Shown: positions 1 to 64,000 of the stretch, piece after piece | Layout of the letters: each line of letters starts with the position of its first letter | How positions within the stretch are numbered: the first letter of the stretch is position 1 | Source of the DNA: Aquimarina aggregata | GTDB lineage: Bacteria; Bacteroidota; Bacteroidia; Flavobacteriales; Flavobacteriaceae | NCBI RefSeq assembly: GCF_001632745.1 | Contig: NZ_LQRT01000046.1 | Coordinates: 62,001 to 126,000, forward strand | Length of the DNA: 64,000 bases | Reading direction: 5' to 3' | The notes under the pieces: generated by a model | Databases searched by the model: none | The model's input: only the letters and a program-made list of their open reading frames with translations | Told to the model about the DNA's origin: nothing | Program-made: the position numbers and the translations under genes

Positions 1-54
1 CTTACATGCCAAAATAAAAGGTACTAAAGCGTATATAACAAGTTTTATTCTCAT
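1..54 (-). CDS. Lipoprotein N-terminus, gene cut by left edge
   Basis: Only the first 18 codons are in the window. They read from ATG at 54-52 as a basic start, a hydrophobic core and a Cys at residue 17 (Ile-Leu-Ala-Cys-Lys), which is a lipobox, so the product should be a lipid-anchored protein. It starts 13 bases after the stop of the cytochrome-type gene upstream, so it is probably the next gene of the long minus-strand operon. Nothing can be said about function. Confidence 0.6.
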   Translation of the reverse strand, partial: MRIKLVIYALVPFILACK

Positions 55-67
55 TGATTATTTTATT

Positions 68-2179
68 TTATTGTATTACTATTTCATCAACAAAAAGCCA
101 TGGAACTTTACCTGCTCCTTGATGCCATTTTGGAAGTTTTCCTGCGTTTTGAACTATTATTTTTAGGTATTTAGCTTCAACGTCCTTTATTTTGATATTA
201 AATCGTTTTTGACTTTTATCTCCTCCTTCTCTTTGATGTGTAGCATCATAATCCATCTCTCCTACTTTTTGAAAAGAAGTGTTTTCGTTTCTGGAATATA
301 CTTCTATCCTCTTTGGGAATAGAATCCATGAACCTGAATCTCTAAGGCAACTTACAGCAACACCATTAATACTTTTAGGTTCTTCAAAATTAATTGTGCT
401 AATTAGATCTACCCCTTCATAACCGGTCCATTTTCCATCAGAAAAAAGAGTACTTCCTTCTATAAAATCAAAAATTTTATGTGCTCCGGGATATTTAGTA
501 GATGGCTCATTTACAATTTCAAAATTTGTGACTTTATATTTTATTTTGAAAAAATCTTTTTCAAAGATTGGACTTGGTAACCATTCATCTTGATACATTT
601 TTGCTTTTAACTTAGTAGATTTTACTATTTTAATGGGCTCATTATATCGAGTAGATGTACTGTCAGGATCCGAACCATCAAGACTATAAAATAGTTTTGC
701 AGAACGGGCAGGATCATTAAAAACAATCAAAAGACTATCTGAAAAAAGAGATTGTTCTGTAATAAGTTTAGGAGGTTTTAATGGTTTGATTTCGGTAAAT
801 CCTTCAAAAATCCCTTCGTGGATTTTTGTTTTACTAGCTTTTTCTACTTGTCTAACAAATTCCTTATCAACATTAGTATTCCAAATAAATACATCGTTTA
901 AAGCTATTTTTTCTAGAACTACCTTTAAGCCATCATTATCAACAGCTGTGTGATGAAGATTTAAAACCTTAAGTTTCTTTAAATCTATTAAATAATTGAG
1001 AGTTTTATTGGTGATTTTAGTATTATCAAGACGTAATTTTTCTAATCGCTTTAGGTATTTTAATCCTTTAGTCATATCATCTGTAAGCAATGTAGTATTC
1101 ATATCCAATTCTACCAACTGCTCAGAGATTCCTGCTAATGTATTAACAGCTTCTTCTGAAATCGAGTCTTTGGTAAATTTAACTATCAATTGTGGTTGAT
1201 TAATAGCAATCCTATGTACCGAAAAGCCAGCTTTCACTACTTTATTTAAGGCTCTAATAGAAGCTTCAGGAATATTTTCTATATCTTTTTCTATATAATT
1301 CTCTAATAGACTTATTAACGTATCGTTACTTTGATAAGCTAATGCTTTTTTCTTGAAATCTACACCATTATTTATCCAATGTTTTAATAACCATAATTCA
1401 TCGGTAGTAATTTGATTTTTACCCGCAGGTGGCATATGTTCTTCATTGTCTAATGGCAATAAAATTCTTTTAATCATATGACTTTTTAAAGCATTTCCTT
1501 TTTGTACTAATGCCCCATTTTTTCCTCCTTTTTGTATCATCTCTTCAGAAATTAGAGATAATCCTCCTTTTTGTTTGGTTGCATTATGACATTGCACACA
1601 TTTAGCATCAAGAATTGGATATATTACATCAGAGAAATAACGTAAACTATCTATCGCTTGAGGCTTCTTCGTTTTTGTCTTTAATGGTGAATATTGCGTT
1701 ATAAAATTATCCCCATGAGTTAATATACTACCAAAATGTCCTGTTATACTTATCAAAATAATAGTCATGACAAATAATGGGAAAAATAGTTTTTCTAAAT
1801 TTTCTTTTGAAGATCTTTTAATTAGAAATAATACTAATGTCAAAATTGCTGTACCAATACCTGTCCACATATGAATATTTGTGGTACTTTCCTCGTAACC
1901 TCCTTCTAACGATAAAAAATAGCCTAAAACACATGCAATACTTGCAAAAAAAGTACTAAAACCTAATCCGTTCTTAATAAGTGTTTCTGGGTATTTTTTA
2001 CGAATACGTCCAACAATATCGAAGTAAAACACTAATAGTAATCCCCCAATTGGTAAATGCAATATTAAAGGGTGAAAACGCCCTAAAAACAAAATAAACT
2101 CTGGTGTATTACTTTCTATTTGAACAAAGAACATTTGACTCAAAAACAAGTACCATATTTCGGGTATTATAAAATTCAT
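68..2179 (-). CDS. Membrane c-type cytochrome with LRR-like, chitobiase-C and discoidin-like domains
   Basis: 703 residues. The N-terminal ~150 residues carry about four membrane segments resembling DUF2231 (HP and LP-I-G motifs). A planctomycete-type cytochrome c segment follows with heme motif C194-VQ-C197-H198 and the usual MPP motif downstream. Residues ~300-450 look like short leucine-rich repeats; then comes a chitobiase/hexosaminidase C-terminal type domain (YSLDGSDPDST) and a discoidin-like C-terminus ending in KWHQGAGKVPWLF. Such proteins accompany DUF1553/DUF1501 genes, as here. The function is unknown; a membrane redox subunit for the module is inference. It begins 2 bases after the stop of the gene upstream and shares its C-terminal architecture with that gene's product. 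Confidence 0.75.
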   Translation of the reverse strand: MNFIIPEIWYLFLSQMFFVQIESNTPEFILFLGRFHPLILHLPIGGLLLVFYFDIVGRIRKKYPETLIKNGLGFSTFFASIACVLGYFLSLEGGYEESTTNIHMWTGIGTAILTLVLFLIKRSSKENLEKLFFPLFVMTIILISITGHFGSILTHGDNFITQYSPLKTKTKKPQAIDSLRYFSDVIYPILDAKCVQCHNATKQKGGLSLISEEMIQKGGKNGALVQKGNALKSHMIKRILLPLDNEEHMPPAGKNQITTDELWLLKHWINNGVDFKKKALAYQSNDTLISLLENYIEKDIENIPEASIRALNKVVKAGFSVHRIAINQPQLIVKFTKDSISEEAVNTLAGISEQLVELDMNTTLLTDDMTKGLKYLKRLEKLRLDNTKITNKTLNYLIDLKKLKVLNLHHTAVDNDGLKVVLEKIALNDVFIWNTNVDKEFVRQVEKASKTKIHEGIFEGFTEIKPLKPPKLITEQSLFSDSLLIVFNDPARSAKLFYSLDGSDPDSTSTRYNEPIKIVKSTKLKAKMYQDEWLPSPIFEKDFFKIKYKVTNFEIVNEPSTKYPGAHKIFDFIEGSTLFSDGKWTGYEGVDLISTINFEEPKSINGVAVSCLRDSGSWILFPKRIEVYSRNENTSFQKVGEMDYDATHQREGGDKSQKRFNIKIKDVEAKYLKIIVQNAGKLPKWHQGAGKVPWLFVDEIVIQ

Positions 2180-2181
2180 GA

Positions 2182-3009
2182 TTAGTTCTTTTGGGTATTA
2201 AAAATCCATTCATCCATAAATAGCCAGGCAGGGTTACCTTTTCCTTGATGCCATTTAGGAATGGCTGTAACATTAGATATTTTGATTTTCATTTTTTTAA
2301 GTCTCTTTGAAACTGAAATATTAATATTTTCTAATTTGGTACTGTTACTCTCCTGCTTTTCTATTTTCTTTATTGGTCCTATCGGCATGTAATTAATCCC
2401 ATCTTCAGAAAAATCTATAGAAATATCTTGAATAGGAAAAATCCATGAATCAGTATTTACTAAATATCCTATATCGATTGATTCTATATACATAACATCA
2501 TCAAATTCTACAATAGCTATAAATGGTTCTGTAACTCCTAGCCATTCGCCATCTCTAAAATTTAACGTTCCTTTTTCACCATTTACTAAGGTATTCTGAC
2601 CCTTACCCGGATATTGTTTATTCAAAGCGGTCTCTAAAGCAATACTACGAACATCTACTCCTTTATTAAAGAATGATACATCTATTGCATCACTAGGTTT
2701 AAAATCTAAATGAAACGCCTTAAAAGTATATTTACCAGGTTTTGAAATCGAAATTGAGTTCGTATACTTATTTGATGTTTCATCTGGTTCACTTCCATCT
2801 GTTGTGTAATAAATTACTGCTTGATCCAAATCTAATAATGCTGTGATCGATGAAGATGAATCTATAATTACACTTTTTGTTTCAATTTTTGGATTTACTA
2901 ATTGTACATCTTTGGTTTGTACAAAATGATCAGATAAATCACTTTTATTACTATTCTTTTTACAAGAATACATACATAGTAATGCTGCTATCACAAATAC
3001 ACATCTCAT
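2182..3009 (-). CDS. Lipoprotein with chitobiase-C and discoidin-like domains
   Basis: The start chosen is ATG at 3009, not the in-frame ATG at 3051. It overlaps the TGA of the upstream gene as ATGA (3009-3006) and gives a clean lipoprotein signal (MRCVFVIAALLCMYSC), 275 residues. Residues ~45-110 form a chitobiase/hexosaminidase C-terminal-like domain (YYTTDGSEPDET). Residues ~125-275 resemble an F5/8 type C fold and end in PKWHQGKGNPAWLFMDEW, nearly the same as the C-terminus of the cytochrome-type protein just downstream. It is probably a surface or periplasmic carbohydrate-binding accessory protein; the ligand is unknown. Confidence 0.7.
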   Translation of the reverse strand: MRCVFVIAALLCMYSCKKNSNKSDLSDHFVQTKDVQLVNPKIETKSVIIDSSSSITALLDLDQAVIYYTTDGSEPDETSNKYTNSISISKPGKYTFKAFHLDFKPSDAIDVSFFNKGVDVRSIALETALNKQYPGKGQNTLVNGEKGTLNFRDGEWLGVTEPFIAIVEFDDVMYIESIDIGYLVNTDSWIFPIQDISIDFSEDGINYMPIGPIKKIEKQESNSTKLENINISVSKRLKKMKIKISNVTAIPKWHQGKGNPAWLFMDEWIFNTQKN

Positions 3010-4049
3010 ACTCTGATTAATTTTATAGGATATGTCTGACCTGAGTTCCATTGCGCTACATACATATTATCGTCTTCATCAATACATACATCATGAGGAT
3101 GTTGAAATAATTTTATAGTTTGATATAACTCTGCTAATGAATTATTTTTATACAAAGGTTTTGTAGCACCGGGACAAGAAATAACCTCGTTTTTATCATT
3201 CATGATTAAAAGAAACCCAGAATTATTTTGGGTTGCTCCTCTAGATTTGAGAACTGCAAAATAAATTTCATCCTTATGAATGACAGGTCGGCAAATAAGT
3301 GCGCCAGGAACTTCTATCGAAGACAAATACGTACCATCTAAGCTAAATCTTTTTAATTGATTTTGCTCTCTTGCTGTTACTAAAAGGACAGGAGATTCTT
3401 GATTTCTTGCATCTAAACAAATACCATGCGCATTTAAAAATTGATCATTTTCTATTCCCCTGCCTCCAAATATATTTAAGAGTTCCCCTTTATAATTATA
3501 ATGTAATATAAATTGATTTCCGTAGCCATCGGCCACATAAAAATCTCCATTTTCTAAAATTGTTGTTTCAGTCGGTTTAAATTCTTCTTTGTTTTTATAT
3601 TTTCCAGTATCTGCAGGATACTCTATAGTCATTACTTCTTTGCCATCTATGGTTGTTTTAATAACCTGATGACGTTCATAATCAGTAATAAATAAAAAAT
3701 CTTCTCCATTTTCCGTAGAAAGCGTTAATCCGTGACCTCCGGGATATGTCGTGCCCCAAGTTTCTATAAGTTTTCCAGATTTGTCATAGATTATGATATT
3801 ATTCTTGACATGATTAGTAAGCAATATAATTCTTCCTTTAGAGTCTTGAATAATTTCATGACAGTCTTGAACCGGAACTTTGTTCGCATCTAATTTACCC
3901 CAATTCATATCAACTTTATATTGATGTGAATTATGGCCAATAATCAAATCTTTATGATAATCAAAGGAATACGCTCCAGAGTACATTGGTAACGTAAGTA
4001 CCCCTGCAGAGGCGCATATTGACTTATGTAAAAACTTTCTTCTATTCAT
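3006..4049 (-). CDS. Tat-exported NHL-repeat beta-propeller protein
   Basis: 347 residues. The N-terminus MNRRKFLHKS followed by a hydrophobic stretch is a twin-arginine signal, so the protein is exported folded. The rest contains repeated blades typical of six-bladed NHL/SMP-30-like propellers (GHGLTLS, FLNAHGICLDA, HPHDVCIDEDDNMYVAQWN). It lies between the DUF1501 gene (11-base gap) and the lipoprotein gene (4-base overlap), so it is translated with the planctomycete-type module. NHL propellers can be binding scaffolds or lyase/lactonase-like enzymes; which applies cannot be seen. Confidence 0.75.
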   Translation of the reverse strand: MNRRKFLHKSICASAGVLTLPMYSGAYSFDYHKDLIIGHNSHQYKVDMNWGKLDANKVPVQDCHEIIQDSKGRIILLTNHVKNNIIIYDKSGKLIETWGTTYPGGHGLTLSTENGEDFLFITDYERHQVIKTTIDGKEVMTIEYPADTGKYKNKEEFKPTETTILENGDFYVADGYGNQFILHYNYKGELLNIFGGRGIENDQFLNAHGICLDARNQESPVLLVTAREQNQLKRFSLDGTYLSSIEVPGALICRPVIHKDEIYFAVLKSRGATQNNSGFLLIMNDKNEVISCPGATKPLYKNNSLAELYQTIKLFQHPHDVCIDEDDNMYVAQWNSGQTYPIKLIRV

Positions 4050-4060
4050 GATTTACAATA

Positions 4061-5533
4061 TTATGCTATGAGATCTTTAACTACGTGACCATGAACATCT
4101 GTTAACCTAAACCTTCTTCCTTGATGTTTAAAAGTGAATTTGGTATGATCAATTCCCATAAGATGCATTAGTGTAGCCTGAAAATCATGAATATGCACTG
4201 GGTCTTTTATGACATTATATCCAAGTTCATCGGTTTCGCCATAAGTAAATCCAGGTTTTACTCCTCCACCAGCCATAAAAACTGTAAATGATCTAGGATG
4301 ATGATCTCGTCCATAATTTGTGTCTGTTAGTGTTCCTTGGCTATAATTTGTTCTTCCAAACTCACCTCCCCAAATTACCAATGTATCTTCTAACAAGCCT
4401 CTTTGTTTTAGATCTAGAATCAAAGCAGCCGAAGCCTGATCCACATCTTTAGCTTGTTTTTCTATTTGTGTTGGAAGATTATCATGTTGATCCCATCCCA
4501 TATGATATAATTGTACAAATCGTACATCTTTCTCTATTAATCTTCTAGCTAGTATGCAATTGGCAGCATAGGTTCCTGGTATCTGAGAATCTGGACCATA
4601 CATTCTAAAAATGTGATCTGGTTCATCATCTATATTCATTGTATCCGGAACAGACGTTTGCATGCGATAAGCCATTTCATATTGTGCTATCCTACTATTA
4701 ATTTCTGGATCTCCAAATTCTGTTTCCTGTTTGTAATTTAACTCACTTAAATAATCCAGCATTTTTCTTCTATCAGATCTAGACATTCCTTCTGGATCTT
4801 TAAGAAACAAAACAGGGTCCTTACCAGAACGAAATTGGACTCCTTGATGTAAAGAGCTTAAAAAACCATTACCCCATAACTTAGAATACAGCGGTTGCGC
4901 ATTAGGTCGACCGGTACCTCTACTTAATAATACAGAAAAAGCAGGTAAATTATTATTCAGGCTTCCTAAACCATAACTCATCCATGACCCTATACTTGGT
5001 CTTCCTGATTGTTGAGATCCTGTTTGAAAAAATGTAATTGCAGGATCATGATTTATGGCATCTGTTTGCATAGATTTTACAAAGCACAATTCATCAACAA
5101 CTTTTGAAACATAGGGCATTAGACTACTCACCCATGCTCTTGATTCTCCATATTGTTTGAATGTAAAATTACTATCGGCCAAAGGGAAACTAGATTGTCC
5201 AGACGTCATACCAGTTAATCGTTGGCCTTTTCTAACAGATTCTGGAAGATCTTGCCCTCTCATATCGGTTAGTTTTGGTTTGTAATCAAACAAATCTAAT
5301 TGCGAAGGTCCCCCACTTTGAAAAAGATAAATCACTCGTTTTGCTTTTGGAGCAAAATGTGGAAGTTTTAAAGAACTAGCTCCTAAATTTAAATCTTTGG
5401 CAGTATTTGATGCATTAAACATACTTATTGGATCAATCAACGACCCTAAAGCAACTCCCCCTATACCTAATCCAACCTTCTTTAAAAAGTGTCTTCTATT
5501 ATTATTATTAAAATGTTTAAATAACTCGCTCAT
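4061..5533 (-). CDS. DUF1501 Tat-exported sulfatase-like protein
   Basis: 490 residues. The N-terminus has a twin-arginine signal ([16 protein letters not shown]). The body matches DUF1501, a family with an alkaline-phosphatase/sulfatase-like fold: [16 protein letters not shown] early, GWDQHDN in the middle, GGEFGRT near residue 395 and RDHHP with HVHG-like ends. The family nearly always sits beside a PSCyt1/DUF1549/DUF1553 gene, which is 5 bases upstream here. Its reaction is unproven. The export route agrees with the neighbouring Tat-dependent NHL protein. Confidence 0.85.
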
Positions 5534-5538
5534 GATCT

Positions 5539-7911
5539 TTAACTTTTAGTAATGGTTTCATCTAAGTTGAATAACAAACTAGCTAGAGCTGTGTACGCTC
5601 TTAGTTCTTTAGGCGGAATATTTTCGGGGATCGTTACGCTTTGTTTTGTAACTTTACTTTCTGTTTTCTTGACAATTTCTGTCTGTCTTTGCTCATTTAA
5701 ATAGGTAGATAGTTTATTAAGTTCAATTTCGTCTGGACTTCTAGACGTAATCTTCCTGAAAAGAGTTTTTATCTTTTGTTTTTCATCAAAACTATCATTT
5801 TCTAATACTTGAATTGCCATTATTGTAGCAGCTTCAATAAACTGAGGGTCATTCATAAGCACTAATGCTTGGAGCGGTGTGCTTGTTTTTTGTCGTTGTA
5901 CAGTACAGAAATCTCTAGAAGCTGCATCAAAAGTTAACATAGAAGGTGGTGGCACTGTTCGTTTCCAGAAGGTATATAAGCTTCTCCTATACAAGCCTTC
6001 TCCTTTATCGGCAATATATTCTGTAAGTCCAACCCCAGAAGTTGTCTCTGCCCATAAACCTTTTGGTTGATAAGGTTTTACACTAGGACCACCAACTTTT
6101 TTAACCAACAGTCCACTTGCTAACAATGCATTATCTCTAATAGCTTCTGCAGGCAATTTATAGCGTGATCCTCTTGCTAATAATCGGTTTTCAGGATCTT
6201 TTTCTAATAACTCAGGAGTTATTTTAGAATCTTGTTGATACGTTGCGGATAAGGCTATTTTTTTTAATGTACTTTTTATATCCCATCCTTCTTCTTTAAA
6301 AGTTACTGCAAGCCAGTCCAATAACTCAGGATGTGTTGGCAAAGCCCCTTGGTTACCAAAATCATCGGCTGTTATAACAATACCTGCTCCAAACATTTGT
6401 TGCCATAACCGATTGACCATTACTCTTGCTGTTAATGGATTTTGATCATCAAAAAACCATTGAGACAGTCCTAGTCTATCTTCAGAATATTGATCAGAAA
6501 ATGGTAGTACCTCATTTGGTAGTGCATATGATACTTCTTCACCTGGGGCATCATAAAGTCCACGTTTTAACAAATGGTTTTTACGTATCCCTTTTTCGTC
6601 TTTCATTACCATTAACTTTACTTCGGTGATTGAATCAGGTATATTCACAAATGGTAATTCTGTTTTAATAGTTTTCTGATCTAATGCTACATATGGTTCT
6701 GGTATTTCTCCATAGTCTATCTGTCCTTTTTCCTTTAACTGATTAAAAAAACTGTACATACCATAAAATTCCTTTTGCGATATGGGATCATATTTATGAT
6801 CATGACAACGAGCACACTCCATAGTTAACCCCATAAATGCTTTAGCTGTTGTATTTGCTCGATCCATTACATATTCTACACGGTACTCTTCATCAATTAC
6901 TCCTCCTTCTTGAGTGATTTTATGATTTCTATTGAAACCTGATGCTACTATTTGTTCTAAAGAAGCATTATCAATCTGATCTCCGGCCAGTTGCCATTTT
7001 ACAAATTCATCATAAGGTAGATTTTTATTAAAGGCATGTATGACCCAGTCTCGCCAAGGCCACATTATACGTTCTAAATCATCTTGATATCCATGTGTAT
7101 CTGCATATCTTGCTACTTCCATCCAGTCTAATGCCATACGCTCTCCATAAGCATTAGAATTAAGTAATCTATCAACAACTTTCTCAAATGCTTTTTCAGA
7201 AGTATCTTTTATAAAGTTTTCAGTTTCTTCTATTGTTGGTGGCAAACCTGTAAGATCAAAAGATACGCGTCTTATTAACTTTTCTTTACTTGCTATTTCA
7301 GACGGTAAAAGTTCTTCATCCTCTAATCGTTTAAGAATAAATTTATCAATTTCATTATTTCCCCATGTTACGTTTTTCACAATAGGTAAAGCTCCTTTAA
7401 CAGGTACTTTAAATGACCAATGAGAATCCCATTGAGCTCCACTTTCTATCCATTTTTTCAGTACTCCTTTTTCATACTCACTCAATGTCAAATTTGAATC
7501 TGGCGGAGGCATTAGTTTGTGATCATCCTGACTATATATTCTTTGAATCATTTCACTATTTTCAACGTCTCCCGGTTTGGCTGCAAATCGATCTTTATTT
7601 TCTCCTAAAGGTATATAAGCACCATCTTTAGTATCAAAACGAAGTCCTGCTTCACGAGAACCTTCATCAGGACCATGGCAAGCATAACATTTATCAGAAA
7701 GTATTGGTTTTACATGAAAGCTATAACTGATTACTTCTGGTATTTTAGGTATAGCTACTGTTTTAGTTCCTTTTTTACTTGAATTACTATGTTCACTTTT
7801 GTTTTCGGTCAACAGTATATATTCTTCATCTTGATTAGAGAACATCCATTTAACAAAAATGGCTGCTATAAAAAAAACTAAAAAATATAGTGCGGCATCT
7901 TTCTTTTTCAT
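5539..7911 (-). CDS. PSCyt1-DUF1549-DUF1553 (PSD1) cytochrome c protein
   Basis: 790 residues. A single N-terminal membrane anchor (residues ~8-24) precedes a PSCyt1 heme motif C75-YA-C78-H79 with the MPPP segment about 60 residues later. DUF1549 follows and ends in [19 protein letters not shown], a second CxxCH. DUF1553 fills the C-terminal half ([43 protein letters not shown]). It is shorter than many planctomycete homologues because little lies between DUF1549 and DUF1553. It probably acts at the membrane or in the periplasm with the adjacent DUF1501 protein. The substrate is unknown; the glycan context makes it interesting. Confidence 0.85.
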
Positions 7912-7944
7912 TGGTTTACATCTTAAGGTTAAACAATTGACATC

Positions 7945-8940
7945 TTATTTTATCTTAAAATCAGCATTTTTTAATTCATTATTTACCATTGCATTTTTTA
8001 CTGCAAAATTAAAACCAGGACGTAGGCAATAAGAACCATACTCTCCATTTTTATTTAATGCAATAAATCCTACTTGTAAATATTCTAGGTCTTTATGATT
8101 TTTATGTACTTTATAAATTCTCTCAACGACTTCTTTGCATGCTTCATAGGGTGATTTTCCTTGACGCATTAACTCTACAACCATGGCACTACCTGCAGTT
8201 CTAATCACAGCTTCTCCTAAACCCGTTGCTGCAGCTGCACCTACCTCATTATCCAAAAACAAACCCGCTCCGATAATTGGAGAATCTCCTACTCTACCAT
8301 ACATTTTCCAAGCAGCACCACTTGTAGTACAAGCTCCAGAAAGATCTCCGTTTTCATCTAATGCCAGCATGCTAATCGTATCATGATTTTCGACATTGAT
8401 TACAGGTTCATAGTTTGATTTTTGCAACCACTCTTTATATGCTTTTTTGGACTCTGGAGTCAGTAATTCTTCTTTTTCAAACCCTTGTTCTAGTGCAAAT
8501 TGTAATGCCCCTTCTCCTGTCAACATAATATGAGGTGTTTCTTCCATTACTTTTCTAGCTACAGAAATAGGGTGTTTAATATGTTGTAAAAAAGAAACCG
8601 ATCCACAATTACTATTATGATCCATAATACAAGCATCAAGAGTAACATTTCCTTCCCGATCAGGAAAACCTCCTAACCCTACAGTCTGCACTTGTGGATT
8701 TGCTTCGGCGGTTCGCACTCCTTGTTCTACTGCATCAAGTGCTGTACCTCCTTTAATTAAAACTTTCCAAGCTTCCTTGTTTGCTGGAATACCATGATTC
8801 CACGTAGAAATTACTACAGGTTTGATAATTTCTTTTGGTGTTGTATTCTCATTAATTTTGTTTACAGCGATATCCTTATTTTTACATGCTGTAAAACTTA
8901 ATAGTAAAAGAATAAGGCCATATATACGATTGTGCGTCAT
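7945..8940 (-). CDS. N4-(beta-N-acetylglucosaminyl)-L-asparaginase, lipoprotein
   Basis: Glycosylasparaginase of the Ntn-hydrolase fold. It cleaves the GlcNAc-Asn bond left after N-glycan trimming and self-processes in front of a catalytic Thr. The motif HDTISMLALDENGDLSGACTTSG is present and the nucleophile is Thr188 counted from ATG 8940; the downstream GRVGDSPIIGAG binding loop is intact. I prefer ATG 8940 to the TTG at 8946: it lies 2 bases past the upstream TGA and gives a lipoprotein signal (LLLLSFTACK). A lipid-anchored glycosylasparaginase between mannosidases strongly indicates N-glycan catabolism. Confidence 0.9.
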   Translation of the reverse strand: MTHNRIYGLILLLLSFTACKNKDIAVNKINENTTPKEIIKPVVISTWNHGIPANKEAWKVLIKGGTALDAVEQGVRTAEANPQVQTVGLGGFPDREGNVTLDACIMDHNSNCGSVSFLQHIKHPISVARKVMEETPHIMLTGEGALQFALEQGFEKEELLTPESKKAYKEWLQKSNYEPVINVENHDTISMLALDENGDLSGACTTSGAAWKMYGRVGDSPIIGAGLFLDNEVGAAAATGLGEAVIRTAGSAMVVELMRQGKSPYEACKEVVERIYKVHKNHKDLEYLQVGFIALNKNGEYGSYCLRPGFNFAVKNAMVNNELKNADFKIK

Positions 8941-8942
8941 GA

Positions 8943-11192
8943 TCAATATATTTTATTACGTTTTGGTAATTCTCCATTTATAAATAGAGAATCGTTTGGA
9001 GTATTACTCATTTCAAATTCGAGAGTACCACCTTTCATTATTTCTTTGTGTTCTATATATATATTCTGAAGAGGTTTCCCATTTAATGTGATTTTTTTCA
9101 CATACTTATTTTGATCTGAAATATTTTTTGCGATACAAGTAAAAGTCCTACCCTTAGACAATACAATTTCTGATTTTTCAAACAATGGCGTGCTTAAGTG
9201 ATAAATACCTTGTACAGGATTTACTGGATAAAATCCTAATGCATTAAAAACGTACCAAGACGACATTTGTCCACAATCTTCATTACCACAATGTCCGTTT
9301 GGTTCATTTTTATATTGTTTTTCTAAAATTTCTCTTGTTAGTTCTTGTGTTTTAGAAGGTTGATTTATATAATTATAGAGATAAGCAACGTGATGACTAG
9401 GCTCATTTCCATGGGCATATTGACCTATCATTCCTGTACTAAATATTGGTAATTTGTCCTCTGGTAGAGGATTTAAAGAAAACATAGAATCCAATTTTTG
9501 AGAAAACCGTTCTTTTCCTCCTGTTTTTTTAATTAAACCTTCTATGTCATGAGGGACGAACCAATAATACTGCCAAGCATTACTTTCACAAAAATACGGT
9601 GTGTATTCTTTAGGAATAAAAGGTGTTATAAACTCTCCTTCTTTATTCTTTGGTTGTAACCATGATCTTTTTTCATTGTAGAGGTTTTTCCAATTTTCTG
9701 ATCTTTTCAAAAAGTAATTGTAATCTTCTTCTTTTCCCAATTCTTTGGCAAACATTGCAATGCACCAATCGTCATAGGCATATTCCATAGTTTTTGACAC
9801 TGACCAGTTTTCATGATGTTTGTCGACAGGGATATATCCTGTTTCTCTATACACCTTAATTTGTCTATCGTTAACCATAGCGCTTTTTTTACATGCATTA
9901 TACGCTACATTGGTATTAAACTTAACCCCTTTAAAATAGGCATCTACAATAACCGGAACCGCATGATACCCAATCATCATATTTGTTTCATTTCCTTGCA
10001 TGGACCATACTGGTAGTATTCCTGTTTCATTATAATGAGCTAATAATGAATGTATCATATCGGGAACTCGTTCTGGTTGAAGTAATGTATATAAGGGATG
10101 TGCTGCTCTAAAAGTATCCCAAAGTGAAAAAGTATCATATCTCTTGTACCCATTCGCTATCGCAATTGTATCATTTGCTCCTTTATATTCTCCCTTAGCA
10201 TCACTTAATAACGTTGGCGCTAACATAGATTGATACATCATGGTATAAAAAATAGTCTTCTTATTTTCGTTAGAAGTAGTGATTTTGATTTTTTGCAGTT
10301 CTTTTTCCCAGGTACTCTGAGCTTTTTTTCTATAAAAATCAAAATTAAAATCACTTGTTTCTGTTAACAATGATGCTTCTGCTCCATCTAAACTAGACGT
10401 CGAGAGACCAGTTTTTACTATTATTTGTTCATCTTCTTCTGTATTATAATTAAGTATGATTTTTGTATTCTTACCTCTTACGGGAATAGTGGTAATACTA
10501 TCATTCTTAAATACTGAATACTTTTCAAAAGGCTTTGAAAACTCCATAACAAAATAGATCCGTTGATCTTTTGCCCAACCTGTCGACATTCTATATCCTC
10601 GTATTTTAGAATCACTTACCTTTTCTATATATGTATCAGTTGGATCATCCCAATTAATGGCATACCCAAGGTCTACATGAATGGCCGTAAGTGAATCTTT
10701 TGGAAATGTATATCGGTGTATGCCTACGCGTTCTGTTGCCGTAAGCTCTACCTTAATATCATAATCTAACAAATGAACACTGTAATAACCTGGAGCAGCA
10801 AGTTCTTGATCATGACTGTACTTAGAAAAAGGTTTAAAGTTATTTTCTTTGATTTTTTTTGAAAAACGACTATTGGTAGGCATTACCAAAACATCGTATA
10901 AATCCCCTGCTCCTGTACCTGATAGATGCGTATGCGAAAAACCTGTTAGTATAGAATCTTGATAAAAGTATCCTGAAATTCGGTCCCATCCAGGAATTCC
11001 TATATCTGGACTTAATTGAACCATTCCAAAAGGAAGTGTAGCTCCGGGATATGTATTTCCAGGGCCATCAGTACCAAGAAATGTATTGACATATGTTGTT
11101 AATGCCTTTTCTGATACGTCATACTCTTTTTGTTTATTTGTACAAGAACAAAAAACAAGTATTCCGGCAATATATACATATAATTTTTTCAT
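8943..11192 (-). CDS. GH92 alpha-mannosidase, lipoprotein (copy 2)
   Basis: 749 residues with a lipobox signal (GILVFCSCTNK). GH92 enzymes are calcium-dependent exo-alpha-mannosidases. The family motifs are present: GNTYPGATLPFGMVQLSPD near residue 45, GFSHTHLSGTG near 95, ESNAWQYYWFVPHD with Glu536, and GNEDCGQMSSWYVF with Asp639. The spacing of Glu and Asp fits the general acid/base pair of characterised GH92 enzymes (family knowledge). The acid motif reads ESNAWQ where the other copy in this operon has EGNAWQ, so linkage preference may differ. Forty-six bases separate it from the upstream gene, the widest gap inside the operon. Confidence 0.92.
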   Translation of the reverse strand: MKKLYVYIAGILVFCSCTNKQKEYDVSEKALTTYVNTFLGTDGPGNTYPGATLPFGMVQLSPDIGIPGWDRISGYFYQDSILTGFSHTHLSGTGAGDLYDVLVMPTNSRFSKKIKENNFKPFSKYSHDQELAAPGYYSVHLLDYDIKVELTATERVGIHRYTFPKDSLTAIHVDLGYAINWDDPTDTYIEKVSDSKIRGYRMSTGWAKDQRIYFVMEFSKPFEKYSVFKNDSITTIPVRGKNTKIILNYNTEEDEQIIVKTGLSTSSLDGAEASLLTETSDFNFDFYRKKAQSTWEKELQKIKITTSNENKKTIFYTMMYQSMLAPTLLSDAKGEYKGANDTIAIANGYKRYDTFSLWDTFRAAHPLYTLLQPERVPDMIHSLLAHYNETGILPVWSMQGNETNMMIGYHAVPVIVDAYFKGVKFNTNVAYNACKKSAMVNDRQIKVYRETGYIPVDKHHENWSVSKTMEYAYDDWCIAMFAKELGKEEDYNYFLKRSENWKNLYNEKRSWLQPKNKEGEFITPFIPKEYTPYFCESNAWQYYWFVPHDIEGLIKKTGGKERFSQKLDSMFSLNPLPEDKLPIFSTGMIGQYAHGNEPSHHVAYLYNYINQPSKTQELTREILEKQYKNEPNGHCGNEDCGQMSSWYVFNALGFYPVNPVQGIYHLSTPLFEKSEIVLSKGRTFTCIAKNISDQNKYVKKITLNGKPLQNIYIEHKEIMKGGTLEFEMSNTPNDSLFINGELPKRNKIY

Positions 11193-11238
11193 CCTGTAAC
11201 TTTCATCTTGTAAAGGATTTGATAGTTATCAATAAAAC

Positions 11239-12351
11239 TCATTTTTTTGAATTTTTAATTGCTTCAAATTGTTCTTCTGTTATTGCATTACCATCAAAAA
11301 AAGAAATTCCTGAAGCTCCATTATTTTTTGCTAGCTCTATTGCTATAGAAACATCTTTTGCACTCATCGGAGGTAAATAAATACCAGTATGTAATTTGGT
11401 ATTTTTTCCTTTAAGGTCCTCTACACCTTGTCGAGTAGCAAAACCTACCCAATCAACGGTTTCGTTATAAAAGTTATAGTAAATCATTGGCAACACCTCA
11501 TCTACGTTCCATTTATCCCAACGTTGTCTCACCATATGATCTGCCATTTCTGGATAAGGAAAAACCGCTGCTGTTAATTGTTTCCCATGTTTATGGGCTA
11601 TATCATAGGCACCATCTACTACCGATTTGATTTCATTTAACCTAAACTGTTTCCATTCAATGTCTATTGCCGGAACTTCAGCTTGCCTAATATCTTTACC
11701 ATATTGTTGTTCAAACTTATCTACAGCAACTTGAGAGTAATCAAAATCAAAATCTGGTAATTCTTCATTTTGAATTAATTTGTATTTTGGTAATAATCCT
11801 ATTGGTAAATAAATATCTGGATATCTGATATAATCTAAATGTACGCTTGCTACATCCTTAACTTTAGCTAAACTCTCAACCAAATCCCAGATATGTTGTC
11901 GAGCCTGTGGATGACTAGGCGATAACCATTGGTAATAATCTACATAGGGTCTATTATCAAAACAAGACTTACCACTTCTACTCACCATATACCATTCTGG
12001 ATGTTTTAATGCAATAGCATCATTTGGTCTATTCATTGTAAACATCCAGGCATGTACCTCTAACCCCTCTCTTACAGCCAATGGAGCTATTTTTTCTAAA
12101 ATCTTGGCATTAGCTTCTGTGTTAATTAATACAGCATCGATTCCATTGTTTTTATATTTCTTAAATTCATCAATATACATTAAGTCTGTTTTTGATGGTT
12201 CTGCAGTAATCCAAACCCAATACTTGAATGGTAGTGTTGTATTTGATGTAGCTATCTTTTCTGCTACCACTTCTTTATCTTCTTTTTGTTTAGAGGTGCA
12301 ACTTATAGCAATAAGTAGACTACATAGATAAATTACGTTAAAAGCTCTCAT
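11239..12351 (-). CDS. Putative TIM-barrel glycoside hydrolase (GHL10/DUF4015-like), lipoprotein
   Basis: 370 residues from ATG 12351, chosen over 12381 because it lies 1 base after the upstream stop and gives the lipoprotein signal LLIAISCTSK. The rest resembles (beta/alpha)8 glycosidase-like proteins of the GHL10 type: KYWVWITAEP, GIDAVLINTEA, HAWMFTMNRPN, HPEWYMVSRSGKS, then VHLDYIRYPD, which is typical of this group, and DEVLPMIYYNFYN. Catalytic acids are not certain from sequence; the Asp and Glu residues of the central strands are candidates. The operon context suggests action on a glycan, but no linkage can be assigned. Confidence 0.65.
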   Translation of the reverse strand: MRAFNVIYLCSLLIAISCTSKQKEDKEVVAEKIATSNTTLPFKYWVWITAEPSKTDLMYIDEFKKYKNNGIDAVLINTEANAKILEKIAPLAVREGLEVHAWMFTMNRPNDAIALKHPEWYMVSRSGKSCFDNRPYVDYYQWLSPSHPQARQHIWDLVESLAKVKDVASVHLDYIRYPDIYLPIGLLPKYKLIQNEELPDFDFDYSQVAVDKFEQQYGKDIRQAEVPAIDIEWKQFRLNEIKSVVDGAYDIAHKHGKQLTAAVFPYPEMADHMVRQRWDKWNVDEVLPMIYYNFYNETVDWVGFATRQGVEDLKGKNTKLHTGIYLPPMSAKDVSIAIELAKNNGASGISFFDGNAITEEQFEAIKNSKK

Positions 12352-12352
12352 G

Positions 12353-13465
12353 TTAATCTTCTTTAGTGATGATTTTACCATCTTCTTTTATAATAAATAA
12401 ACGTTCTGTAAATGGGCTCGCTATTGTAATATTAAAACCTGTTTGATGATTTTCTATAGTTCGTAAAACCTTTTTATCTTCGATTCGAACATCATTTTGT
12501 CCTAGTTCATTAAATGAGGTAGCCCAACGGTTATTATTTTTAAAAAATACTTTTTGTTTTCGGTATAACTGATATAATAATTGTTTTACTTTTTCATCTT
12601 TAGGTATTTCGAACACATCCAATTCTCCTACTTTTTTTGAAGAAAAATAAACATATCCCCAGTCTTCTGGTCTATGCATATTTATCACTCCCATTGGAGA
12701 CCACACCCAATTATATTCGGATTCAAATTTTCCTTTTTGGTCTTTTTTTCTGTAATACTTGTTATTATGAATCTCAAAATCCCAGTTTACTCTCGAAAAG
12801 TTCACCCTCCAAAAGATATCTTTAGGTATATTATTCTGGTAATAGGATGTTTTAAAAGCTTTAAATGGAATAGCAATTTCTATAGCCCATCCTTTATCTA
12901 TATCTTTTGCATTGTTTAGTGTTCCATTAATTTTAACCGCCGATTTAAAACCATTTGCATCCCAATCATTTAATACTGGTGTACCTTCTCTATATGGCTT
13001 GGTAATAAATAAGTCCCAAAGCGTATTCAATGCATTTACTTCGAACTCATAGTAATTATGAGTATCATTATCTGGATCGATAAAAATTTCGAAATCATTA
13101 TTATAAAAAACAATAGTATCTCTTTTCTTCAAATCACCCCATACATGAGGTTCTTTTATCGCTGCAAAAAAATACACAAATTCATGATCCCAAAGCATTT
13201 TTACAGAGGTTTCATATTTTGGTATTTTAGTTCCCTCAATATCGATAAAAAGATCTGTTGATTTTGATTTTTCCCAAGATTCCTCAGAAGCTACTCCATC
13301 AATAGTGATCTTCTCGCTTGTTTGATACGCTATATATGATTTGGGAGATAAATTTTTAATTGTATTTTGTGAATGACCAGGTATCCCTATAAAAAATAAG
13401 AATAGTACATAAAAACCTTTATGATTTATTATGTATTTTAAAATACTATTTCTTATCTCAATCAT
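12353..13465 (-). CDS. Secreted CBM9-like carbohydrate-binding protein
   Basis: 370 residues from ATG 13465, one base after the TGA of the GH130 gene; the longer frame to 13516 would overlap it by about 50 bases. The N-terminus has a hydrophobic export signal ending near SQN. The body resembles the family 9-like carbohydrate-binding module (ITIDGVASEESWEKSKSTDLFIDIEG, VKMLWDHEFVYFFAAIKEPHVWG, FEIFIDPDNDTHNYYEFEVNALNTLWDL), followed by a C-terminal tail seen in Bacteroidota homologues. It probably binds sugar for the operon's enzymes. Ligand unknown. Confidence 0.75.
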   Translation of the reverse strand: MIEIRNSILKYIINHKGFYVLFLFFIGIPGHSQNTIKNLSPKSYIAYQTSEKITIDGVASEESWEKSKSTDLFIDIEGTKIPKYETSVKMLWDHEFVYFFAAIKEPHVWGDLKKRDTIVFYNNDFEIFIDPDNDTHNYYEFEVNALNTLWDLFITKPYREGTPVLNDWDANGFKSAVKINGTLNNAKDIDKGWAIEIAIPFKAFKTSYYQNNIPKDIFWRVNFSRVNWDFEIHNNKYYRKKDQKGKFESEYNWVWSPMGVINMHRPEDWGYVYFSSKKVGELDVFEIPKDEKVKQLLYQLYRKQKVFFKNNNRWATSFNELGQNDVRIEDKKVLRTIENHQTGFNITIASPFTERLFIIKEDGKIITKED

Positions 13466-13466
13466 A

Positions 13467-14435
13467 TCACAAGGTATTTTCTTTAGTAAACTTAATAATT
13501 TCACTAATCCTTCCAAAGGCCAACGCTACAACAGTATCTGCTGCTCCATAATAAATAGCCACTTTATCTTGTGCTATATCTTGTAAGGTTGCACAAGGAA
13601 ATATTACATTTGATACATCTCCAATTTGCTCGTAATCCACAGAAGGCGTTAATAAATATGGTTTTGTTCTATATTTTACTTCATCTGGATTATTTTTATC
13701 AAGAATAGCCGCTCCCATTGCATATCTAAAACCGTTGCAAGTATTAATAACACCATGATAAAACATCAACCAGCCATCTTCTGTCAAAAAAGGAACAGAA
13801 CCAGCTCCTATTTTTGTGCATTGCCAAGCACTATCTTCAAAAGGAGCTACTTGCATAACATTTCTATGTTCACCCCAGTATTTCATATCGGGACTATAAC
13901 TAATAAAAATATCTCCAAAAGGAGTATGCCCATTATCACTTGGTCTACTTAACATGGCATACTTTCCGTTAATTTTTTCAGGAAACAACACTCCGTTTCT
14001 ATTGAATGGTAAAAAAGCATTTTCGCATTGAAAAAATTCTTTAAAATCAAAAGTATAGGCTATGCCAATAGTGGGGCCAAAATACCCATTACACCATGTG
14101 ATCCAATATCGATCCTCGATAAAAGTAACTCTAGGGTCATATTTATAATCTGAGGCAATCATTTTGGTATTTCCTTCTTGCATTTTTATTGGATAATGAT
14201 CAATATCCCAATGAATCCCATCTATACTAAACCCAGCATAAATATTCATTTGTACTGCTTTATTATCGCATCTAAAAACACCTGCAAATCCATTTTTAAA
14301 AGGTACCACCGCACTATTAAAAATACTATTTGACATAGGGATAGCATCTCTGGCTATAATTGGATTTTCTGAATATCTCCAAATAACATCACTACAACCT
14401 TTAGGTTTATCTTGCCACGGAATTGCTTTTTGCAT
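13467..14435 (-). CDS. GH130 mannoside phosphorylase
   Basis: 322 residues without a signal peptide, so cytoplasmic. GH130 enzymes phosphorolyse beta-1,4-linked mannosides to mannose-1-phosphate; those acting on Man-beta-1,4-GlcNAc process the N-glycan core. The expected catalytic Asp is D100 in YDPRVT. Phosphate and sugar contacts are suggested by [33 protein letters not shown] and the terminal YYGAADT. Its place directly after an SSS symporter gene and within a set with GH92 and glycosylasparaginase supports the Man-GlcNAc specificity (inference; mannan oligosaccharides are the alternative). Confidence 0.88.
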
Positions 14436-14449
14436 ATTTAAATAATCAC

Positions 14450-16279
14450 TTAGTTCTTAATTTGTTTAATTTTATCGTACCATGTTCTTTTTAAAATTAA
14501 GGATGTTATTAGCATCAGGACTAAGACAATACTTAGATAATAATATTCCTTAATAATTAAATATATAGGCGCCAATACAAATGTCATTTGCCAAACAACT
14601 CCAATTATACAATTTAATACATCTTTTCTAAAATCCTCGTTTGGAGTAAATGTTGGGTCATCTTTTTGTAATTCTTTAATAACAGGTTTCCAAAAACCCC
14701 AAGGCTTTGTTGTCTTATAGAAGTTTTTTAATACTTTAATATCATCTGGTTTTCCTAAATAAACTCCTAAAATGCAGCCTAAAAAGGATATCACTAGTAT
14801 AAGCGGAAACAAATAAATATCTGAAGTATCAGTAAAAAGAGTAGGCACAATAGTAGCAGCTATTAAACCAGCCAACATACCACCAAAATACCCATATGAA
14901 TTAAATCTCCACCAAATCCATTTAAGCATGTTTGCAGCTGCATACCCGCCATACAAAGCCGAAGTTAACCACAATGTTAATGTATTTATAGATGATGCAA
15001 AAAAGCCAAACAGCAATCCTATTATAACAATCAGAATAGAAGATAAATAACTAAATCTAATATATGTCTTATTCGAGGCGTTTGGTTTGATATATTTTTT
15101 ATAGATATCATTTACCAAATATGCGGGAGCAGCATTAATAAAAGCTGCAAATGTCCCCATAAAAGCTGCTAATAACCCTGCTAAAAGTAATCCTTTCAGT
15201 CCTACAGGAATAAAGCGTTGAATAGCCAAGGGTAATATAGTTTCAAAATCTATTCCTGAACCTGCTTCTTGCAATTCAGGGCCTAAATATACAAGTCCTA
15301 AAATAGCAAATCCTGTAATCATAAGATATCTAGGAATTGATAATACTATAATTGTTAGTCCGCTCATTTTAGAGGCTTCGACTTCATTTTTTGTCGATAA
15401 AATTCGTTGCATATCATAGCTTGGAACCGGACCTGCCAAACTTGCAAAAATTCCTTTAAAAATCATCATCATAAATAAAAAACCAAAAAGAGAAAAACCA
15501 TCTTCTTCTATCTTGGCATTTACACTATCAATATACCCTGTCCAATCTAAATCCAGTTCCATTCCGAAAAATAAATTTTTCCAATTTCCTGGAACTGCAT
15601 TTGTAATTTGTTCTGCAGAAACCGAAGTAAAAGCAATATAACCTATTACCAAACAAGATACTGTCATTAAAACAAATTGAATCACTTCTGTACCAACAAC
15701 ACTATACATTCCTCCTTTTAAGGTATATATAGTAGTAATAGCAATTATAATTAAGGCATAAGATTGTTCAGAAGAAATTAACACTCCCCCTATTGCAAAT
15801 GATAGATCCCATGGAAAAAATATAGTAGCAAATTTTCCTATTCCTTCAAAAAAGTATGCTATAAACCCAAGGGTGCTTATAATCGCAAAAACAGTTACAA
15901 TAATATGAGATAGTCTTGCACCAAGATTTTTTCCAAATCTATACGTGATCCATTGTGCGCCGGTCATAACATTCGAACGTCTTAACCATGCAGCTAGAAA
16001 AACCATAATAAAAACTTGATTCCAAACGGGCCATAACCATGGTAACCAAGCACTTTTAAGTCCATAAACAAACATAGCTGTAACGGCCCACATTGTTCCA
16101 GAAATATCAAACATTCCAGAAGCATTGGACAATCCTAAATAATACCAAGGAATTTCATTTCCTGCAAGAAAATACGATTTGATATCCTTTGATGCTTTTT
16201 TAGAAACATAAAACCCAAAAAGAAGAGTAATAATTATATAACATATTATTATTACAATATCAATGGTAGCTAGATTCAT
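14450..16279 (-). CDS. Sodium:solute symporter (SSS family)
   Basis: 609 residues with about 14 membrane segments. SSS family features include the N-terminal [36 protein letters not shown], a WPVWNQ segment, and [24 protein letters not shown]. It probably imports a sugar with Na+ across the inner membrane. Its place 14 bases ahead of the cytoplasmic GH130 gene suggests the cargo is the disaccharide or mannose that the phosphorylase and downstream enzymes use. The C-terminal ~90 residues are an extra pair of helices common in long SSS proteins. Confidence 0.85.
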
Positions 16280-16291
16280 TTATTAAGTTTA

Positions 16292-18562
16292 TTAGTTCTT
16301 TACACCCCAATTTTTATTAGGTGATGCTCCCATTACAAAATGTAACTTGCCTCCACTCATGATTTCTTGATGTGTAATATATGATCGATTAAGTTTTTTT
16401 CCGTCTAGAGTTGCTGATTGTATGTATATGTTTTTATCTGATACATTTTCTGCCTCTATTATAAAATCTATTTCTTCAGTAATTTTTAAAACTGCTCTAT
16501 CAAAAATTGGACTACCTATTTCGTACTCTCCCGATGCAGGGTTCATTGGGTAAATACCTAATGCGCTAAATACGTACCATGCAGACATTTGCCCACAATC
16601 TTCATTTCCGCTTAACCCATTCGGAGTCGTATTATACTGTGTCTTTAAAATCTCATTTACCCAATATTGCGTTTTCCAAGGAGCATTGGCTTTATTAAAC
16701 ATATAGGCAATATGGTGACTAGGTTCATTTCCGTGGGCATATTGCCCGATTAGACCAGAAATATCTACAGAAACATTATCTCCTGTAATTTCAGAATCTT
16801 CTGTAAAAAGCTGTTCTAATTTTTTAACAAAAACTTCTTCACTTCCATAAAGTTGGATTAAACCATCTACATTATGCGGAACAAACCAACTATGCTGCCA
16901 TGCATTACCTTCTGTATAATCTGCATGTACGCGATGCGCCGAAAATTTAGGATCAAATGGTTCATGCCAACTTTTACCATCTTTAGATTTCCCCCGCATA
17001 AAGCCTGTTTCTTTATCAAAAAGATTGGTATATGCCTCAGATCTTTTTAAGAAATAGATATAGTCTTCTTTTTTTCCTAGGGCCTTAGCTACTTGTGCTA
17101 AACACCAATCATTATAAGCATATTCTAAAGTTATTGTTACCGATTCGTCTAACAGTTTATACGGTATATATCCATATTCTTTATAAAAATTCAGCCCCCT
17201 ATCATCTTGCATCATTGTTGTTTTCATTGCTTCATAAGCCTTATTAATATCAAAACCTTTAATTCCTTTCAAATAGGCTTCTGCAATTACTGAAACAGAA
17301 TGATATCCTGTCATGGTATTGGTTTCGTTTGCGTATAAAGTCCAGACAGGTAGTACATTTTCATTTTCATAATATGCCAGCATAGAATTAATAATATCTG
17401 CAACCTTATGTGAATCTAAAAATATAAGTAATGGATGTTCTGCTCTAAATGTATCCCATAGGGATAACGTTGAATAGGCAGTATACCCATTAGCAGAAAC
17501 GATACTATCATTTTCTTTCCGAAAAACTCCATCCACATCGCTATACACTACGGGAGCTATTTGAGAGTGATATAGAGCTGTGTAAAACATCGTTTTAAGA
17601 GAATCAACTTTTGTATCTACTTCTATTTTTGATAGTGATTGTTCCCAACTATTATGCGCTTTTTCTTTTACTTCATCGAATTCAAACTTATTATTGTATC
17701 TCGCTATGTTCTTTTTTGCATTAGCAATACTTACCGAAGAAATACCAACTTTTACATTTAATTGATTTTTTGTTACTTGGTTAAAAAACAATTGTGCAGT
17801 TACATCTTTTCCTTTTACAGAATTAATGTTTTCATGTTTAGTTTTATCTACATATAAATCATACTGATGTATTGATTTTGAAAATTCTATAACAAAAAAT
17901 ACTTTTTGATTTTTTGCCCATCCGGTACTATGTCTATATCCTGAAATTGTAAATTTATCTTCGATATTTATTTGTGAATCGACTGTCTTATCCCAATTTG
18001 TCGTATATCCCAAATCCAAAACAAGTGATTGTTCATCTCCTTCTTTAAACGTATAACGATGAAAAGCTGTTCGAACATCGGCCGTTAATTCTGCTTGAAT
18101 ATTAAAATCTTCTAAAAACAAACTGTAATACCCAGGAGACGCTTTTTCGTTAGTATGAGAGTATCTAGATTTAAAAGGAATATCATCCCTTGTTTTTATA
18201 GATTTAGACAGATCTACCTTTTTATTAATAGGCATTACTCTTATATCCGTTAAATCTCCAATTCCTGTTCCGCTGAGATGTAAATGACTAAAACCGATTG
18301 TTATCGAATCTGAATGATGATATCCAGAACACCAATCCCATGCAGAAATGCCATTATCCGGGCTAACTTGAACCATACCAAATGGAACTGTTGCCCCTGG
18401 ATAGGTATGGCCATGACCCCCAGTACCTATCAAAGGATCTACAAAATTGGTTAGGTTGTTTTCTTGCTGATGAACAGTATTATTAATGGTTTCTTTTTTA
18501 TTACATGAAAAAACTAGTATTGATACTATCGCTAGTAGTTTAATATTGTAAAATATCTTCAT
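16292..18562 (-). CDS. GH92 alpha-mannosidase, lipoprotein (copy 1, first gene of operon)
   Basis: 756 residues from ATG 18562; an upstream in-frame ATG at 18610 adds 16 residues ahead of a good lipoprotein signal (LLAIVSILVFSCNK), so the later start is preferred. The motifs are GHTYPGATVPFGMVQVSPDNG, GFSHLHLSGTG, EGNAWQHSWFVPHN with Glu551 as likely general acid, and GNEDCGQMSAWYVFSALGIYPMNP with Asp655. It is a paralogue of the GH92 at 8943-11192 and shares its layout end to end. As first gene of the run it would be transcribed from the 142-bp region shared with the divergent LytS gene. No clear Bacteroidota promoter was identified there. Confidence 0.92.
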   Translation of the reverse strand: MKIFYNIKLLAIVSILVFSCNKKETINNTVHQQENNLTNFVDPLIGTGGHGHTYPGATVPFGMVQVSPDNGISAWDWCSGYHHSDSITIGFSHLHLSGTGIGDLTDIRVMPINKKVDLSKSIKTRDDIPFKSRYSHTNEKASPGYYSLFLEDFNIQAELTADVRTAFHRYTFKEGDEQSLVLDLGYTTNWDKTVDSQINIEDKFTISGYRHSTGWAKNQKVFFVIEFSKSIHQYDLYVDKTKHENINSVKGKDVTAQLFFNQVTKNQLNVKVGISSVSIANAKKNIARYNNKFEFDEVKEKAHNSWEQSLSKIEVDTKVDSLKTMFYTALYHSQIAPVVYSDVDGVFRKENDSIVSANGYTAYSTLSLWDTFRAEHPLLIFLDSHKVADIINSMLAYYENENVLPVWTLYANETNTMTGYHSVSVIAEAYLKGIKGFDINKAYEAMKTTMMQDDRGLNFYKEYGYIPYKLLDESVTITLEYAYNDWCLAQVAKALGKKEDYIYFLKRSEAYTNLFDKETGFMRGKSKDGKSWHEPFDPKFSAHRVHADYTEGNAWQHSWFVPHNVDGLIQLYGSEEVFVKKLEQLFTEDSEITGDNVSVDISGLIGQYAHGNEPSHHIAYMFNKANAPWKTQYWVNEILKTQYNTTPNGLSGNEDCGQMSAWYVFSALGIYPMNPASGEYEIGSPIFDRAVLKITEEIDFIIEAENVSDKNIYIQSATLDGKKLNRSYITHQEIMSGGKLHFVMGASPNKNWGVKN

Positions 18563-18680
18563 CTGGTTATATTTAGTATTTTTATGATTACTAATAGGGG
18601 AAAACAACAATAATATAAATATTTACAAATCTTAACTTTAAAAGAATAATTTTAGACCAATAACAGCGTAAGTCTGTTAA

Positions 18681-18725
18681 ACGTCTAAAAAAAACTCGGG
18701 GAATATGTTACAAAAAATTAGACGT
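18681..18725. repeat. 8-bp inverted repeat flanking the LytS start codon
   Basis: ACGTCTAA at 18681-18688 is repeated in inverse as TTAGACGT at 18718-18725, with the ATG of the kinase gene (18705) between the arms. Just upstream, on the minus strand, AGACGTTTA and AGACTTACG are imperfect direct repeats, a format that LytTR regulators often bind. Either an RNA hairpin hiding the start codon or an operator is possible. An 8-bp repeat in AT-rich DNA can be chance. Confidence 0.3.
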
Positions 18726-19784
18726 CTTATAAATATTACTCCTGGTAACAACTATAGTATAACACTAAAGCATCATATCATCTTCTGGTTGGTTTATTTT
18801 CTATTTACTACTTTTAGATGGGGTAGTTACTTTAACGATTATATATATTCTTTTAAGACAACTGCATTAGGTTTTGTTATACACATGACTCTTAGTTATT
18901 TTAACATTTATTACTTAATGCCAAAATTTATACATCGTCGCAAATATCTCTTGTATATAATATCTGTGATCATTTCACTTTTCCTAATGCTGTTAGCCAA
19001 ATTCTACTTAACCTATTTCATGGTAAGTCATAATGTTTGGCCAGAAGGTCCAGAAGTTACTAATAATTTGACACTAAATTATGCTATCGAAATGATGCTA
19101 GGAGAACTTTATGTCATGGCGTTTGTCGCTGCTATAAAAGTTACTTTAGATTGGTTAAGGGAGCATAAAAAATTAATTGATGTCGAAAAACTACAATTAG
19201 AAACTGAACTTAGGTTCTTAAGAACTCAAATATCACCTCATTTCTTTTTTAATACACTTAATAATATTTACGCTTTATCTGTAGAAAAATCTGACAAAAC
19301 TCCAAAAACAATATTAAAACTTTCTGAATTAATGAGGTATTTACTTCATGAAACCAATCAAAAAAGACAAAGTCTCTCTAAAGAAATTATTTGTTTGCAA
19401 AACTACCTGGATTTAGAAAGAATTCGATATGGAGATTTATTAAAAATAAATATTAATATTTCTGGTGAAATAGAAGATAAACAAATAGCTCCCATGCTAC
19501 TCCTAGCATTTATAGAAAATTCTTTTAAACATGGCGCAAACAAAAATATTGGAGAAATAGAGATTAATATCGATTTTAATGTCATTGACGATTTTCTTTA
19601 CTTCAAAATTTCTAACCCTATACCTACGAAAATGGATAATAATGAAATTATATCTTATCCAGGTGGCATTGGTATTGGCAATGTTAAAAAAAGATTAGAA
19701 TTAGGGTATAAAGCAGAGGAATATAACCTTACTATAGGCGAAAATAATAGTCAGTATATTGTTGATTTAAAAATAAAAGTGTAA
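18705..19784 (+). CDS. LytS-type sensor histidine kinase
   Basis: 359 residues. Four membrane helices occupy residues ~22-150 with no large extracytoplasmic domain. The His_kinase (LytS/YehU) domain follows with phospho-acceptor His179 in LRTQISPHFFFNTLNNIYAL, then a HATPase region with AFIENSFKHGANK (N box) and GIGIGNVKKRLEL (G box). The stop TAA shares its last A with the ATG of the LytTR regulator (TAATG), so the two are coupled. It diverges from the glycan operon across 142 bp, so control of that operon is a reasonable inference. Confidence 0.9.
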   Translation: MLQKIRRLINITPGNNYSITLKHHIIFWLVYFLFTTFRWGSYFNDYIYSFKTTALGFVIHMTLSYFNIYYLMPKFIHRRKYLLYIISVIISLFLMLLAKFYLTYFMVSHNVWPEGPEVTNNLTLNYAIEMMLGELYVMAFVAAIKVTLDWLREHKKLIDVEKLQLETELRFLRTQISPHFFFNTLNNIYALSVEKSDKTPKTILKLSELMRYLLHETNQKRQSLSKEIICLQNYLDLERIRYGDLLKININISGEIEDKQIAPMLLLAFIENSFKHGANKNIGEIEINIDFNVIDDFLYFKISNPIPTKMDNNEIISYPGGIGIGNVKKRLELGYKAEEYNLTIGENNSQYIVDLKIKV

Positions 19785-20518
19785 TGGATTTAAAATGTGT
19801 AATAGTAGACGATGAGCCATTGGCAATTAATGTTATAAAAAATTATATTGATCAAACAAAAGGATTGCATCTATTATGTTCTTTTAGTGATGCTACCGAA
19901 AGTGTTGATTATATAAGAAGTAACAATGATGAAATCGATCTTCTTTTTTTAGATATTAATATGCCCTTATTAGACGGTCTAAATCTATTAAAAAGTATCC
20001 CCAAAAAACCATTAACTATTATTACAACAGCCCACGAAGAATTTGCTGTAGCCAGTTATGAATTAGAAGTGGTTGATTATTTGGTGAAACCTATTTCTTT
20101 TCACAGATTTATCATGGCCATTAATAAAGCTTTTAAAATAAGAGAATATCAACAAAAAGAGGATATTCCTTTATCTAATGAAAGAGCATATATCTTTATA
20201 AAAATTGATAAGAAAAAAATGAAAAAGATATATCTCGATGAAATATTATCTGTTGAGAGCCTAGGAGATTACATCAAAATCAATACAATAGTTAACAAGT
20301 ATATAATTCATCAAACACTAAGTAGTTTCACTGATGAATTACCTTCAGAAAAATTTATAAGAATTCATAGATCATATACCATTTCTATAGAAAAAGTAGA
20401 AACAGTTGAAGGAAATAGTATCGAAATAGCCGATATAAGATATCCCATCGGAAGAAGTTATTTAAACGAAGTTAAAAATGTAATTTTTAAAGAAAATAAT
20501 ACTAATCCTTCTTCATAA
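19784..20518 (+). CDS. LytTR-family response regulator
   Basis: 244 residues. The receiver domain has the acidic pair in VIVDDEP and phospho-acceptor Asp57 in LLFLDINMPLLDG, and the conserved Lys in LVKPISF. The C-terminal LytTR DNA-binding domain spans ~140-240 (FIKIDKKKMKKIYLDEILSVESLGDYIKI, FIRIHRSYTISI, YPIGRSY). It is the partner of the LytS kinase whose gene overlaps it by one base. LytTR proteins bind short direct repeats upstream of targets; candidates occur in the 18563-18704 region. Confidence 0.9.
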   Translation: MDLKCVIVDDEPLAINVIKNYIDQTKGLHLLCSFSDATESVDYIRSNNDEIDLLFLDINMPLLDGLNLLKSIPKKPLTIITTAHEEFAVASYELEVVDYLVKPISFHRFIMAINKAFKIREYQQKEDIPLSNERAYIFIKIDKKKMKKIYLDEILSVESLGDYIKINTIVNKYIIHQTLSSFTDELPSEKFIRIHRSYTISIEKVETVEGNSIEIADIRYPIGRSYLNEVKNVIFKENNTNPSS

Positions 20519-20754
20519 TCGAAAAAATGGTCTATATAATTATAGTAATGTCTGATTAATGTATTGAATCATACTAATATATTTTGCGTAACAAAGTCAA
20601 TTTACAGATCATTTTTATCACAAAGTATGCTATTATCTTACAATTGAATTTCGTTAAATAGGCATATAATATTTAACTAATTACTTTAAAATCCCTTGTT
20701 CAGGAGTTTTTTTCTGAATCATTTCGTAACTTTAAGAGAATTTAATCTCAAATT

Positions 20755-22959
20755 ATGCCTTTCACCGCAGAACAATTTGGAGTTTTAGCTGAAAAAACGT
20801 TACACTTTCTTCTAGTTTTAAAAAAAAATGGGAGAATAGTAGCTTGCAACAATAGATGCCATGTCTTATTCCCATTCACTAATTCTGAAATAAAAGGAAA
20901 ACGTATTACTGATTTTATCATTGATGATGATGTTCAAGTCTTTAATAATTCGATTTCAAGTTTAAGCGTTGAAAATTCAATAATTAGTGAATCCTTTAGT
21001 TTTGCCACCGAAAGAGACGGAGTATTAGCTCTAAAATTTGATTTAACATATCATAATGATCTAATTTATGCTGCTGGTATTGATACTACCGAGGAGTACA
21101 AAGAGCATAGAGCTTTACAAACACTTTCTAAATTAACCAAAACTGGAGCATGGTATTTTAATCCCAGAAATAAAGAAATGTTCTGGTCTAAAGGATGTTA
21201 TTTGGTTAAAGATTTAGATCCTGATACCCCTATGACACGTGATTTAGGTGCTAGTTTTTATCCCGAAGCTTCTCGCCCGAGAGTAGAAAGTTATCTAGAT
21301 AACCTTATAAAAAGTAAGAAACCATATACTTATACTGAAAAAATTATTACAGCAAAAGGAAATCTAAAATGGGTTAAAGTAGTAGCACAGCCTATAATTT
21401 ATAGAAATGAAGTTGTATATGTTAATGGTACTATTGCAGATGTAACTGATCGCTATAATTATATCGAAAAACTGAAATATAGTGAGGAAACAAAAAACTT
21501 AGCATTAAAAGGAATTCAATCTGGGCTCTTTGACTACCTTATTGATAGAAATGAAGTATTTTATAGTCTGGATTTCAAAAACATGTTAGGGTTACCATTA
21601 GATCAAGATGTTGTGTCCGAGGAGGATTTTCAGGATATGATACATCCCGATGATAGAGAAAAAGCCCATCAGAGGCATATTGACAACCTTCTTGAAGAAA
21701 GTAATCATTACTATAATCACTACCGTCTTATAAACAACGCCGGTGAATATCGCTATTATGAAGTACATGGATACCAGAGAAAAAATGAAAAAGGAGAGAC
21801 CATTCGAATGATCGGAAACCTTATAGATGTACATCAAAAAAAGATAAATATAAAAACAATAGCAGAAAGTAAAAACAGATTACAAGCCATTGTAAACAAC
21901 GGTTTTGCTTATACCGTTTTATTAGATACTAAAGGCAAAATTTTAATGACCGATAAAAAGTTATTAAAAATCATTAAAAGAGATTTTAATATCGACCCAA
22001 ATATTACACCGTCTCTTTTTTATGATGTAGTTCCTTTAAACTTCAGAACATCATTTAAACACGCTTTTAATGAGGCTGTAAAAGGCAACACGACTATAAA
22101 GGAATTTGAGCGTATAACACACAAAGGTAACGTGCAATGGTTAGAATCAAAATATACACCTGTTTTTGATAATGAGTATAAAATAAATTCTATTCTAATT
22201 AGTTTTTTAGATATTACTGAACAAAAACTTGCAGAACAGACCATAAAAGAAGCACATATTAAAGAACAAGAACTAAGTAATTTAAAATCAAATATTCTTT
22301 CGAATTTTAGTCATGAGATACGCACACCCTTAAATGGTATTATGACAATCGCTAAATTATTGCTTCAAGGAAATGATCTTGATGATAAAGATAAGCTACT
22401 TGAATATCTAGAAGAAAGCAAAGATCGATTATTAGACACCATGGATAAATTATCCAATTTTAGTGAAATTGATGCTATAAATGATAATTTAATTTTCGAA
22501 GAACTCGATATAAATTATATTGTAGAAACCTCTTTTAGAGAATATAAACATATGGCGGAGGCTAAGAAGTTGAAGTATGAACTCGAACTAGATGAAAGCT
22601 GCCCTCAATCTAATATTGATAAAAATTTATTCAGACCTGCTCTTAATAATATCATACACAATGCCATAAAGTATACTGAAAAAGGTACTGTCACGGTAAA
22701 AATAAAATCTGATAATTCCGAAAAAAAAATATATATTTATATAAAAGATACTGGAATCGGTATCGACAAAACAAGTTTTGAAAAAATATTTGATCCCTTA
22801 ACACAAGAAAGTATAGGGCTAAGTCGAAAATACGAAGGAACTGGTATTGGGCTTAGTTTATCAAAAAGATACATTACTATGTTAGGAGGAGAAATAAAGT
22901 TAAAAAGTACACTAGGTAAAGGTACAAAGTTCAAAATTATAATTCCTAGATGCCTATGA
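20755..22959 (+). CDS. Cytosolic PAS-domain sensor histidine kinase
   Basis: 734 residues, no membrane segment. Four PAS/PAC-like modules can be traced at ~8-115, 120-240, 245-365 and 372-492, each ending in a PAC-like strand (AAGIDTTEEY, VNGTIADVTDR, MIGNLIDVHQ, LISFLDITEQ). The HisKA domain has His520 in NFSHEIRTPLNG. The ATPase domain has NNIIHNAIKYTEKG (N box), DTGIGI (G1) and YEGTGIGLSLSKRY (G2). Its stop overlaps the start of a receiver gene (ATGA), so it looks like a hybrid kinase split in two. A 236-bp gap separates it from the LytTR gene; I see no terminator or clear promoter there. Confidence 0.88.
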   Translation: MPFTAEQFGVLAEKTLHFLLVLKKNGRIVACNNRCHVLFPFTNSEIKGKRITDFIIDDDVQVFNNSISSLSVENSIISESFSFATERDGVLALKFDLTYHNDLIYAAGIDTTEEYKEHRALQTLSKLTKTGAWYFNPRNKEMFWSKGCYLVKDLDPDTPMTRDLGASFYPEASRPRVESYLDNLIKSKKPYTYTEKIITAKGNLKWVKVVAQPIIYRNEVVYVNGTIADVTDRYNYIEKLKYSEETKNLALKGIQSGLFDYLIDRNEVFYSLDFKNMLGLPLDQDVVSEEDFQDMIHPDDREKAHQRHIDNLLEESNHYYNHYRLINNAGEYRYYEVHGYQRKNEKGETIRMIGNLIDVHQKKINIKTIAESKNRLQAIVNNGFAYTVLLDTKGKILMTDKKLLKIIKRDFNIDPNITPSLFYDVVPLNFRTSFKHAFNEAVKGNTTIKEFERITHKGNVQWLESKYTPVFDNEYKINSILISFLDITEQKLAEQTIKEAHIKEQELSNLKSNILSNFSHEIRTPLNGIMTIAKLLLQGNDLDDKDKLLEYLEESKDRLLDTMDKLSNFSEIDAINDNLIFEELDINYIVETSFREYKHMAEAKKLKYELELDESCPQSNIDKNLFRPALNNIIHNAIKYTEKGTVTVKIKSDNSEKKIYIYIKDTGIGIDKTSFEKIFDPLTQESIGLSRKYEGTGIGLSLSKRYITMLGGEIKLKSTLGKGTKFKIIIPRCL

Positions 22960-23330
22960 ATATTCTTTACGTTGAAGATAACAAGATAAATGCGATGGTT
23001 ATGGATAAAATGTTATCCAGAAATGACTCTAATGTGATTATTGCTGAAAATGGATCACAAGCACTTAAAGTAGTAAAAGAAAAAGAAAAGGAACTTGATC
23101 TAATTCTTGTAGATATTAATTTAGGTTTAAACCAAATGGATGGTTGTGAACTACTTCAACGATTTAGGAAATTAGAAATGTTAAAAGGTATACCAGTATT
23201 TGCCGTTACAGCATATGCCATGCCAGGAGATAAGCAACGTTTTATCAATATTGGTTTTGACAATTACTTTTCTAAACCTGTGAATTTTGAAGAATTAATA
23301 TCGGTAATTTCTACAATAGGAGTTAGCTAA
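22956..23330 (+). CDS. Single-domain response regulator (CheY-like receiver)
   Basis: 124 residues from ATG 22956, which overlaps the kinase TGA as ATGA; an ATG two codons upstream (22950) is the alternative. It is a stand-alone receiver: acidic pair in LYVEDNK, phospho-acceptor Asp53 in LILVDINLG, conserved Thr/Ala in FAVTAYAMPGD, and Lys in YFSKPVN. No output domain. It resembles the receivers fused to hybrid kinases, so it is probably the cognate phosphate acceptor of the PAS kinase, passing to an unidentified output. Confidence 0.88.
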   Translation: MNILYVEDNKINAMVMDKMLSRNDSNVIIAENGSQALKVVKEKEKELDLILVDINLGLNQMDGCELLQRFRKLEMLKGIPVFAVTAYAMPGDKQRFINIGFDNYFSKPVNFEELISVISTIGVS

Positions 23331-23372
23331 AAACAAATGATTTCTTAAAATTCAATACATAGTTATTACCAA

Positions 23373-24482
23373 TTATCTAATCTGAAGAAACTTTATACCC
23401 AATTGTTTCTCTAATTCTCTAATCACTTTAATTTCTGGTTTGGTAATAAGCGCCAGTGATATACCGGTTTTTCCTGCCCTAGCTGTTCTACCACTTCTGT
23501 GCGTATAATATTCAATTTGATCAGGAAGTTGATAATGAATAACAAAACTAAGATTAGCGACATCGATACCTCTAGCGGCAACATCGGTTGATACTAATAA
23601 TTGTAAGGTTTTGTTTCTGAATGCTCTCATTACCTTATCTCGTTCTTTTTGAGTCATTTCTCCTTCCAAAAGCCCAACATCATAATTTTTTGCTTTCAAT
23701 TGCTTAGAAAGTGTTCTGGCTGCGGCCTTTGTTTTGGTAAAAACAATCCCTCTACCCCCTTTTTCACTCTTTAGAAAATAAGTTAATGTATCTAGTTTAT
23801 TTACTTCTTCTCCAACTACAAATTGATGATTGATACCTTTATTTACAGCGTCGCTTTTATCTATGCTAACCCGAAGTGCATGTTGATTTACATATGTATT
23901 TATAATTTCATCTAAAGAAGAAGGTATTGTTGCCGAGAAAAGCCAAACGTTTCTGCGACCTTTTGTTTTACTTAGAATAGTAGTTAGATCTTTTTTAAAA
24001 CCCATACTTAGCATTTCATCTGCTTCGTCAAGTACAATTGTCTTTATATTAGAGATATCAACAACTTTTCTTTCAATAAGATCAATTAATCTACCTGGAG
24101 TAGCTACGATAATTTGAGTAGGTCGACTTAATCTAGAAATTTGTTTCTCTATTTTTTCACCTCCATAAACAGATTCTGTAAAGATTTTATCTGTATACTT
24201 TGTAAATTTAAATAGTTGTTTAGCTATTTGTTGACCAAGTTCTCTCGTAGGTGCTAAAATTAAAGCTTGCGTATGGTTTTTTTGAGCATCTATCTGGGAC
24301 AATAAAGGAATTCCAAAAGCTGCAGTTTTTCCTGTGCCCGTTTGTGCTTTACCTACAAAATCTGTTTGGTTTTTTAAAAGCAGTGGTATAGCTTGTTCCT
24401 GTATTTTTGTTGGAACAGCAATTCCCATTTCCAAAAGTCCTTTGTTAAGTTCATCGGATACTCCTAACTCCTTAAATGTCAT
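23373..24482 (-). CDS. DEAD-box ATP-dependent RNA helicase
   Basis: 369 residues. All core motifs are present: Q motif region (GIAVPTKIQEQAIP), AQTGTGKT (I), PTRELGQQ (Ia), TPGRLIDL (Ib), DEAD (II), SAT (III), GIVFTKTK (IV), STDVAARGIDV (V) and HRSGRTARAG (VI). The protein ends about 30 residues after motif VI, so it lacks the basic or RNA-binding C-terminal extension of RhlE/DbpA/CshA proteins and is near the minimal core. It probably remodels RNA or ribosome-assembly intermediates. Specific orthology is not clear. Confidence 0.9.
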   Translation of the reverse strand: MTFKELGVSDELNKGLLEMGIAVPTKIQEQAIPLLLKNQTDFVGKAQTGTGKTAAFGIPLLSQIDAQKNHTQALILAPTRELGQQIAKQLFKFTKYTDKIFTESVYGGEKIEKQISRLSRPTQIIVATPGRLIDLIERKVVDISNIKTIVLDEADEMLSMGFKKDLTTILSKTKGRRNVWLFSATIPSSLDEIINTYVNQHALRVSIDKSDAVNKGINHQFVVGEEVNKLDTLTYFLKSEKGGRGIVFTKTKAAARTLSKQLKAKNYDVGLLEGEMTQKERDKVMRAFRNKTLQLLVSTDVAARGIDVANLSFVIHYQLPDQIEYYTHRSGRTARAGKTGISLALITKPEIKVIRELEKQLGIKFLQIR

Positions 24483-24501
24483 AGCCTCTTAATTTAGGCT
24501 G

Positions 24502-24531
24502 CAAAAATAATCGAATATATTTACAACTCAA
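24502..24531 (-). promoter_or_regulatory. Bacteroidota-type promoter for the DEAD-box helicase
   Basis: Reading the minus strand, CTTG (TTG at 24531-24529), then 19 bases, then TATTTTTG (24509-24502), which matches the TTTG-N19-TAnnTTTG form. It lies about 20 bases upstream of the helicase ATG at 24482. Confidence 0.6.
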
Positions 24532-24560
24532 GAGAAATGATGAATTACTAAAAATAATTC

Positions 24561-24953
24561 TTAACAGGAAATACTCATGAAATATCCAAAAAATTGCTTT
24601 TTTGAAGTTAATCCTTTTTTATGAAAATGTAGATCGTTCATACAAAATCCTCCAGAGCAATTAAAATCTGTACTTTCTTCTGATGATATAATATCTATTA
24701 AGGTGACACCTTCTATATGATCAGAATGATCATGATCAAGTTTATATTTTACATCAAGAAACTCAGTCATGTAAGAAAAAACTTTCTTGTATGATGCTGT
24801 ATCATTTCCCAACGTAATAGTCTGAATGTCTACAATACTTTCGTTAACAGTTATGGGGTCTAAATCATTAACAATGATTGTTGATTGAGCATTACCAAAA
24901 TTGGCTATCAAAATGGTAAATAGTAAGATGGAGCAGTGTAATAGTTTAGTCAT
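24561..24953 (-). CDS. Small secreted protein of unknown function
   Basis: 130 residues. An N-terminal signal peptide (LLHCSILLFTILIANFGNAQ) should be cleaved after NAQ. The mature part of ~110 residues has no motif I recognise; three Cys lie near the C-terminus (FNCSGGFCM and the final Cys), so a disulfide is possible. It is preceded by 216 bp of AT-rich DNA in which I see no gene. Single-gene unit between the helicase and a DUF72 gene. Confidence 0.6.
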   Translation of the reverse strand: MTKLLHCSILLFTILIANFGNAQSTIIVNDLDPITVNESIVDIQTITLGNDTASYKKVFSYMTEFLDVKYKLDHDHSDHIEGVTLIDIISSEESTDFNCSGGFCMNDLHFHKKGLTSKKQFFGYFMSISC

Positions 24954-25169
24954 TTAGTTCAATTTTTAGGATTATGGGGGTTAATCTTAATTTGATTTCA
25001 AAGTACTACATTTATGTGCATTTAAACCGTATATAAAAATGTAATAATTCTAAATTCATCGGCAAAATACATAAATTGACGTTAAAAAGCAATTTTATAT
25101 CGTTTTTTAACACTTACACTATGTAAAACTGTTTTTTTTATACGTGAAAACCATAAAAACTCAAGAAAT

Positions 25170-26060
25170 CTAAAACAATGTAGGGTCATCTGTGGTATGA
25201 TTAGGTAAGCTAAGTCTTGTATTTAAATTTTTATTTAATTGTTCTATAAAATATTTAGATAATAATGGTGATTCTTTTTCGATATTCTGATGAACAAAAA
25301 AATGTATTTCGTTAATTCCTGCTTCTCTCCATGATTTCAATCTAATAATCCAATCATCAAGTCGTGTATAATCTGTTGGATGATTTGCTCCAACATATCT
25401 AACAAATGCCTCTCCATTAGTTAATCGCATATGCAGTAAATCTCTTCTTCCTGCTGTATCTGTAATTATATTAGCAACATTATGATCTTCTAAAAGACTA
25501 TACAGTTCGTTTGCAACTACACTATCATTAAACCAATCGGTATGTCTAAATTCAACTGAAAGGCGAATTTCTTTTGGCCATTTTTCAATAAACCTAACTA
25601 CCCTATCAAAATTTTTAGGCCCAAAATTGCCATGCATCTGTAAAAAAATGGTTCCAAGCTTTTCTTTAAGATGTATCGCACTTGCAAGATATTGATCCAC
25701 ATAAGGCTGGACATCCTCATTTAATCTCTTTAAATGAGAAATATTTTGAACAAGTTTAGGAAAAAACTTAAATCCCTCTGGAGTCTTATCATACCATTTT
25801 TTAAACTGGTCTTCGGGAAAAATTCTATAAAAAGTAGCATTAAGCTCAATACTATTAAATTGTCGAGAATAATATTCTAGTTCGTCTTTTGTACCTCTGG
25901 GATAAAACCCTTTTAGATCCTGACGATTCCATTTGGCACAACCTACTGATACTGATAGATTATCTTTAGAATTATTTTTTATTACGTCTAATGTGTCTTT
26001 ATGATCTTTTGGTAACAAAAAATCTATAGTCTCTGGATGTTCTACTTTGCCAAATTGCAT
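25170..26060 (-). CDS. DUF72 (YecE-like) family protein
   Basis: 296 residues. It matches DUF72, a TIM-barrel family of unknown activity: VGCAKWNRQDLKGFYPRG near the start, YSRQFNSIELNATFYRIFPEDQFKKW, FKFFPKLVQNISHLKRL, LGTIFLQMHGNFGPKNFDRV and the RLSVEFRHTDWF segment. A near-perfect -7 element (TATTTTTG, minus strand, 26099-26092) lies about 32 bases upstream of the ATG, but no TTG was found at the right distance. No pathway can be assigned. Confidence 0.85.
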   Translation of the reverse strand: MQFGKVEHPETIDFLLPKDHKDTLDVIKNNSKDNLSVSVGCAKWNRQDLKGFYPRGTKDELEYYSRQFNSIELNATFYRIFPEDQFKKWYDKTPEGFKFFPKLVQNISHLKRLNEDVQPYVDQYLASAIHLKEKLGTIFLQMHGNFGPKNFDRVVRFIEKWPKEIRLSVEFRHTDWFNDSVVANELYSLLEDHNVANIITDTAGRRDLLHMRLTNGEAFVRYVGANHPTDYTRLDDWIIRLKSWREAGINEIHFFVHQNIEKESPLLSKYFIEQLNKNLNTRLSLPNHTTDDPTLF

Positions 26061-26332
26061 ATATTAATATGAATTAATTTAGGATGAGTAACAAAAATAT
26101 CATTTGATTAGTAATAAGTAAAAAAAGTAAAAACTTTTTATTTCCTTATTTTTTTCATCGTTCTTTTAGAACTAACTTATTATTTACTTAATCTTAAACG
26201 AAAACAAAACGAATATATTTATTTAAAATGTAACCTTGCAACATTCATATTGTTTATAAGTCGTTTAAAACTCTAAGACACAAGGTCAATTTTGCGCTTA
26301 ACTATTAGTTAATTTTAGTAAACCTCTTTATT

Positions 26333-26737
26333 ATGGAAAACAGGGAATCAAATTTATTGGCAATACGTCCAAAGTTATTAAATGCAAGAGTTTCTGAAAA
26401 CATGTCAAATGATGAACAATTTCAGAATAAAACAATCAGACCAATAGTTAAACTTCAAGGTGATCTTTTTATTGAAGTATTTAAAAATTATATCAAGAAA
26501 AGAAAGAATACTTTTTACGAGTTATCTCTTGAAAAAAGAATGAATTTTATTGAAAATGCCGTTCAAAAGGACATGAAATTTAGAAATAGTCTTAAAGGGA
26601 TGATCATTGGCCAATTTACGGTAGAAGAATACCTGCAGTATACGCAAAACTCTTCTGCATTAAATAAGCGTATGATGAGTATCGTAAAAGAGCGATTACA
26701 GGATAACGTACAACTATTGGAATATAAAGTTGCCTAA
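26333..26737 (+). CDS. Conserved hypothetical protein, 134 aa
   Basis: A soluble, basic, mostly helical protein without signal peptide or recognised motif. The C-terminal half (MNFIENAVQKDMKFRNSLKGMIIGQFTVEEYLQY) suggests a compact helical domain. It stands alone with a terminator directly downstream at 26743. The 272-bp stretch before it holds no gene; it contains an AT-rich hairpin around 26109-26150 followed by a T run, which might be a weak terminator. Confidence 0.65.
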   Translation: MENRESNLLAIRPKLLNARVSENMSNDEQFQNKTIRPIVKLQGDLFIEVFKNYIKKRKNTFYELSLEKRMNFIENAVQKDMKFRNSLKGMIIGQFTVEEYLQYTQNSSALNKRMMSIVKERLQDNVQLLEYKVA

Positions 26738-26742
26738 TAAAC

Positions 26743-26776
26743 TAAAAAAGGAGCTGTTGTTTACAGCTCCTTTTTT
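26743..26776. terminator. Bidirectional intrinsic terminator
   Basis: The hairpin AAAAAAGGAGCTGT / ACAGCTCCTTTTTT, with loop TGTTT, sits between the plus-strand 134-aa gene and the minus-strand purC gene. A/T runs on both sides let it work for both. Confidence 0.9.
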
Positions 26777-26799
26777 AGTTTATTTACTATCGTTTTTAA

Positions 26800-27750
26800 T
26801 TATTCAGTTTCTAAATAATTTAAAACATTTTTTTCTATTCGTTCTTCTACGTTAGAAACATCTGCTTTTACAAAAGTAGTTCCCGCAATGTTCTCGTACA
26901 GTTCTATATATCGTTCAGAAACTGAATTTATATATTCGTCTGTCATTTCTGGAATTTTTTGTCCTTCTTTTCCTTGAAAATCATTACTAATAAGCCATTG
27001 TCTTACAAATTCTTTAGACAATTGTTTTTGAGCTACTTTTTGTTGTTGTCGTTCTTCATAACCTTCTATATAAAAATAACGAGAAGAGTCAGGAGTATGA
27101 ATTTCATCTATCAAAACAATTTTTCCTTCTTTTGTTTTTCCAAATTCGTACTTGGTATCTACCAAAATAAGACCTTGTTTTTCAGCAATTTCTGTTCCTC
27201 TTTGAAACAATTTTCTCGTATACTCTTCAAGTACTACATAATCCTCTTTTGACACGATATTTTGAGATAAAATTTCTTCTCTAGAAATATCTTCGTCATG
27301 TTCTCCATTCTCGGCTTTGGTAGATGGCGTGATTATAGGTTCGGGAAATTTGTCATTCTCGATCAGGCCTTCTGCCATTGGCACACCACATAAAACTCGT
27401 TTTCCTGCTTTATACTCTCTAGCTGCATGACCAGAAAGGTAACCTCGAATAACCATTTCTACTTTAAATGGCTCGCAAAGATGTCCAACAGCTACATTAG
27501 GATCTGGAGTGGCAATCAACCAATTTGGCACCAAATCTTCTGTAGCCTTCATCATTTTGGTTGCTATTTGATTTAAAATTTGACCTTTAAAAGGAATTCC
27601 TCTGGGCATTACAACATCAAATGCAGATAAACGATCCGTCGCAATCATCACCAAAAGTTCATCATCTATATTATATACCTCTCTAACTTTTCCTTTGTAT
27701 ACCGATTTTTGTTTAGGAAAATTATAGTTTGTATCTACTATTGTATTCAT
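26800..27750 (-). CDS. purC: Phosphoribosylaminoimidazole-succinocarboxamide synthase
   Basis: 316 residues, the long form usual in Bacteroidota. SAICAR synthetase joins aspartate to CAIR with ATP in purine synthesis in the cytosol. Diagnostic segments are [39 protein letters not shown] (nucleotide binding), [40 protein letters not shown] and [31 protein letters not shown]. It is followed 55 bases later (upstream in the window order) by phoH on the same strand; co-transcription is possible. Confidence 0.95.
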
Positions 27751-27805
27751 TACTTAATTTCTAAGTGTATTTAAAATCTCTTGTATTAGCTAATACCAGA
27801 ATAGG

Positions 27806-28762
27806 TTATCCATTTCTATTTTCAATTTCTTTGTAGGCAGCAATTACTTTTTTAACCAATTTATGGCGAATTACATCTTTATCATCCAAATAAATAATAC
27901 CTATACCTTGTATGTTTTTAAGTACCAATAATGCTTCTTTTAATCCAGATGTTACTCTTCTGGGTAAATCTATTTGTCCAGGATCACCAGTAATGATAAA
28001 CTTTGCATTTTTACCCATTCTTGTTAAAAACATTTTCATTTGGGCATGAGTAGTATTCTGTGCTTCATCAAGAATTACAAAAGCGTTATCTAGAGTTCTA
28101 CCCCTCATAAAAGCCATTGGGGCGATCTGAATAACCCCTTTTTCTATAAAACTGTCTAATTTTTCATTAGGAATCATATCTCTTAATGCATCGTACAATG
28201 GTTGCATATACGGATCTAATTTTTCTTTTAAATCCCCCGGTAAAAACCCAAGATTTTCTCCTGCTTCTACTGCAGGTCTTGTAAGAATAATACGTCTAAC
28301 TTGTTTTTCTTTTAGCGCTTTTACTGCTAGAGCAACTCCTGTATAGGTTTTCCCTGTACCGGCAGGACCAATCGCAAAAACCATATCATTTTTATTCGAA
28401 GACTCTACCAGTTTTCTCTGATTTGCAGTTTGTGCTTTAATCAGCTTGCCTCCTACTCCATGTAATAAAGTTTCTCCGCTTACTGCAGATGTTTCATAAT
28501 CTGCTTTGCTCTCACTAGTAAGTACTCGTTCGATGACATTTTCGTCTAATTTATTATACTTCGCAAAATGTTCAAGAAGCATATTAAGACGAAGATCAAA
28601 CTCCTCGAGCATGTCTTCATCTCCATAAACTTTCATTTTACTACCTCGTGCTACTATTTTAAGCTTCGGAAAGTATTTCTTTAATAATTGAATATTGCTA
28701 TTCTGAAGTCCGAAAAACTCTCTCGGATTAATCTCTGTAAGTTCAATAATGAGTTCGTTCAA
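27806..28762 (-). CDS. phoH: PhoH-family ATPase, TTG start
   Basis: 318 residues. The N-terminal region (MNELIIELTEINPREFFG) is followed by an RNA-binding-like stretch and the PhoH ATPase core with Walker A GPAGTGKT and Walker B FVILDEAQN, plus ITGDPGQIDLP. The only start that keeps the conserved N-terminus is TTG at 28762; no ATG occurs until well into the protein. PhoH proteins are linked to RNA metabolism, often near ybeY in other bacteria, though ybeY is not seen here. Confidence 0.9.
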   Translation of the reverse strand: MNELIIELTEINPREFFGLQNSNIQLLKKYFPKLKIVARGSKMKVYGDEDMLEEFDLRLNMLLEHFAKYNKLDENVIERVLTSESKADYETSAVSGETLLHGVGGKLIKAQTANQRKLVESSNKNDMVFAIGPAGTGKTYTGVALAVKALKEKQVRRIILTRPAVEAGENLGFLPGDLKEKLDPYMQPLYDALRDMIPNEKLDSFIEKGVIQIAPMAFMRGRTLDNAFVILDEAQNTTHAQMKMFLTRMGKNAKFIITGDPGQIDLPRRVTSGLKEALLVLKNIQGIGIIYLDDKDVIRHKLVKKVIAAYKEIENRNG

Positions 28763-29029
28763 AAGCTATACGAATTTTAGTATGAATTGTTTTTTGGATT
28801 GATTAAGTTTGCTAAAGTTATTTTAGATTTTTTCTAAGGGAAAACAAAATGAAAATTTAAAATAGATCAAACAAATATTGATGATCGTAATACGGTGTAT
28901 ATCAAAACATGTGAAATACTAAAGTATTATACTTCATTTTGAAGTCAAAAGAAAAACTCGAAATAACCTCATAACAAATTTACATATTTTTAAGCGCTTA
29001 CAATCAAAAGATATTAACAATTATTGTAC

Positions 29030-29860
29030 ATGCCAATAATCACATTAACTACAGATTTTGGAATCAAAGATCATTTTGTGTCTGCGGTTAAAGGAGCTAT
29101 ATATACAGAGCTACCAGAAGCAAAAGTTGTTGACATATCGCATGAGGTCTCTCCTTTTCATATAACAGAGGCTGCATATATTATACAAAACGCTTACAAA
29201 AGCTTTCCTAAAGGTAGTATTCATATTGTTGGCATCGACAGTGAACTTAATCCTGAAAACAAACATATTGCCGTAAAATTAGATGATCATTATTTTATTT
29301 GCGCAAATAATGGATTAATATGTCTAATTACATCAGAGTTTAATCCTGAAAAAATTGTAGAAATTAATATTCATGATGCTATTGTATCTAATTTTCCAGT
29401 AATGGATGTTTTTGTCGCTGTAGCATGCCATATTGCTCGCGGAGGCACTTTAGAAGTGATTGGTAAAACTATATCAGAGATAAAAACTATCAAAGGCATG
29501 ACTCCTATCGTTAATGTCGGTGATAAACAAATAGTAGGCAGCATCATTTATATAGATAACTATGGAAACTTGGTTACCAATATCACTCAAAAATTATTTG
29601 ACGAAGTTGGTAAAGGACGTAAATTTAAAATAACTGCACGAACCGCTGTTTTTCAAAATGTTTATAAAAGATATAGTGACGCTATTAATTTTGATATCGA
29701 AAAAAGTAAACGAGAAGAAGATGGTAAAAAATTAGCCATTTTTAATTCATCTGGCTATTTAGAATTAGCGATTTATAAAAGTAATCCTAAAACTGTTGGA
29801 GGTGCGTCTAGCCTTTTTGGATTATACTATAGAGATACGGTAAGTGTTAATTTTGAATAA
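29030..29860 (+). CDS. SAM hydrolase / SAM-hydroxide adenosyltransferase family protein
   Basis: 276 residues from ATG 29030; a TTG two codons earlier is unlikely. It matches the DUF62/S-adenosyl-L-methionine hydroxide adenosyltransferase family: IITLTTDFGIKDHFVSAVKGAI at the start, VDISHEVSPFHITEAAYI, GSIHIVGIDSELNP, and a C-terminal barrel beginning YIDNYGNLVTNI. Members convert SAM plus water or hydroxide to adenosine and methionine. Upstream, 28763-29029 is gene-free; it contains the perfect palindrome TAAGCGCTTA at 28991-29000, which may be an operator or chance. Confidence 0.9.
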   Translation: MPIITLTTDFGIKDHFVSAVKGAIYTELPEAKVVDISHEVSPFHITEAAYIIQNAYKSFPKGSIHIVGIDSELNPENKHIAVKLDDHYFICANNGLICLITSEFNPEKIVEINIHDAIVSNFPVMDVFVAVACHIARGGTLEVIGKTISEIKTIKGMTPIVNVGDKQIVGSIIYIDNYGNLVTNITQKLFDEVGKGRKFKITARTAVFQNVYKRYSDAINFDIEKSKREEDGKKLAIFNSSGYLELAIYKSNPKTVGGASSLFGLYYRDTVSVNFE

Positions 29861-29928
29861 ATACCCATTGTTGTTTATCTATATAAAATCCTAAAACTTT
29901 GTAGCTTTGTTATTTTGAAATCTACCAT

Positions 29929-30213
29929 ATGATTATACGAATTGTAAAAATGGGATTTGTTCCTGAAGAAATAGATAATTTCTTAGAAATTTTCGAAGAA
30001 AATAAAAATAAAATTAGAAATTTTGATGGTTGTCATCATGTCGAATTAATACGAGATGTAGAACAATCCAATCAATTTTTCACATATAGTCATTGGGAAT
30101 CGAAAGAACACCTCAATAACTACAGAAACTCTACGTTATTTAAAGGTGTTTGGGCAAATACTAAAAATAAATTTAATCAAAAACCCGAAGCTTGGAGTAC
30201 AAAAAAGGTTTAG
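29929..30213 (+). CDS. ABM-like (antibiotic biosynthesis monooxygenase) small protein
   Basis: 94 residues with the ferredoxin-like dimeric alpha-beta barrel pattern: MIIRIVKMGFVPEEIDNFLEIFEENK, FDGCHHVELIRDVEQSNQFFTYSHWESKEHLNNYR, then STLFKGVW. Small ABM proteins may be oxygenases or heme-binding; the activity is unknown. A -7 element TAGCTTTG lies at 29902-29909, about 20 bases before the ATG. Upstream of the gldFG fusion. Confidence 0.8.
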   Translation: MIIRIVKMGFVPEEIDNFLEIFEENKNKIRNFDGCHHVELIRDVEQSNQFFTYSHWESKEHLNNYRNSTLFKGVWANTKNKFNQKPEAWSTKKV

Positions 30214-30293
30214 GTTTACATGTCTATAATTTTAATAGTGCCATTAGATTTTGATCATTGCTTAAAAAACGAATTATAATACCTTAAAAATAC

Positions 30294-32690
30294 ATGTTTG
30301 CATTAATACGAAAAGAGTTTAATACTTTCTTTGCTTCTGCGGTGGGATATTTAGTCATTGCTATATTCTTAATACTTAATGGACTCTTTTTATGGGTTTT
30401 CAAAGGGCAATACAATATACTAGACAGTGGCTTTGCAGATCTTTCTCCTTTTTTCCAGATCGCACCATGGATACTACTTTTTCTTATTCCAGCAGTTACT
30501 ATGCGCAGTTTTGCTGAAGAAAAAAAACAAGGTACTCTAGAATTACTACTTACAAAACCAATACAAAATTGGCAATTGGTATTAGGTAAATACCTGGGAA
30601 GTCTTTCTTTAATCATCATCGCATTATTACCAAGTCTATTATATTGTTTTACGATCTATATTTTAGGTAACCCAAGTGGTAATTTTGATGTAGGAAGCAC
30701 ATTTGGTTCTTATATTGCTTTACTATTATTAGCTTCTCTATATACCGCGATAGGGATTTTCTCATCTACAATTACTAACAATCAAATAATTGCTTTTTTG
30801 ATTTCTCTATTTTTTTGTTTTTTATTTTATTTTGGCTTTAGTAGTATTTCAGATTATGGGCTTTCTGAAACTATTAGTCATTTTTTTGAACAACTAGGTA
30901 TTCGTCTTCATTACGAACGTATGAGTCAAGGTATCTTAGACACACGAGATATTTGTTACTTTTTAAGTATCATTTTATTTTTTGGAGTTTTAACCAAAAT
31001 CATACTTCAAAAATCTGTAAATAAATCCAAAATTAAACCTATTCTTATTGCACTTACTCTTGTATTTATTCTTAATAGTATAGGTAATCGTGTTTATAGC
31101 CGGTTTGATCTAACTCAGGATAATCGATTTACGCTATCCGATGCCACTAAAAGTTTAATTTTAGAAACACCTGCTCCTGTTGTTATCGATGTTTTATTGA
31201 AAGGAGATTTTCCATCTGAGTTTAGAAAACTTCAATCCGAAACCAAGCAGTTACTTGAAGAATTTAATGCTTTAAATTCCAACATTCAATATATTTTCAC
31301 AAATCCTTTAGAAGAAGAAGCTTTAAGAACAGAAACGATAAATCAATTACAACAATTCGGTCTTACTCCGATGGAGGTTAGTGTGCAGGAAAGTGGCAAG
31401 ACAGAAATTGAAACCATTGTTCCTTGGGCGATTTTAAGTTATCAAAATAAAAGCGTAAAAATACCATTAGTCAAAAATAATATTGGAGCCACCTCAGAAG
31501 AAAGAGTAAACAGTTCTATTCAACAATTAGAATACGCATTTGCAGATGGCTTAACAAAAATATTACATCCTAAAAAGCATAAAATTGCAGTGCTCAAAGG
31601 AAACGGACAGTTACCTGATTTAAAGATTGCAGATTTCATAAAAACACTACAAGAGTACTATTTTGTAGGTGCTTTCACATTAGATTCTGTATCCAGCAAC
31701 GCCACTAAAACCTTAGAAGATTTACAAAAATTCGATCTTATAATTAATGCAAAACCTACTCAAACATTTTCTGAAAAAGAGAAGTACGTACTTGATCAAT
31801 TTATAATGAATGGAGGGAAGTCTTTATGGCTTCTAGAATCTGTAGCAATAGAAATAGATAGTCTAATGAATCCCGAGGGCTCTACCGTTGCGTTAATGAG
31901 AGATCTTAGACTTAATGATGCTTTATTTTCTTATGGCGTTAGAGTTAATCCCGTTTTAGTGAATGATCTTCAGTCAGCACCACTTGTATTAGCCTCTGGA
32001 CAAGGTAATGATACCCAATTTACTCCTTATCCTTGGTTTTATGAATCGCTAACAAAAAGCACTAGTAATCATCCTATTGTTAAGAATATCGAATCTGTAA
32101 AGTTTGAATTCGCTAACCAAATAGATACAATAAAAAATAATATCAAAAAGACTATTTTACTTACAAGTTCTGAAAAAGTAAAATTAGAGGGAGTTCCTAA
32201 AGAAATTAGATTAGATATTATAAGAGAAAAACCAGATTTTAGCACCTACATCGAAGGAAAACAAAATCTTGCTGTTTTATTAGAAGGAGAATTTAAATCT
32301 AACTATAAAGATCGAATCAAACCCATCAAAATAAAATCCCCAAAAGACAATAGCAGTCATACAAAAATGATTGTTGTAAGTGATGGTGATATTATCAAAA
32401 ATAAAACTAGAAAAGGACAACCATTAGCTCTTGGATTTGATCCCTATCTTAATTTAAAATATGGTAATAAAGAGTTTTTACTTAATGCCATTAATTATCT
32501 CTTAGATGACTCAGGGCTTATCGAGGTTCGTAGTAAAGAAATTAATATCCCTTTTTTAAATGTAGAAAAGGTAGTTGCTCAAAAAACTAAATGGCAAATT
32601 ATTAATATTATTGTGCCTTTAGTACTCCTTGGGATCTTTGGATTCCTATTCTCTTTTATCCGAAAGAAAAAGTATAAAAAGGTATTATAA
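30294..32690 (+). CDS. gldFG: GldF-GldG fusion, gliding-motility ABC transporter permease/accessory protein
   Basis: 798 residues in a single uninterrupted frame. Residues 1-240 are GldF-like: MFALIRKEFNTFFASAVGYLVIAIFLILNG, then RSFAEEKKQGTLELLLTKPI (ABC-2 permease) and six membrane helices. Around residue 252 a helix (ILIALTLVFILNSIG) opens the GldG-like part: SRFDLTQDNRFTLSDATKSLI, the periplasmic GldG/IFT52-like domain and a final C-terminal helix with a basic tail. In Flavobacterium johnsoniae gldF and gldG are separate genes working with the ATPase GldA (established knowledge). gldA is not in the window. Confidence 0.88.
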   Translation: MFALIRKEFNTFFASAVGYLVIAIFLILNGLFLWVFKGQYNILDSGFADLSPFFQIAPWILLFLIPAVTMRSFAEEKKQGTLELLLTKPIQNWQLVLGKYLGSLSLIIIALLPSLLYCFTIYILGNPSGNFDVGSTFGSYIALLLLASLYTAIGIFSSTITNNQIIAFLISLFFCFLFYFGFSSISDYGLSETISHFFEQLGIRLHYERMSQGILDTRDICYFLSIILFFGVLTKIILQKSVNKSKIKPILIALTLVFILNSIGNRVYSRFDLTQDNRFTLSDATKSLILETPAPVVIDVLLKGDFPSEFRKLQSETKQLLEEFNALNSNIQYIFTNPLEEEALRTETINQLQQFGLTPMEVSVQESGKTEIETIVPWAILSYQNKSVKIPLVKNNIGATSEERVNSSIQQLEYAFADGLTKILHPKKHKIAVLKGNGQLPDLKIADFIKTLQEYYFVGAFTLDSVSSNATKTLEDLQKFDLIINAKPTQTFSEKEKYVLDQFIMNGGKSLWLLESVAIEIDSLMNPEGSTVALMRDLRLNDALFSYGVRVNPVLVNDLQSAPLVLASGQGNDTQFTPYPWFYESLTKSTSNHPIVKNIESVKFEFANQIDTIKNNIKKTILLTSSEKVKLEGVPKEIRLDIIREKPDFSTYIEGKQNLAVLLEGEFKSNYKDRIKPIKIKSPKDNSSHTKMIVVSDGDIIKNKTRKGQPLALGFDPYLNLKYGNKEFLLNAINYLLDDSGLIEVRSKEINIPFLNVEKVVAQKTKWQIINIIVPLVLLGIFGFLFSFIRKKKYKKVL

Positions 32691-32712
32691 AGGCTAATTG
32701 AACGAGTTTATC

Positions 32713-32720
32713 TATATTTG
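32713..32720 (+). promoter_or_regulatory. -7 element upstream of the ABC ATPase
   Basis: TATATTTG matches the Bacteroidota -7 consensus exactly and lies 18 bases before the proposed ATT start at 32739. A TTG at 32698-32700 is only 12 bases away, so the -33 part is not convincing. Confidence 0.4.
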
Positions 32721-32738
32721 AAATAGAAAAGCCCTAGA

Positions 32739-33536
32739 ATTATTAATACTGAAAACCCAAATATTGTTCTTAAAACGGAAGACCTCTCTATTGGTTATCA
32801 CATCAAAAAGAAGTTAAATGTCGTTGCTGCTGACATCAACCTTAAATTATATGAAGGTGAGTTAGTTGGGCTTGTGGGTGCTAATGGTATCGGCAAATCG
32901 ACCTTACTAAGAACACTATCACGCGTACAACCTGCTCTTCACGGTAGTGTATATTTGTCGGACAAAAAGCTTAATACGTATAAGCCTGTCGAACTTGCTG
33001 CACAATTAAGCATTGTTTTGACCGAACAAATTGCTTCAAAAAATATTACAGTGCAAGAACTAGTAGCACTCGGCAGACAACCATATACAAATTGGGTAGG
33101 TAAAATGGCCGAAGAAGATGTTGAAAAAGTTCGCAAAGCTATAGAAGTTACTCATATAGAAGGATTAATATCCCGAAGATGTTTTGAACTTAGTGATGGT
33201 CAATTACAAAAAGTTCTTATAGCCAGAGCTATAGCTCAAGACACACCTTTTATTATGCTTGATGAACCTACTACTCATCTAGATGTGTACCATAAAGCAT
33301 ATATCTTAAAACTTTTAAAACGTCTTGCTTTTGAAACCAAAAAAACTATTTTGTTTTCTACCCATGAAATTGATTTTGCTATACAATTATGTGATAAAAT
33401 GATTGTGATGAATGAAGATGGGTTTGAGTTTGGTCGCCCTAAAGAGTTAGTACAATGTCGTGCTTTTTCTTCTTTATTTCCTGAAGATTTAATTTTATTC
33501 GACTCTAAATCTGGCAGATACAAAGTAAGAAATTAA
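32739..33536 (+). CDS. FecE/BtuD-like ABC transporter ATP-binding protein, no canonical start codon
   Basis: The reading frame of an ABC ATPase runs from the TAG at 32724 to 33536 and starts with residues INTENPNIVLKTEDLSIGYHIKK, the normal first strand and A-loop region, so the family N-terminus is intact. The frame contains no ATG, GTG or TTG before GTG 32874, which falls just two residues ahead of Walker A (GANGIGKS). ATT at 32739 or 32742 is the probable initiator. Other motifs are ELSDGQLQKV (signature), FIMLDEPTTHLD (Walker B) and STHE (H loop). ALGRQPYTNW resembles iron-siderophore/B12 importer ATPases. No permease gene lies nearby. Alternatives are a sequencing error or a damaged start. 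Confidence 0.7.
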   Translation: MINTENPNIVLKTEDLSIGYHIKKKLNVVAADINLKLYEGELVGLVGANGIGKSTLLRTLSRVQPALHGSVYLSDKKLNTYKPVELAAQLSIVLTEQIASKNITVQELVALGRQPYTNWVGKMAEEDVEKVRKAIEVTHIEGLISRRCFELSDGQLQKVLIARAIAQDTPFIMLDEPTTHLDVYHKAYILKLLKRLAFETKKTILFSTHEIDFAIQLCDKMIVMNEDGFEFGRPKELVQCRAFSSLFPEDLILFDSKSGRYKVRN

Positions 33537-33593
33537 GCTTTTTAGTATATTTATATTTATCAAATCTTGTCGATTAAATTCCAAAATGTTGCT

Positions 33594-34343
33594 ATGAAAA
33601 AGCATGCCTATATTTTTTTCTCATTTTTATGCATTACTGTTCTTTTTGTTTCTTCCTGTTCTAATGACGATACTGCGATACCAGAAGATCCCGAAGTCAT
33701 AAATAATCCTGTCGAGCATGATCTAACAGAAGAGCAATTAAGGATTGTTGATTACTTTAAAGAAGTAGCACTAGGATTTGAATTTGGTAGTGCTTCTAGA
33801 GTAACAAGAAAATGGAAATCCCAGATGAAAATATTTGTAGATGGTGATCCAAGTCCTGCACTCAAAACAGAATTAGATAATATCATTTCTGAAATAAACG
33901 CTTTAACCACTGATGGATTCAAAATACAGATTGTAGATAATTTCGATCAGTCAAATTATCATCTTTTCTTTGGTACCGGTACCGCATATGCTTCTATATA
34001 TCCCGATCAAAGAGATTTTGTAGAAAATAATTGGGGGTTATTTTATCTTCTATGGAATTCTTCAAATGAGCTTACAAGTGGACATATGTATGTCGACACA
34101 AGACGCGCAAATGATATGGCACAAAAACATCTTTTAAGAGAAGAACTAACACAATCTTTGGGTTTAGCTAGAGATTCAAAAAAATACCCTGAAAGTATAT
34201 TTCAATCAGACTGGACTACTACAAATCAATATGCACAGATAGATAAAGAATTAATCCAACTTTTATATCATTCTGATATGGCTACTGGATTAAATAGATT
34301 TGATGTCGATCCTATTTTAATTCAATTATTAAAAGAAGAATAA
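33594..34343 (+). CDS. DUF2927-like lipoprotein
   Basis: 249 residues from ATG 33594, which gives a lipoprotein signal (ITVLFVSSCSND); the earlier in-frame start at 33567 is not needed. The mature part resembles DUF2927: TRKWKSQMKIFVDGDPSPALKTELDNII, ITDGFKIQIV-like strand, and the C-terminal HLLREELTQSLGLARDSKKYPESIF with LIQLLYHSDMATGLNRFD. The helix HLLREELTQ sits where metalloprotease relatives have HExxH, but the zinc motif is absent. Probably non-catalytic; function unknown. Confidence 0.65.
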   Translation: MKKHAYIFFSFLCITVLFVSSCSNDDTAIPEDPEVINNPVEHDLTEEQLRIVDYFKEVALGFEFGSASRVTRKWKSQMKIFVDGDPSPALKTELDNIISEINALTTDGFKIQIVDNFDQSNYHLFFGTGTAYASIYPDQRDFVENNWGLFYLLWNSSNELTSGHMYVDTRRANDMAQKHLLREELTQSLGLARDSKKYPESIFQSDWTTTNQYAQIDKELIQLLYHSDMATGLNRFDVDPILIQLLKEE

Positions 34344-34410
34344 AAACTTCTAAACACATCCTTCTCAATTTTCAATGCTTATATTTATCTTTGAGTAAAT
34401 ATAAGATTAC

Positions 34411-35814
34411 ATGTCAGGATACACACCGATCATTATTGCTATAGGAGCAATTATTATATCTATTTTTATTGGTTTTTTTATTGGTAAATATGTCACTTCT
34501 TTAAAGAATAAAAGTGAAAAAAGTACAGATATAGAACGATCCAATCAACTAAAATTACAATTAGACGAGTCTAAAAAAAATGCAGAACACCAATTAGAAT
34601 TTGCAAAACAACAACATGCAGAATATAAAAACAGTATAGAAAAACAACTTATAGATTTAAAAAAAGAACGTGAAGATATTCGTAGAGAAAAAGACTTTTT
34701 AAACACCGAACTTACACGTAGAAATTCTGAATTTGAGAATCTTCAACTCAAAAATCAAGAGCAAAAAAATGAAGTAGAGAAGCTTCAGGAAAAGTTCTCT
34801 AAAGAATTTGAAAACCTTGCTAATAAAATCTTGGACGAAAAATCCAACAAATTCACAGAACAAAATAAAGAGAATATTAAAAACATTCTCACACCTTTAC
34901 AAGAAAAAATAAATACATTCGAAAAGAAAGTAGAACAAACACATAAAGAAAGTATAGACTATCACGCTGCGCTTCGACAACAGATTTTAGGGCTTAAAGA
35001 CCTTAACGAACAAATGAGTAAAGAAGCTACCAATTTAACTAAAGCGTTAAAAGGAGATAGCAAAATGCAAGGAAACTGGGGAGAACTAGTACTAGAAAGG
35101 GTACTAGAAAAATCCGGCCTAGAAAAAGATCGTGAATATTTCGTACAACAAAGTTTTACTACAGAAGATGGTAATCGCGTATTACCAGATGTAGTAATTT
35201 ATCTTCCTGATCACAAAAAAATGGTTATAGATTCTAAAGTAACATTAACGGCATATGAGCGTTTTGTTAATGAAGATGACAATGATCTAAAAGCTAACTA
35301 TCTTAAAGAACATATAGCTGCACTAAAACGGCATGTAGATCAGCTTTCAGAAAAGAATTACCAAGACCTCTACGATATAGAATCCCCAGACTTTGTATTA
35401 CTTTTTGTACCTATAGAACCTGCTTTTGCAATCGCTATTAATGAGGACAATAAACTATACAATCAAGCTTTTGAAAAAAATATTGTCATCGTAACCCCTT
35501 CTACTCTACTTGCCACTTTACGTACTATCGATACCATGTGGAATAATGAAAAACAACAGCGTAACGCTATCGAAATTGCAAGACAAGCAGGAGCCTTATA
35601 TGATAAATTTGAAGGATTGGTCAAAGATCTTACAGGAGTCGGTAAAAAAATCGATGATGCTAAAAAAGATTATTCTGCCGCTATGAATAAATTAGTAGAT
35701 GGACGTGGAAATCTAATTACAAGTGTAGAAAAACTTAAAAAAATGGGAGCTAAAGCAAAAAAATCTCTGCCTGAAGCTATTATCAAGCGTGCTTCTGATG
35801 AAGATGATTTATAA
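34411..35814 (+). CDS. rmuC: DNA recombination protein RmuC
   Basis: 467 residues. A single N-terminal membrane helix (IIIAIGAIIISIFIGFFIG) is followed by a long coiled coil (~30-190), then the RmuC nuclease-like domain with QGNWGELVLERVLEKSGLEKDREYFVQ, RVLPDVVIYLPDHKKMVIDSKVTLTAYERF, SPDFVLLFVPIEPAFAIAI and VIVTPSTLLATLRTI. RmuC limits inversion and rearrangement at short repeats. TATCTTTG at 34386-34393 is a good -7 element 17 bases before the ATG. Confidence 0.93.
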   Translation: MSGYTPIIIAIGAIIISIFIGFFIGKYVTSLKNKSEKSTDIERSNQLKLQLDESKKNAEHQLEFAKQQHAEYKNSIEKQLIDLKKEREDIRREKDFLNTELTRRNSEFENLQLKNQEQKNEVEKLQEKFSKEFENLANKILDEKSNKFTEQNKENIKNILTPLQEKINTFEKKVEQTHKESIDYHAALRQQILGLKDLNEQMSKEATNLTKALKGDSKMQGNWGELVLERVLEKSGLEKDREYFVQQSFTTEDGNRVLPDVVIYLPDHKKMVIDSKVTLTAYERFVNEDDNDLKANYLKEHIAALKRHVDQLSEKNYQDLYDIESPDFVLLFVPIEPAFAIAINEDNKLYNQAFEKNIVIVTPSTLLATLRTIDTMWNNEKQQRNAIEIARQAGALYDKFEGLVKDLTGVGKKIDDAKKDYSAAMNKLVDGRGNLITSVEKLKKMGAKAKKSLPEAIIKRASDEDDL

Positions 35815-35824
35815 AACTTAATCT

Positions 35825-36163
35825 ATGAACGCAGATACGTCACAAATTCTTATCCAAGCTTTAACTGGTCTTTTTTATGCCATTCCGACACTTCTATTTA
35901 TTGGTATCGGCATTCATTATCTTATAAAAAAAGGAAATACGACCGATGGAATTTTTATAGTTATCGGGAATATTATAATACTACTGTCTATAGTGATAGG
36001 GAAAATCTTATTTATTCAATTTGTTGTATACCAAAAATGGGATAGCACTGTATATACTTATATAATTTCTGCTATTAACATTGTCTCTTTTATAGGATCA
36101 ATTCTCTTTGTAATTGGCCTCTTTTTATTAACTAAGAAAGTCATTAAAGTAAATAATTCTTAA
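35825..36163 (+). CDS. Small integral membrane protein, unknown
   Basis: 112 residues, about three membrane helices (TGLFYAIPTLLFIGIGIHYLI, IFIVIGNIIILLSIVIGKIL, AINIVSFIGSILFVIGLFLL). Ten bases after rmuC and one base before the serine hydrolase gene, so part of one operon running 34411-38229. No recognised family. Confidence 0.65.
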   Translation: MNADTSQILIQALTGLFYAIPTLLFIGIGIHYLIKKGNTTDGIFIVIGNIIILLSIVIGKILFIQFVVYQKWDSTVYTYIISAINIVSFIGSILFVIGLFLLTKKVIKVNNS

Positions 36164-36164
36164 T

Positions 36165-37310
36165 ATGAAATTTAAACACATTTTTATACTTTTATTTTTA
36201 ATTGGGTCCATTGCACAAGCCCAACAATCCTATTTTCCTGAACGTGGAAATTGGGAAGAAAAAACCCCCTCAGAATTTAAAATCGACACTCAAAAATTAC
36301 AAGAAGCTGTTCAATTTGCAAAAGACAATGAATATTCTGGTTCTAAGGATTTACGCATAGCTATTGTTAAAGGTTTTGAGCGAGAACCATATCACAAAAT
36401 TTTAGGACCAACCAAAAAACGAGGAGGCCCTGCTGGTTTAATTATTAAAGATGGCTATATCATTGCCAAATGGGGGAATGTTGAGCGTGTTGACATGACT
36501 TTTAGCGTTACAAAAAGTTACTTATCTACCATGGCCGGACTTGCAGTAGATAAAAAACTAATACGCTCTGTAGATGATTTTTCTTATACTTATTTATGGG
36601 ACAATACATTTGACGGAAATCACAATAAAAAAATTACTTGGAGACACTTGCTTACACAATCCTCAGATTGGTCTGGACAATTATGGGGTGGATATGATTG
36701 GGCAGATCGTCCCCCACGCGAGGGAAATATAGATGATTGGAAATTAAGAAAACTAAATCAACCAGGCTCAGTTTTTGAATATAATGACGTTCGAGTTAAT
36801 GTTCTAGCATATTCATTATTAAATATTTGGAGAAAACCTTTACCACAGGTTTTAAAAGAAAACATAATGGATCCTATCGACGCTTCAACAACATGGAGAT
36901 GGTTTGGCTATGACAACTCATGGGTTACTGTAGATGGTGCTAAAATGCAATCAGTTAGCGGGGGTGGTCATTCTGGAGGCGGGCTCTTTATAAATTCATT
37001 AGATCATGCTCGATTTGGGCTTTTGTTCCTAAATGAAGGTAACTGGAACGGAAAACAACTTGTTTCTAAAGAATGGATCAAAGAAGCCATTACACCTTCA
37101 AAAGCAAACTCTAATTATGGTTTTATGTGGTGGTTAAACCAAAAAGGGACTAGACATTGGGAAAACCTACCAGAACATATATACTATGCTGCTGGTTTTG
37201 GAGGTAATTTTATTGTAATTGATCAAAAACAAGATTTACTAATAGTAACAAGATGGTTAGAACCTAGTCAAATTGATGAGTTTGTAACCAAAGTATATAA
37301 AGCTTTATAA
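36165..37310 (+). CDS. Secreted serine hydrolase, class C beta-lactamase-like fold
   Basis: 381 residues. A signal peptide (FILLFLIGSIAQAQQ) precedes a penicillin-binding/beta-lactamase-like domain. The SxxK nucleophile motif is Ser114-VTK117 in TFSVTKSYLSTMAGLAVD; a YND segment (FEYNDVRVN) and the GGGHSGGGLFIN and GFGGNFIVID segments fit the other active-site blocks. Substrate unknown: such proteins include peptidases, esterases and amidases. It is translated right after the small membrane protein (1-base gap) and before a 122-aa protein. Confidence 0.85.
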   Translation: MKFKHIFILLFLIGSIAQAQQSYFPERGNWEEKTPSEFKIDTQKLQEAVQFAKDNEYSGSKDLRIAIVKGFEREPYHKILGPTKKRGGPAGLIIKDGYIIAKWGNVERVDMTFSVTKSYLSTMAGLAVDKKLIRSVDDFSYTYLWDNTFDGNHNKKITWRHLLTQSSDWSGQLWGGYDWADRPPREGNIDDWKLRKLNQPGSVFEYNDVRVNVLAYSLLNIWRKPLPQVLKENIMDPIDASTTWRWFGYDNSWVTVDGAKMQSVSGGGHSGGGLFINSLDHARFGLLFLNEGNWNGKQLVSKEWIKEAITPSKANSNYGFMWWLNQKGTRHWENLPEHIYYAAGFGGNFIVIDQKQDLLIVTRWLEPSQIDEFVTKVYKAL

Positions 37311-37317
37311 AATAAAT

Positions 37318-37686
37318 ATGAAAAAAGTACTTGCGATAATCATAACCGTTCTAGTACTGCTATTTGCAGCGTGGTATGCTTTTATATACTATGCATCCTA
37401 TAGTGAAGGAACGAGAAGTGGGGAACTTATTAAATTTAGTAACAAAGGTGTATTAGTAAAAACTTGGGAAGGTGAAATTAGTCAAGGAATTTCTGGAGCA
37501 CAAATATTTAGTTTTTCTGTAGAAGATAAAAACAAGAAAATTATTGAAAAGCTTGAAAAGTTTCAAGGTCGATATGTGAAACTGAAATATAAAGAGCGAT
37601 TTGCTAAAATTTCATGGCTTGGAGATACGAAGTATTTTGTAATAGATGTCGTAGAAGAAGTATCACCACATTTTAGAAATAAATAG
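37318..37686 (+). CDS. Small membrane-anchored conserved protein
   Basis: 122 residues with one N-terminal membrane helix (LAIIITVLVLLFAAWYAFIYY) and a small soluble domain (SGELIKFSNKGVLVKTWEGEI, YVKLKYKERFAKISWLGDTKYFVIDV). Homologues in flavobacterial genomes are sometimes labelled 6-phosphogluconate dehydrogenase, but there is no dinucleotide-binding motif and the length rules that out. The stop TAG is directly followed by the ATG of the thioesterase gene. Confidence 0.75.
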   Translation: MKKVLAIIITVLVLLFAAWYAFIYYASYSEGTRSGELIKFSNKGVLVKTWEGEISQGISGAQIFSFSVEDKNKKIIEKLEKFQGRYVKLKYKERFAKISWLGDTKYFVIDVVEEVSPHFRNK

Positions 37687-38229
37687 ATGAAAAAACATAA
37701 ATCAAACAAAGAGTCCCGAGTAATCATTTCAGAATTAATGCTCCCATCTCATTCAAATTTTAGTGGAAAAATCCATGGAGGTTACATTTTATCTTTGATG
37801 GATCAAATTGCTTTTGCATGTGCTTCTAAACATTCTGAGACCTATTGTGTTACTGCCAGTGTTGATAAAGTAGATTTCTTAAAACCGATTGAGGTCGGAG
37901 AATTAGTTACCATGAAAGCCTCTGTTAATCATGTAGGAACAACATCTATGGTGGTTGGAGTACGAGTTGAATCTGAGAATATACAAACTGGAGCAATTAA
38001 ACATTGTAACTCTAGTTATTTTACAATGGTCGCAAAAAATGATACTGGAAAAAGTGTCCCAATTCCTGGTTTAATTTTACAAAACAAAACTGATATACGA
38101 CGATTTGTTCGTAGTATAATTCGTAAGGAAGATGCAAAAGCCAGACGTGATCGTTTTAAAGCCTCTGAATTCAAACTTGAAGAGCATCTTGAGGTCTTAA
38201 AACAATACAATGTAAAAATTACGTTATAA
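37687..38229 (+). CDS. Acyl-CoA thioesterase (hotdog fold)
   Basis: 180 residues. The hotdog motif GKIHGGYILSLMDQIAFACASKHSETYCVTASVDKVDFLKPIEVGELVTMKASV identifies a YciA/BFIT-type acyl-CoA thioester hydrolase; Asp in LMDQIA is the expected catalytic acid. The C-terminal ~50 residues are a basic helical tail. Last gene of the rmuC-led operon, starting at the base after the previous stop. Confidence 0.88.
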   Translation: MKKHKSNKESRVIISELMLPSHSNFSGKIHGGYILSLMDQIAFACASKHSETYCVTASVDKVDFLKPIEVGELVTMKASVNHVGTTSMVVGVRVESENIQTGAIKHCNSSYFTMVAKNDTGKSVPIPGLILQNKTDIRRFVRSIIRKEDAKARRDRFKASEFKLEEHLEVLKQYNVKITL

Positions 38230-38322
38230 TATTATATTATAAATAAAAATTGACCTGAATATGTAATGATCCCCTATGTCTTTACGTCAAAAATTGTATA
38301 TTGACTAAAAAAATCCCCTTTT

Positions 38323-38709
38323 ATGAAAAAGATTGCTAAGTTTTCAATTTTAATTCTGACCGCTGTTATTTGCTTTAATTGTAGCAGTAGTGATGATGGC
38401 GGCGACACTAACGGAGGTGATCCAGAGCCAAACCCTAATCCTAATAAAATAACTACGTATGATGCAGATGTGAAAGCTATTATTGATGGGCAATGTATTC
38501 GATGCCATACGACACCTCTTCAGAATGGAGCTACGTTTCCAATGGATAATTTTAATGAAACTAGAAACGGTATCAATCGTGGTATGATTGAAAGAATTCA
38601 ATCTACAAGCTCAAGAAGAGTTATGCCTCCTCCTCCTGCGGCAATGCTTACTCAAGAAGTTATCGATATTATTCGTGACTGGGAAGCCGATGGTTTATTA
38701 GAAAACTAA
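38323..38709 (+). CDS. Lipoprotein c-type cytochrome
   Basis: 128 residues. A lipobox signal (LILTAVICFNCSSSDD) and an acidic Gly/Asp/Pro linker lead to a short cytochrome domain with C-IR-C-H heme motif near residue 60 and the axial-Met segment RRVMPPPPAAML. It is an exported, lipid-anchored monoheme protein; partner unknown. It resembles the CxxCH segments of the planctomycete-type proteins at the left end but is a stand-alone domain. Confidence 0.8.
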   Translation: MKKIAKFSILILTAVICFNCSSSDDGGDTNGGDPEPNPNPNKITTYDADVKAIIDGQCIRCHTTPLQNGATFPMDNFNETRNGINRGMIERIQSTSSRRVMPPPPAAMLTQEVIDIIRDWEADGLLEN

Positions 38710-38737
38710 TTCTTAAATATAGAATTATATTATATAT

Positions 38738-38766
38738 AAAAAATCCCGCAAGTTGCGGGATTTTTT
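38738..38766. terminator. Bidirectional intrinsic terminator
   Basis: AAAAAATCCCGCAA / TTGCGGGATTTTTT forms an almost perfect stem between the convergent cytochrome gene and carB. Confidence 0.93.
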
Positions 38767-38775
38767 ACTTTATCT

Positions 38776-41628
38776 TTATTTACTTAGATACATTTTACGT
38801 CTAGAATATAAATCGTAAAATTGATCGTCTTTTAAATCATCGATAAACAAAATACTTTCACCAGTACTTTTCATTTCTGGTCCTAGTTTCTTATTTACAT
38901 TAGGGAATTTATTAAACGAGAAAACTGGTTGTTTAATCGCATAACCTTCTAAATGTGGTTTAAAATCAAAGTCTGTAACTTTCTTATCGCCCAGCATTAC
39001 TTTTGTTGCATAATTTACATATGGCTCGCCATACGCTTTAGCAATAAAAGGCACAGTTCTAGAAGCTCTTGGATTGGCTTCAATGATATACACCATATCA
39101 TCTTTAATAGCAAACTGAATATTAAGAAGTCCTACTGTATTAAGTGCTAACGCAATTTTATGAGTATGATCCTTAATCTGTTGCATAACAAACTCTCCTA
39201 AGTTAAAAGGAGGTAATGTAGCATTAGAATCTCCAGAGTGAATTCCACAAGGTTCTATATGCTCCATAATACCAATAATATAAACATTTTCACCGTCACA
39301 AATGGCATCAGCTTCAGCCTCGATAGCACCATCTAAGTAATGATCTAATAGTAATTTATTATTTGGTATTTTTCTAAGAAGATCCACAACATGCTCTTCT
39401 AGCTCTTGTTTATTAATTACAATTTTCATTCCCTGTCCACCAAGTACATATGAAGGTCTTACCAGAATTGGGAAATCTAATCGATCCGCTACTTCAAGAG
39501 CTTGATCTGCAGTCTCGGCAGTATCAAACTCTGGATAAGGAATATTATTTTCTTGTAATAATTTTGAAAAACTTCCTCTATCTTCTGCTAAATCTAAAGA
39601 TTGAAAGCTAGTTCCTATAATTTTAATGCCGTATCGATCTAATTTTTCTGCCAGTTTTAAAGCCGTCTGACCACCCAATTGTACAATAACACCTTCGGGT
39701 TTTTCATGCCTTATGATATCGTAGATATGCTCCCAAAATACTGGCTCAAAATACAATTTATCGGCAGTGTCAAAATCTGTAGAAACCGTTTCTGGATTAC
39801 AATTTATCATGATAGTTTCATATCCACATTCTGCAGAAGCTAAAACTCCGTGTACACAACAATAATCAAATTCAATCCCTTGTCCGATTCTGTTAGGGCC
39901 AGAACCTAAAACAACAATCTTTTTCTTATCGGTAACTTTACTTTCATTTTCAATATAAACTTTACCTTCTGGAGTTTCTATTTCTGCTTCAAAAGTAGAG
40001 TAGAAATATGGTGTTTTTGCTTTAAATTCGGCAGCACAGGTATCAACTAATTTATAAACTCTATTGATCCCTAAATCGCTTCTCTTATTATAAACTTCAC
40101 TCTCGTAACATCCAACCATATGAGCTATTTGTCTATCTGCAAATCCTTTTTGTTTTGCTTCTAGTATTAGCTCTTTGGTTAATGATTGTATGGTATACGT
40201 AGAAATTTCTTTTTCAAGATTATAAAGGTCTTCATATTGCCTTAAGAACCACATGTCGATCTTAGTAATTTCATGAATTCTACTTAATGGAATTCCCATT
40301 TGAATAGCGTCATAAATCACAAATACTCTATCCCAACTGGCATAGGTTAGCTTATCAATAATTCGATCGTAATCCTTGAGTCCTTTTCCGTCTGCTCCTA
40401 AACCATTTCTTTTAATCTCAAGAGATTGTGTGGCTTTATGCAACGCTTCTTGAAAAGATCTACCAATACCCATTACCTCTCCTACAGATTTCATCTGTAG
40501 ACCTAGAGTACGATCTGATCCTTCGAATTTATCAAAATTCCATCTTGGAATTTTCACGATTACATAATCCAAAGTAGGCTCAAATAATGCCGATGTTGAT
40601 TTTGTTATTTGATTATCTAATTCATCTAATGTATACCCTATTGCTAATTTTGCCGCTATTTTTGCAATTGGATACCCTGTCGCTTTTGAAGCTAAGGCTG
40701 AGGAACGAGAAACTCTTGGATTAATTTCTATAGCTATAATTTCTTCTCTGTCATCAGGGCTTACAGCAAATTGTACATTACAACCTCCCGCAAAATCCCC
40801 TATACTACGCATCATATGAATTGCCATATCACGCATACGCTGAAACGTTTTATCACTAAGTGTCATTGCAGGAGCAACAGTAATAGAATCTCCTGTATGA
40901 ATCCCCATCGGATCCATATTTTCTATGGTACAAATAATAACTACATTATCATTATTATCCCTAAGAAGTTCTAATTCATACTCTTTCCAACCTATCAATG
41001 CTTTATCAATCATTACCTCATGAATAGGCGAAACCTCTAATCCACGCGTAAGTAACTCATCAAAATCTTCTTCTTTATATACAAAAGAGGCTCCAGCTCC
41101 ACCAAGAGTATAAGAGGCTCTAATTACTAACGGAAAACCAAATTCCTGAGCAATTTCTTTACCTTTCAAATATGAATTAGCAGTTGCCTGAGGTGCCATA
41201 CCAATACCTATTTTAAGCATTAGCTCTCTAAACTGTTCTCTATCCTCTGTTATATTAATAGCATCGATATCAACTCCGATGATATCTACATCAAAATCTT
41301 TCCAAATACCTTTTTCATCAGCTTCGATACAAAGATTTAATGCGGTTTGCCCCCCCATTGTTGGTAATACAGCATCAATTTGGGGATGCTCCTTTAATAT
41401 ACCAATAATAGACTTTGTAGTTAGCGGCTTTAGATATACATGATCCGCCATAGAGGGATCAGTCATTATAGTCGCTGGATTCGAGTTAATTAAAATAGTT
41501 TCAATTCCATCTTCGCGAAGAGATCGTAGTGCTTGAGTTCCAGAATAATCAAATTCACACGCTTGACCGATTACTATTGGACCAGATCCTATGATCAATA
41601 TACTTTTGAGTTTTTCGTTTTTAGGCAT
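38776..41628 (-). CDS. carB: Carbamoyl-phosphate synthase large subunit, without the C-terminal allosteric domain
   Basis: 950 residues. CarB makes carbamoyl phosphate from ammonia, bicarbonate and two ATP for arginine and pyrimidine synthesis. Both synthetase halves are present: IIGSGPIVIGQACEFDYSGTQALRSL at the start and VLGSGPNRIGQGIEFDYCCVHG near residue 560, with two ATP-grasp domains (ASYTLGGAGASF and PSYVLGGQGMKI). It ends at LYSRRKMYLSK, about 120 residues before the end of the E. coli protein, so the MGS-like regulatory domain that binds UMP/ornithine is missing. This short form seems usual in flavobacteria; no frameshift is seen. Confidence 0.95.
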   Translation of the reverse strand: MPKNEKLKSILIIGSGPIVIGQACEFDYSGTQALRSLREDGIETILINSNPATIMTDPSMADHVYLKPLTTKSIIGILKEHPQIDAVLPTMGGQTALNLCIEADEKGIWKDFDVDIIGVDIDAINITEDREQFRELMLKIGIGMAPQATANSYLKGKEIAQEFGFPLVIRASYTLGGAGASFVYKEEDFDELLTRGLEVSPIHEVMIDKALIGWKEYELELLRDNNDNVVIICTIENMDPMGIHTGDSITVAPAMTLSDKTFQRMRDMAIHMMRSIGDFAGGCNVQFAVSPDDREEIIAIEINPRVSRSSALASKATGYPIAKIAAKLAIGYTLDELDNQITKSTSALFEPTLDYVIVKIPRWNFDKFEGSDRTLGLQMKSVGEVMGIGRSFQEALHKATQSLEIKRNGLGADGKGLKDYDRIIDKLTYASWDRVFVIYDAIQMGIPLSRIHEITKIDMWFLRQYEDLYNLEKEISTYTIQSLTKELILEAKQKGFADRQIAHMVGCYESEVYNKRSDLGINRVYKLVDTCAAEFKAKTPYFYSTFEAEIETPEGKVYIENESKVTDKKKIVVLGSGPNRIGQGIEFDYCCVHGVLASAECGYETIMINCNPETVSTDFDTADKLYFEPVFWEHIYDIIRHEKPEGVIVQLGGQTALKLAEKLDRYGIKIIGTSFQSLDLAEDRGSFSKLLQENNIPYPEFDTAETADQALEVADRLDFPILVRPSYVLGGQGMKIVINKQELEEHVVDLLRKIPNNKLLLDHYLDGAIEAEADAICDGENVYIIGIMEHIEPCGIHSGDSNATLPPFNLGEFVMQQIKDHTHKIALALNTVGLLNIQFAIKDDMVYIIEANPRASRTVPFIAKAYGEPYVNYATKVMLGDKKVTDFDFKPHLEGYAIKQPVFSFNKFPNVNKKLGPEMKSTGESILFIDDLKDDQFYDLYSRRKMYLSK

Positions 41629-41673
41629 GTAATAAAAAATGTTGCTGTTTTGATAAATTTATTTAATAGATAT

Positions 41674-41705
41674 AAAAAAAGGCGTTACCTATAAAAGTAA
41701 CACCT
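41674..41705 (-). terminator. Intrinsic terminator of rpmH
   Basis: On the minus strand GGTGTTAC pairs with GTAACGCC (one G-T pair) around a TTTTATAG loop, followed by seven T. It separates rpmH from carB. Confidence 0.85.
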
Positions 41706-41729
41706 TAATATTTTAGAAACACTTAATCA

Positions 41730-41888
41730 TTAGTGCTTATGTCTTAACTCTGAAGAAACAGATATCTTTTTTCTTCCTTTAGCTCTTCTACGAGCAAGGA
41801 CTTTTCTTCCATTTACTGAAGCCATACGCTCTCTAAAGCCGTGTTTATTTTTTCTCTTTCTTTTCGATGGTTGAAATGTTCTCTTCAT
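41730..41888 (-). CDS. rpmH: 50S ribosomal protein L34
   Basis: 52 residues, [20 protein letters not shown] then [20 protein letters not shown] and [12 protein letters not shown]: an unmistakable bL34, very basic, complete from ATG 41888 to TAA 41730. It has its own promoter at 41963-41993 and terminator at 41674-41705. The gene is short enough to be missed by length-filtered gene calls. Confidence 0.97.
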
Positions 41889-41962
41889 TGCTATATATCT
41901 TTATAAATCTTCTTGAAATATCTAATTTGATCTATTTTGGACATCTTCCCCAAAACTGCGGG

Positions 41963-41993
41963 CAAATATACGAAGAGTTTTTACTTTGACAAA
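41963..41993 (-). promoter_or_regulatory. rpmH promoter, textbook Bacteroidota consensus
   Basis: Minus strand: TTTG (41993-41990), 19 bases, TATATTTG (41970-41963). It matches TTTG-N19-TAnnTTTG exactly and sits about 75 bases upstream of the rpmH ATG. It fixes the promoter standard used elsewhere in this annotation. Confidence 0.85.
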
Positions 41994-42059
41994 CCTAAAT
42001 ATCAATTTATTTTTAATTGTTTTTATTACCTTTGCCGCGACTTAAAAAACATACCTTTC

Positions 42060-42575
42060 ATGTATAACAAAAATATAAAATTAGTAATTGCTGCTCTAAT
42101 TGTTGGTGTAGCTGTTTGGCAAATGATCGAAGGATATATCGGCAATGGGATAATGCTTATCTTATTAGCAGCAATTTTTGTCTTTTTGTATTTTAAAAAT
42201 GAATTAATTCTTTTAGCATTTCTAAGATTACGTAAACAAGATTTTGAAGGTGCTAAGAGATGGCTTGATAAGATAAAAAACCCTGAAAGCGCCCTTACAA
42301 CTAAGCAACAGGGTTATTATAACTATCTTTTAGGGATTATGCTTTCTCAAACAAACATAACGCAAGCAGAAAAATATTTAAAGAAAGCGATAAAATTAGG
42401 ATTATCTATGAATCAAGATTTGGCAGTCGCTAAATTAAATCTTGCGGGAATAGCAATGACTAAAAGAAGAAAACGAGAAGCTCAAAATCTTCTTACTGAG
42501 GCCAAGAAATTAGATAAACACAATATGCTGAAAGATCAAATTACGATGATGAAACAGCAAATGAAGAAAATTTAG
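42060..42575 (+). CDS. Membrane-anchored TPR-like protein
   Basis: 171 residues from ATG 42060; the longer frame to 41937 runs through the promoter region and is rejected. Two N-terminal membrane helices (LVIAALIVGVAVWQMI, IMLILLAAIFVFLYF) precede a helical repeat region (~65-165) with tetratricopeptide-like pairs: GYYNYLLGIMLSQTNITQAEKYLKKAIKLG. A -7-like TACCTTTG lies at 42027-42034. Function unknown; scaffold role is inference. Confidence 0.75.
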   Translation: MYNKNIKLVIAALIVGVAVWQMIEGYIGNGIMLILLAAIFVFLYFKNELILLAFLRLRKQDFEGAKRWLDKIKNPESALTTKQQGYYNYLLGIMLSQTNITQAEKYLKKAIKLGLSMNQDLAVAKLNLAGIAMTKRRKREAQNLLTEAKKLDKHNMLKDQITMMKQQMKKI

Positions 42576-42723
42576 GCACACTAATTGTTCTATATAATAC
42601 GTTATCTAATAGAATATCGTACCAAATAGTACTCAAAAAAGACTTTATTAAACCTAAGTTTAATACTAATTACTGTTTTTTTTAAGACTTAAACAGTACA
42701 TTAGCTATTGTAATTGTGATATA

Positions 42724-43596
42724 ATGAAAAAATTATTAATTCTAGGAATACTATTTTCTTTTTCTAGCAATTTATTTGCTCAACCAGAAGTGAAAATCCC
42801 TTTTTCGACTGCAATCTCGGCACATATTGTTAAATACAATCAAAAAATCGATGATGCATATAAAGACAAAGACCTTGAACGTGCTGGTTTTTTGTTTGAT
42901 TCATTAGTAAGAAACCATCTTAATGGTACTTATATGGATAATTTTAGTCTAAACACCCTGAAAGGTGATCCTATACTATTAAGAGATTACGAAAAACCAA
43001 TGTTTCTTATCACATATGCTGCATGGTGTGTTCCGGGTATTGGCGAGATCCCTGCGTTAAACGACTTAGCAGATAAATTTCATGATCAGTTGGACTTTGT
43101 TGTATTATTTTGGGACACAAAAGAAAATTTAAAGTCAAAAGAAAAAGAATATACTCAGAATATCCAATTAGTATATGTTAATGAAAAAACTAATCAAGAT
43201 TCGTATATCATTAATAAATTAAAACATGCTCTTGGCTTTCCTATGATGTACTTTATGGATCAAGATAAAAAAGTGTTGGATATCCGTAAAATTGAAACAC
43301 ATCATTCTAGTGAAACCTTAACCAATTCTTACAATATCCATTTCAATTCCTTATCTAAAGGTGTATCATTATTAATTGCTGATCTTGATGCAAAGGGTCT
43401 TTTAGAAGGTGATGAAAATGATGAAAGCGACCAAGAAGGTAGTGACAAAAGAAGAGGCAAAAAATCTAAAAAGTCTAAAGAAGAACTTGATGAAGAAGGA
43501 AGAACTGCCGAAGAAAGAAAAATTGATGAAGAATATGAGCGCTATAAGCGAGAAAAAGATTCACTAAAAAATAATCGCAGAAAGAACAACAGATAA
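42724..43596 (+). CDS. Periplasmic thioredoxin-like protein with one-Cys active site and charged tail
   Basis: 290 residues. A signal peptide (LLILGILFSFSSNLFAQ) precedes a TlpA/AhpC-like thioredoxin fold at ~75-215: NFSLNTLKGDPILLRDYEKPMFLITYAAWCVPGIGEIPALNDLADKF. The usual WCxxC is WCVPG, so only the first Cys remains and ordinary disulfide exchange is unlikely. The cis-Pro segment GFPMMYF is kept. The last ~65 residues are almost entirely charged (DENDESDQEGSDKRRGKKSK and so on), probably disordered. It may be a binding or chaperone-like version of the fold. Confidence 0.75.
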   Translation: MKKLLILGILFSFSSNLFAQPEVKIPFSTAISAHIVKYNQKIDDAYKDKDLERAGFLFDSLVRNHLNGTYMDNFSLNTLKGDPILLRDYEKPMFLITYAAWCVPGIGEIPALNDLADKFHDQLDFVVLFWDTKENLKSKEKEYTQNIQLVYVNEKTNQDSYIINKLKHALGFPMMYFMDQDKKVLDIRKIETHHSSETLTNSYNIHFNSLSKGVSLLIADLDAKGLLEGDENDESDQEGSDKRRGKKSKKSKEELDEEGRTAEERKIDEEYERYKREKDSLKNNRRKNNR

Positions 43597-43620
43597 GAAT
43601 CTATTTAAAAACTACGACGT

Positions 43621-43989
43621 TTATTTACCAAATATCATTTTTAAAGCAACTAATAAAAGGATACCTCCAAATATCTTTTTAAGCTGTTGTTGATTTACAG
43701 AGATTGCTAATTTACTTCCTAGGTACCCACCAATTATAAAGGTAAGAGCAATAATCACAGCGTATTTCCAGTTAACATACCCTTCTTGATAATAATTATA
43801 GGCAGCCAGAAAAGTAACTGGAACTGCTAAAACCGCCAAGCTAGTTCCCTGAGCTTCATGTTGAGAAAAATTAAGCCACAAGATCATCAAAGGAATCATA
43901 ACTACACTTCCTCCAATACCAAGTGTCCCACTAAAAAAACCCGCTAATAAACCTATTAGAACTAAAGAAATAAGTACAGATACATTCAT
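43621..43989 (-). CDS. Half-size TauE/SafE (TSUP) family membrane protein
   Basis: 122 residues with four membrane helices. The signature LIGLLAGFFSGTLGIGGSVVMIPLMI matches the first half of TauE/SafE anion exporters, which normally have two such halves in ~250 residues. There is no second half downstream on this strand, and the frame is complete, so it would have to work as a dimer. Short homologues are common in flavobacteria. Cargo unknown. Confidence 0.8.
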   Translation of the reverse strand: MNVSVLISLVLIGLLAGFFSGTLGIGGSVVMIPLMILWLNFSQHEAQGTSLAVLAVPVTFLAAYNYYQEGYVNWKYAVIIALTFIIGGYLGSKLAISVNQQQLKKIFGGILLLVALKMIFGK

Positions 43990-44050
43990 GCCGCTTAAAA
44001 TAAGCAGCTAACTTAAACAAAAAAACTAATAAATGTCTGTAAAAAAATTA

Positions 44051-44998
44051 CTATTGACCCGTTCCGGTTTTATAATATCCTTCTCTTGGAATTTGGATAT
44101 AATATTCTTTTCCTGAAGTATTATTTAAATGAGCTTCTCGTAACCAAGGGTTATGCAACTTTAAGATTTTATAATTTATATTATGCTTTTTTGCAAACTC
44201 ATTAAAGTCAGTAATTTGTTCCTCAACCAACACTTTAAAAGTTGGGATATGCTTATAAAGGTCTTCGTTTGTAAAGTTAAACCCGTATTTCTTTGGGTTA
44301 CTTAATATCTCTTTAACAGCTACAATTCTAAACACATATCTTCCAGTTTCTTCACCTAATAATAAATCATAATACGAAACAGCATTCTGTCTTTCTAATT
44401 GTCTATTTACACCTGCTCTTCCAGCATTGTATGCTGCAGCGGCAAGGGTCCATGATCCAAACTTTTTCTTTGCACTTTTAAGGTATTTACAAGCAACTCT
44501 TGTAGATTTCTCTATATGGTATCTCTCATCTACATTCTGATTAACCTCTAATCCATACTCCTTAGCTGTTCCTTTTAATATTTGCCAAAATCCAGTAGCT
44601 CTAGCAGGAGAAACGGCTTGGGTAAGACTACTTTCTATAACTGCTAAATATTTAAAATCATCTGGAACACCTTCTTCTTTAAGTATAGGTTCTATAATTG
44701 GAAAATACTTGTTTGCCCTTTTAAAAAGAAGCAAACCATTCGATTGCCAATACGTATTTACCAAAAGTTCTCTATCCATTCTTTCTCTAATATCTGGATT
44801 TTCAATAGGAACTAACTCTCCTGAAAAGTTCAGGTTATCAGGCATAGGAATTGCGTAGACATTATAGTCATTAATCAATTTATCTTCAAGAACTTCTTGA
44901 GCTAAGGGCTTTTGCGGAGCATCTTGGGTAGCATTCACCAAAATACTAAAGGTAAATAATACACCTAGAAAAACTAAAATCTTCTTTATCATCTTCAT
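44051..44998 (-). CDS. Lytic murein transglycosylase (SLT/MltD-like)
   Basis: 315 residues with an N-terminal signal (ILVFLGVLFTFSILVNA). The SLT domain has catalytic Glu122 in LAVIESSLTQAVSPARATGFWQI, followed by TAKEYGLEVNQNVDERYHIEKST and the AAAYNAGRAGVNR motif. A LysM-like segment (HNINYKILKLHNPWLREAHL) lies near the C-terminus. It cleaves peptidoglycan to 1,6-anhydromuropeptides in the periplasm. The gene has its own probable promoter inside the end of the hydrolase gene upstream. Confidence 0.9.
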   Translation of the reverse strand: MKMIKKILVFLGVLFTFSILVNATQDAPQKPLAQEVLEDKLINDYNVYAIPMPDNLNFSGELVPIENPDIRERMDRELLVNTYWQSNGLLLFKRANKYFPIIEPILKEEGVPDDFKYLAVIESSLTQAVSPARATGFWQILKGTAKEYGLEVNQNVDERYHIEKSTRVACKYLKSAKKKFGSWTLAAAAYNAGRAGVNRQLERQNAVSYYDLLLGEETGRYVFRIVAVKEILSNPKKYGFNFTNEDLYKHIPTFKVLVEEQITDFNEFAKKHNINYKILKLHNPWLREAHLNNTSGKEYYIQIPREGYYKTGTGQ

Positions 44999-45039
44999 TG
45001 TTATAAGTAGGTTTTATTGGGGAAATAATATATTCTATC

Positions 45040-45071
45040 ACAATATAACGTAAAAACTTAGACTATTGCAA
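45040..45071 (-). promoter_or_regulatory. Probable promoter of the lytic transglycosylase gene
   Basis: Minus strand: TTG (45071-45069), 21 bases, TATATTGT (45047-45040), one mismatch to TAnnTTTG, about 40 bases before the ATG at 44998. It overlaps the last codons of the hydrolase gene. Confidence 0.4.
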
Positions 45072-45734
45072 GTTATCATTAATAATTTCGGGTAAATACT
45101 TATTAAACCATCTTGCACGATTAACAATCATTACATGCGTTCCTTTTTCAACAGTAATACAATTTTTAATATTCACTATCGGAAAAACGACATCTTTATC
45201 CCCGTGTATATGAATAAGATCATCTGAAGGTTTCTCCTGATCCCAACATACCATATTTTTGATAGCCCAATCCAAATATCTTTTATCATTTACAGAAAGA
45301 TATCTTTGATACATTGCAGCTCTTTTTTTTGCAAAATCACCAAAAGCAAGTTTTTCCCAGTTTTCAATTTTAGAAATTAAAGATGTAGGTAATAATTTGT
45401 AAAACCCTGTTTTACGGGCTATTTTCATGCGTTTTGGCAATTCAAACTTACTCTTAACACTAGAAATGATAATCACTTTTCTAAACTTCATGCGTTTACT
45501 CATTTCCTGAACAATTATCCCTCCAAAGGAAACTCCAATCAAAACAGCATTATCATGTTTTACCGCTTCACACATTCTTTTTGCATACTCAGAGATCGAT
45601 TCTTCTTTATCCGGAATCTTCCATGGTATCGTATATATACTAAATTGATTGGTCGGTAATTTTATGTTTTCAAAAATAGAAACATCCGCTGCCATTCCGG
45701 GAACAAAATAAATATGGCTAACTTCCTGCGACAT
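45063..45734 (-). CDS. Alpha/beta-hydrolase
   Basis: 223 residues from ATG 45734, directly before the first conserved strand (MSQEVSHIYFVPGMAAD); the longer start at 45794 crosses the plus-strand promoter of the small RNA. Nucleophile elbow GVSFGG (Ser), acid in HGDKDVVFP and final His in GTHVMIV are consistent with an alpha/beta-hydrolase catalytic triad. Substrate unknown. Confidence 0.8.
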   Translation of the reverse strand: MSQEVSHIYFVPGMAADVSIFENIKLPTNQFSIYTIPWKIPDKEESISEYAKRMCEAVKHDNAVLIGVSFGGIIVQEMSKRMKFRKVIIISSVKSKFELPKRMKIARKTGFYKLLPTSLISKIENWEKLAFGDFAKKRAAMYQRYLSVNDKRYLDWAIKNMVCWDQEKPSDDLIHIHGDKDVVFPIVNIKNCITVEKGTHVMIVNRARWFNKYLPEIINDNLQ

Positions 45735-45778
45735 AGGTATTTTAACAGAGGTTTTAAGGTTTAAAGCTCTAATTTTCT

Positions 45779-45786
45779 TATATTTG
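45779..45786 (+). promoter_or_regulatory. -7 element for an intergenic plus-strand RNA
   Basis: TATATTTG matches the -7 consensus exactly and points into a 225-bp stretch without a gene before the terminator-bounded RNA. No TTG was found 17-21 bases upstream. Confidence 0.45.
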
Positions 45787-45790
45787 CACG

Positions 45791-45936
45791 TCAAAATTAT
45801 GGTATTACCCTTTTAGAAAAAAGCAATACTTGATTAAATTTTGGTAAAAGGGAATTTTCAACTAACAAATCTTAGTTAGCCCATATAGTAGAAAAATTAG
45901 ATTTTATGTATCAAATCAGCAAAAATCTATTTTTTT
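45791..45936 (+). ncRNA. Candidate small RNA (~146 nt) or attenuator leader
   Basis: From just after TATATTTG (45779-45786) the plus strand can fold into three hairpins: CCCTTTTA (45808-45815) with TAAAAGGG (45845-45852); AACTAA (45860-45865) with TTAGTT (45872-45877); and TAGATTTT (45898-45905) with AAAATCTA (45922-45929) followed by seven T, an intrinsic terminator. Promoter, structure and terminator lie in an intergenic space between divergent genes, which suggests a free RNA. The GNAT gene starts 76 bases later, so it could also be a regulated leader. No known RNA family was recognised. Confidence 0.45.
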
Positions 45937-46011
45937 ATTGGCTAATAAAGATTAGATATTACAGGGGATTTGCCCTATTTATGATTTAATTACCTCATAA
46001 TTTAAAAAAAT

Positions 46012-46323
46012 ATGGAGAACATGAGTGATGTTGAATTAGAAATTACTGATAATGAATTTCTAAGACAATTCGAAACTACAATTGATGGTCAAAAGGCAAA
46101 GATCGAGTACGCTCAACAAGAAAGAAAGATTTTCTTAACAAAACTTATCATGAGTGAAGAACAGATTGAAAAAGGGTATGAACAGGATTTTATTATTGCA
46201 GTCTTTAATATTATCCAAGATCGTAACATCAGATTAGTTCCTACAAGCCCAATAATTGCTAAGTTTATGAGAAAAAACAGACGCAAATACAAAGACTTAT
46301 TGCCTGTAGGTATCAATATCTAG
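46012..46323 (+). CDS. YjdJ-type GNAT N-acetyltransferase (short)
   Basis: 103 residues. It resembles the small GCN5-like family (Acetyltransf_CG): ITDNEFLRQFETTIDGQKAKIEYAQQERKIFLTKLIMSEEQIEKGYEQDFIIAVFNIIQDRNIRLVPTSPIIAKFMRKN. This follows the family pattern RFE-DG-A-IEY, then the acetyl-CoA region and V-P-SP-I-KF. The acetyl-CoA loop (GxGxA) reads KGYEQD, so cofactor binding is not certain. A terminator follows at 46345. ATG 46021 is an alternative start. Confidence 0.75.
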   Translation: MENMSDVELEITDNEFLRQFETTIDGQKAKIEYAQQERKIFLTKLIMSEEQIEKGYEQDFIIAVFNIIQDRNIRLVPTSPIIAKFMRKNRRKYKDLLPVGINI

Positions 46324-46344
46324 TCAAAATGATCTTTTAGAAAA

Positions 46345-46376
46345 CAAAAAAATCTGTCATGCGGCAGATTTTTTTG
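46345..46376. terminator. Bidirectional intrinsic terminator
   Basis: CAAAAAAATCTG / CAGATTTTTTTG with an 8-base loop, between the convergent GNAT and mtaB genes. Confidence 0.9.
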
Positions 46377-46379
46377 TTT

Positions 46380-47708
46380 TTAGGCTACAATTTCTTTTGA
46401 AGTAAAATCAAACCTAACCATTCCATCCTCATCAATATCTTTTAATTTTATTTGATGTACTGTATTTATATACTCAGGATTCCAGGGCATTTTTACTTTT
46501 ACATAATTCTCTGTAAAGCCATGTATATATCCTTCCTTATTTTCAGATTCAAAAAGTACTGTTCTTGTCGATCCTAATTGACTTTCATAAAATGCTCTTC
46601 TTTTTTTAGCAGACAGACCACGTAACATTTTACTTCTTTTCTTACGAACATTCATCGGGACTACTCCATTCAGATTTGCAGCCACTGTATTATCTCTTTC
46701 TGAATATGTAAATACATGTAAATATGAGATATCCAAATCTGATAAAAATTTATATGTGTCTAGGAAATGATCTTCTGTTTCTCCAGGAAAACCAACAATG
46801 ACATCAACACCAATACATGCATGCGGCATTACTTCTTTGATTTTCTGAACACGATCAACGTACAAATCACTAAGATATCGTCTTCTCATTAATTTAAGAA
46901 TTTCATCATTTCCTGATTGTAAGGGAATATGAAAATGAGGAACAAAAGTTCTTGAATTAGCAACAAAATCGATAGTTTTATTCTTTAATAAATTAGGCTC
47001 TATTGAAGAAATTCGTAAGCGCTCAATACCATCTACCGTATCAAGAGCTTCAACCAATTCATAAAAGGTATGTTCATGCTTTTTATTACCAAACTCACCT
47101 TTTCCGTAATCTCCTATGTTAACTCCTGTTAGTACTATTTCCTTAATTCCTTTTTCAGAAATCTCTTTTGCATTTTTTAATACATTCTCTAAAGTATCGC
47201 TTCTAGAAATCCCTCTAGCTAATGGTATTGTACAATATGTACATTTATAATCACAGCCATCTTGAACTTTTAAAAATGCTCTTGTCCTATCACCAATAGA
47301 ATAACTTCCTACATAGAAATCAGCCTCTTCTATCTCGCAAGAGTGTACCTCTCCAAATTCATTTTTAGACAGATCATTAATATAATCTATAATTTTAAAC
47401 TTCTCTGTTGCGCCTAAAACCAAATCAACACCATCTACTGCCGCCAACTCTTCAGGTTTTAATTGGGCATAACAACCCACAGCTGCTACAAATGCATCGG
47501 GATTACTTTTTTGTGCCTGTTTTACAATAGTTTTAAATCGCTTATCAGCATTTTCAGTAACAGAACACGTATTAATTACATAGATATCCGCATTATCAGA
47601 AAAATCAACACGATCAAAACCTTCATCAGTAAAATTCCTCGCTATTGTGGAAGTTTCTGAAAAATTTAGCTTACATCCTAATGTATAAAAAGCAACTTTT
47701 TTCCTCAT
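46380..47708 (-). CDS. mtaB: tRNA t6A37 methylthiotransferase MtaB
   Basis: 442 residues. A radical-SAM methylthiotransferase that makes ms2t6A at position 37 of tRNAs reading ANN codons. The N-terminal UPF0004 domain carries three Cys (TLGCKLN, NTCSVTE, VGCYAQ), the radical-SAM cluster motif is CDYKCTYC, and a TRAM domain closes the protein (LGSTRTVLFESENKEGYIHGFTENYVKVK). TLGCKLN separates MtaB from MiaB and RimO. A -7 element TATATTTG (minus, 47799-47792) lies ~84 bases upstream of the ATG. Confidence 0.93.
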   Translation of the reverse strand: MRKKVAFYTLGCKLNFSETSTIARNFTDEGFDRVDFSDNADIYVINTCSVTENADKRFKTIVKQAQKSNPDAFVAAVGCYAQLKPEELAAVDGVDLVLGATEKFKIIDYINDLSKNEFGEVHSCEIEEADFYVGSYSIGDRTRAFLKVQDGCDYKCTYCTIPLARGISRSDTLENVLKNAKEISEKGIKEIVLTGVNIGDYGKGEFGNKKHEHTFYELVEALDTVDGIERLRISSIEPNLLKNKTIDFVANSRTFVPHFHIPLQSGNDEILKLMRRRYLSDLYVDRVQKIKEVMPHACIGVDVIVGFPGETEDHFLDTYKFLSDLDISYLHVFTYSERDNTVAANLNGVVPMNVRKKRSKMLRGLSAKKRRAFYESQLGSTRTVLFESENKEGYIHGFTENYVKVKMPWNPEYINTVHQIKLKDIDEDGMVRFDFTSKEIVA

Positions 47709-47823
47709 AAAACAATTTCATATTTCGACATAGGTAGAAATCTCATTATATTTACCACGCAACTTAATCTTAAGATTAAATTTTAAGCGTGCAAATATAC
47801 CAACAATAATTCGTTTACTAAAA

Positions 47824-49461
47824 TTGAAAACAAAGCATTTTACTTTTATAATTCGTTATTTAACAATAACTTATACACTGTTTTCTTTAGTTTCTTGCGA
47901 AAAATCCTCTCAAAATAATAAAGATCATCTTGTATTTAGATACAATCACCATAATAATGTAAGTTCTTTAGATCCTGCATTTGCCAGAGATATTCCTAAT
48001 ATATGGTCTACCAATCAATTATTTAATAGTCTTGTACAATTAGATGATTCTCTTCATATCATTCCGGATATTGCAAAAAAATGGGAGATTTCTAAAGACA
48101 TGTTGACGTACACTTTTACCCTACGCAACGATATAAAATTTCATAAACACAAATTATTTAACACTCAAGACAGTACTCGTACTGTAGTTGCAAAAGATTT
48201 TGCATATAGTTTTGACAGACTTATAGATCCTAAAGTAGCCTCACCAGGCAATTGGGTACTTAAAAGTGTAGAAAATTACAAGGCTATTAATGATACTCTT
48301 TTCGAGATACGTTTAAAGAAACCCTTTCCTGCCTTTTTAGGTTTAATGAGTATGCGTTACTGTTCTGTAGTACCAAAAGAAATTGTAAACTTTTATGGAA
48401 ATGAGTTTCGTTCAAACCCCATAGGAACAGGTCCTTTTAAATTTAAGCTTTGGGAAGAAAATGTAAAATTGGTATTGCGAAAAAACGAACTTTATTTTGA
48501 AAAAGATAGTAACGGAAAACAACTTCCTTACCTCGAAGCTGTAGCCATAACCTTTTTACCTGATAAACAGAGTGAATTTTTACAATTTGCGCAAGGTAAA
48601 ATTGATTTATTGAATAGTCTTGATGCTTCGTATAAAGATGAATTACTAACACCGAGTGGTAAATTACGTGATCAATATAAACAACAGGTACATATTAGTA
48701 AAGGTCCTTACCTAAATTCTGAGTACCTTGGATTTTACTTAGATTCAGAAAAAGAAGAAATTCAGTCTATTTTGCTTCGCAAAGCAATCAATCATGGTTT
48801 TGATAGAGAAAAAATGATCACGTACCTTAAAAATGGTATTGGAATCCCTGCTATTAATGGTTTTATTCCTAAAGGTATTCCTGGATTTACTAATCGCTCT
48901 GGATATGAATATAATCCAGAAAAGGCCCGAAAACTTATTGATAGGTACAAAAAAGAGACTGGTAACGACACACCAATGATCAGAATTGCAACTGATGCCA
49001 ATTACCAGAGTATATGCGAGTTTATTCAGAGAGAATTAGAAAAAGTAGGGCTAACAATTATAGTTGATGTGATGCCTTCTTCAACTATACGACAAAAGAA
49101 ATGGGCCGGAAAACTAGAATCCTTTCGAGCGAGTTGGATCGCCGATTACCCAGATGCCGAGAATTTTTTATCACCTTACTATAGTAAAAATCATACTCCA
49201 AATGGTCCCAATTACACACATTTTAAGAATGACTATTTTGACTCCTTGTACGAAGAAAGTTTTTTAATAACAGACACCAAACTAAGAGAGCAACACTATT
49301 CTAAAATGGATTCTATTATTATTTCTGAAGCTCCAATTGTTCCCTTATACTATGACGAGGTTGTTCGTTTTACACAAAAAAATGTAAAAGGCCTTACAAA
49401 TAATCCGCAAAATTTCTTGATTTTAAAACGGGTATGGAAAAAAAGTTTAAATAAAATTTAA
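47824..49461 (+). CDS. Peptide/solute ABC substrate-binding lipoprotein, TTG start
   Basis: 545 residues. It matches SBP_bac_5 (OppA/DppA-like): SLDPAFARDIPNIWSTNQLFNSLVQLDD, GTGPFKFKLWEENVKLVLRKNELYF, RKAINHGFDREKMITYLKNG and FRASWIADYPDAENFLSPYYS. The lipoprotein signal (TYTLFSLVSCEKSS) requires starting at TTG 47824, since no ATG precedes the lipobox. No permease or ATPase gene is adjacent, so it is an orphan binding protein, possibly serving a transporter encoded elsewhere. Confidence 0.88.
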   Translation: MKTKHFTFIIRYLTITYTLFSLVSCEKSSQNNKDHLVFRYNHHNNVSSLDPAFARDIPNIWSTNQLFNSLVQLDDSLHIIPDIAKKWEISKDMLTYTFTLRNDIKFHKHKLFNTQDSTRTVVAKDFAYSFDRLIDPKVASPGNWVLKSVENYKAINDTLFEIRLKKPFPAFLGLMSMRYCSVVPKEIVNFYGNEFRSNPIGTGPFKFKLWEENVKLVLRKNELYFEKDSNGKQLPYLEAVAITFLPDKQSEFLQFAQGKIDLLNSLDASYKDELLTPSGKLRDQYKQQVHISKGPYLNSEYLGFYLDSEKEEIQSILLRKAINHGFDREKMITYLKNGIGIPAINGFIPKGIPGFTNRSGYEYNPEKARKLIDRYKKETGNDTPMIRIATDANYQSICEFIQRELEKVGLTIIVDVMPSSTIRQKKWAGKLESFRASWIADYPDAENFLSPYYSKNHTPNGPNYTHFKNDYFDSLYEESFLITDTKLREQHYSKMDSIIISEAPIVPLYYDEVVRFTQKNVKGLTNNPQNFLILKRVWKKSLNKI

Positions 49462-49565
49462 AACAAATAAGTGTTTCAGCTGTATTTTTTGCTTTTTGTC
49501 GATTCATTTTTCTTATATTCGCTTTTCATTAGTTAAAATTTAACATTTAAATTAACCCAAATTTC

Positions 49566-50663
49566 ATGAAAAAAATTAACCTAATTTTGCTCGCATCTTT
49601 ATTTTTAGGAGTAATATCCTGTAGTAGTGATGACGAAAATCCAAACTCAAACCCTAATCAAGTTGATCCAAATCCTATAGAAGATATGGTTTTAGAAGCA
49701 AATTCGGTTTCTCAAGGCTTAACCGTTGATGGCGCCAATAGAATTACAGGTAATGCTCCTACTCCAACCGGAAATATACCTTTTGCTATTGATGAAACCA
49801 ATCAATCTGGATTTTTGAATAGCGGATTTGATATCACCTTTGACGCCCCTCAAAATTTTGCAGGAGCATATCTTCAGGTAAGATCAAATGATGGCACTAT
49901 CGCTTCAGATTATCTTGATATTCCTTCAACCGCTATAAGAGCTACAAGAAGTCCTATTAATCTAATGAAGTCAACTAAAATGATGGATGATGAGATAGCA
50001 ATTGATGTAGATTTTGATGCTTCAATTCCTCCAGGTAAATTTTGCTACTTAATATGTATTTATGATACTGAAGGTAATATTAGTAATCCCGTAGAAGTCT
50101 GTGTTGTTGTAGAAGCCTGGGGTGGAAATTCCAACTTAATAGGGACATGGAACTATACCAAACAAATCTCTAATGGGGTAACTATACCTGTTGGAAGTAT
50201 TAATTTTTGTGAAGGTCCCGAAACTATAACTTGTAATAATCAAGAAACTATTGAAGTTCCTGAAAGTGAAGGTTGGTGTTATGCTTCAACTGAAATACTA
50301 CTAACACTAAAAGAAGACGGCACTTATACCCTAACGGATCTTTCTTTTCAAAAACAAAACTTTTTATTCTCAGAGAGTCAATCAGGTTGTAGTATTGTAA
50401 ACGAACCTTATATTGATGAATTTGGATCTAAAGAAACATCAACAGGCTTCTGGGCATATAATGAAGAAGGTAGTGAGTTAAATCTTATAGAATTTGAAAA
50501 TAAAACAATCTATTTTGAAGATAATACTGAAGACAATTATATAGAGGATACGGGAAGTCTCTTTTACTTTAGTGGAATTACAGTACTCGATGGAAATAAT
50601 CTAATTATAAAAGGTACAGACTTTGATTTTAATGTAACTACCGAGTATCACTTTACAAAATAA
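49566..50663 (+). CDS. Lipoprotein with lipocalin-like C-terminal domain
   Basis: 365 residues. A lipobox signal (ASLFLGVISCSSDDE) and an Asn/Pro linker lead to an N-terminal beta-rich domain (~45-180, bearing paired Cys CYLICIYD and VEVCVVV) and a second domain starting at LIGTWNYTKQ, which looks like the lipocalin-like domain common in Bacteroidota lipoproteins, with LLTLKEDGTYTLTD and GFWAYNEEGSELNLIE. Surface or periplasmic; ligand unknown. Confidence 0.7.
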   Translation: MKKINLILLASLFLGVISCSSDDENPNSNPNQVDPNPIEDMVLEANSVSQGLTVDGANRITGNAPTPTGNIPFAIDETNQSGFLNSGFDITFDAPQNFAGAYLQVRSNDGTIASDYLDIPSTAIRATRSPINLMKSTKMMDDEIAIDVDFDASIPPGKFCYLICIYDTEGNISNPVEVCVVVEAWGGNSNLIGTWNYTKQISNGVTIPVGSINFCEGPETITCNNQETIEVPESEGWCYASTEILLTLKEDGTYTLTDLSFQKQNFLFSESQSGCSIVNEPYIDEFGSKETSTGFWAYNEEGSELNLIEFENKTIYFEDNTEDNYIEDTGSLFYFSGITVLDGNNLIIKGTDFDFNVTTEYHFTK

Positions 50664-50687
50664 CGCTTTTTACATACCAAATACCAT

Positions 50688-50722
50688 ACGCCATCTATTT
50701 ATGACAGATGGCGTTTTTTTTA
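50688..50722. terminator. Intrinsic terminator
   Basis: ACGCCATCT / AGATGGCGT with loop ATTTATGAC and eight T. It ends the lipoprotein gene and may also serve the convergent GlmU-like gene. Confidence 0.9.
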
Positions 50723-50737
50723 TGCATTATCCTATTT

Positions 50738-51910
50738 TTAATTTTTACGCCATTGTTTTGTCTCTTCAAAAACATGTTCTAATATTTGCTCTTCCTGTTC
50801 GTTAAATTCAAGATTTCTTCGAGACATCACCACTTTTGCTACTTCAAAAGCTTTTCTGGTTAAATAGGTTGTAAAACCAGCGCTCCCACCCCAACTATAA
50901 CTTGGGATAAAATTACGCGGAAATCCACCACCAAAAATATTTGCGTTTACACCTACAACGGTTCCTGTATTAAACATTGTATTAATACCGCATTTAGAAT
51001 GATCTCCCATCATTAAACCACAAAATTGTAGCCCTGTCTTAGCAAAGCCTTCGGTTTCATAACTCCATAATCGTACTGGTGCATAATTATTTTTAAGGTT
51101 CGATGTGTTAGTATCTGCACCCAGATTACACCACTCGCCTAACACAGAATTACCTATAAAACCGTCGTGTCCTTTATTCGAAAATCCAAAAATTACAGAA
51201 TTATTAACCTCTCCTCCAACTTTAGAATGTGGTCCAATAGTAGTTCCTCCATAAATTTTTGCACCCATTTTTACGGTTGCAGATTCACATAACGCAAAAG
51301 GGCCTCTAATCATGCTTCCTTCCATAATTTCTGCATTTTTTCCTATATAAATAGGTCCATTACTAGCGTTAAGCGTTGCAAATTCTACAGTAACCCCTTC
51401 TTCTAAAAATATTTGTTCTTCTCCTAATATATGATTTGAACTTGAAAGGGGTTCGCTCTCCCTATCTTTTGTTAATAGATCAAAATCCTGACGAATTGCT
51501 TCTTCATTTTTCGAGAAAATATCCCACGTGTGCTGCACAGTCAAGGTTTCTTCTTCAAATTGTAATATATCATACTTATCAAAATCTACTTCTTGCCCTT
51601 CTTTAACATAGAAAGCAACTACTTCATCTTTGCAAAAAATAGCTTGATCCGTTTTAAGTTCTTTAATGCGATCAACAAGTTGATTTGTTGGCAAGTAAGA
51701 TGCATTAATCATTACGTTATCTTCTAACTCCACCATCGGAAATTTAGCATTAAGATAATCTTCTGTTATGGTAGATGTAGTAAAACCCAGATGCTTTTCC
51801 CATTTTTCTCTTATCGTTAAAATACCTATTCGTATTTCTGCTACTGGTCTGGTATATGTAAAAGGCAATAGTGCATTACGTGAAGCACCATCAAAAAGAA
51901 TATAATTCAT
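50738..51910 (-). CDS. GlmU-like sugar-nucleotidyltransferase family protein
   Basis: 390 residues. The N-terminus (YILFDGASRNALLPFTYTRPVAEIRIGILTIREKWE) resembles the GlmU N-terminal transferase region in a divergent form. The C-terminal half is a left-handed beta-helix of hexapeptide repeats (IYIGKNAEIMEGSMIRGPFALCESATVKMGAKIYGGTTIGPHSKVGGEV). Such GlmU family proteins lie between nucleotidyltransferases and acyltransferases; the true substrate is not known. A -7 element TATTTTTG (minus, 51955-51948) is ~38 bases upstream. Upstream neighbour is L31 on the same strand. Confidence 0.8.
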   Translation of the reverse strand: MNYILFDGASRNALLPFTYTRPVAEIRIGILTIREKWEKHLGFTTSTITEDYLNAKFPMVELEDNVMINASYLPTNQLVDRIKELKTDQAIFCKDEVVAFYVKEGQEVDFDKYDILQFEEETLTVQHTWDIFSKNEEAIRQDFDLLTKDRESEPLSSSNHILGEEQIFLEEGVTVEFATLNASNGPIYIGKNAEIMEGSMIRGPFALCESATVKMGAKIYGGTTIGPHSKVGGEVNNSVIFGFSNKGHDGFIGNSVLGEWCNLGADTNTSNLKNNYAPVRLWSYETEGFAKTGLQFCGLMMGDHSKCGINTMFNTGTVVGVNANIFGGGFPRNFIPSYSWGGSAGFTTYLTRKAFEVAKVVMSRRNLEFNEQEEQILEHVFEETKQWRKN

Positions 51911-52031
51911 GATTTGATTTCAAAAAATTTATAATTCTGAACTACTGCAAAAATAAAGACGTTCATGTTAAAAAGAATACTGTTTAGCTATTTTATTTGT
52001 AAAATAAATTTTTGTAAAAAATATAAACCAT

Positions 52032-52060
52032 AAAAAAAGCCTTTCTAAACAGAAAGGCTT
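52032..52060 (-). terminator. Intrinsic terminator of the L31 gene
   Basis: On the minus strand AAGCCTTTCT pairs with AGAAAGGCTT around GTTT, followed by a T run. It lies 23 bases past the L31 stop. Confidence 0.88.
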
Positions 52061-52082
52061 TTTAAGATATTGTAAAGCTAAA

Positions 52083-52334
52083 TTATTTTTTGAATTTAGC
52101 ATATTTGTTTTTGAATTTGTCAATACGCCCTGCAGTATCGATAAGTTTAGATTTCCCAGTATAAAAAGGGTGAGAAGATCTAGATATTTCTAATTTTATC
52201 AAAGGATACTCAACACCATCAACTTCTAACGTTTCTTTTGTATCTGCTGTAGATTTTGTTAAAAAAACATCATCGTTAGACATATCTTTAAACGCTACTA
52301 ATCTATAATTTCCTGGGTGTATATCTTTTTGCAT
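52083..52334 (-). CDS. rpmE2: 50S ribosomal protein L31 type B
   Basis: 83 residues, [20 protein letters not shown] then [53 protein letters not shown]. It has none of the Cys of the zinc-binding type A form, so it is the Cys-free type B paralogue used under zinc limitation in other bacteria. No Zur site was recognised in the promoter. Confidence 0.95.
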
Positions 52335-52361
52335 AGTATTATCTTTTCATTTTTCGAGCTG

Positions 52362-52391
52362 CAAATTTACAATTATTTTTTTAATTGCAAA
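52362..52391 (-). promoter_or_regulatory. Promoter of the L31 gene
   Basis: Minus strand: TTTG (52391-52388), 18 bases, TAAATTTG (52369-52362), an exact Bacteroidota match, ~28 bases before the ATG at 52334. Confidence 0.75.
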
Positions 52392-52459
52392 ATATTTTTA
52401 AGTAAAGAAAGTGAAAATATCTACAATTCTAAAATCAACAGCAAAATTTAAACATATAA

Positions 52460-52942
52460 CTACGCAGATTCAGATTCACATTCATAAGCCCAAGTAAGAA
52501 TAGCCCTTATTATACTTGATGAATCTCCTGCTGCGGCTATAGAACACGCATCAGAATTACTCTCTTTACTTAAACTCATTCTTAAATTTATTCTGAGATA
52601 ATCAAATTGACTTGCAATTATAAAAAATTCCTCAGGTGTTATTTCCAAGTCTATAAGAATATTGTATAAATTAATAAATTCTTGAGTTTGATCACCAAGA
52701 AAATCTTGAAATAAAACTTCTAATTGAATAGTCGTAAAATCTTTTTCAAATGATTTCCTAGATATTATTTTAGTAAAATCATCCAATTTACCTGTTTTAA
52801 CCGCACTATTATTAAACTCTATTAAAGTCTGTTTGACTAAATCTTCTTTTTCTGAGATTGTAATTTCACTGGAGTCTTCTTTTGAACAAGAAATTATGGT
52901 AAGCAAAAAAAGTCCAACTATAAAAAGTAATTGTTTTTTCAT
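52460..52942 (-). CDS. Small lipoprotein, unknown
   Basis: 160 residues. Signal with lipobox (LFLLTIISCSKED), then a helical, acidic domain of ~130 residues with one internal Cys near its end (SDACSIAAAGDSS) and another at the C-terminus (YECESESA). No family recognised. Upstream, 52943-53185 is AT-rich and holds no gene on either strand. Confidence 0.6.
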   Translation of the reverse strand: MKKQLLFIVGLFLLTIISCSKEDSSEITISEKEDLVKQTLIEFNNSAVKTGKLDDFTKIISRKSFEKDFTTIQLEVLFQDFLGDQTQEFINLYNILIDLEITPEEFFIIASQFDYLRINLRMSLSKESNSDACSIAAAGDSSSIIRAILTWAYECESESA

Positions 52943-53185
52943 AATTCATAGTTTCGTTAATAAATTTTTATATAATCCTATTTTGGTATTCCTAATTTCA
53001 ATTTAAATTGATTAAGCCTAAATAACACAAAATCAAACAATTGATAATTTTTGTTTTTTTTAACAGTAACCTAGTAATTACACTAGCTAACACCTTCTTT
53101 TAACTACGGTTTTACCGTAATACAAAAACGAATATACGATAAAATAACGAAATAGCCCGATGAAGTGTTTTTTTTTCAATCAAAC

Positions 53186-53206
53186 TGTAACATTTTATTA
53201 TATTTG
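53186..53206 (+). promoter_or_regulatory. Promoter with TGTAACATTTTA-N-TATATTTG motif (site 1)
   Basis: TGTAACATTTTA (53186-53197), one base, TATATTTG (53199-53206), ~29 bases before the first DUF4199 gene. The usual TTTG at -33 is absent. The same arrangement recurs at 53871 and 55649. Confidence 0.55.
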
Positions 53207-53234
53207 TGAACAGATTGTAAATATTCTTACTGCT

Positions 53235-53762
53235 ATGGAAGGATCAAATGTTTCTATTAAAAAATACATATTAAAATTTGGAGTAATTCTTGGAATTACG
53301 TCTGTTTTATACAATATCATTATTTATTTAACAGGTAATATTATTAGTGGAAAGTGGTTTTTGCCGTTAATAAGCGCCATCATTCTTATTAGTGTAATAA
53401 TCTCTGGAATTTATTCGTATAAATTAGCTAATAATAGTTTTTTAAAATTAAGCAATTCAATAAAAATAGGTTTAGGTGTTTCATTACTAGGTGGTTTAAT
53501 TGTTGTTATTTGGAAAATCTTCCTTTTTAATATCATAGAACCTGATATGATGGGGCAGGCTCTAAGTACGAGACAGGAACAAATAATAACTAGTAATCCC
53601 AATATATCTCAAGAAAAATTAAATCAAAGTATGGCAGTAGCCGAAAAACTTAACTCTTTATACATAAAAGTATTATATTCATTAATAGAAACATTAATAT
53701 TAGGATTTTTGATTACCTTGATCGGAGGGATCATAATGCGTAAACAAAGAAACCCGTTTTAA
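53235..53762 (+). CDS. DUF4199 membrane protein (copy 1)
   Basis: 175 residues from ATG 53235, chosen because the longer frame to 53160 would include the promoter and because the result has exactly the length of the copy downstream. Four membrane helices with the DUF4199 pattern KKYILKFGVILGITSVLYN, GIYSYKLANNSFLKLSNSIKIGLGVSLLGGLIVVIWKI, and a periplasmic segment with ISQEKLNQSMAVAEKL. Function of the family is unknown. Paralogue of the gene at 53929. Confidence 0.85.
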   Translation: MEGSNVSIKKYILKFGVILGITSVLYNIIIYLTGNIISGKWFLPLISAIILISVIISGIYSYKLANNSFLKLSNSIKIGLGVSLLGGLIVVIWKIFLFNIIEPDMMGQALSTRQEQIITSNPNISQEKLNQSMAVAEKLNSLYIKVLYSLIETLILGFLITLIGGIIMRKQRNPF

Positions 53763-53870
53763 TACGCAATAGGTAATTCTAGTTATTTATTTTATTAAAA
53801 TTGGATATTCTTCTTTGTCTAACAAAACTTCTTCTATCTAATCAATAATATTAATTTATATTATCACATT

Positions 53871-53891
53871 GTAACATTTTAGTATCTTTAT
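53871..53891 (+). promoter_or_regulatory. Promoter with TGTAACATTTTA-N-TATCTTTA motif (site 2)
   Basis: TGTAACATTTTA (53871-53882), one base, TATCTTTA (53884-53891), ~38 bases before the second DUF4199 gene. Confidence 0.5.
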
Positions 53892-53928
53892 ATACTTATG
53901 GTGTATAGATAATCAAAACACATAACAA

Positions 53929-54456
53929 ATGGAAAATGATCAAGCATCTACTAAGAAAATTATTATTAATTATGGCATAATCCTAGGTGTCTTATCCGTC
54001 TTAATGGGAGTTGTAATATACATCATGGATGGATATGCCGAACAAAACTGGATACATACTGTAATTGGTTTGGCTATCATAGCGGGTGTTATTGTATATG
54101 GTATCAAGGCATTTAAAGCCGTAAATGGTGGATTTCTTAAACTTGGTGAAGCTATAAAAGTAGGTATTGGTATTGCACTTATTGGAGGAATTATTGGTGT
54201 GGTTTGGACCATTCTACTAATGAACGTTATAGAACCAGGTATTGTTGACCAAATCAATGATGTACAACGTGAACAAATGTTAGAACGTTTTCCTGATATG
54301 CCAGAAGAACAGCTAAATCAAAGTTTAGAAATGGCTAAAAAATTCACTTCGCCTTATATCATTTCTGCATTTGCATTAATATGGAACCTATTTATGGGAC
54401 TTATCATTTCTGTTATTGCGGGATTTGCGATGCAAAGAAAACAAGATTTACATTAA
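53929..54456 (+). CDS. DUF4199 membrane protein (copy 2)
   Basis: 175 residues, four membrane helices: KIIINYGIILGVLSVLMGVVIYI, TVIGLAIIAGVIVYGIKAFKAVNGGFLKLGEAIKVGIGIALIGGIIGVVWTILL and a last helix ending VIAGFAMQRKQ. The segment FPDMPEEQLNQSLEMAKKFTSPYI matches the equivalent loop of copy 1, so the genes are a tandem duplication. Each has its own promoter-like motif; a terminator closes this copy at 54485. Confidence 0.88.
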   Translation: MENDQASTKKIIINYGIILGVLSVLMGVVIYIMDGYAEQNWIHTVIGLAIIAGVIVYGIKAFKAVNGGFLKLGEAIKVGIGIALIGGIIGVVWTILLMNVIEPGIVDQINDVQREQMLERFPDMPEEQLNQSLEMAKKFTSPYIISAFALIWNLFMGLIISVIAGFAMQRKQDLH

Positions 54457-54484
54457 GCCCACACTTACATATCAAAATATAAAA

Positions 54485-54518
54485 ATGGATTACAAGAAAA
54501 TGTAATCCATTTTTTTTT
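54485..54518 (+). terminator. Intrinsic terminator after the DUF4199 pair
   Basis: ATGGATTACA / TGTAATCCAT around AGAAAA, followed by eight T. Confidence 0.92.
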
Positions 54519-54831
54519 GTAATCTTTTTACAAATCTCTCATTTGGTATATTAAAAACCAATATCGTTTTTCAGTATTTATCCAGGTTTCATTTTTTATC
54601 ATATCATATCCATTTTAGCTTAATACCATCATCTACATTTTGGAGTATTATGATCAAGTTTTATGTTAAGTTTATCCATATATCCAACGAAATTTCCTCG
54701 TTGAAAACAAAATACAACCCCATATAAAATCAAAACTGAGTCAAAAATCCAACACCTTAATAATCAATTTATTAACCAGAAAAACACAATGTAAAAGCAA
54801 GTCTAATTTTATAAAAAACGACCTATTACTC
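54519..54831. other. Gene-free AT-rich stretch
   Basis: No coding frame or RNA signal was found between the terminator and the sigma-factor promoter. The only structure noted is a 6-bp inverted repeat, CAACGA and TCGTTG, at 54685-54703, which could be an operator or chance. Confidence 0.5.
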
Positions 54832-54863
54832 TTGTGTTTTTGATTGTATTCCTTATACATTTG
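54832..54863 (+). promoter_or_regulatory. Promoter of the orphan sigma-factor gene
   Basis: TTG (54832-54834), 21 bases, TACATTTG (54856-54863): an exact -7 element. It leaves a leader of about 85 bases before the ATG at 54952. Confidence 0.6.
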
Positions 54864-54951
54864 TGATGAACAAGCAACTCATTAAATTTTATATCAATTC
54901 AATAAAAGATGCTTTTCTACTATATCATTTCAAGAAGGTAAACTTAAAACT

Positions 54952-55521
54952 ATGGCGTTAAAAAGTGAACAAGAAATCATAGACGGAATTATGTTAGGAG
55001 ACGAAATTACTTTAGCCTCATTTTATCGTCAACATTTACCCTACATAAAAAATCATATTCTAAAAAAAGGAGGATCTAAAGAAGATGCCGAGGATATTTT
55101 TCAGGATGCACTATTGGTAATGTATTTAAAGTTAAAATCAAACGATACATTAATAAGTACTACTATTGGAGCCTATTTTTATGGTGTTTGCAAAAACTTA
55201 TGGTTAAACCGCTTACGAAAAGAACGAAAGTGGTTAATGGCCGATATCCTTGCCGATGATTTTAAAGATCCACAAACAGCGATAACAGATCAAATACAAC
55301 AAAAAGATCGTAAAAAACTCTTCAACACCTATTTTTCTACTTTGCATACCAGTACAAAACAATTGTGGAGTCTTTTTTTTGAAGAAAAAAACAGTAAAGA
55401 AGTATCATTAGCAATGGGATATACCGAAAAATATGTACGGAAAAAGAAATGCGAAACCAAAAAAGAGCTTATTCAAACTATATCTAAAGATCCATTATAT
55501 AAGGAATTGGTAGATATTTAA
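54952..55521 (+). CDS. ECF-like RNA polymerase sigma factor (orphan)
   Basis: 189 residues. Region 2 has SKEDAEDIFQDALLVMYLKLKS and TTIGAYFYGVCKNLWLNRLRKE; the C-terminal part has a region-4-like helix-turn-helix (NSKEVSLAMGYTEKYVRKKKCETKKELI). No anti-sigma gene is adjacent. Its cofactor-free context and the nearby set of similar unusual promoters (53186, 53871, 55649) invite the idea that it reads them, but that is inference. Good promoter of housekeeping type at 54832. Confidence 0.85.
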   Translation: MALKSEQEIIDGIMLGDEITLASFYRQHLPYIKNHILKKGGSKEDAEDIFQDALLVMYLKLKSNDTLISTTIGAYFYGVCKNLWLNRLRKERKWLMADILADDFKDPQTAITDQIQQKDRKKLFNTYFSTLHTSTKQLWSLFFEEKNSKEVSLAMGYTEKYVRKKKCETKKELIQTISKDPLYKELVDI

Positions 55522-55648
55522 ACAACTTTAACTAAAAACCTTAATTAAAGTATGAAAAACCAGTTTATACCTTAAACTCTCCATTGGGCACGTATTCGCT
55601 AATTATAAAAGATCGATCATAAATTAAGAAACTGTACATATCCCAACT

Positions 55649-55669
55649 TATAACATTTTACTATATTTG
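55649..55669 (+). promoter_or_regulatory. Promoter with TATAACATTTTA-N-TATATTTG motif (site 3)
   Basis: TATAACATTTTA (55649-55660), one base, TATATTTG (55662-55669), 86 bases before the GT2 ATG at 55755. Third copy of the arrangement seen before both DUF4199 genes. Confidence 0.5.
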
Positions 55670-55754
55670 AATATTGGTTTCTTTTTTGTTTTACGTCTGT
55701 GATGTTATTCAAAATCATAGTAGTGCTAGAAAGAAGCTTATCTTAAATTTATCT

Positions 55755-56702
55755 ATGAATATATCTGTGGTCATACCGCTGCTTAATGAGCAGGAATCAC
55801 TTAGCGAATTATACAATTGGATTGCAAAAGTTATGCAATCCAATTCTTTTTCTTATGAAATTATCTTTATCGATGATGGTAGTACCGATAAATCCTGGAG
55901 TACCATTACCCAACTCTCAGAAAAAGATAACAATGTAAAAGGAATACGGTTTCTTAAAAACTTTGGAAAATCTCAAGCATTACATGCAGGTTTTGATGCA
56001 GCTCAAGGTGATGTTATCATTACTATGGATGCCGATTTACAAGATAATCCAGAAGAAATTCCTGAAATGTATGATCTTATAGTCAACGAAAACTATGATC
56101 TTATTTCGGGTTGGAAAAAGAAACGATATGATTCTGTAATTGCTAAAAATTTACCCTCAAAGTTATTTAACGCAGCTGCACGAAAAACCTCGGGAGTAAA
56201 ACTTAATGATTTTAATTGTGGTCTTAAAGCGTATAAAAATATTGTTGTTAAAAATATCGATGTGCATGGCGAGATGCATAGATACATCCCTGTTTTAGCA
56301 AAAAATGAAGGCTTTTCTAAAATTGGTGAAAAAGTAGTACTTCACCAAGCTAGAAAATACGGTAGTACAAAATTCGGAATGAGTCGTTTTATTAATGGCT
56401 TTCTTGACCTAGTCACCATTTGGTTTATGTCCCGCTTTGGTAAAAGACCCATGCACTTTTTTGGATTAATTGGTACCATATTGTTTATTATAGGTTTTTG
56501 CTTTGCTTTATATTTAGGAATAGACAAACTATTTATTGAAACCAAAGGTAGATTAATAGCACAAAGACCAGAATTCTATATTGCTCTTACAGCAATGATA
56601 TTAGGAACACAATTTTTTCTTGCAGGATTTCTGGGAGAAATTATATTAACAAGTAAAAGAGATAAAAAAAGATATAACATCTCAGAAAAAATACATTTAT
56701 AA
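55755..56702 (+). CDS. GT2 polyprenyl-phosphate glycosyltransferase
   Basis: 315 residues from ATG 55755, directly before the GT2 nucleotide-binding strand (MNISVVIPLLNEQESL); the longer frame to 55674 is upstream of this and starts inside the promoter. Motifs: FIDDGSTDKSW, MDADLQDNPEEIPEM (DxD-like), GWKKKRYDS. Two C-terminal membrane helices (FFGLIGTILFIIGFCFALYLG, FYIALTAMILGTQFFLAGFL) place it with DPM1/GtrB-like enzymes that load a sugar on a polyprenyl phosphate at the inner membrane. Confidence 0.88.
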   Translation: MNISVVIPLLNEQESLSELYNWIAKVMQSNSFSYEIIFIDDGSTDKSWSTITQLSEKDNNVKGIRFLKNFGKSQALHAGFDAAQGDVIITMDADLQDNPEEIPEMYDLIVNENYDLISGWKKKRYDSVIAKNLPSKLFNAAARKTSGVKLNDFNCGLKAYKNIVVKNIDVHGEMHRYIPVLAKNEGFSKIGEKVVLHQARKYGSTKFGMSRFINGFLDLVTIWFMSRFGKRPMHFFGLIGTILFIIGFCFALYLGIDKLFIETKGRLIAQRPEFYIALTAMILGTQFFLAGFLGEIILTSKRDKKRYNISEKIHL

Positions 56703-56804
56703 TCTCGGTAAACAAACTAAGCATTGTCAAGTAAGCATTACCCCATTTTTTTAGTATTTATCCTAGAAATTATATAGTATTTTTGCAATTTAAAACCATA
56801 TAAC

Positions 56805-58535
56805 ATGCAAGTCGTAGCTTCTGAAATTAATAAAAGAGTCAGTGAATGGCAAACCGATACTTTTGATAAGAAAACTCAAGAGGAAATTGAAAATTTAAAA
56901 AACACAAACTCAGAAGAGTTAACTGAGAGTTTTTATAAAGATTTAGAATTTGGAACCGGCGGTATGCGTGGTGTAATGGGGATTGGAACCAATAGAATCA
57001 ATAAATATACTTTAGGAAAAAGTACACAAGGATTAAGTAATTACTTACAAACACAATTTACTGGAGAAGAAATTAAAGCTGTTATTGCTTATGATTGTAG
57101 ACATAATAGTGACACGCTAGCGCAAATAGTAGCAGATGTATTTTCTGCAAACGGAATTAAGGTTTTTCTATTTTCTAGCCTACGTCCCACTCCAGAGTTA
57201 TCATTTGCCGTAAAAGAACTCGATTGCCATTGTGGTATTGTATTAACAGCAAGCCATAACCCTCCAGAATATAATGGCTATAAAGTATATTGGCAAGATG
57301 GTGGGCAATTGGTACCACCCCAAGATGGAGAAATTATTACTGAAATAAATGCATTACAATATTCTGATATAAAATTTCAGGCAAATACAAGCCTTATTAA
57401 GAAAATAGATTCTGAAATAGACTCTGTTTTTATTGATCAAAGTGTTAAAAACGGGAGTTTTGCTGCAGATCAAGAAGCTAAAGACAATACAACGATTGTT
57501 TTTACCTCTTTACATGGTACATCTATTACTGCTGTTCCTGAAACATTAAAAAAAGCAGGATATCAAAACGTACATATTGTAAAAGAACAAGAAGTTCCTG
57601 ATGGTAATTTCCCTACTGTAAAATCTCCAAATCCAGAAGAACCAGAGGCGTTAGCAATGGCTATGCAACTCGCCAAAGAAGTAAACGCTGATATTGTAAT
57701 TGGTACAGACCCTGATTGTGATCGATTAGGAATTGCAGTTCGCAATACTAAAGGAGAGTTACAATTGCTAAATGGTAACCAAACCATGATTGTAATGACA
57801 TGGTTCTTACTAGAACATTACAAAAATAAGAAAGGATTATCCGGTAACGAGTTTGTAGCTTCTACAATTGTTTCGACTCCTATGATGAGAAGTCTTTCAA
57901 ATGCATATGGTGTTGAATACAAAGAGGTATTAACTGGTTTTAAATGGATTGCAAAGCTCATAAAAGACTTTCCTGAACAGCATTTTATTGGTGGTGGCGA
58001 AGAAAGTTTTGGCTTTATGGTCGGGGACTTTGTTAGAGATAAAGATGCCGTTACCTCTACCTTATTGGCATGTGAAATTGTTGCTTTTACCAAATCAAAA
58101 GGTAGTTCTTTCTATACCACTCTACTTGATTTATACGTTAAACATGGTTTCTATAAAGAGAACTTAGTATCCTTAGTAAAAAAAGGGATTGATGGTGCTG
58201 CAGAAATCAAAAAGACGATGATTGATTTAAGAAATAACCCACCTAAATTTATCAATGAAGAAAAGGTTGTATTAATTGAAGATTACCAAACTAGTATTGC
58301 TACAAATATTCAAGATCATACCGAAAAAAGTATCGATGTCCCTAAATCAAACGTACTTATATTTTATACAGAAGAAGGGAGTAAAATAGCTGCTCGACCA
58401 AGTGGAACAGAACCAAAAATCAAATTTTACATGAGTGTTCAGGGAGCATTAACGACTATCGATGACTTCGAAAATACACAACAACAATTGGATGACAAAA
58501 TAGTCGCCATTAAGAAAGATTTAAATTTAACTTAA
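56805..58535 (+). CDS. Phosphoglucomutase/phosphomannomutase
   Basis: 576 residues. Alpha-D-phosphohexomutase with phospho-Ser150 in TASHNPPEYNGYK, metal loop GTDPDCDRLG near residue 305, sugar loop GGGEESFG and phosphate loop RPSGTEPKIKFY. It interconverts hexose 1- and 6-phosphates. The mannose-1-phosphate made by the GH130 enzyme could enter metabolism here if the enzyme accepts mannose (inference). Upstream -7 element TATTTTTG near 56777. Confidence 0.92.
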   Translation: MQVVASEINKRVSEWQTDTFDKKTQEEIENLKNTNSEELTESFYKDLEFGTGGMRGVMGIGTNRINKYTLGKSTQGLSNYLQTQFTGEEIKAVIAYDCRHNSDTLAQIVADVFSANGIKVFLFSSLRPTPELSFAVKELDCHCGIVLTASHNPPEYNGYKVYWQDGGQLVPPQDGEIITEINALQYSDIKFQANTSLIKKIDSEIDSVFIDQSVKNGSFAADQEAKDNTTIVFTSLHGTSITAVPETLKKAGYQNVHIVKEQEVPDGNFPTVKSPNPEEPEALAMAMQLAKEVNADIVIGTDPDCDRLGIAVRNTKGELQLLNGNQTMIVMTWFLLEHYKNKKGLSGNEFVASTIVSTPMMRSLSNAYGVEYKEVLTGFKWIAKLIKDFPEQHFIGGGEESFGFMVGDFVRDKDAVTSTLLACEIVAFTKSKGSSFYTTLLDLYVKHGFYKENLVSLVKKGIDGAAEIKKTMIDLRNNPPKFINEEKVVLIEDYQTSIATNIQDHTEKSIDVPKSNVLIFYTEEGSKIAARPSGTEPKIKFYMSVQGALTTIDDFENTQQQLDDKIVAIKKDLNLT

Positions 58536-58563
58536 CCAATGGCTTGGCCATTACAAATAATTA

Positions 58564-60390
58564 ATGAATTACTTTAAACAAATTCTTCGCTTTGCGAGAC
58601 CTTATAGAATCTATGCTATACTAAATATAATTTCTAATATTTTCTATGCACTTTTTGGTACATTAGCAATGGTATCTTTATTTCCTATGCTAAATGTATT
58701 ATTTGGTAATACTGTACCTGTAAAAGTAGAACCTAAATGGGAAGGTATCCTTAAAGTGAAAGAATACTCAGAAAATTACCTCAATTTTTTTGTCACTCAA
58801 AAAGCCGAAGAAGGGAATCAGGACGTACTTATTTTTATGGTAATTCTTGTTATTAGTATGTTTTTTCTGAAAAATATATTTAGCTATATGGCTATGTATT
58901 TTATAACATTTTTAAGAAATGGTGTTTTAAAAGATATTAGAGAAGAGCTTTATGAGAAAACTATGGATTTACCACTCTCCTACTTTTCTGAAAAAAGAAA
59001 AGGAGATACTATTGCAAGAATTACTACTGATGTTCTAGAAATACAACATTCATTTTTATCTATACTAGAACTTATAGTAAGGGAACCTTTAATGATTCTG
59101 TTTACCATATTTGCAATGTTATTGATAAGCCTTAAACTTACCATATTTGTATTCATATTTATACCTGTATCTGGTTTTTTAATTTCTCTTATTGGTAAAA
59201 AGTTAAAAAAACATTCAGATAATGTGCAGAAAGAGCAAGGCTATTTCTTAAGCATCATTGAAGAAACCCTAGGAGGTTTAAAGGTTATTAAAGGATTTAA
59301 TGCAGAGCATATCTTTGGTGGTAAATTTAAAGAATCTACTACTAGGTTTTTTAAATATGGAAACTCATTGGCAAATCGCCAAAACTTAGCATCTCCAACT
59401 AGTGAATTTTTAGGCATTACTGTTATTGCGATATTATTATGGTACGGTGGACAAATGGTGTTAATAGAAAAATCTTTAGCTCCAGGTTTGTTTATTGTTT
59501 ACATGGGACTGGCCTATAATATTCTCACACCAGCCAAAGCAATTTCTAAGGCCAGTTATGGTGTGAAACGAGGTAATGCCGCGGCAGAGCGTGTTCTTGA
59601 AATATTAAATGCATCTTCACCTTTAGAGGATAAACCTGATGCTACACATAAAGTAGACTTTACAACAGATATATCTTTAGAGAATATTTCGTTTAAATAT
59701 GAAGATGAATATGTTCTTAATGATTTTTCTTTGGTAGTTCCTAAAGGAAGTTCTGTAGCCCTTGTTGGACAATCCGGAAGTGGTAAATCCACTATTGCCA
59801 ATTTAGTTACTCGTTTTTATGATGTGAATAAAGGAAGTATTAAGATTGACAACTTTGACATTAAAAACCTTACAAAGAAATCGTTACGAGATCTAATGGG
59901 CCTTGTAACACAAGATTCAATTCTTTTTAATGATACAATTAAAAAGAATTTATTGATAGGACGTGAAAATGCAACAGATAAAGAAATAATAGAAGCTCTT
60001 AAGGTTGCTAATGCTTGGGAGTTTGTAAAAGAATTACCTAAAGGAATTGAGACCAACATTGGAGATAGTGGTAATAAATTAAGTGGTGGGCAAAAACAAC
60101 GATTATCAATCGCAAGAGCAGTCCTAAAAAATCCACCTATAATGATTCTAGATGAAGCTACTTCTGCTTTAGATACAGAAAGTGAGCGATTGGTACAATC
60201 GGCTCTAGAAAACATGATGAAAAACAGAACAAGTATAGTTATTGCCCATAGACTATCTACTATACAAAATTCAAATTTAATCGTTGTATTGCAAAAAGGA
60301 AAAATAGTTGAAAAAGGAACTCATGAAGAGCTTATATCCAAAAATGGGGTCTATCAAAAATTAGTAACAATGCAATCTTTTGATCAATAA
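58564..60390 (+). CDS. MsbA-like ABC exporter (ATPase-permease fusion)
   Basis: 608 residues. Six membrane helices in residues 20-330 followed by the ATPase: Walker A GQSGSGKS, signature LSGGQKQRLSIARA, Walker B MILDEATSALD, H loop IAHRLST. Type IV exporter architecture as in MsbA/lipid A flippases. The stop is 28 bases upstream of the small-RNA array, whose nearest terminator points toward it. Confidence 0.9.
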   Translation: MNYFKQILRFARPYRIYAILNIISNIFYALFGTLAMVSLFPMLNVLFGNTVPVKVEPKWEGILKVKEYSENYLNFFVTQKAEEGNQDVLIFMVILVISMFFLKNIFSYMAMYFITFLRNGVLKDIREELYEKTMDLPLSYFSEKRKGDTIARITTDVLEIQHSFLSILELIVREPLMILFTIFAMLLISLKLTIFVFIFIPVSGFLISLIGKKLKKHSDNVQKEQGYFLSIIEETLGGLKVIKGFNAEHIFGGKFKESTTRFFKYGNSLANRQNLASPTSEFLGITVIAILLWYGGQMVLIEKSLAPGLFIVYMGLAYNILTPAKAISKASYGVKRGNAAAERVLEILNASSPLEDKPDATHKVDFTTDISLENISFKYEDEYVLNDFSLVVPKGSSVALVGQSGSGKSTIANLVTRFYDVNKGSIKIDNFDIKNLTKKSLRDLMGLVTQDSILFNDTIKKNLLIGRENATDKEIIEALKVANAWEFVKELPKGIETNIGDSGNKLSGGQKQRLSIARAVLKNPPIMILDEATSALDTESERLVQSALENMMKNRTSIVIAHRLSTIQNSNLIVVLQKGKIVEKGTHEELISKNGVYQKLVTMQSFDQ

Positions 60391-60417
60391 ACACAGGTAA
60401 ATCAATATTTACAAAAC

Positions 60418-60549
60418 AAAAAAGAGTGCCTCCGCACTCTTTTTCTTCACACAAATCATCTTAATTTAGGGGCTTACTCTAAAAATTAAAACTCACTCTT
60501 ATTAAAAGCTTTCATCTTGGGGAGAATGAAAGCGTTAATTCTTTATTAC
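60418..60549 (-). ncRNA. Array small RNA, copy 1
   Basis: Minus strand: TTTG (60584-60581), 19 bases, TATCTTTA (60561-60554), then ~132 nt ending in terminator GAGTGC-GGAG-GCACTC plus six T. Its C-rich hairpin is the best paired of the five: GCTTTCAT with ATGAAAGC, 8 bp (60508-60515/60526-60533), loop TCTCCCCAAG. Confidence 0.8.
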
Positions 60550-60697
60550 ACTGTAAAGATACTATTTATTTTTAATTACACAAACAAAAAACGTATTTTA
60601 TCTAAAAAAAATAGATTTAATCTAATAAATACATCAATAAACACAATTTTTATAGGTATTTTCTTACAAATTTTAAATTATTAAAATACTGTAAACG

Positions 60698-60828
60698 AAA
60701 AAAGAGTGCCTCCGCACTCTTTTTCTTCACACAAATCATCTTAATTTAGGGGCTTATTCTAAAATCAAAACTCACTCTTATTAAAACTTTTCATCTTGGG
60801 GGAAATGAAAATATTAATTCTTTATTAC
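60698..60828 (-). ncRNA. Array small RNA, copy 2
   Basis: Promoter TTG (60863-60861), 20 bases, TATCTTTA (60840-60833); the -33 tetramer is TTGG at the normal position, the only deviant of the five. Terminator GAGTGC-GGAG-GCACTC plus T run. The loop reads TTCCCCCAAG rather than TCTCCCCAAG. Confidence 0.78.
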
Positions 60829-60968
60829 ACTGTAAAGATACTACTTATTTTCAATTATCCCAATAAAAAATGTATTTTATCTAAAAATATAACATTTCAT
60901 CTGTAAAAATTCATTTTATCATTAATAAAAGTAATACTTTTCTTACTTATTAAAAAATATGCAAAAAC

Positions 60969-61099
60969 AAAAAAGAGTGCCTCCGCACTCTTTTTCTTCA
61001 CACAAATCATCTTAATTTAGGGGCTTATTCTAAAATCAAAACTCACTCTTATTAAAACTTTTCATCTTGGGGAGAATGAAAATATTAATTCTTTATTAC
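60969..61099 (-). ncRNA. Array small RNA, copy 3
   Basis: Promoter TTTG (61134-61131), 19 bases, TATCTTTA (61111-61104). Transcript about 131 nt, same terminator as copies 1, 2 and 4. Nearly identical to copy 2, including much of the spacer. Confidence 0.8.
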
Positions 61100-61239
61100 A
61101 CTGTAAAGATACTACTTATTTTCAATTATCCAAATAAAAAATGTATTTTATCTAAAAATATAACATTTCATCTGTAAACATTAACTTTATCATTAATAAA
61201 AGTAATACTTTTCTTACTTACTTAAAAATACACGAAAAC

Positions 61240-61372
61240 AAAAAAGAGTGCCTCCGCACTCTTTTTCTTCACACAAATCATCTTAATTTAGGGGCTTACT
61301 CTAAAAATTAAAACTCACTTTTATTAAAAACTTTTCATCTTGGGGAGAATGAAAATATTAATTCTTTATTAC
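61240..61372 (-). ncRNA. Array small RNA, copy 4
   Basis: Promoter TTTG (61407-61404), 19 bases, TATCTTTA (61384-61377). Same hairpin loop TCTCCCCAAG and terminator. A one-base insertion in the A run closes the mini-frame found in copies 1-3. Confidence 0.8.
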
Positions 61373-61534
61373 ACTGTAAAGATACTACTTATTTTTAATT
61401 ATCCAAATAAAAAATGCTTTTTATCCAAAATAAATGCGTTTTAATAAAGATTACAACCAAATATTAACAAAAATAGTAGTCTATTTCCTACTTTTATAAA
61501 AACACAAGACTATATGACATTATGGTATAACCAT

Positions 61535-61667
61535 AAAAAAAGAGTGCTTTCGCACTCTTTCTCTTCACACAAATCATCTTAATTTAGGGGCTTACTCTAA
61601 AATTAAAACTCACTTTTATTAAAACTTTTTCATCTTGGGGAGAATGAAAATATTAATTCTTTATTAC
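61535..61667 (-). ncRNA. Array small RNA, copy 5
   Basis: Promoter TTTG (61702-61699), 19 bases, TATCTTTA (61679-61672). The terminator stem is kept but its loop changes from GGAG to GAAA (61542-61557). Body and C-rich loop are conserved. This is the first copy next to the sigma-factor operon, which diverges from it. Confidence 0.8.
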
Positions 61668-61778
61668 ACTGTAAAGATACTACTTATTTTTAATTATCCA
61701 AATAAAAATGCTTTTTATCTATATAAATATTCGTTTAATCTTTATTATTTATTTAATTCTTACAAATTCTTACAATAA

Positions 61779-61806
61779 TTGTGATTTAGTTTATTTACTA
61801 TATTCA
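61779..61806 (+). promoter_or_regulatory. Possible promoter of the ECF sigma operon
   Basis: TTG (61779-61781), 17 bases, TATATTCA (61799-61806), two mismatches to TAnnTTTG, about 50 bases before the TTG start at 61858. Confidence 0.35.
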
Positions 61807-61857
61807 ATTAAACCTTTTTTAATTAAATTAGTCTAACCTGTACATCCTTTAAATTAA

Positions 61858-62412
61858 TTGTATTTGGATACCGAAGAAGAAAAAATTTTACTAATTGCAT
61901 TACAGTCAGATAAGGACATTGATAAGGCATTTACTAAACTAGTGACGATATATCATAAACGATTGTATTGGCACATCCGTAATATGGTCAAGAATCATGC
62001 TGACGCAGATGATATATTACAAAATGTATTTCTTAAGGTTTATAAAAGCATAAAAAAATTTAAAGGTGACAGTAAATTATATTCATGGTTATATAGGATA
62101 GCCACAAATGAATCTATATCCTTTTTGACTCAAAAAGCCAAAAGGTATAATATTAGTAATGAAGAACTAAGTCAACAACTAATTCAAAATTTGGAAACAG
62201 ATGTATATTTTGAAGGAAATGTAATTCAAATGAAATTACAAATGGCTATTGCCTCTTTACCACAAAAGCAACAACAAGTTTTCAACATGAAATACTTTCA
62301 AGAATTAAAATACAAAGAAATTTCAGAAATTCTAGAAACTAGCGAAGGGGCGCTCAAAGCATCCTATCATATTGCTACAAAAAAAATTGAAGCTTTTTTA
62401 AGAGACGATTAA
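61858..62412 (+). CDS. ECF RNA polymerase sigma factor, TTG start
   Basis: 184 residues starting at TTG 61858 (a second TTG at 61864 is possible; there is no ATG before region 2). Region 2: HADADDILQNVFLKVYKSIKKFKGDSKLYSWLYRIATNESISFL; region 4: LPQKQQQVFNMKYFQELKYKEISEILETSEGALKASYHIATKKIEAFL. A typical ECF sigma-70. Followed by a one-helix membrane protein and a Spy-like secreted protein, a common flavobacterial trio. The divergent intergenic space holds the start of the small-RNA array. Confidence 0.9.
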   Translation: MYLDTEEEKILLIALQSDKDIDKAFTKLVTIYHKRLYWHIRNMVKNHADADDILQNVFLKVYKSIKKFKGDSKLYSWLYRIATNESISFLTQKAKRYNISNEELSQQLIQNLETDVYFEGNVIQMKLQMAIASLPQKQQQVFNMKYFQELKYKEISEILETSEGALKASYHIATKKIEAFLRDD

Positions 62413-62443
62413 ACCTTTTTATATCTTTTAAGTCATATATATA

Positions 62444-62974
62444 GTGAAAGACAAAAAAACACATAAAAACGATAGTGGATTTAAAACACCAGAAAACTAT
62501 TTTGAAAGTTTCAACCATAGACTTTTAGAAAAAATAGCTCTTAGTGAAAAACAAAAAACCTCAACACTAAAAAAAATGGATTCAGGTTTTAAAGTTGCTG
62601 ATGACTATTTTATATCAGCACATGATACTATTTTACAAAAAACTATTGCACCTAAACCAAAAAGCAAATTAAGGAACTTAATATCAACTAAAAATATTAT
62701 ATACGTATCAGGAGTAGCGGCTATGATAGCCTTAATTTTATCTATCTCTATTACTAAAAAATCACCTCTAGATTTTGATACTATTGAAATGACGGCTATT
62801 TATGAATATTTAAATGAAGAAAATATTGAATTAAGTACTACGGATATAGCAGGTTTATTAGATGAGGACATTAACTACATACAAACTTTTGAGGATGAGC
62901 TAGGTAACCATGATAACTTACTAGACTATTTATCTGAAGAAGATTTAGAAAATGAAATTATATTTACCGAATAA
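62444..62974 (+). CDS. Single-helix membrane protein, candidate anti-sigma partner, GTG start
   Basis: 176 residues from GTG 62444, 31 bases after the sigma-factor stop. An N-terminal cytosolic part has two near repeats (DSGFKTPENYFESFNHRLLE and DSGFKVADDYFISAHDTILQ), one membrane helix (IIYVSGVAAMIALILSISIT) and a C-terminal acidic domain outside. Position and topology fit an anti-sigma factor, but no zinc anti-sigma motif is present, so the role is inference. Confidence 0.65.
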   Translation: MKDKKTHKNDSGFKTPENYFESFNHRLLEKIALSEKQKTSTLKKMDSGFKVADDYFISAHDTILQKTIAPKPKSKLRNLISTKNIIYVSGVAAMIALILSISITKKSPLDFDTIEMTAIYEYLNEENIELSTTDIAGLLDEDINYIQTFEDELGNHDNLLDYLSEEDLENEIIFTE

Positions 62975-62984
62975 TTGTTTAAAC

Positions 62985-63434
62985 ATGAAAAAGATACTAT
63001 TACTTACATGTATTATACTTATTTCTAACATTTCCTTTGCTCAAAAGGGATCTAGAGAAAAAGTAAAAGCATTCAAAGTAGCATATATAACTGAGAAACT
63101 AGAATTATCTAGTACAGAAGCACAGGAATTCTGGCCATTATATAATGCTCATCAAGAAACGATATCAAAATTACGAATGCAAAAACGTAAAATCATAAGA
63201 GCTCTAAAAGAGGTTAATGCAAACCAGCAAGATCTTAGTGATGAAGAAGCTACAAAATATTTAGATAATCATTTCAAATTAGAAGAGCAAAAACATCTTT
63301 CTCGTAAAAAACTTCTTACAGATCTCAAAAAAGTAATTTCTAGTAAAAAGATTTTAAAATTAATAAAAGCTGAAACAGATTTTAATAAAAGAATACTCGA
63401 AAAAATTAAAGAGAAAAGAAAAAGAGGCAATTAG
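62985..63434 (+). CDS. Spy/CpxP-like periplasmic protein (sensor of ECF-type sigma factor)
   Basis: 149 residues from ATG 62985, which begins a signal peptide (KKILLLTCIILISNISFAQ); the longer frame to 62952 overlaps the previous gene. The mature part is helical and basic (RVKAF-like start, LELSSTEAQEFWPLYNAHQ, KLLTDLKKVISSKKILKLIKAE), resembling LTXXQ/Spy proteins that sense envelope stress. Flavobacterial homologues are called sensor of ECF-type sigma factor. The terminator at 63417 overlaps its end. Confidence 0.75.
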   Translation: MKKILLLTCIILISNISFAQKGSREKVKAFKVAYITEKLELSSTEAQEFWPLYNAHQETISKLRMQKRKIIRALKEVNANQQDLSDEEATKYLDNHFKLEEQKHLSRKKLLTDLKKVISSKKILKLIKAETDFNKRILEKIKEKRKRGN

Positions 63435-63446
63435 CCTCTTTTTCTT
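63417..63446 (+). terminator. Intrinsic terminator overlapping the stop codon
   Basis: AAAAAGAGGC (63419-63428) pairs with GCCTCTTTTT (63434-63443) around AATTA, then a T-rich tail. The stop TAG lies inside the hairpin. It works for the sigma operon and the convergent partial gene. Confidence 0.8.
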
Positions 63447-63484
63447 TTCTCTACATCAAATGCATTTAATGTTAGATCCAAAAA

Positions 63485-64000
63485 TTAATCGAATATCAAT
63501 CTAGCTATTCTTCCTTTACCAGCGGCTATCGCAGTAGTATTAGAAATAAAGCGTAATGTATAAAAGCCTTCCTTGCTTAATTCGACCCAATTCTTTCCAA
63601 AATCATTTGATACTGAAATACCGGTAAAACCGATAGCAACCAATTTTTGTCCATTACTATTAGGAATATATCGCACACTACTTTTATAACCAGGTCCATT
63701 ATCCTGAGTTATCAAACTCCAAGTTTTTCCGCCATTAACAGTAATAGCTTTATTTTGTAAATTTTTAGTAGGATTTGTGTAGTCTCCGCCAAAAATTACT
63801 CCATTATCTTTATCATAAAAATGAATAGCATATCCTCCTGTTGTAGAAGTTCCTTGTATTAAAGGAGTATTATATACCTCCCAATGTGCACCTTTATCTG
63901 GTGAATAGAACACTCTTGATTTCATACCTCCTGATAGTATCCAAGTGTTATCCCCTACACTACTAATATTTCCGTTACTTGCTGCAAAAGCAGCTTCTCC
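63485..64000 (-). CDS. BNR/Ycf48-like repeat protein, cut by right edge
   Basis: The frame is open to base 64000, so at least 171 residues are seen and the N-terminus is outside; ATG 63925 is internal. Asp-box type repeats are clear: SPDKGAHWEVY, VNGGKTWSLI, SNDFGKNWVEL. This is a beta-propeller of the photosystem II assembly factor Ycf48/BNR kind that flavobacterial genomes often list as oxidoreductase. The role is unknown. It faces the sigma operon convergently. Confidence 0.8.
   Translation of the reverse strand, partial: GEAAFAASNGNISSVGDNTWILSGGMKSRVFYSPDKGAHWEVYNTPLIQGTSTTGGYAIHFYDKDNGVIFGGDYTNPTKNLQNKAITVNGGKTWSLITQDNGPGYKSSVRYIPNSNGQKLVAIGFTGISVSNDFGKNWVELSKEGFYTLRFISNTTAIAAGKGRIARLIFD

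Follow-up and report, generated by a model that had tools for sequence, protein, structure and literature searches.

Five tandem repeats in Aquimarina aggregata as probable sibling small-RNA genes of an undescribed regulatory RNA family

In a 64,000-nucleotide stretch of the Aquimarina aggregata genome (hereafter the window), five direct repeats are found on the minus strand, which we regard with high confidence (probability of about 0.93) as sibling small-RNA (sRNA) genes. This agrees with the original prediction, and the reading is supported by the presence of the repeats throughout the genus, by compensatory changes in the RNA stems and by the broken reading frames among the copies. Judged from its sequence, each copy appears to be a transcription unit of its own, which would comprise a tandem-repeat operator, an RpoD-like promoter, an RNA with three stem-loops and a terminator (Table 1). 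Taken as a whole, the data point to an undescribed regulatory RNA family, in which a stand-alone unit of about 130 nt is repeated in tandem as well as at further sites in the genomes.

Table 1. Predicted elements of the sRNA array and the flanking genes (positions in the window).
Feature	Position	Strand	Evidence
ABC transporter gene (membrane and ATPase domains)	58564..60390	+	ORF, Pfam, gene order; convergent with array
sRNA copy 1	60418..60549	-	alignment, fold, terminator scan, model match; ends deduced from promoter and terminator signals
Terminator of copy 1	about 60418-60445	-	terminator scan
Promoter of copy 1 (TTTG-N19-TATCTTTA)	60554..60584	-	pattern match
Tandem half-site operator, copy 1	60590..60625	-	matrix from 100 upstream regions, score 24.5
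sRNA copy 2	60698..60828	-	repeat, alignment, terminator pattern, model match; ends inferred
Promoter of copy 2 (changed -33 box, TATCTTTA)	60833..60863	-	alignment; coordinates by register with other copies
Operator, copy 2	60869..60904	-	matrix score 21.3
sRNA copy 3	60969..61099	-	repeat, alignment, terminator scan, model match; ends inferred
Promoter of copy 3	61104..61134	-	pattern match
Operator, copy 3	61140..61175	-	matrix score 21.3
sRNA copy 4	61240..61372	-	repeat, alignment, terminator scan, model match; ends inferred
Promoter of copy 4	61377..61407	-	pattern match
Operator, copy 4	61413..61448	-	matrix score 24.9
sRNA copy 5	61535..61667	-	alignment, fold z-score -4.26, terminator pattern, model match; ends inferred
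Promoter of copy 5	61672..61702	-	pattern match
Operator, copy 5	61707..61742	-	matrix score 20.6; copy 5 is part of the training set
ECF-type sigma factor gene (Sigma70_r2, Sigma70_r4_2)	61858..62412	+	ORF, Pfam, gene order; divergent from array

The five predicted direct repeats were recovered in register at 60417-61702, with start-to-start spacings of 279, 271, 273 and 295 (repeat family D2), and a body of about 130 nt, as proposed, is borne out in each of them. An alignment of the five copies gave a mean column identity of 90% across approximately 230 bases, the most alike stretch beginning shortly before the promoter and ending with the T run of the terminator; in copies 2 and 3 the spacer is also common to both (95% over 271 bases). 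A search of the 6.19 Mb genome gave these five copies and no others. Promoter and terminator signals are recognisable by sequence in each copy, including copy 2 with its changed -33 box. The minus-strand promoter form TTTG-N19-TATCTTTA, which had been read from the repeats before, occurs four times exactly in the window, always inside the array, where shuffled sequences led us to expect 0.10. The deviating promoter of copy 2, initially described as TTG-N20, is explained by a one-base change from TTTGG to TTGGG, and its register is unchanged. A further promoter that had been cited in support of the promoter model, the rpmH-type TTTG-N19-TATATTTG, is present at 41963-41993 on the minus strand upstream of the ORF 41730-41888, whose product we take by eye to be L34-like. 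The more general pattern TTTG-N19-TANNTTTG was found once with 0.89 expected, i.e. at chance level, and we therefore place weight only on the specific promoter forms. A sigma-70 scan gave no surplus of promoter-like sites over shuffles (10 vs 10.3).

The predicted intrinsic terminator was found as GAGTGC-N4-GCACTC-T5 on the minus strand of all five copies, and a terminator scan reported six sites compared to 0.3 in shuffles. Altogether this motif occurs nine times in the window, five times on the minus and four times on the plus strand, with 0 expected; the plus-strand matches arise because A and T runs flank the hairpin. They fall on the terminator hairpins of copies 1-4 (60424-60444, 60704-60724, 60975-60995 and 61246-61266), and the hairpin of copy 1 may also form the transcript end of the ABC-transporter gene on the plus strand. 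The predicted folds of copy 5 (z -4.26) and copy 1 (z -2.81) are more stable than those of shuffled sequences.

The conserved repeat unit reaches upstream of the promoter into a tandem operator. A half-site resembling GWTAAAAYRCA is found twice in the 100 distinct upstream regions analysed, the second one adjoining the -33 box. In 59 of these regions the distance from the best first half-site to the second is 20 bp (32 cases) or 21 bp (27 cases), and this spacing peak is gone in shuffled upstream regions. It should be mentioned that the set was restricted to copies in which a TTG promoter could be recognised (132, copies at other loci included, thinned to 100). All five window copies carry the operator, with matrix scores from 20.6 to 24.9. 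Because the same operator is found on the copies, those at other loci included, one common regulator probably controls the copies, and it would act on them together. A LytTR-type regulator was considered, and its consensus appears to fit some half-sites; the conserved part GATAAAATAC mismatches, so we make no such claim. The best two operator-matrix matches outside the array (scores 19.8 and 19.2; maximum of 16.7 in 1 Mb of random first-order sequence) are located outside the window at G000:C35 near 134327-134445, where they diverge with starts approximately 80 bp apart; these sites are possible further members of the regulon.

For the search in other genomes, four copies truncated at contig ends and two matches under 40 bits were dropped. 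Of 53 non-redundant copies, eight atypical or decayed ones were left out, and two more window copies were added, giving an alignment (A2) and a covariance model (R1) of 47 copies. The model matches 65 of 66 Aquimarina genomes with 1 to 12 copies each, and the sole genus genome without a match is G031 (2.1 Mb, 89% complete). The RNA is thus kept in almost all genomes of the genus; an absence of the repeat block from relatives had been named beforehand as an argument against sRNA genes. In a family sample of 299 genomes from 236 genera, only two genomes match, both of them Aquimarina, and 297 are without a match under strict filters; given these filters and the weak scores of the divergent lineage within the genus, more remote homologues in other genera may have escaped detection. 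This divergent part consists of 12 genomes, each of which has a single weak match (E 2e-9 to 3e-5), and 11 of the 12 sequences, G059 not among them, were displayed. When a core pattern was searched over 84,980 species with one genome each, 83 stretches matched, and among the 80 listed 78 are labelled Aquimarina and two are Flavobacteriaceae/Bacteroidia bins. A plain DNA comparison yielded ten genomes outside the genus at E 2.4e-5 to 7.4e-4, which we take as chance matches; one of them (G071) is in the family sample and has no model match. Collectively, these searches suggest that the RNA family is restricted to one genus.

The copies share a mean identity of 87% within a stretch vs 77% between stretches, and 79 of 152 copies have their closest relative in their own stretch, as expected from ongoing tandem duplication. 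Long arrays were observed as well, such as 11 copies in L052 (G055:C12:72000-86000) and eight in L182 (G039:C14:102000-116000), whose genome has 12 matches.

Three stem-loops per RNA were obtained with RNAalifold. In the alignment of 47 copies 98.6% of the cells are paired, and double-sided changes affect nine pairs compared to 3.5 in shuffles, none of 500 shuffles reaching nine; their count falls when the partners are slid against each other. The covariation result held when the eight atypical copies were restored (55 copies): 97.0% of the cells pair and 13 pairs are double-changed vs 4.4 in shuffles, a count that none of 500 shuffles attained, and a slide by -3 still yields 10 such pairs. 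The changes are spread unevenly, since hairpin 1 (loop YYCCCCAAG) shows them in four of eight pairs (six of eight with 55 copies), the terminator stem in four of ten and hairpin 2 (loop AGARUAAGCCCCU) in only one of 15 (three of 15 with 55 copies). The low covariation of hairpin 2 is due to the fact that it hardly varies, and hairpin 2 together with the linker GAUUUGUGUGAAG represents the most conserved part of the RNA. The C-rich loop of hairpin 1 is lost in some of the eight restored copies. In nine divergent genomes, other stems replace hairpin 1 and the terminator, and hairpin 2 and the linker stay near GUUUUAAUUUUAGAUUAAGCCCCGAAAUUAAAAUGAUUUGUGUUGAG; deviations in the divergent lineage are found in G050 (loop AAGCUCC, linker AUUUAUGUUAAAA) and in G060, whose hairpin-2 loop reads AAGUUUC and has lost the C run. 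Across 34 sequences from both lineages, pairing in hairpin 2 amounts to 99.3%, and covariation is absent. Since hairpin 2 and the linker were kept while the rest was replaced, they likely form the core of the RNA.

Are these elements indeed RNA genes? A highly improbable alternative would be a family of micro-protein genes encoding GUG-start peptides of the form VSFNFR[V/I/L]SP or AUG-start peptides. At least 125 of 160 copies indeed contain a GTG frame with VSFNFR(V/I/L)SP or a one-residue variant, followed by a stop. However, this frame is truncated by an extra T in copies 1 and 4 of the window and is not kept in the divergent lineage, while the ATGAAA frame is missing in 52 of 160 copies and the remaining copies give 45 different peptides. 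In general, no conserved coding frame was detected, the frames being broken among the copies. Only marginally more credit can be given to the assumption of a DNA element, i.e. a mobile repeat, a binding-site array or a recombination site with promoter- and terminator-like sequences by chance, although the tandem copies with a duplicated spacer and the copies at several loci in some genomes would fit. The compensatory stem changes argue against it, as do the conserved order of operator, promoter, hairpins and T run and the identical gene neighbours in many species. Moreover, neither phage nor plasmid records gave a match to the RNA family, and no viral contig matched one exact core pattern; on the basis of these searches, a phage or plasmid origin was rejected.

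With five homologous non-coding genes in the A. aggregata genome and 1-12 matches in relatives, the sibling sRNA genes form a multicopy family, which was compared with known classes. The suggestion that they could belong to the flavobacterial RNA class Flavo-1 (RF01705) did not hold, since a cmscan of the array listed five matches at E up to 5 and Flavo-1 was not among them. More generally, a described Rfam class had been considered, and no Rfam 15 family reached its gathering score in the window (0 matches). Sub-threshold matches such as BTnc231 (18.7 of 80.4 bits) look like chance, and membership in an Rfam family was thus discarded. In the largely open-access literature screened by titles and listings, neither a paper devoted to small RNAs of Aquimarina nor a description of the array RNA was found.

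In 59 stretches, which were chosen around known copies, the ECF sigma gene adjoins the copies in 34, and the copies are transcribed away from it every time; an ABC-transporter ORF lies directly on the other side in 27 of those 34. Downstream of the ECF sigma gene, almost every main-locus stretch has two small genes (62444-62974 and 62952-63434, plus strand, in the window); their products match no Pfam family at E 0.001, and from its position the former may encode an anti-sigma factor. The neighbours of other copies are E1-dehydrogenase and Band-7 genes or DUF456 and DUF58 genes, the copies lying between the latter two, and some copies are close to a second sigma-like gene. In G003, the ABC-transporter stretch has two low-scoring copies and four better ones are scattered among other genes elsewhere (L186, L185), which suggests relocation of the RNA family. 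The single copies of the divergent lineage occupy several different loci (L191-L197), three of which adjoin an F2-family gene that is also near the main array.

The conserved position beside the ECF sigma gene and the convergent orientation of array and transporter gene could speak for a function in cis only, for example as antisense to the 3' end of the ABC-transporter mRNA or as spacer for the ECF sigma gene. Nevertheless, such a role appears improbable to us, because copies at other loci occur without these neighbours, the divergent lineage carries single copies elsewhere, and the loops and the linker show no strong pairing with the start regions of the neighbouring genes (for the sigma gene, with a crude downstream start only).

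We rather favour, with moderate confidence, a co-regulated and additive family of trans-acting sibling sRNAs with base pairing to mRNAs as the main mode. The RNAs would pair in trans via the unpaired linker UUUGUGUGAAG and/or the C-rich loops CCCCAAG (hairpin 1) and AAGCCCC (hairpin 2), and block the translation start without Hfq, as does LhrC in Listeria. The copy number would set the RNA dose, and we infer additive action on common targets. In the A. aggregata genome no match was found to Hfq or to RRM_1 (RbpB is an RRM protein), and the control genomes were positive for both.

Potential target sites were searched in 1.55 Mb of the same genome with 1239 crudely called genes, of which 1237 had usable starts. 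The linker complement TTCACACA was found nine times vs 1.6 expected at -50..+30 of these starts, eight of the sites at -30..-1, and it ranks at 0.0003 of 32,704 words, an enrichment which is marginal given that 126 RNA words were tested. Within 8 bases after TTCACACA, CAT (10) and ATG (11) are nearly equally frequent. The higher-ranking RNA word AATGAAAA was set aside as trivial because many genes start with ATGAAAA. Strong duplexes of the linker with start regions were slightly in excess (41 vs 17-34 in controls), and compared to mononucleotide shuffles the linker showed no pairing excess at starts. An excess of hairpin 2 pairing over mononucleotide shuffles vanished with better controls. Regarding the C-rich loops, complementary words are mostly at or below expectation at start regions, the G-rich words AGGGGCT (3 vs 1.5) and GGGGGAA (2 vs 1.7) are slightly above, and the computed duplex energies at starts equal those of random sequence. 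Hence, the C-rich loops were rejected as seeds, as they show no excess over random start regions.

The site TTCACACAN{0,8}ATG was then related to a backward control in 58 of the 66 genus genomes, a comparison that ignores kinship and has G031, which is without the RNA, in neither group. The main lineage (47 genomes) gave a ratio of 666/716 (0.93), compared to 1064/1431 (0.74) for the 148 genomes from other genera and 51/122 (0.42) for the ten of the divergent lineage; G007 with 18 sites is opposite to the trend. As other genera without the RNA reach 80% of the main-lineage ratio, most such sites need no sRNA. The site fitting the divergent linker, CTCAACAC, gave 418/483 (0.87) in the main lineage and was weakly commoner in the divergent lineage (60/47, 1.28, p 0.065), there falling to 50/45 (1.11, p 0.28) without G050 with its different linker. 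The directions of these ratios would match a co-change of seed and targets, but the effect is small over other genera and that for the changed site is not significant. Orthologous leaders were compared for two candidate genes, both named by Pfam. An alanine dehydrogenase/transhydrogenase-type gene (30 loci) has kept the site in 9 of 30 leaders, and an acyl-CoA-dehydrogenase-type gene (26 loci, six of them lacking a recognised start) in 11 of 20. Altogether, the role of the linker as seed is weakened by the other-genus control, the CAT frequency and the partial conservation of the leaders. We consider it doubtful that the array represents a genus-specific regulon without Hfq/RRM, in which a dose-tuned array under one tandem operator would use the linker UUUGUGUGAAG to pair with the UUCACACAAA-AUG start regions of many mRNAs, seed and targets having co-changed in the divergent lineage.

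The near absence of covariation in hairpin 2 fits protein binding as well as pairing. The RNA could thus act in principle like CsrB/RsmX, with hairpin 2 and the linker binding an RNA-binding protein that the copies titrate off mRNAs. The stem of hairpin 2 and the linker are nearly unchanged in the divergent lineage although hairpin 1 and the terminator were replaced there, the multicopy layout with a common operator fits titration, and the search for mRNA targets gave none that is convincing. However, each RNA has one such element, while known protein-sponge RNAs repeat their binding motif; furthermore, the motif differs from GGA, and of the candidate proteins searched, Hfq and RRM_1, neither was matched. 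Overall, we regard sequestration as rather unlikely, though clearly less so than a function in cis only.

The array resembles LhrC in its design, as far as the descriptions can be set side by side. LhrC1-5 of Listeria monocytogenes are five almost identical copies of 111-114 nt, in which loops and a single-stranded region bear C-rich (UCCC) motifs; they are all under the two-component system LisRK and control their targets without Hfq (PMC4132741). LhrC pairs via CU-rich sites (PMC4132741), whereas in Aquimarina the pairing of the C-rich loops with start regions does not exceed that of random sequence. Among the families that it covers, the cmscan of the array listed no LhrC family. FopS of Bacteroides thetaiotaomicron is a 14-member paralogous sRNA family, the promoters and terminators of which are of the canonical Bacteroidota type; the RNAs have their seed in a single-stranded 5' stretch, form one terminator hairpin and are bound by RbpB (PMC11697453). 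Same phylum and multicopy nature are common to both; in contrast, the Aquimarina RNA has three stem-loops and tandem arrays, and its genome is without an RRM_1 match. Hence, by description, a 5' seed with a terminator only and RbpB are FopS features that the Aquimarina RNA does not share. Rfp18 of Flavobacterium psychrophilum is a genus-wide conserved and strongly structured sRNA, the deletion of which lowers two metalloprotease mRNAs (PMC9723704). It is likewise flavobacterial, genus-wide and structured, a likeness by description only, and the model had no match outside Aquimarina in the family sample.

In flavobacteria, translation mostly starts without Shine-Dalgarno pairing. Together with the missing Hfq and RRM_1 matches, this raises the question of how base-pairing sRNAs work there. 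If it existed, a regulon of linker and UUCACACAAA-AUG sites would be a Shine-Dalgarno-free counterpart of the C-rich anti-SD sRNAs. A conserved, multicopy and easily deleted family in culturable Aquimarina, with single-copy relatives in the genus, would represent a testable system. Moreover, 1 to 12 copies, probably under one operator, would provide a natural gradient in which to ask why sRNA genes are multiplied in bacteria.
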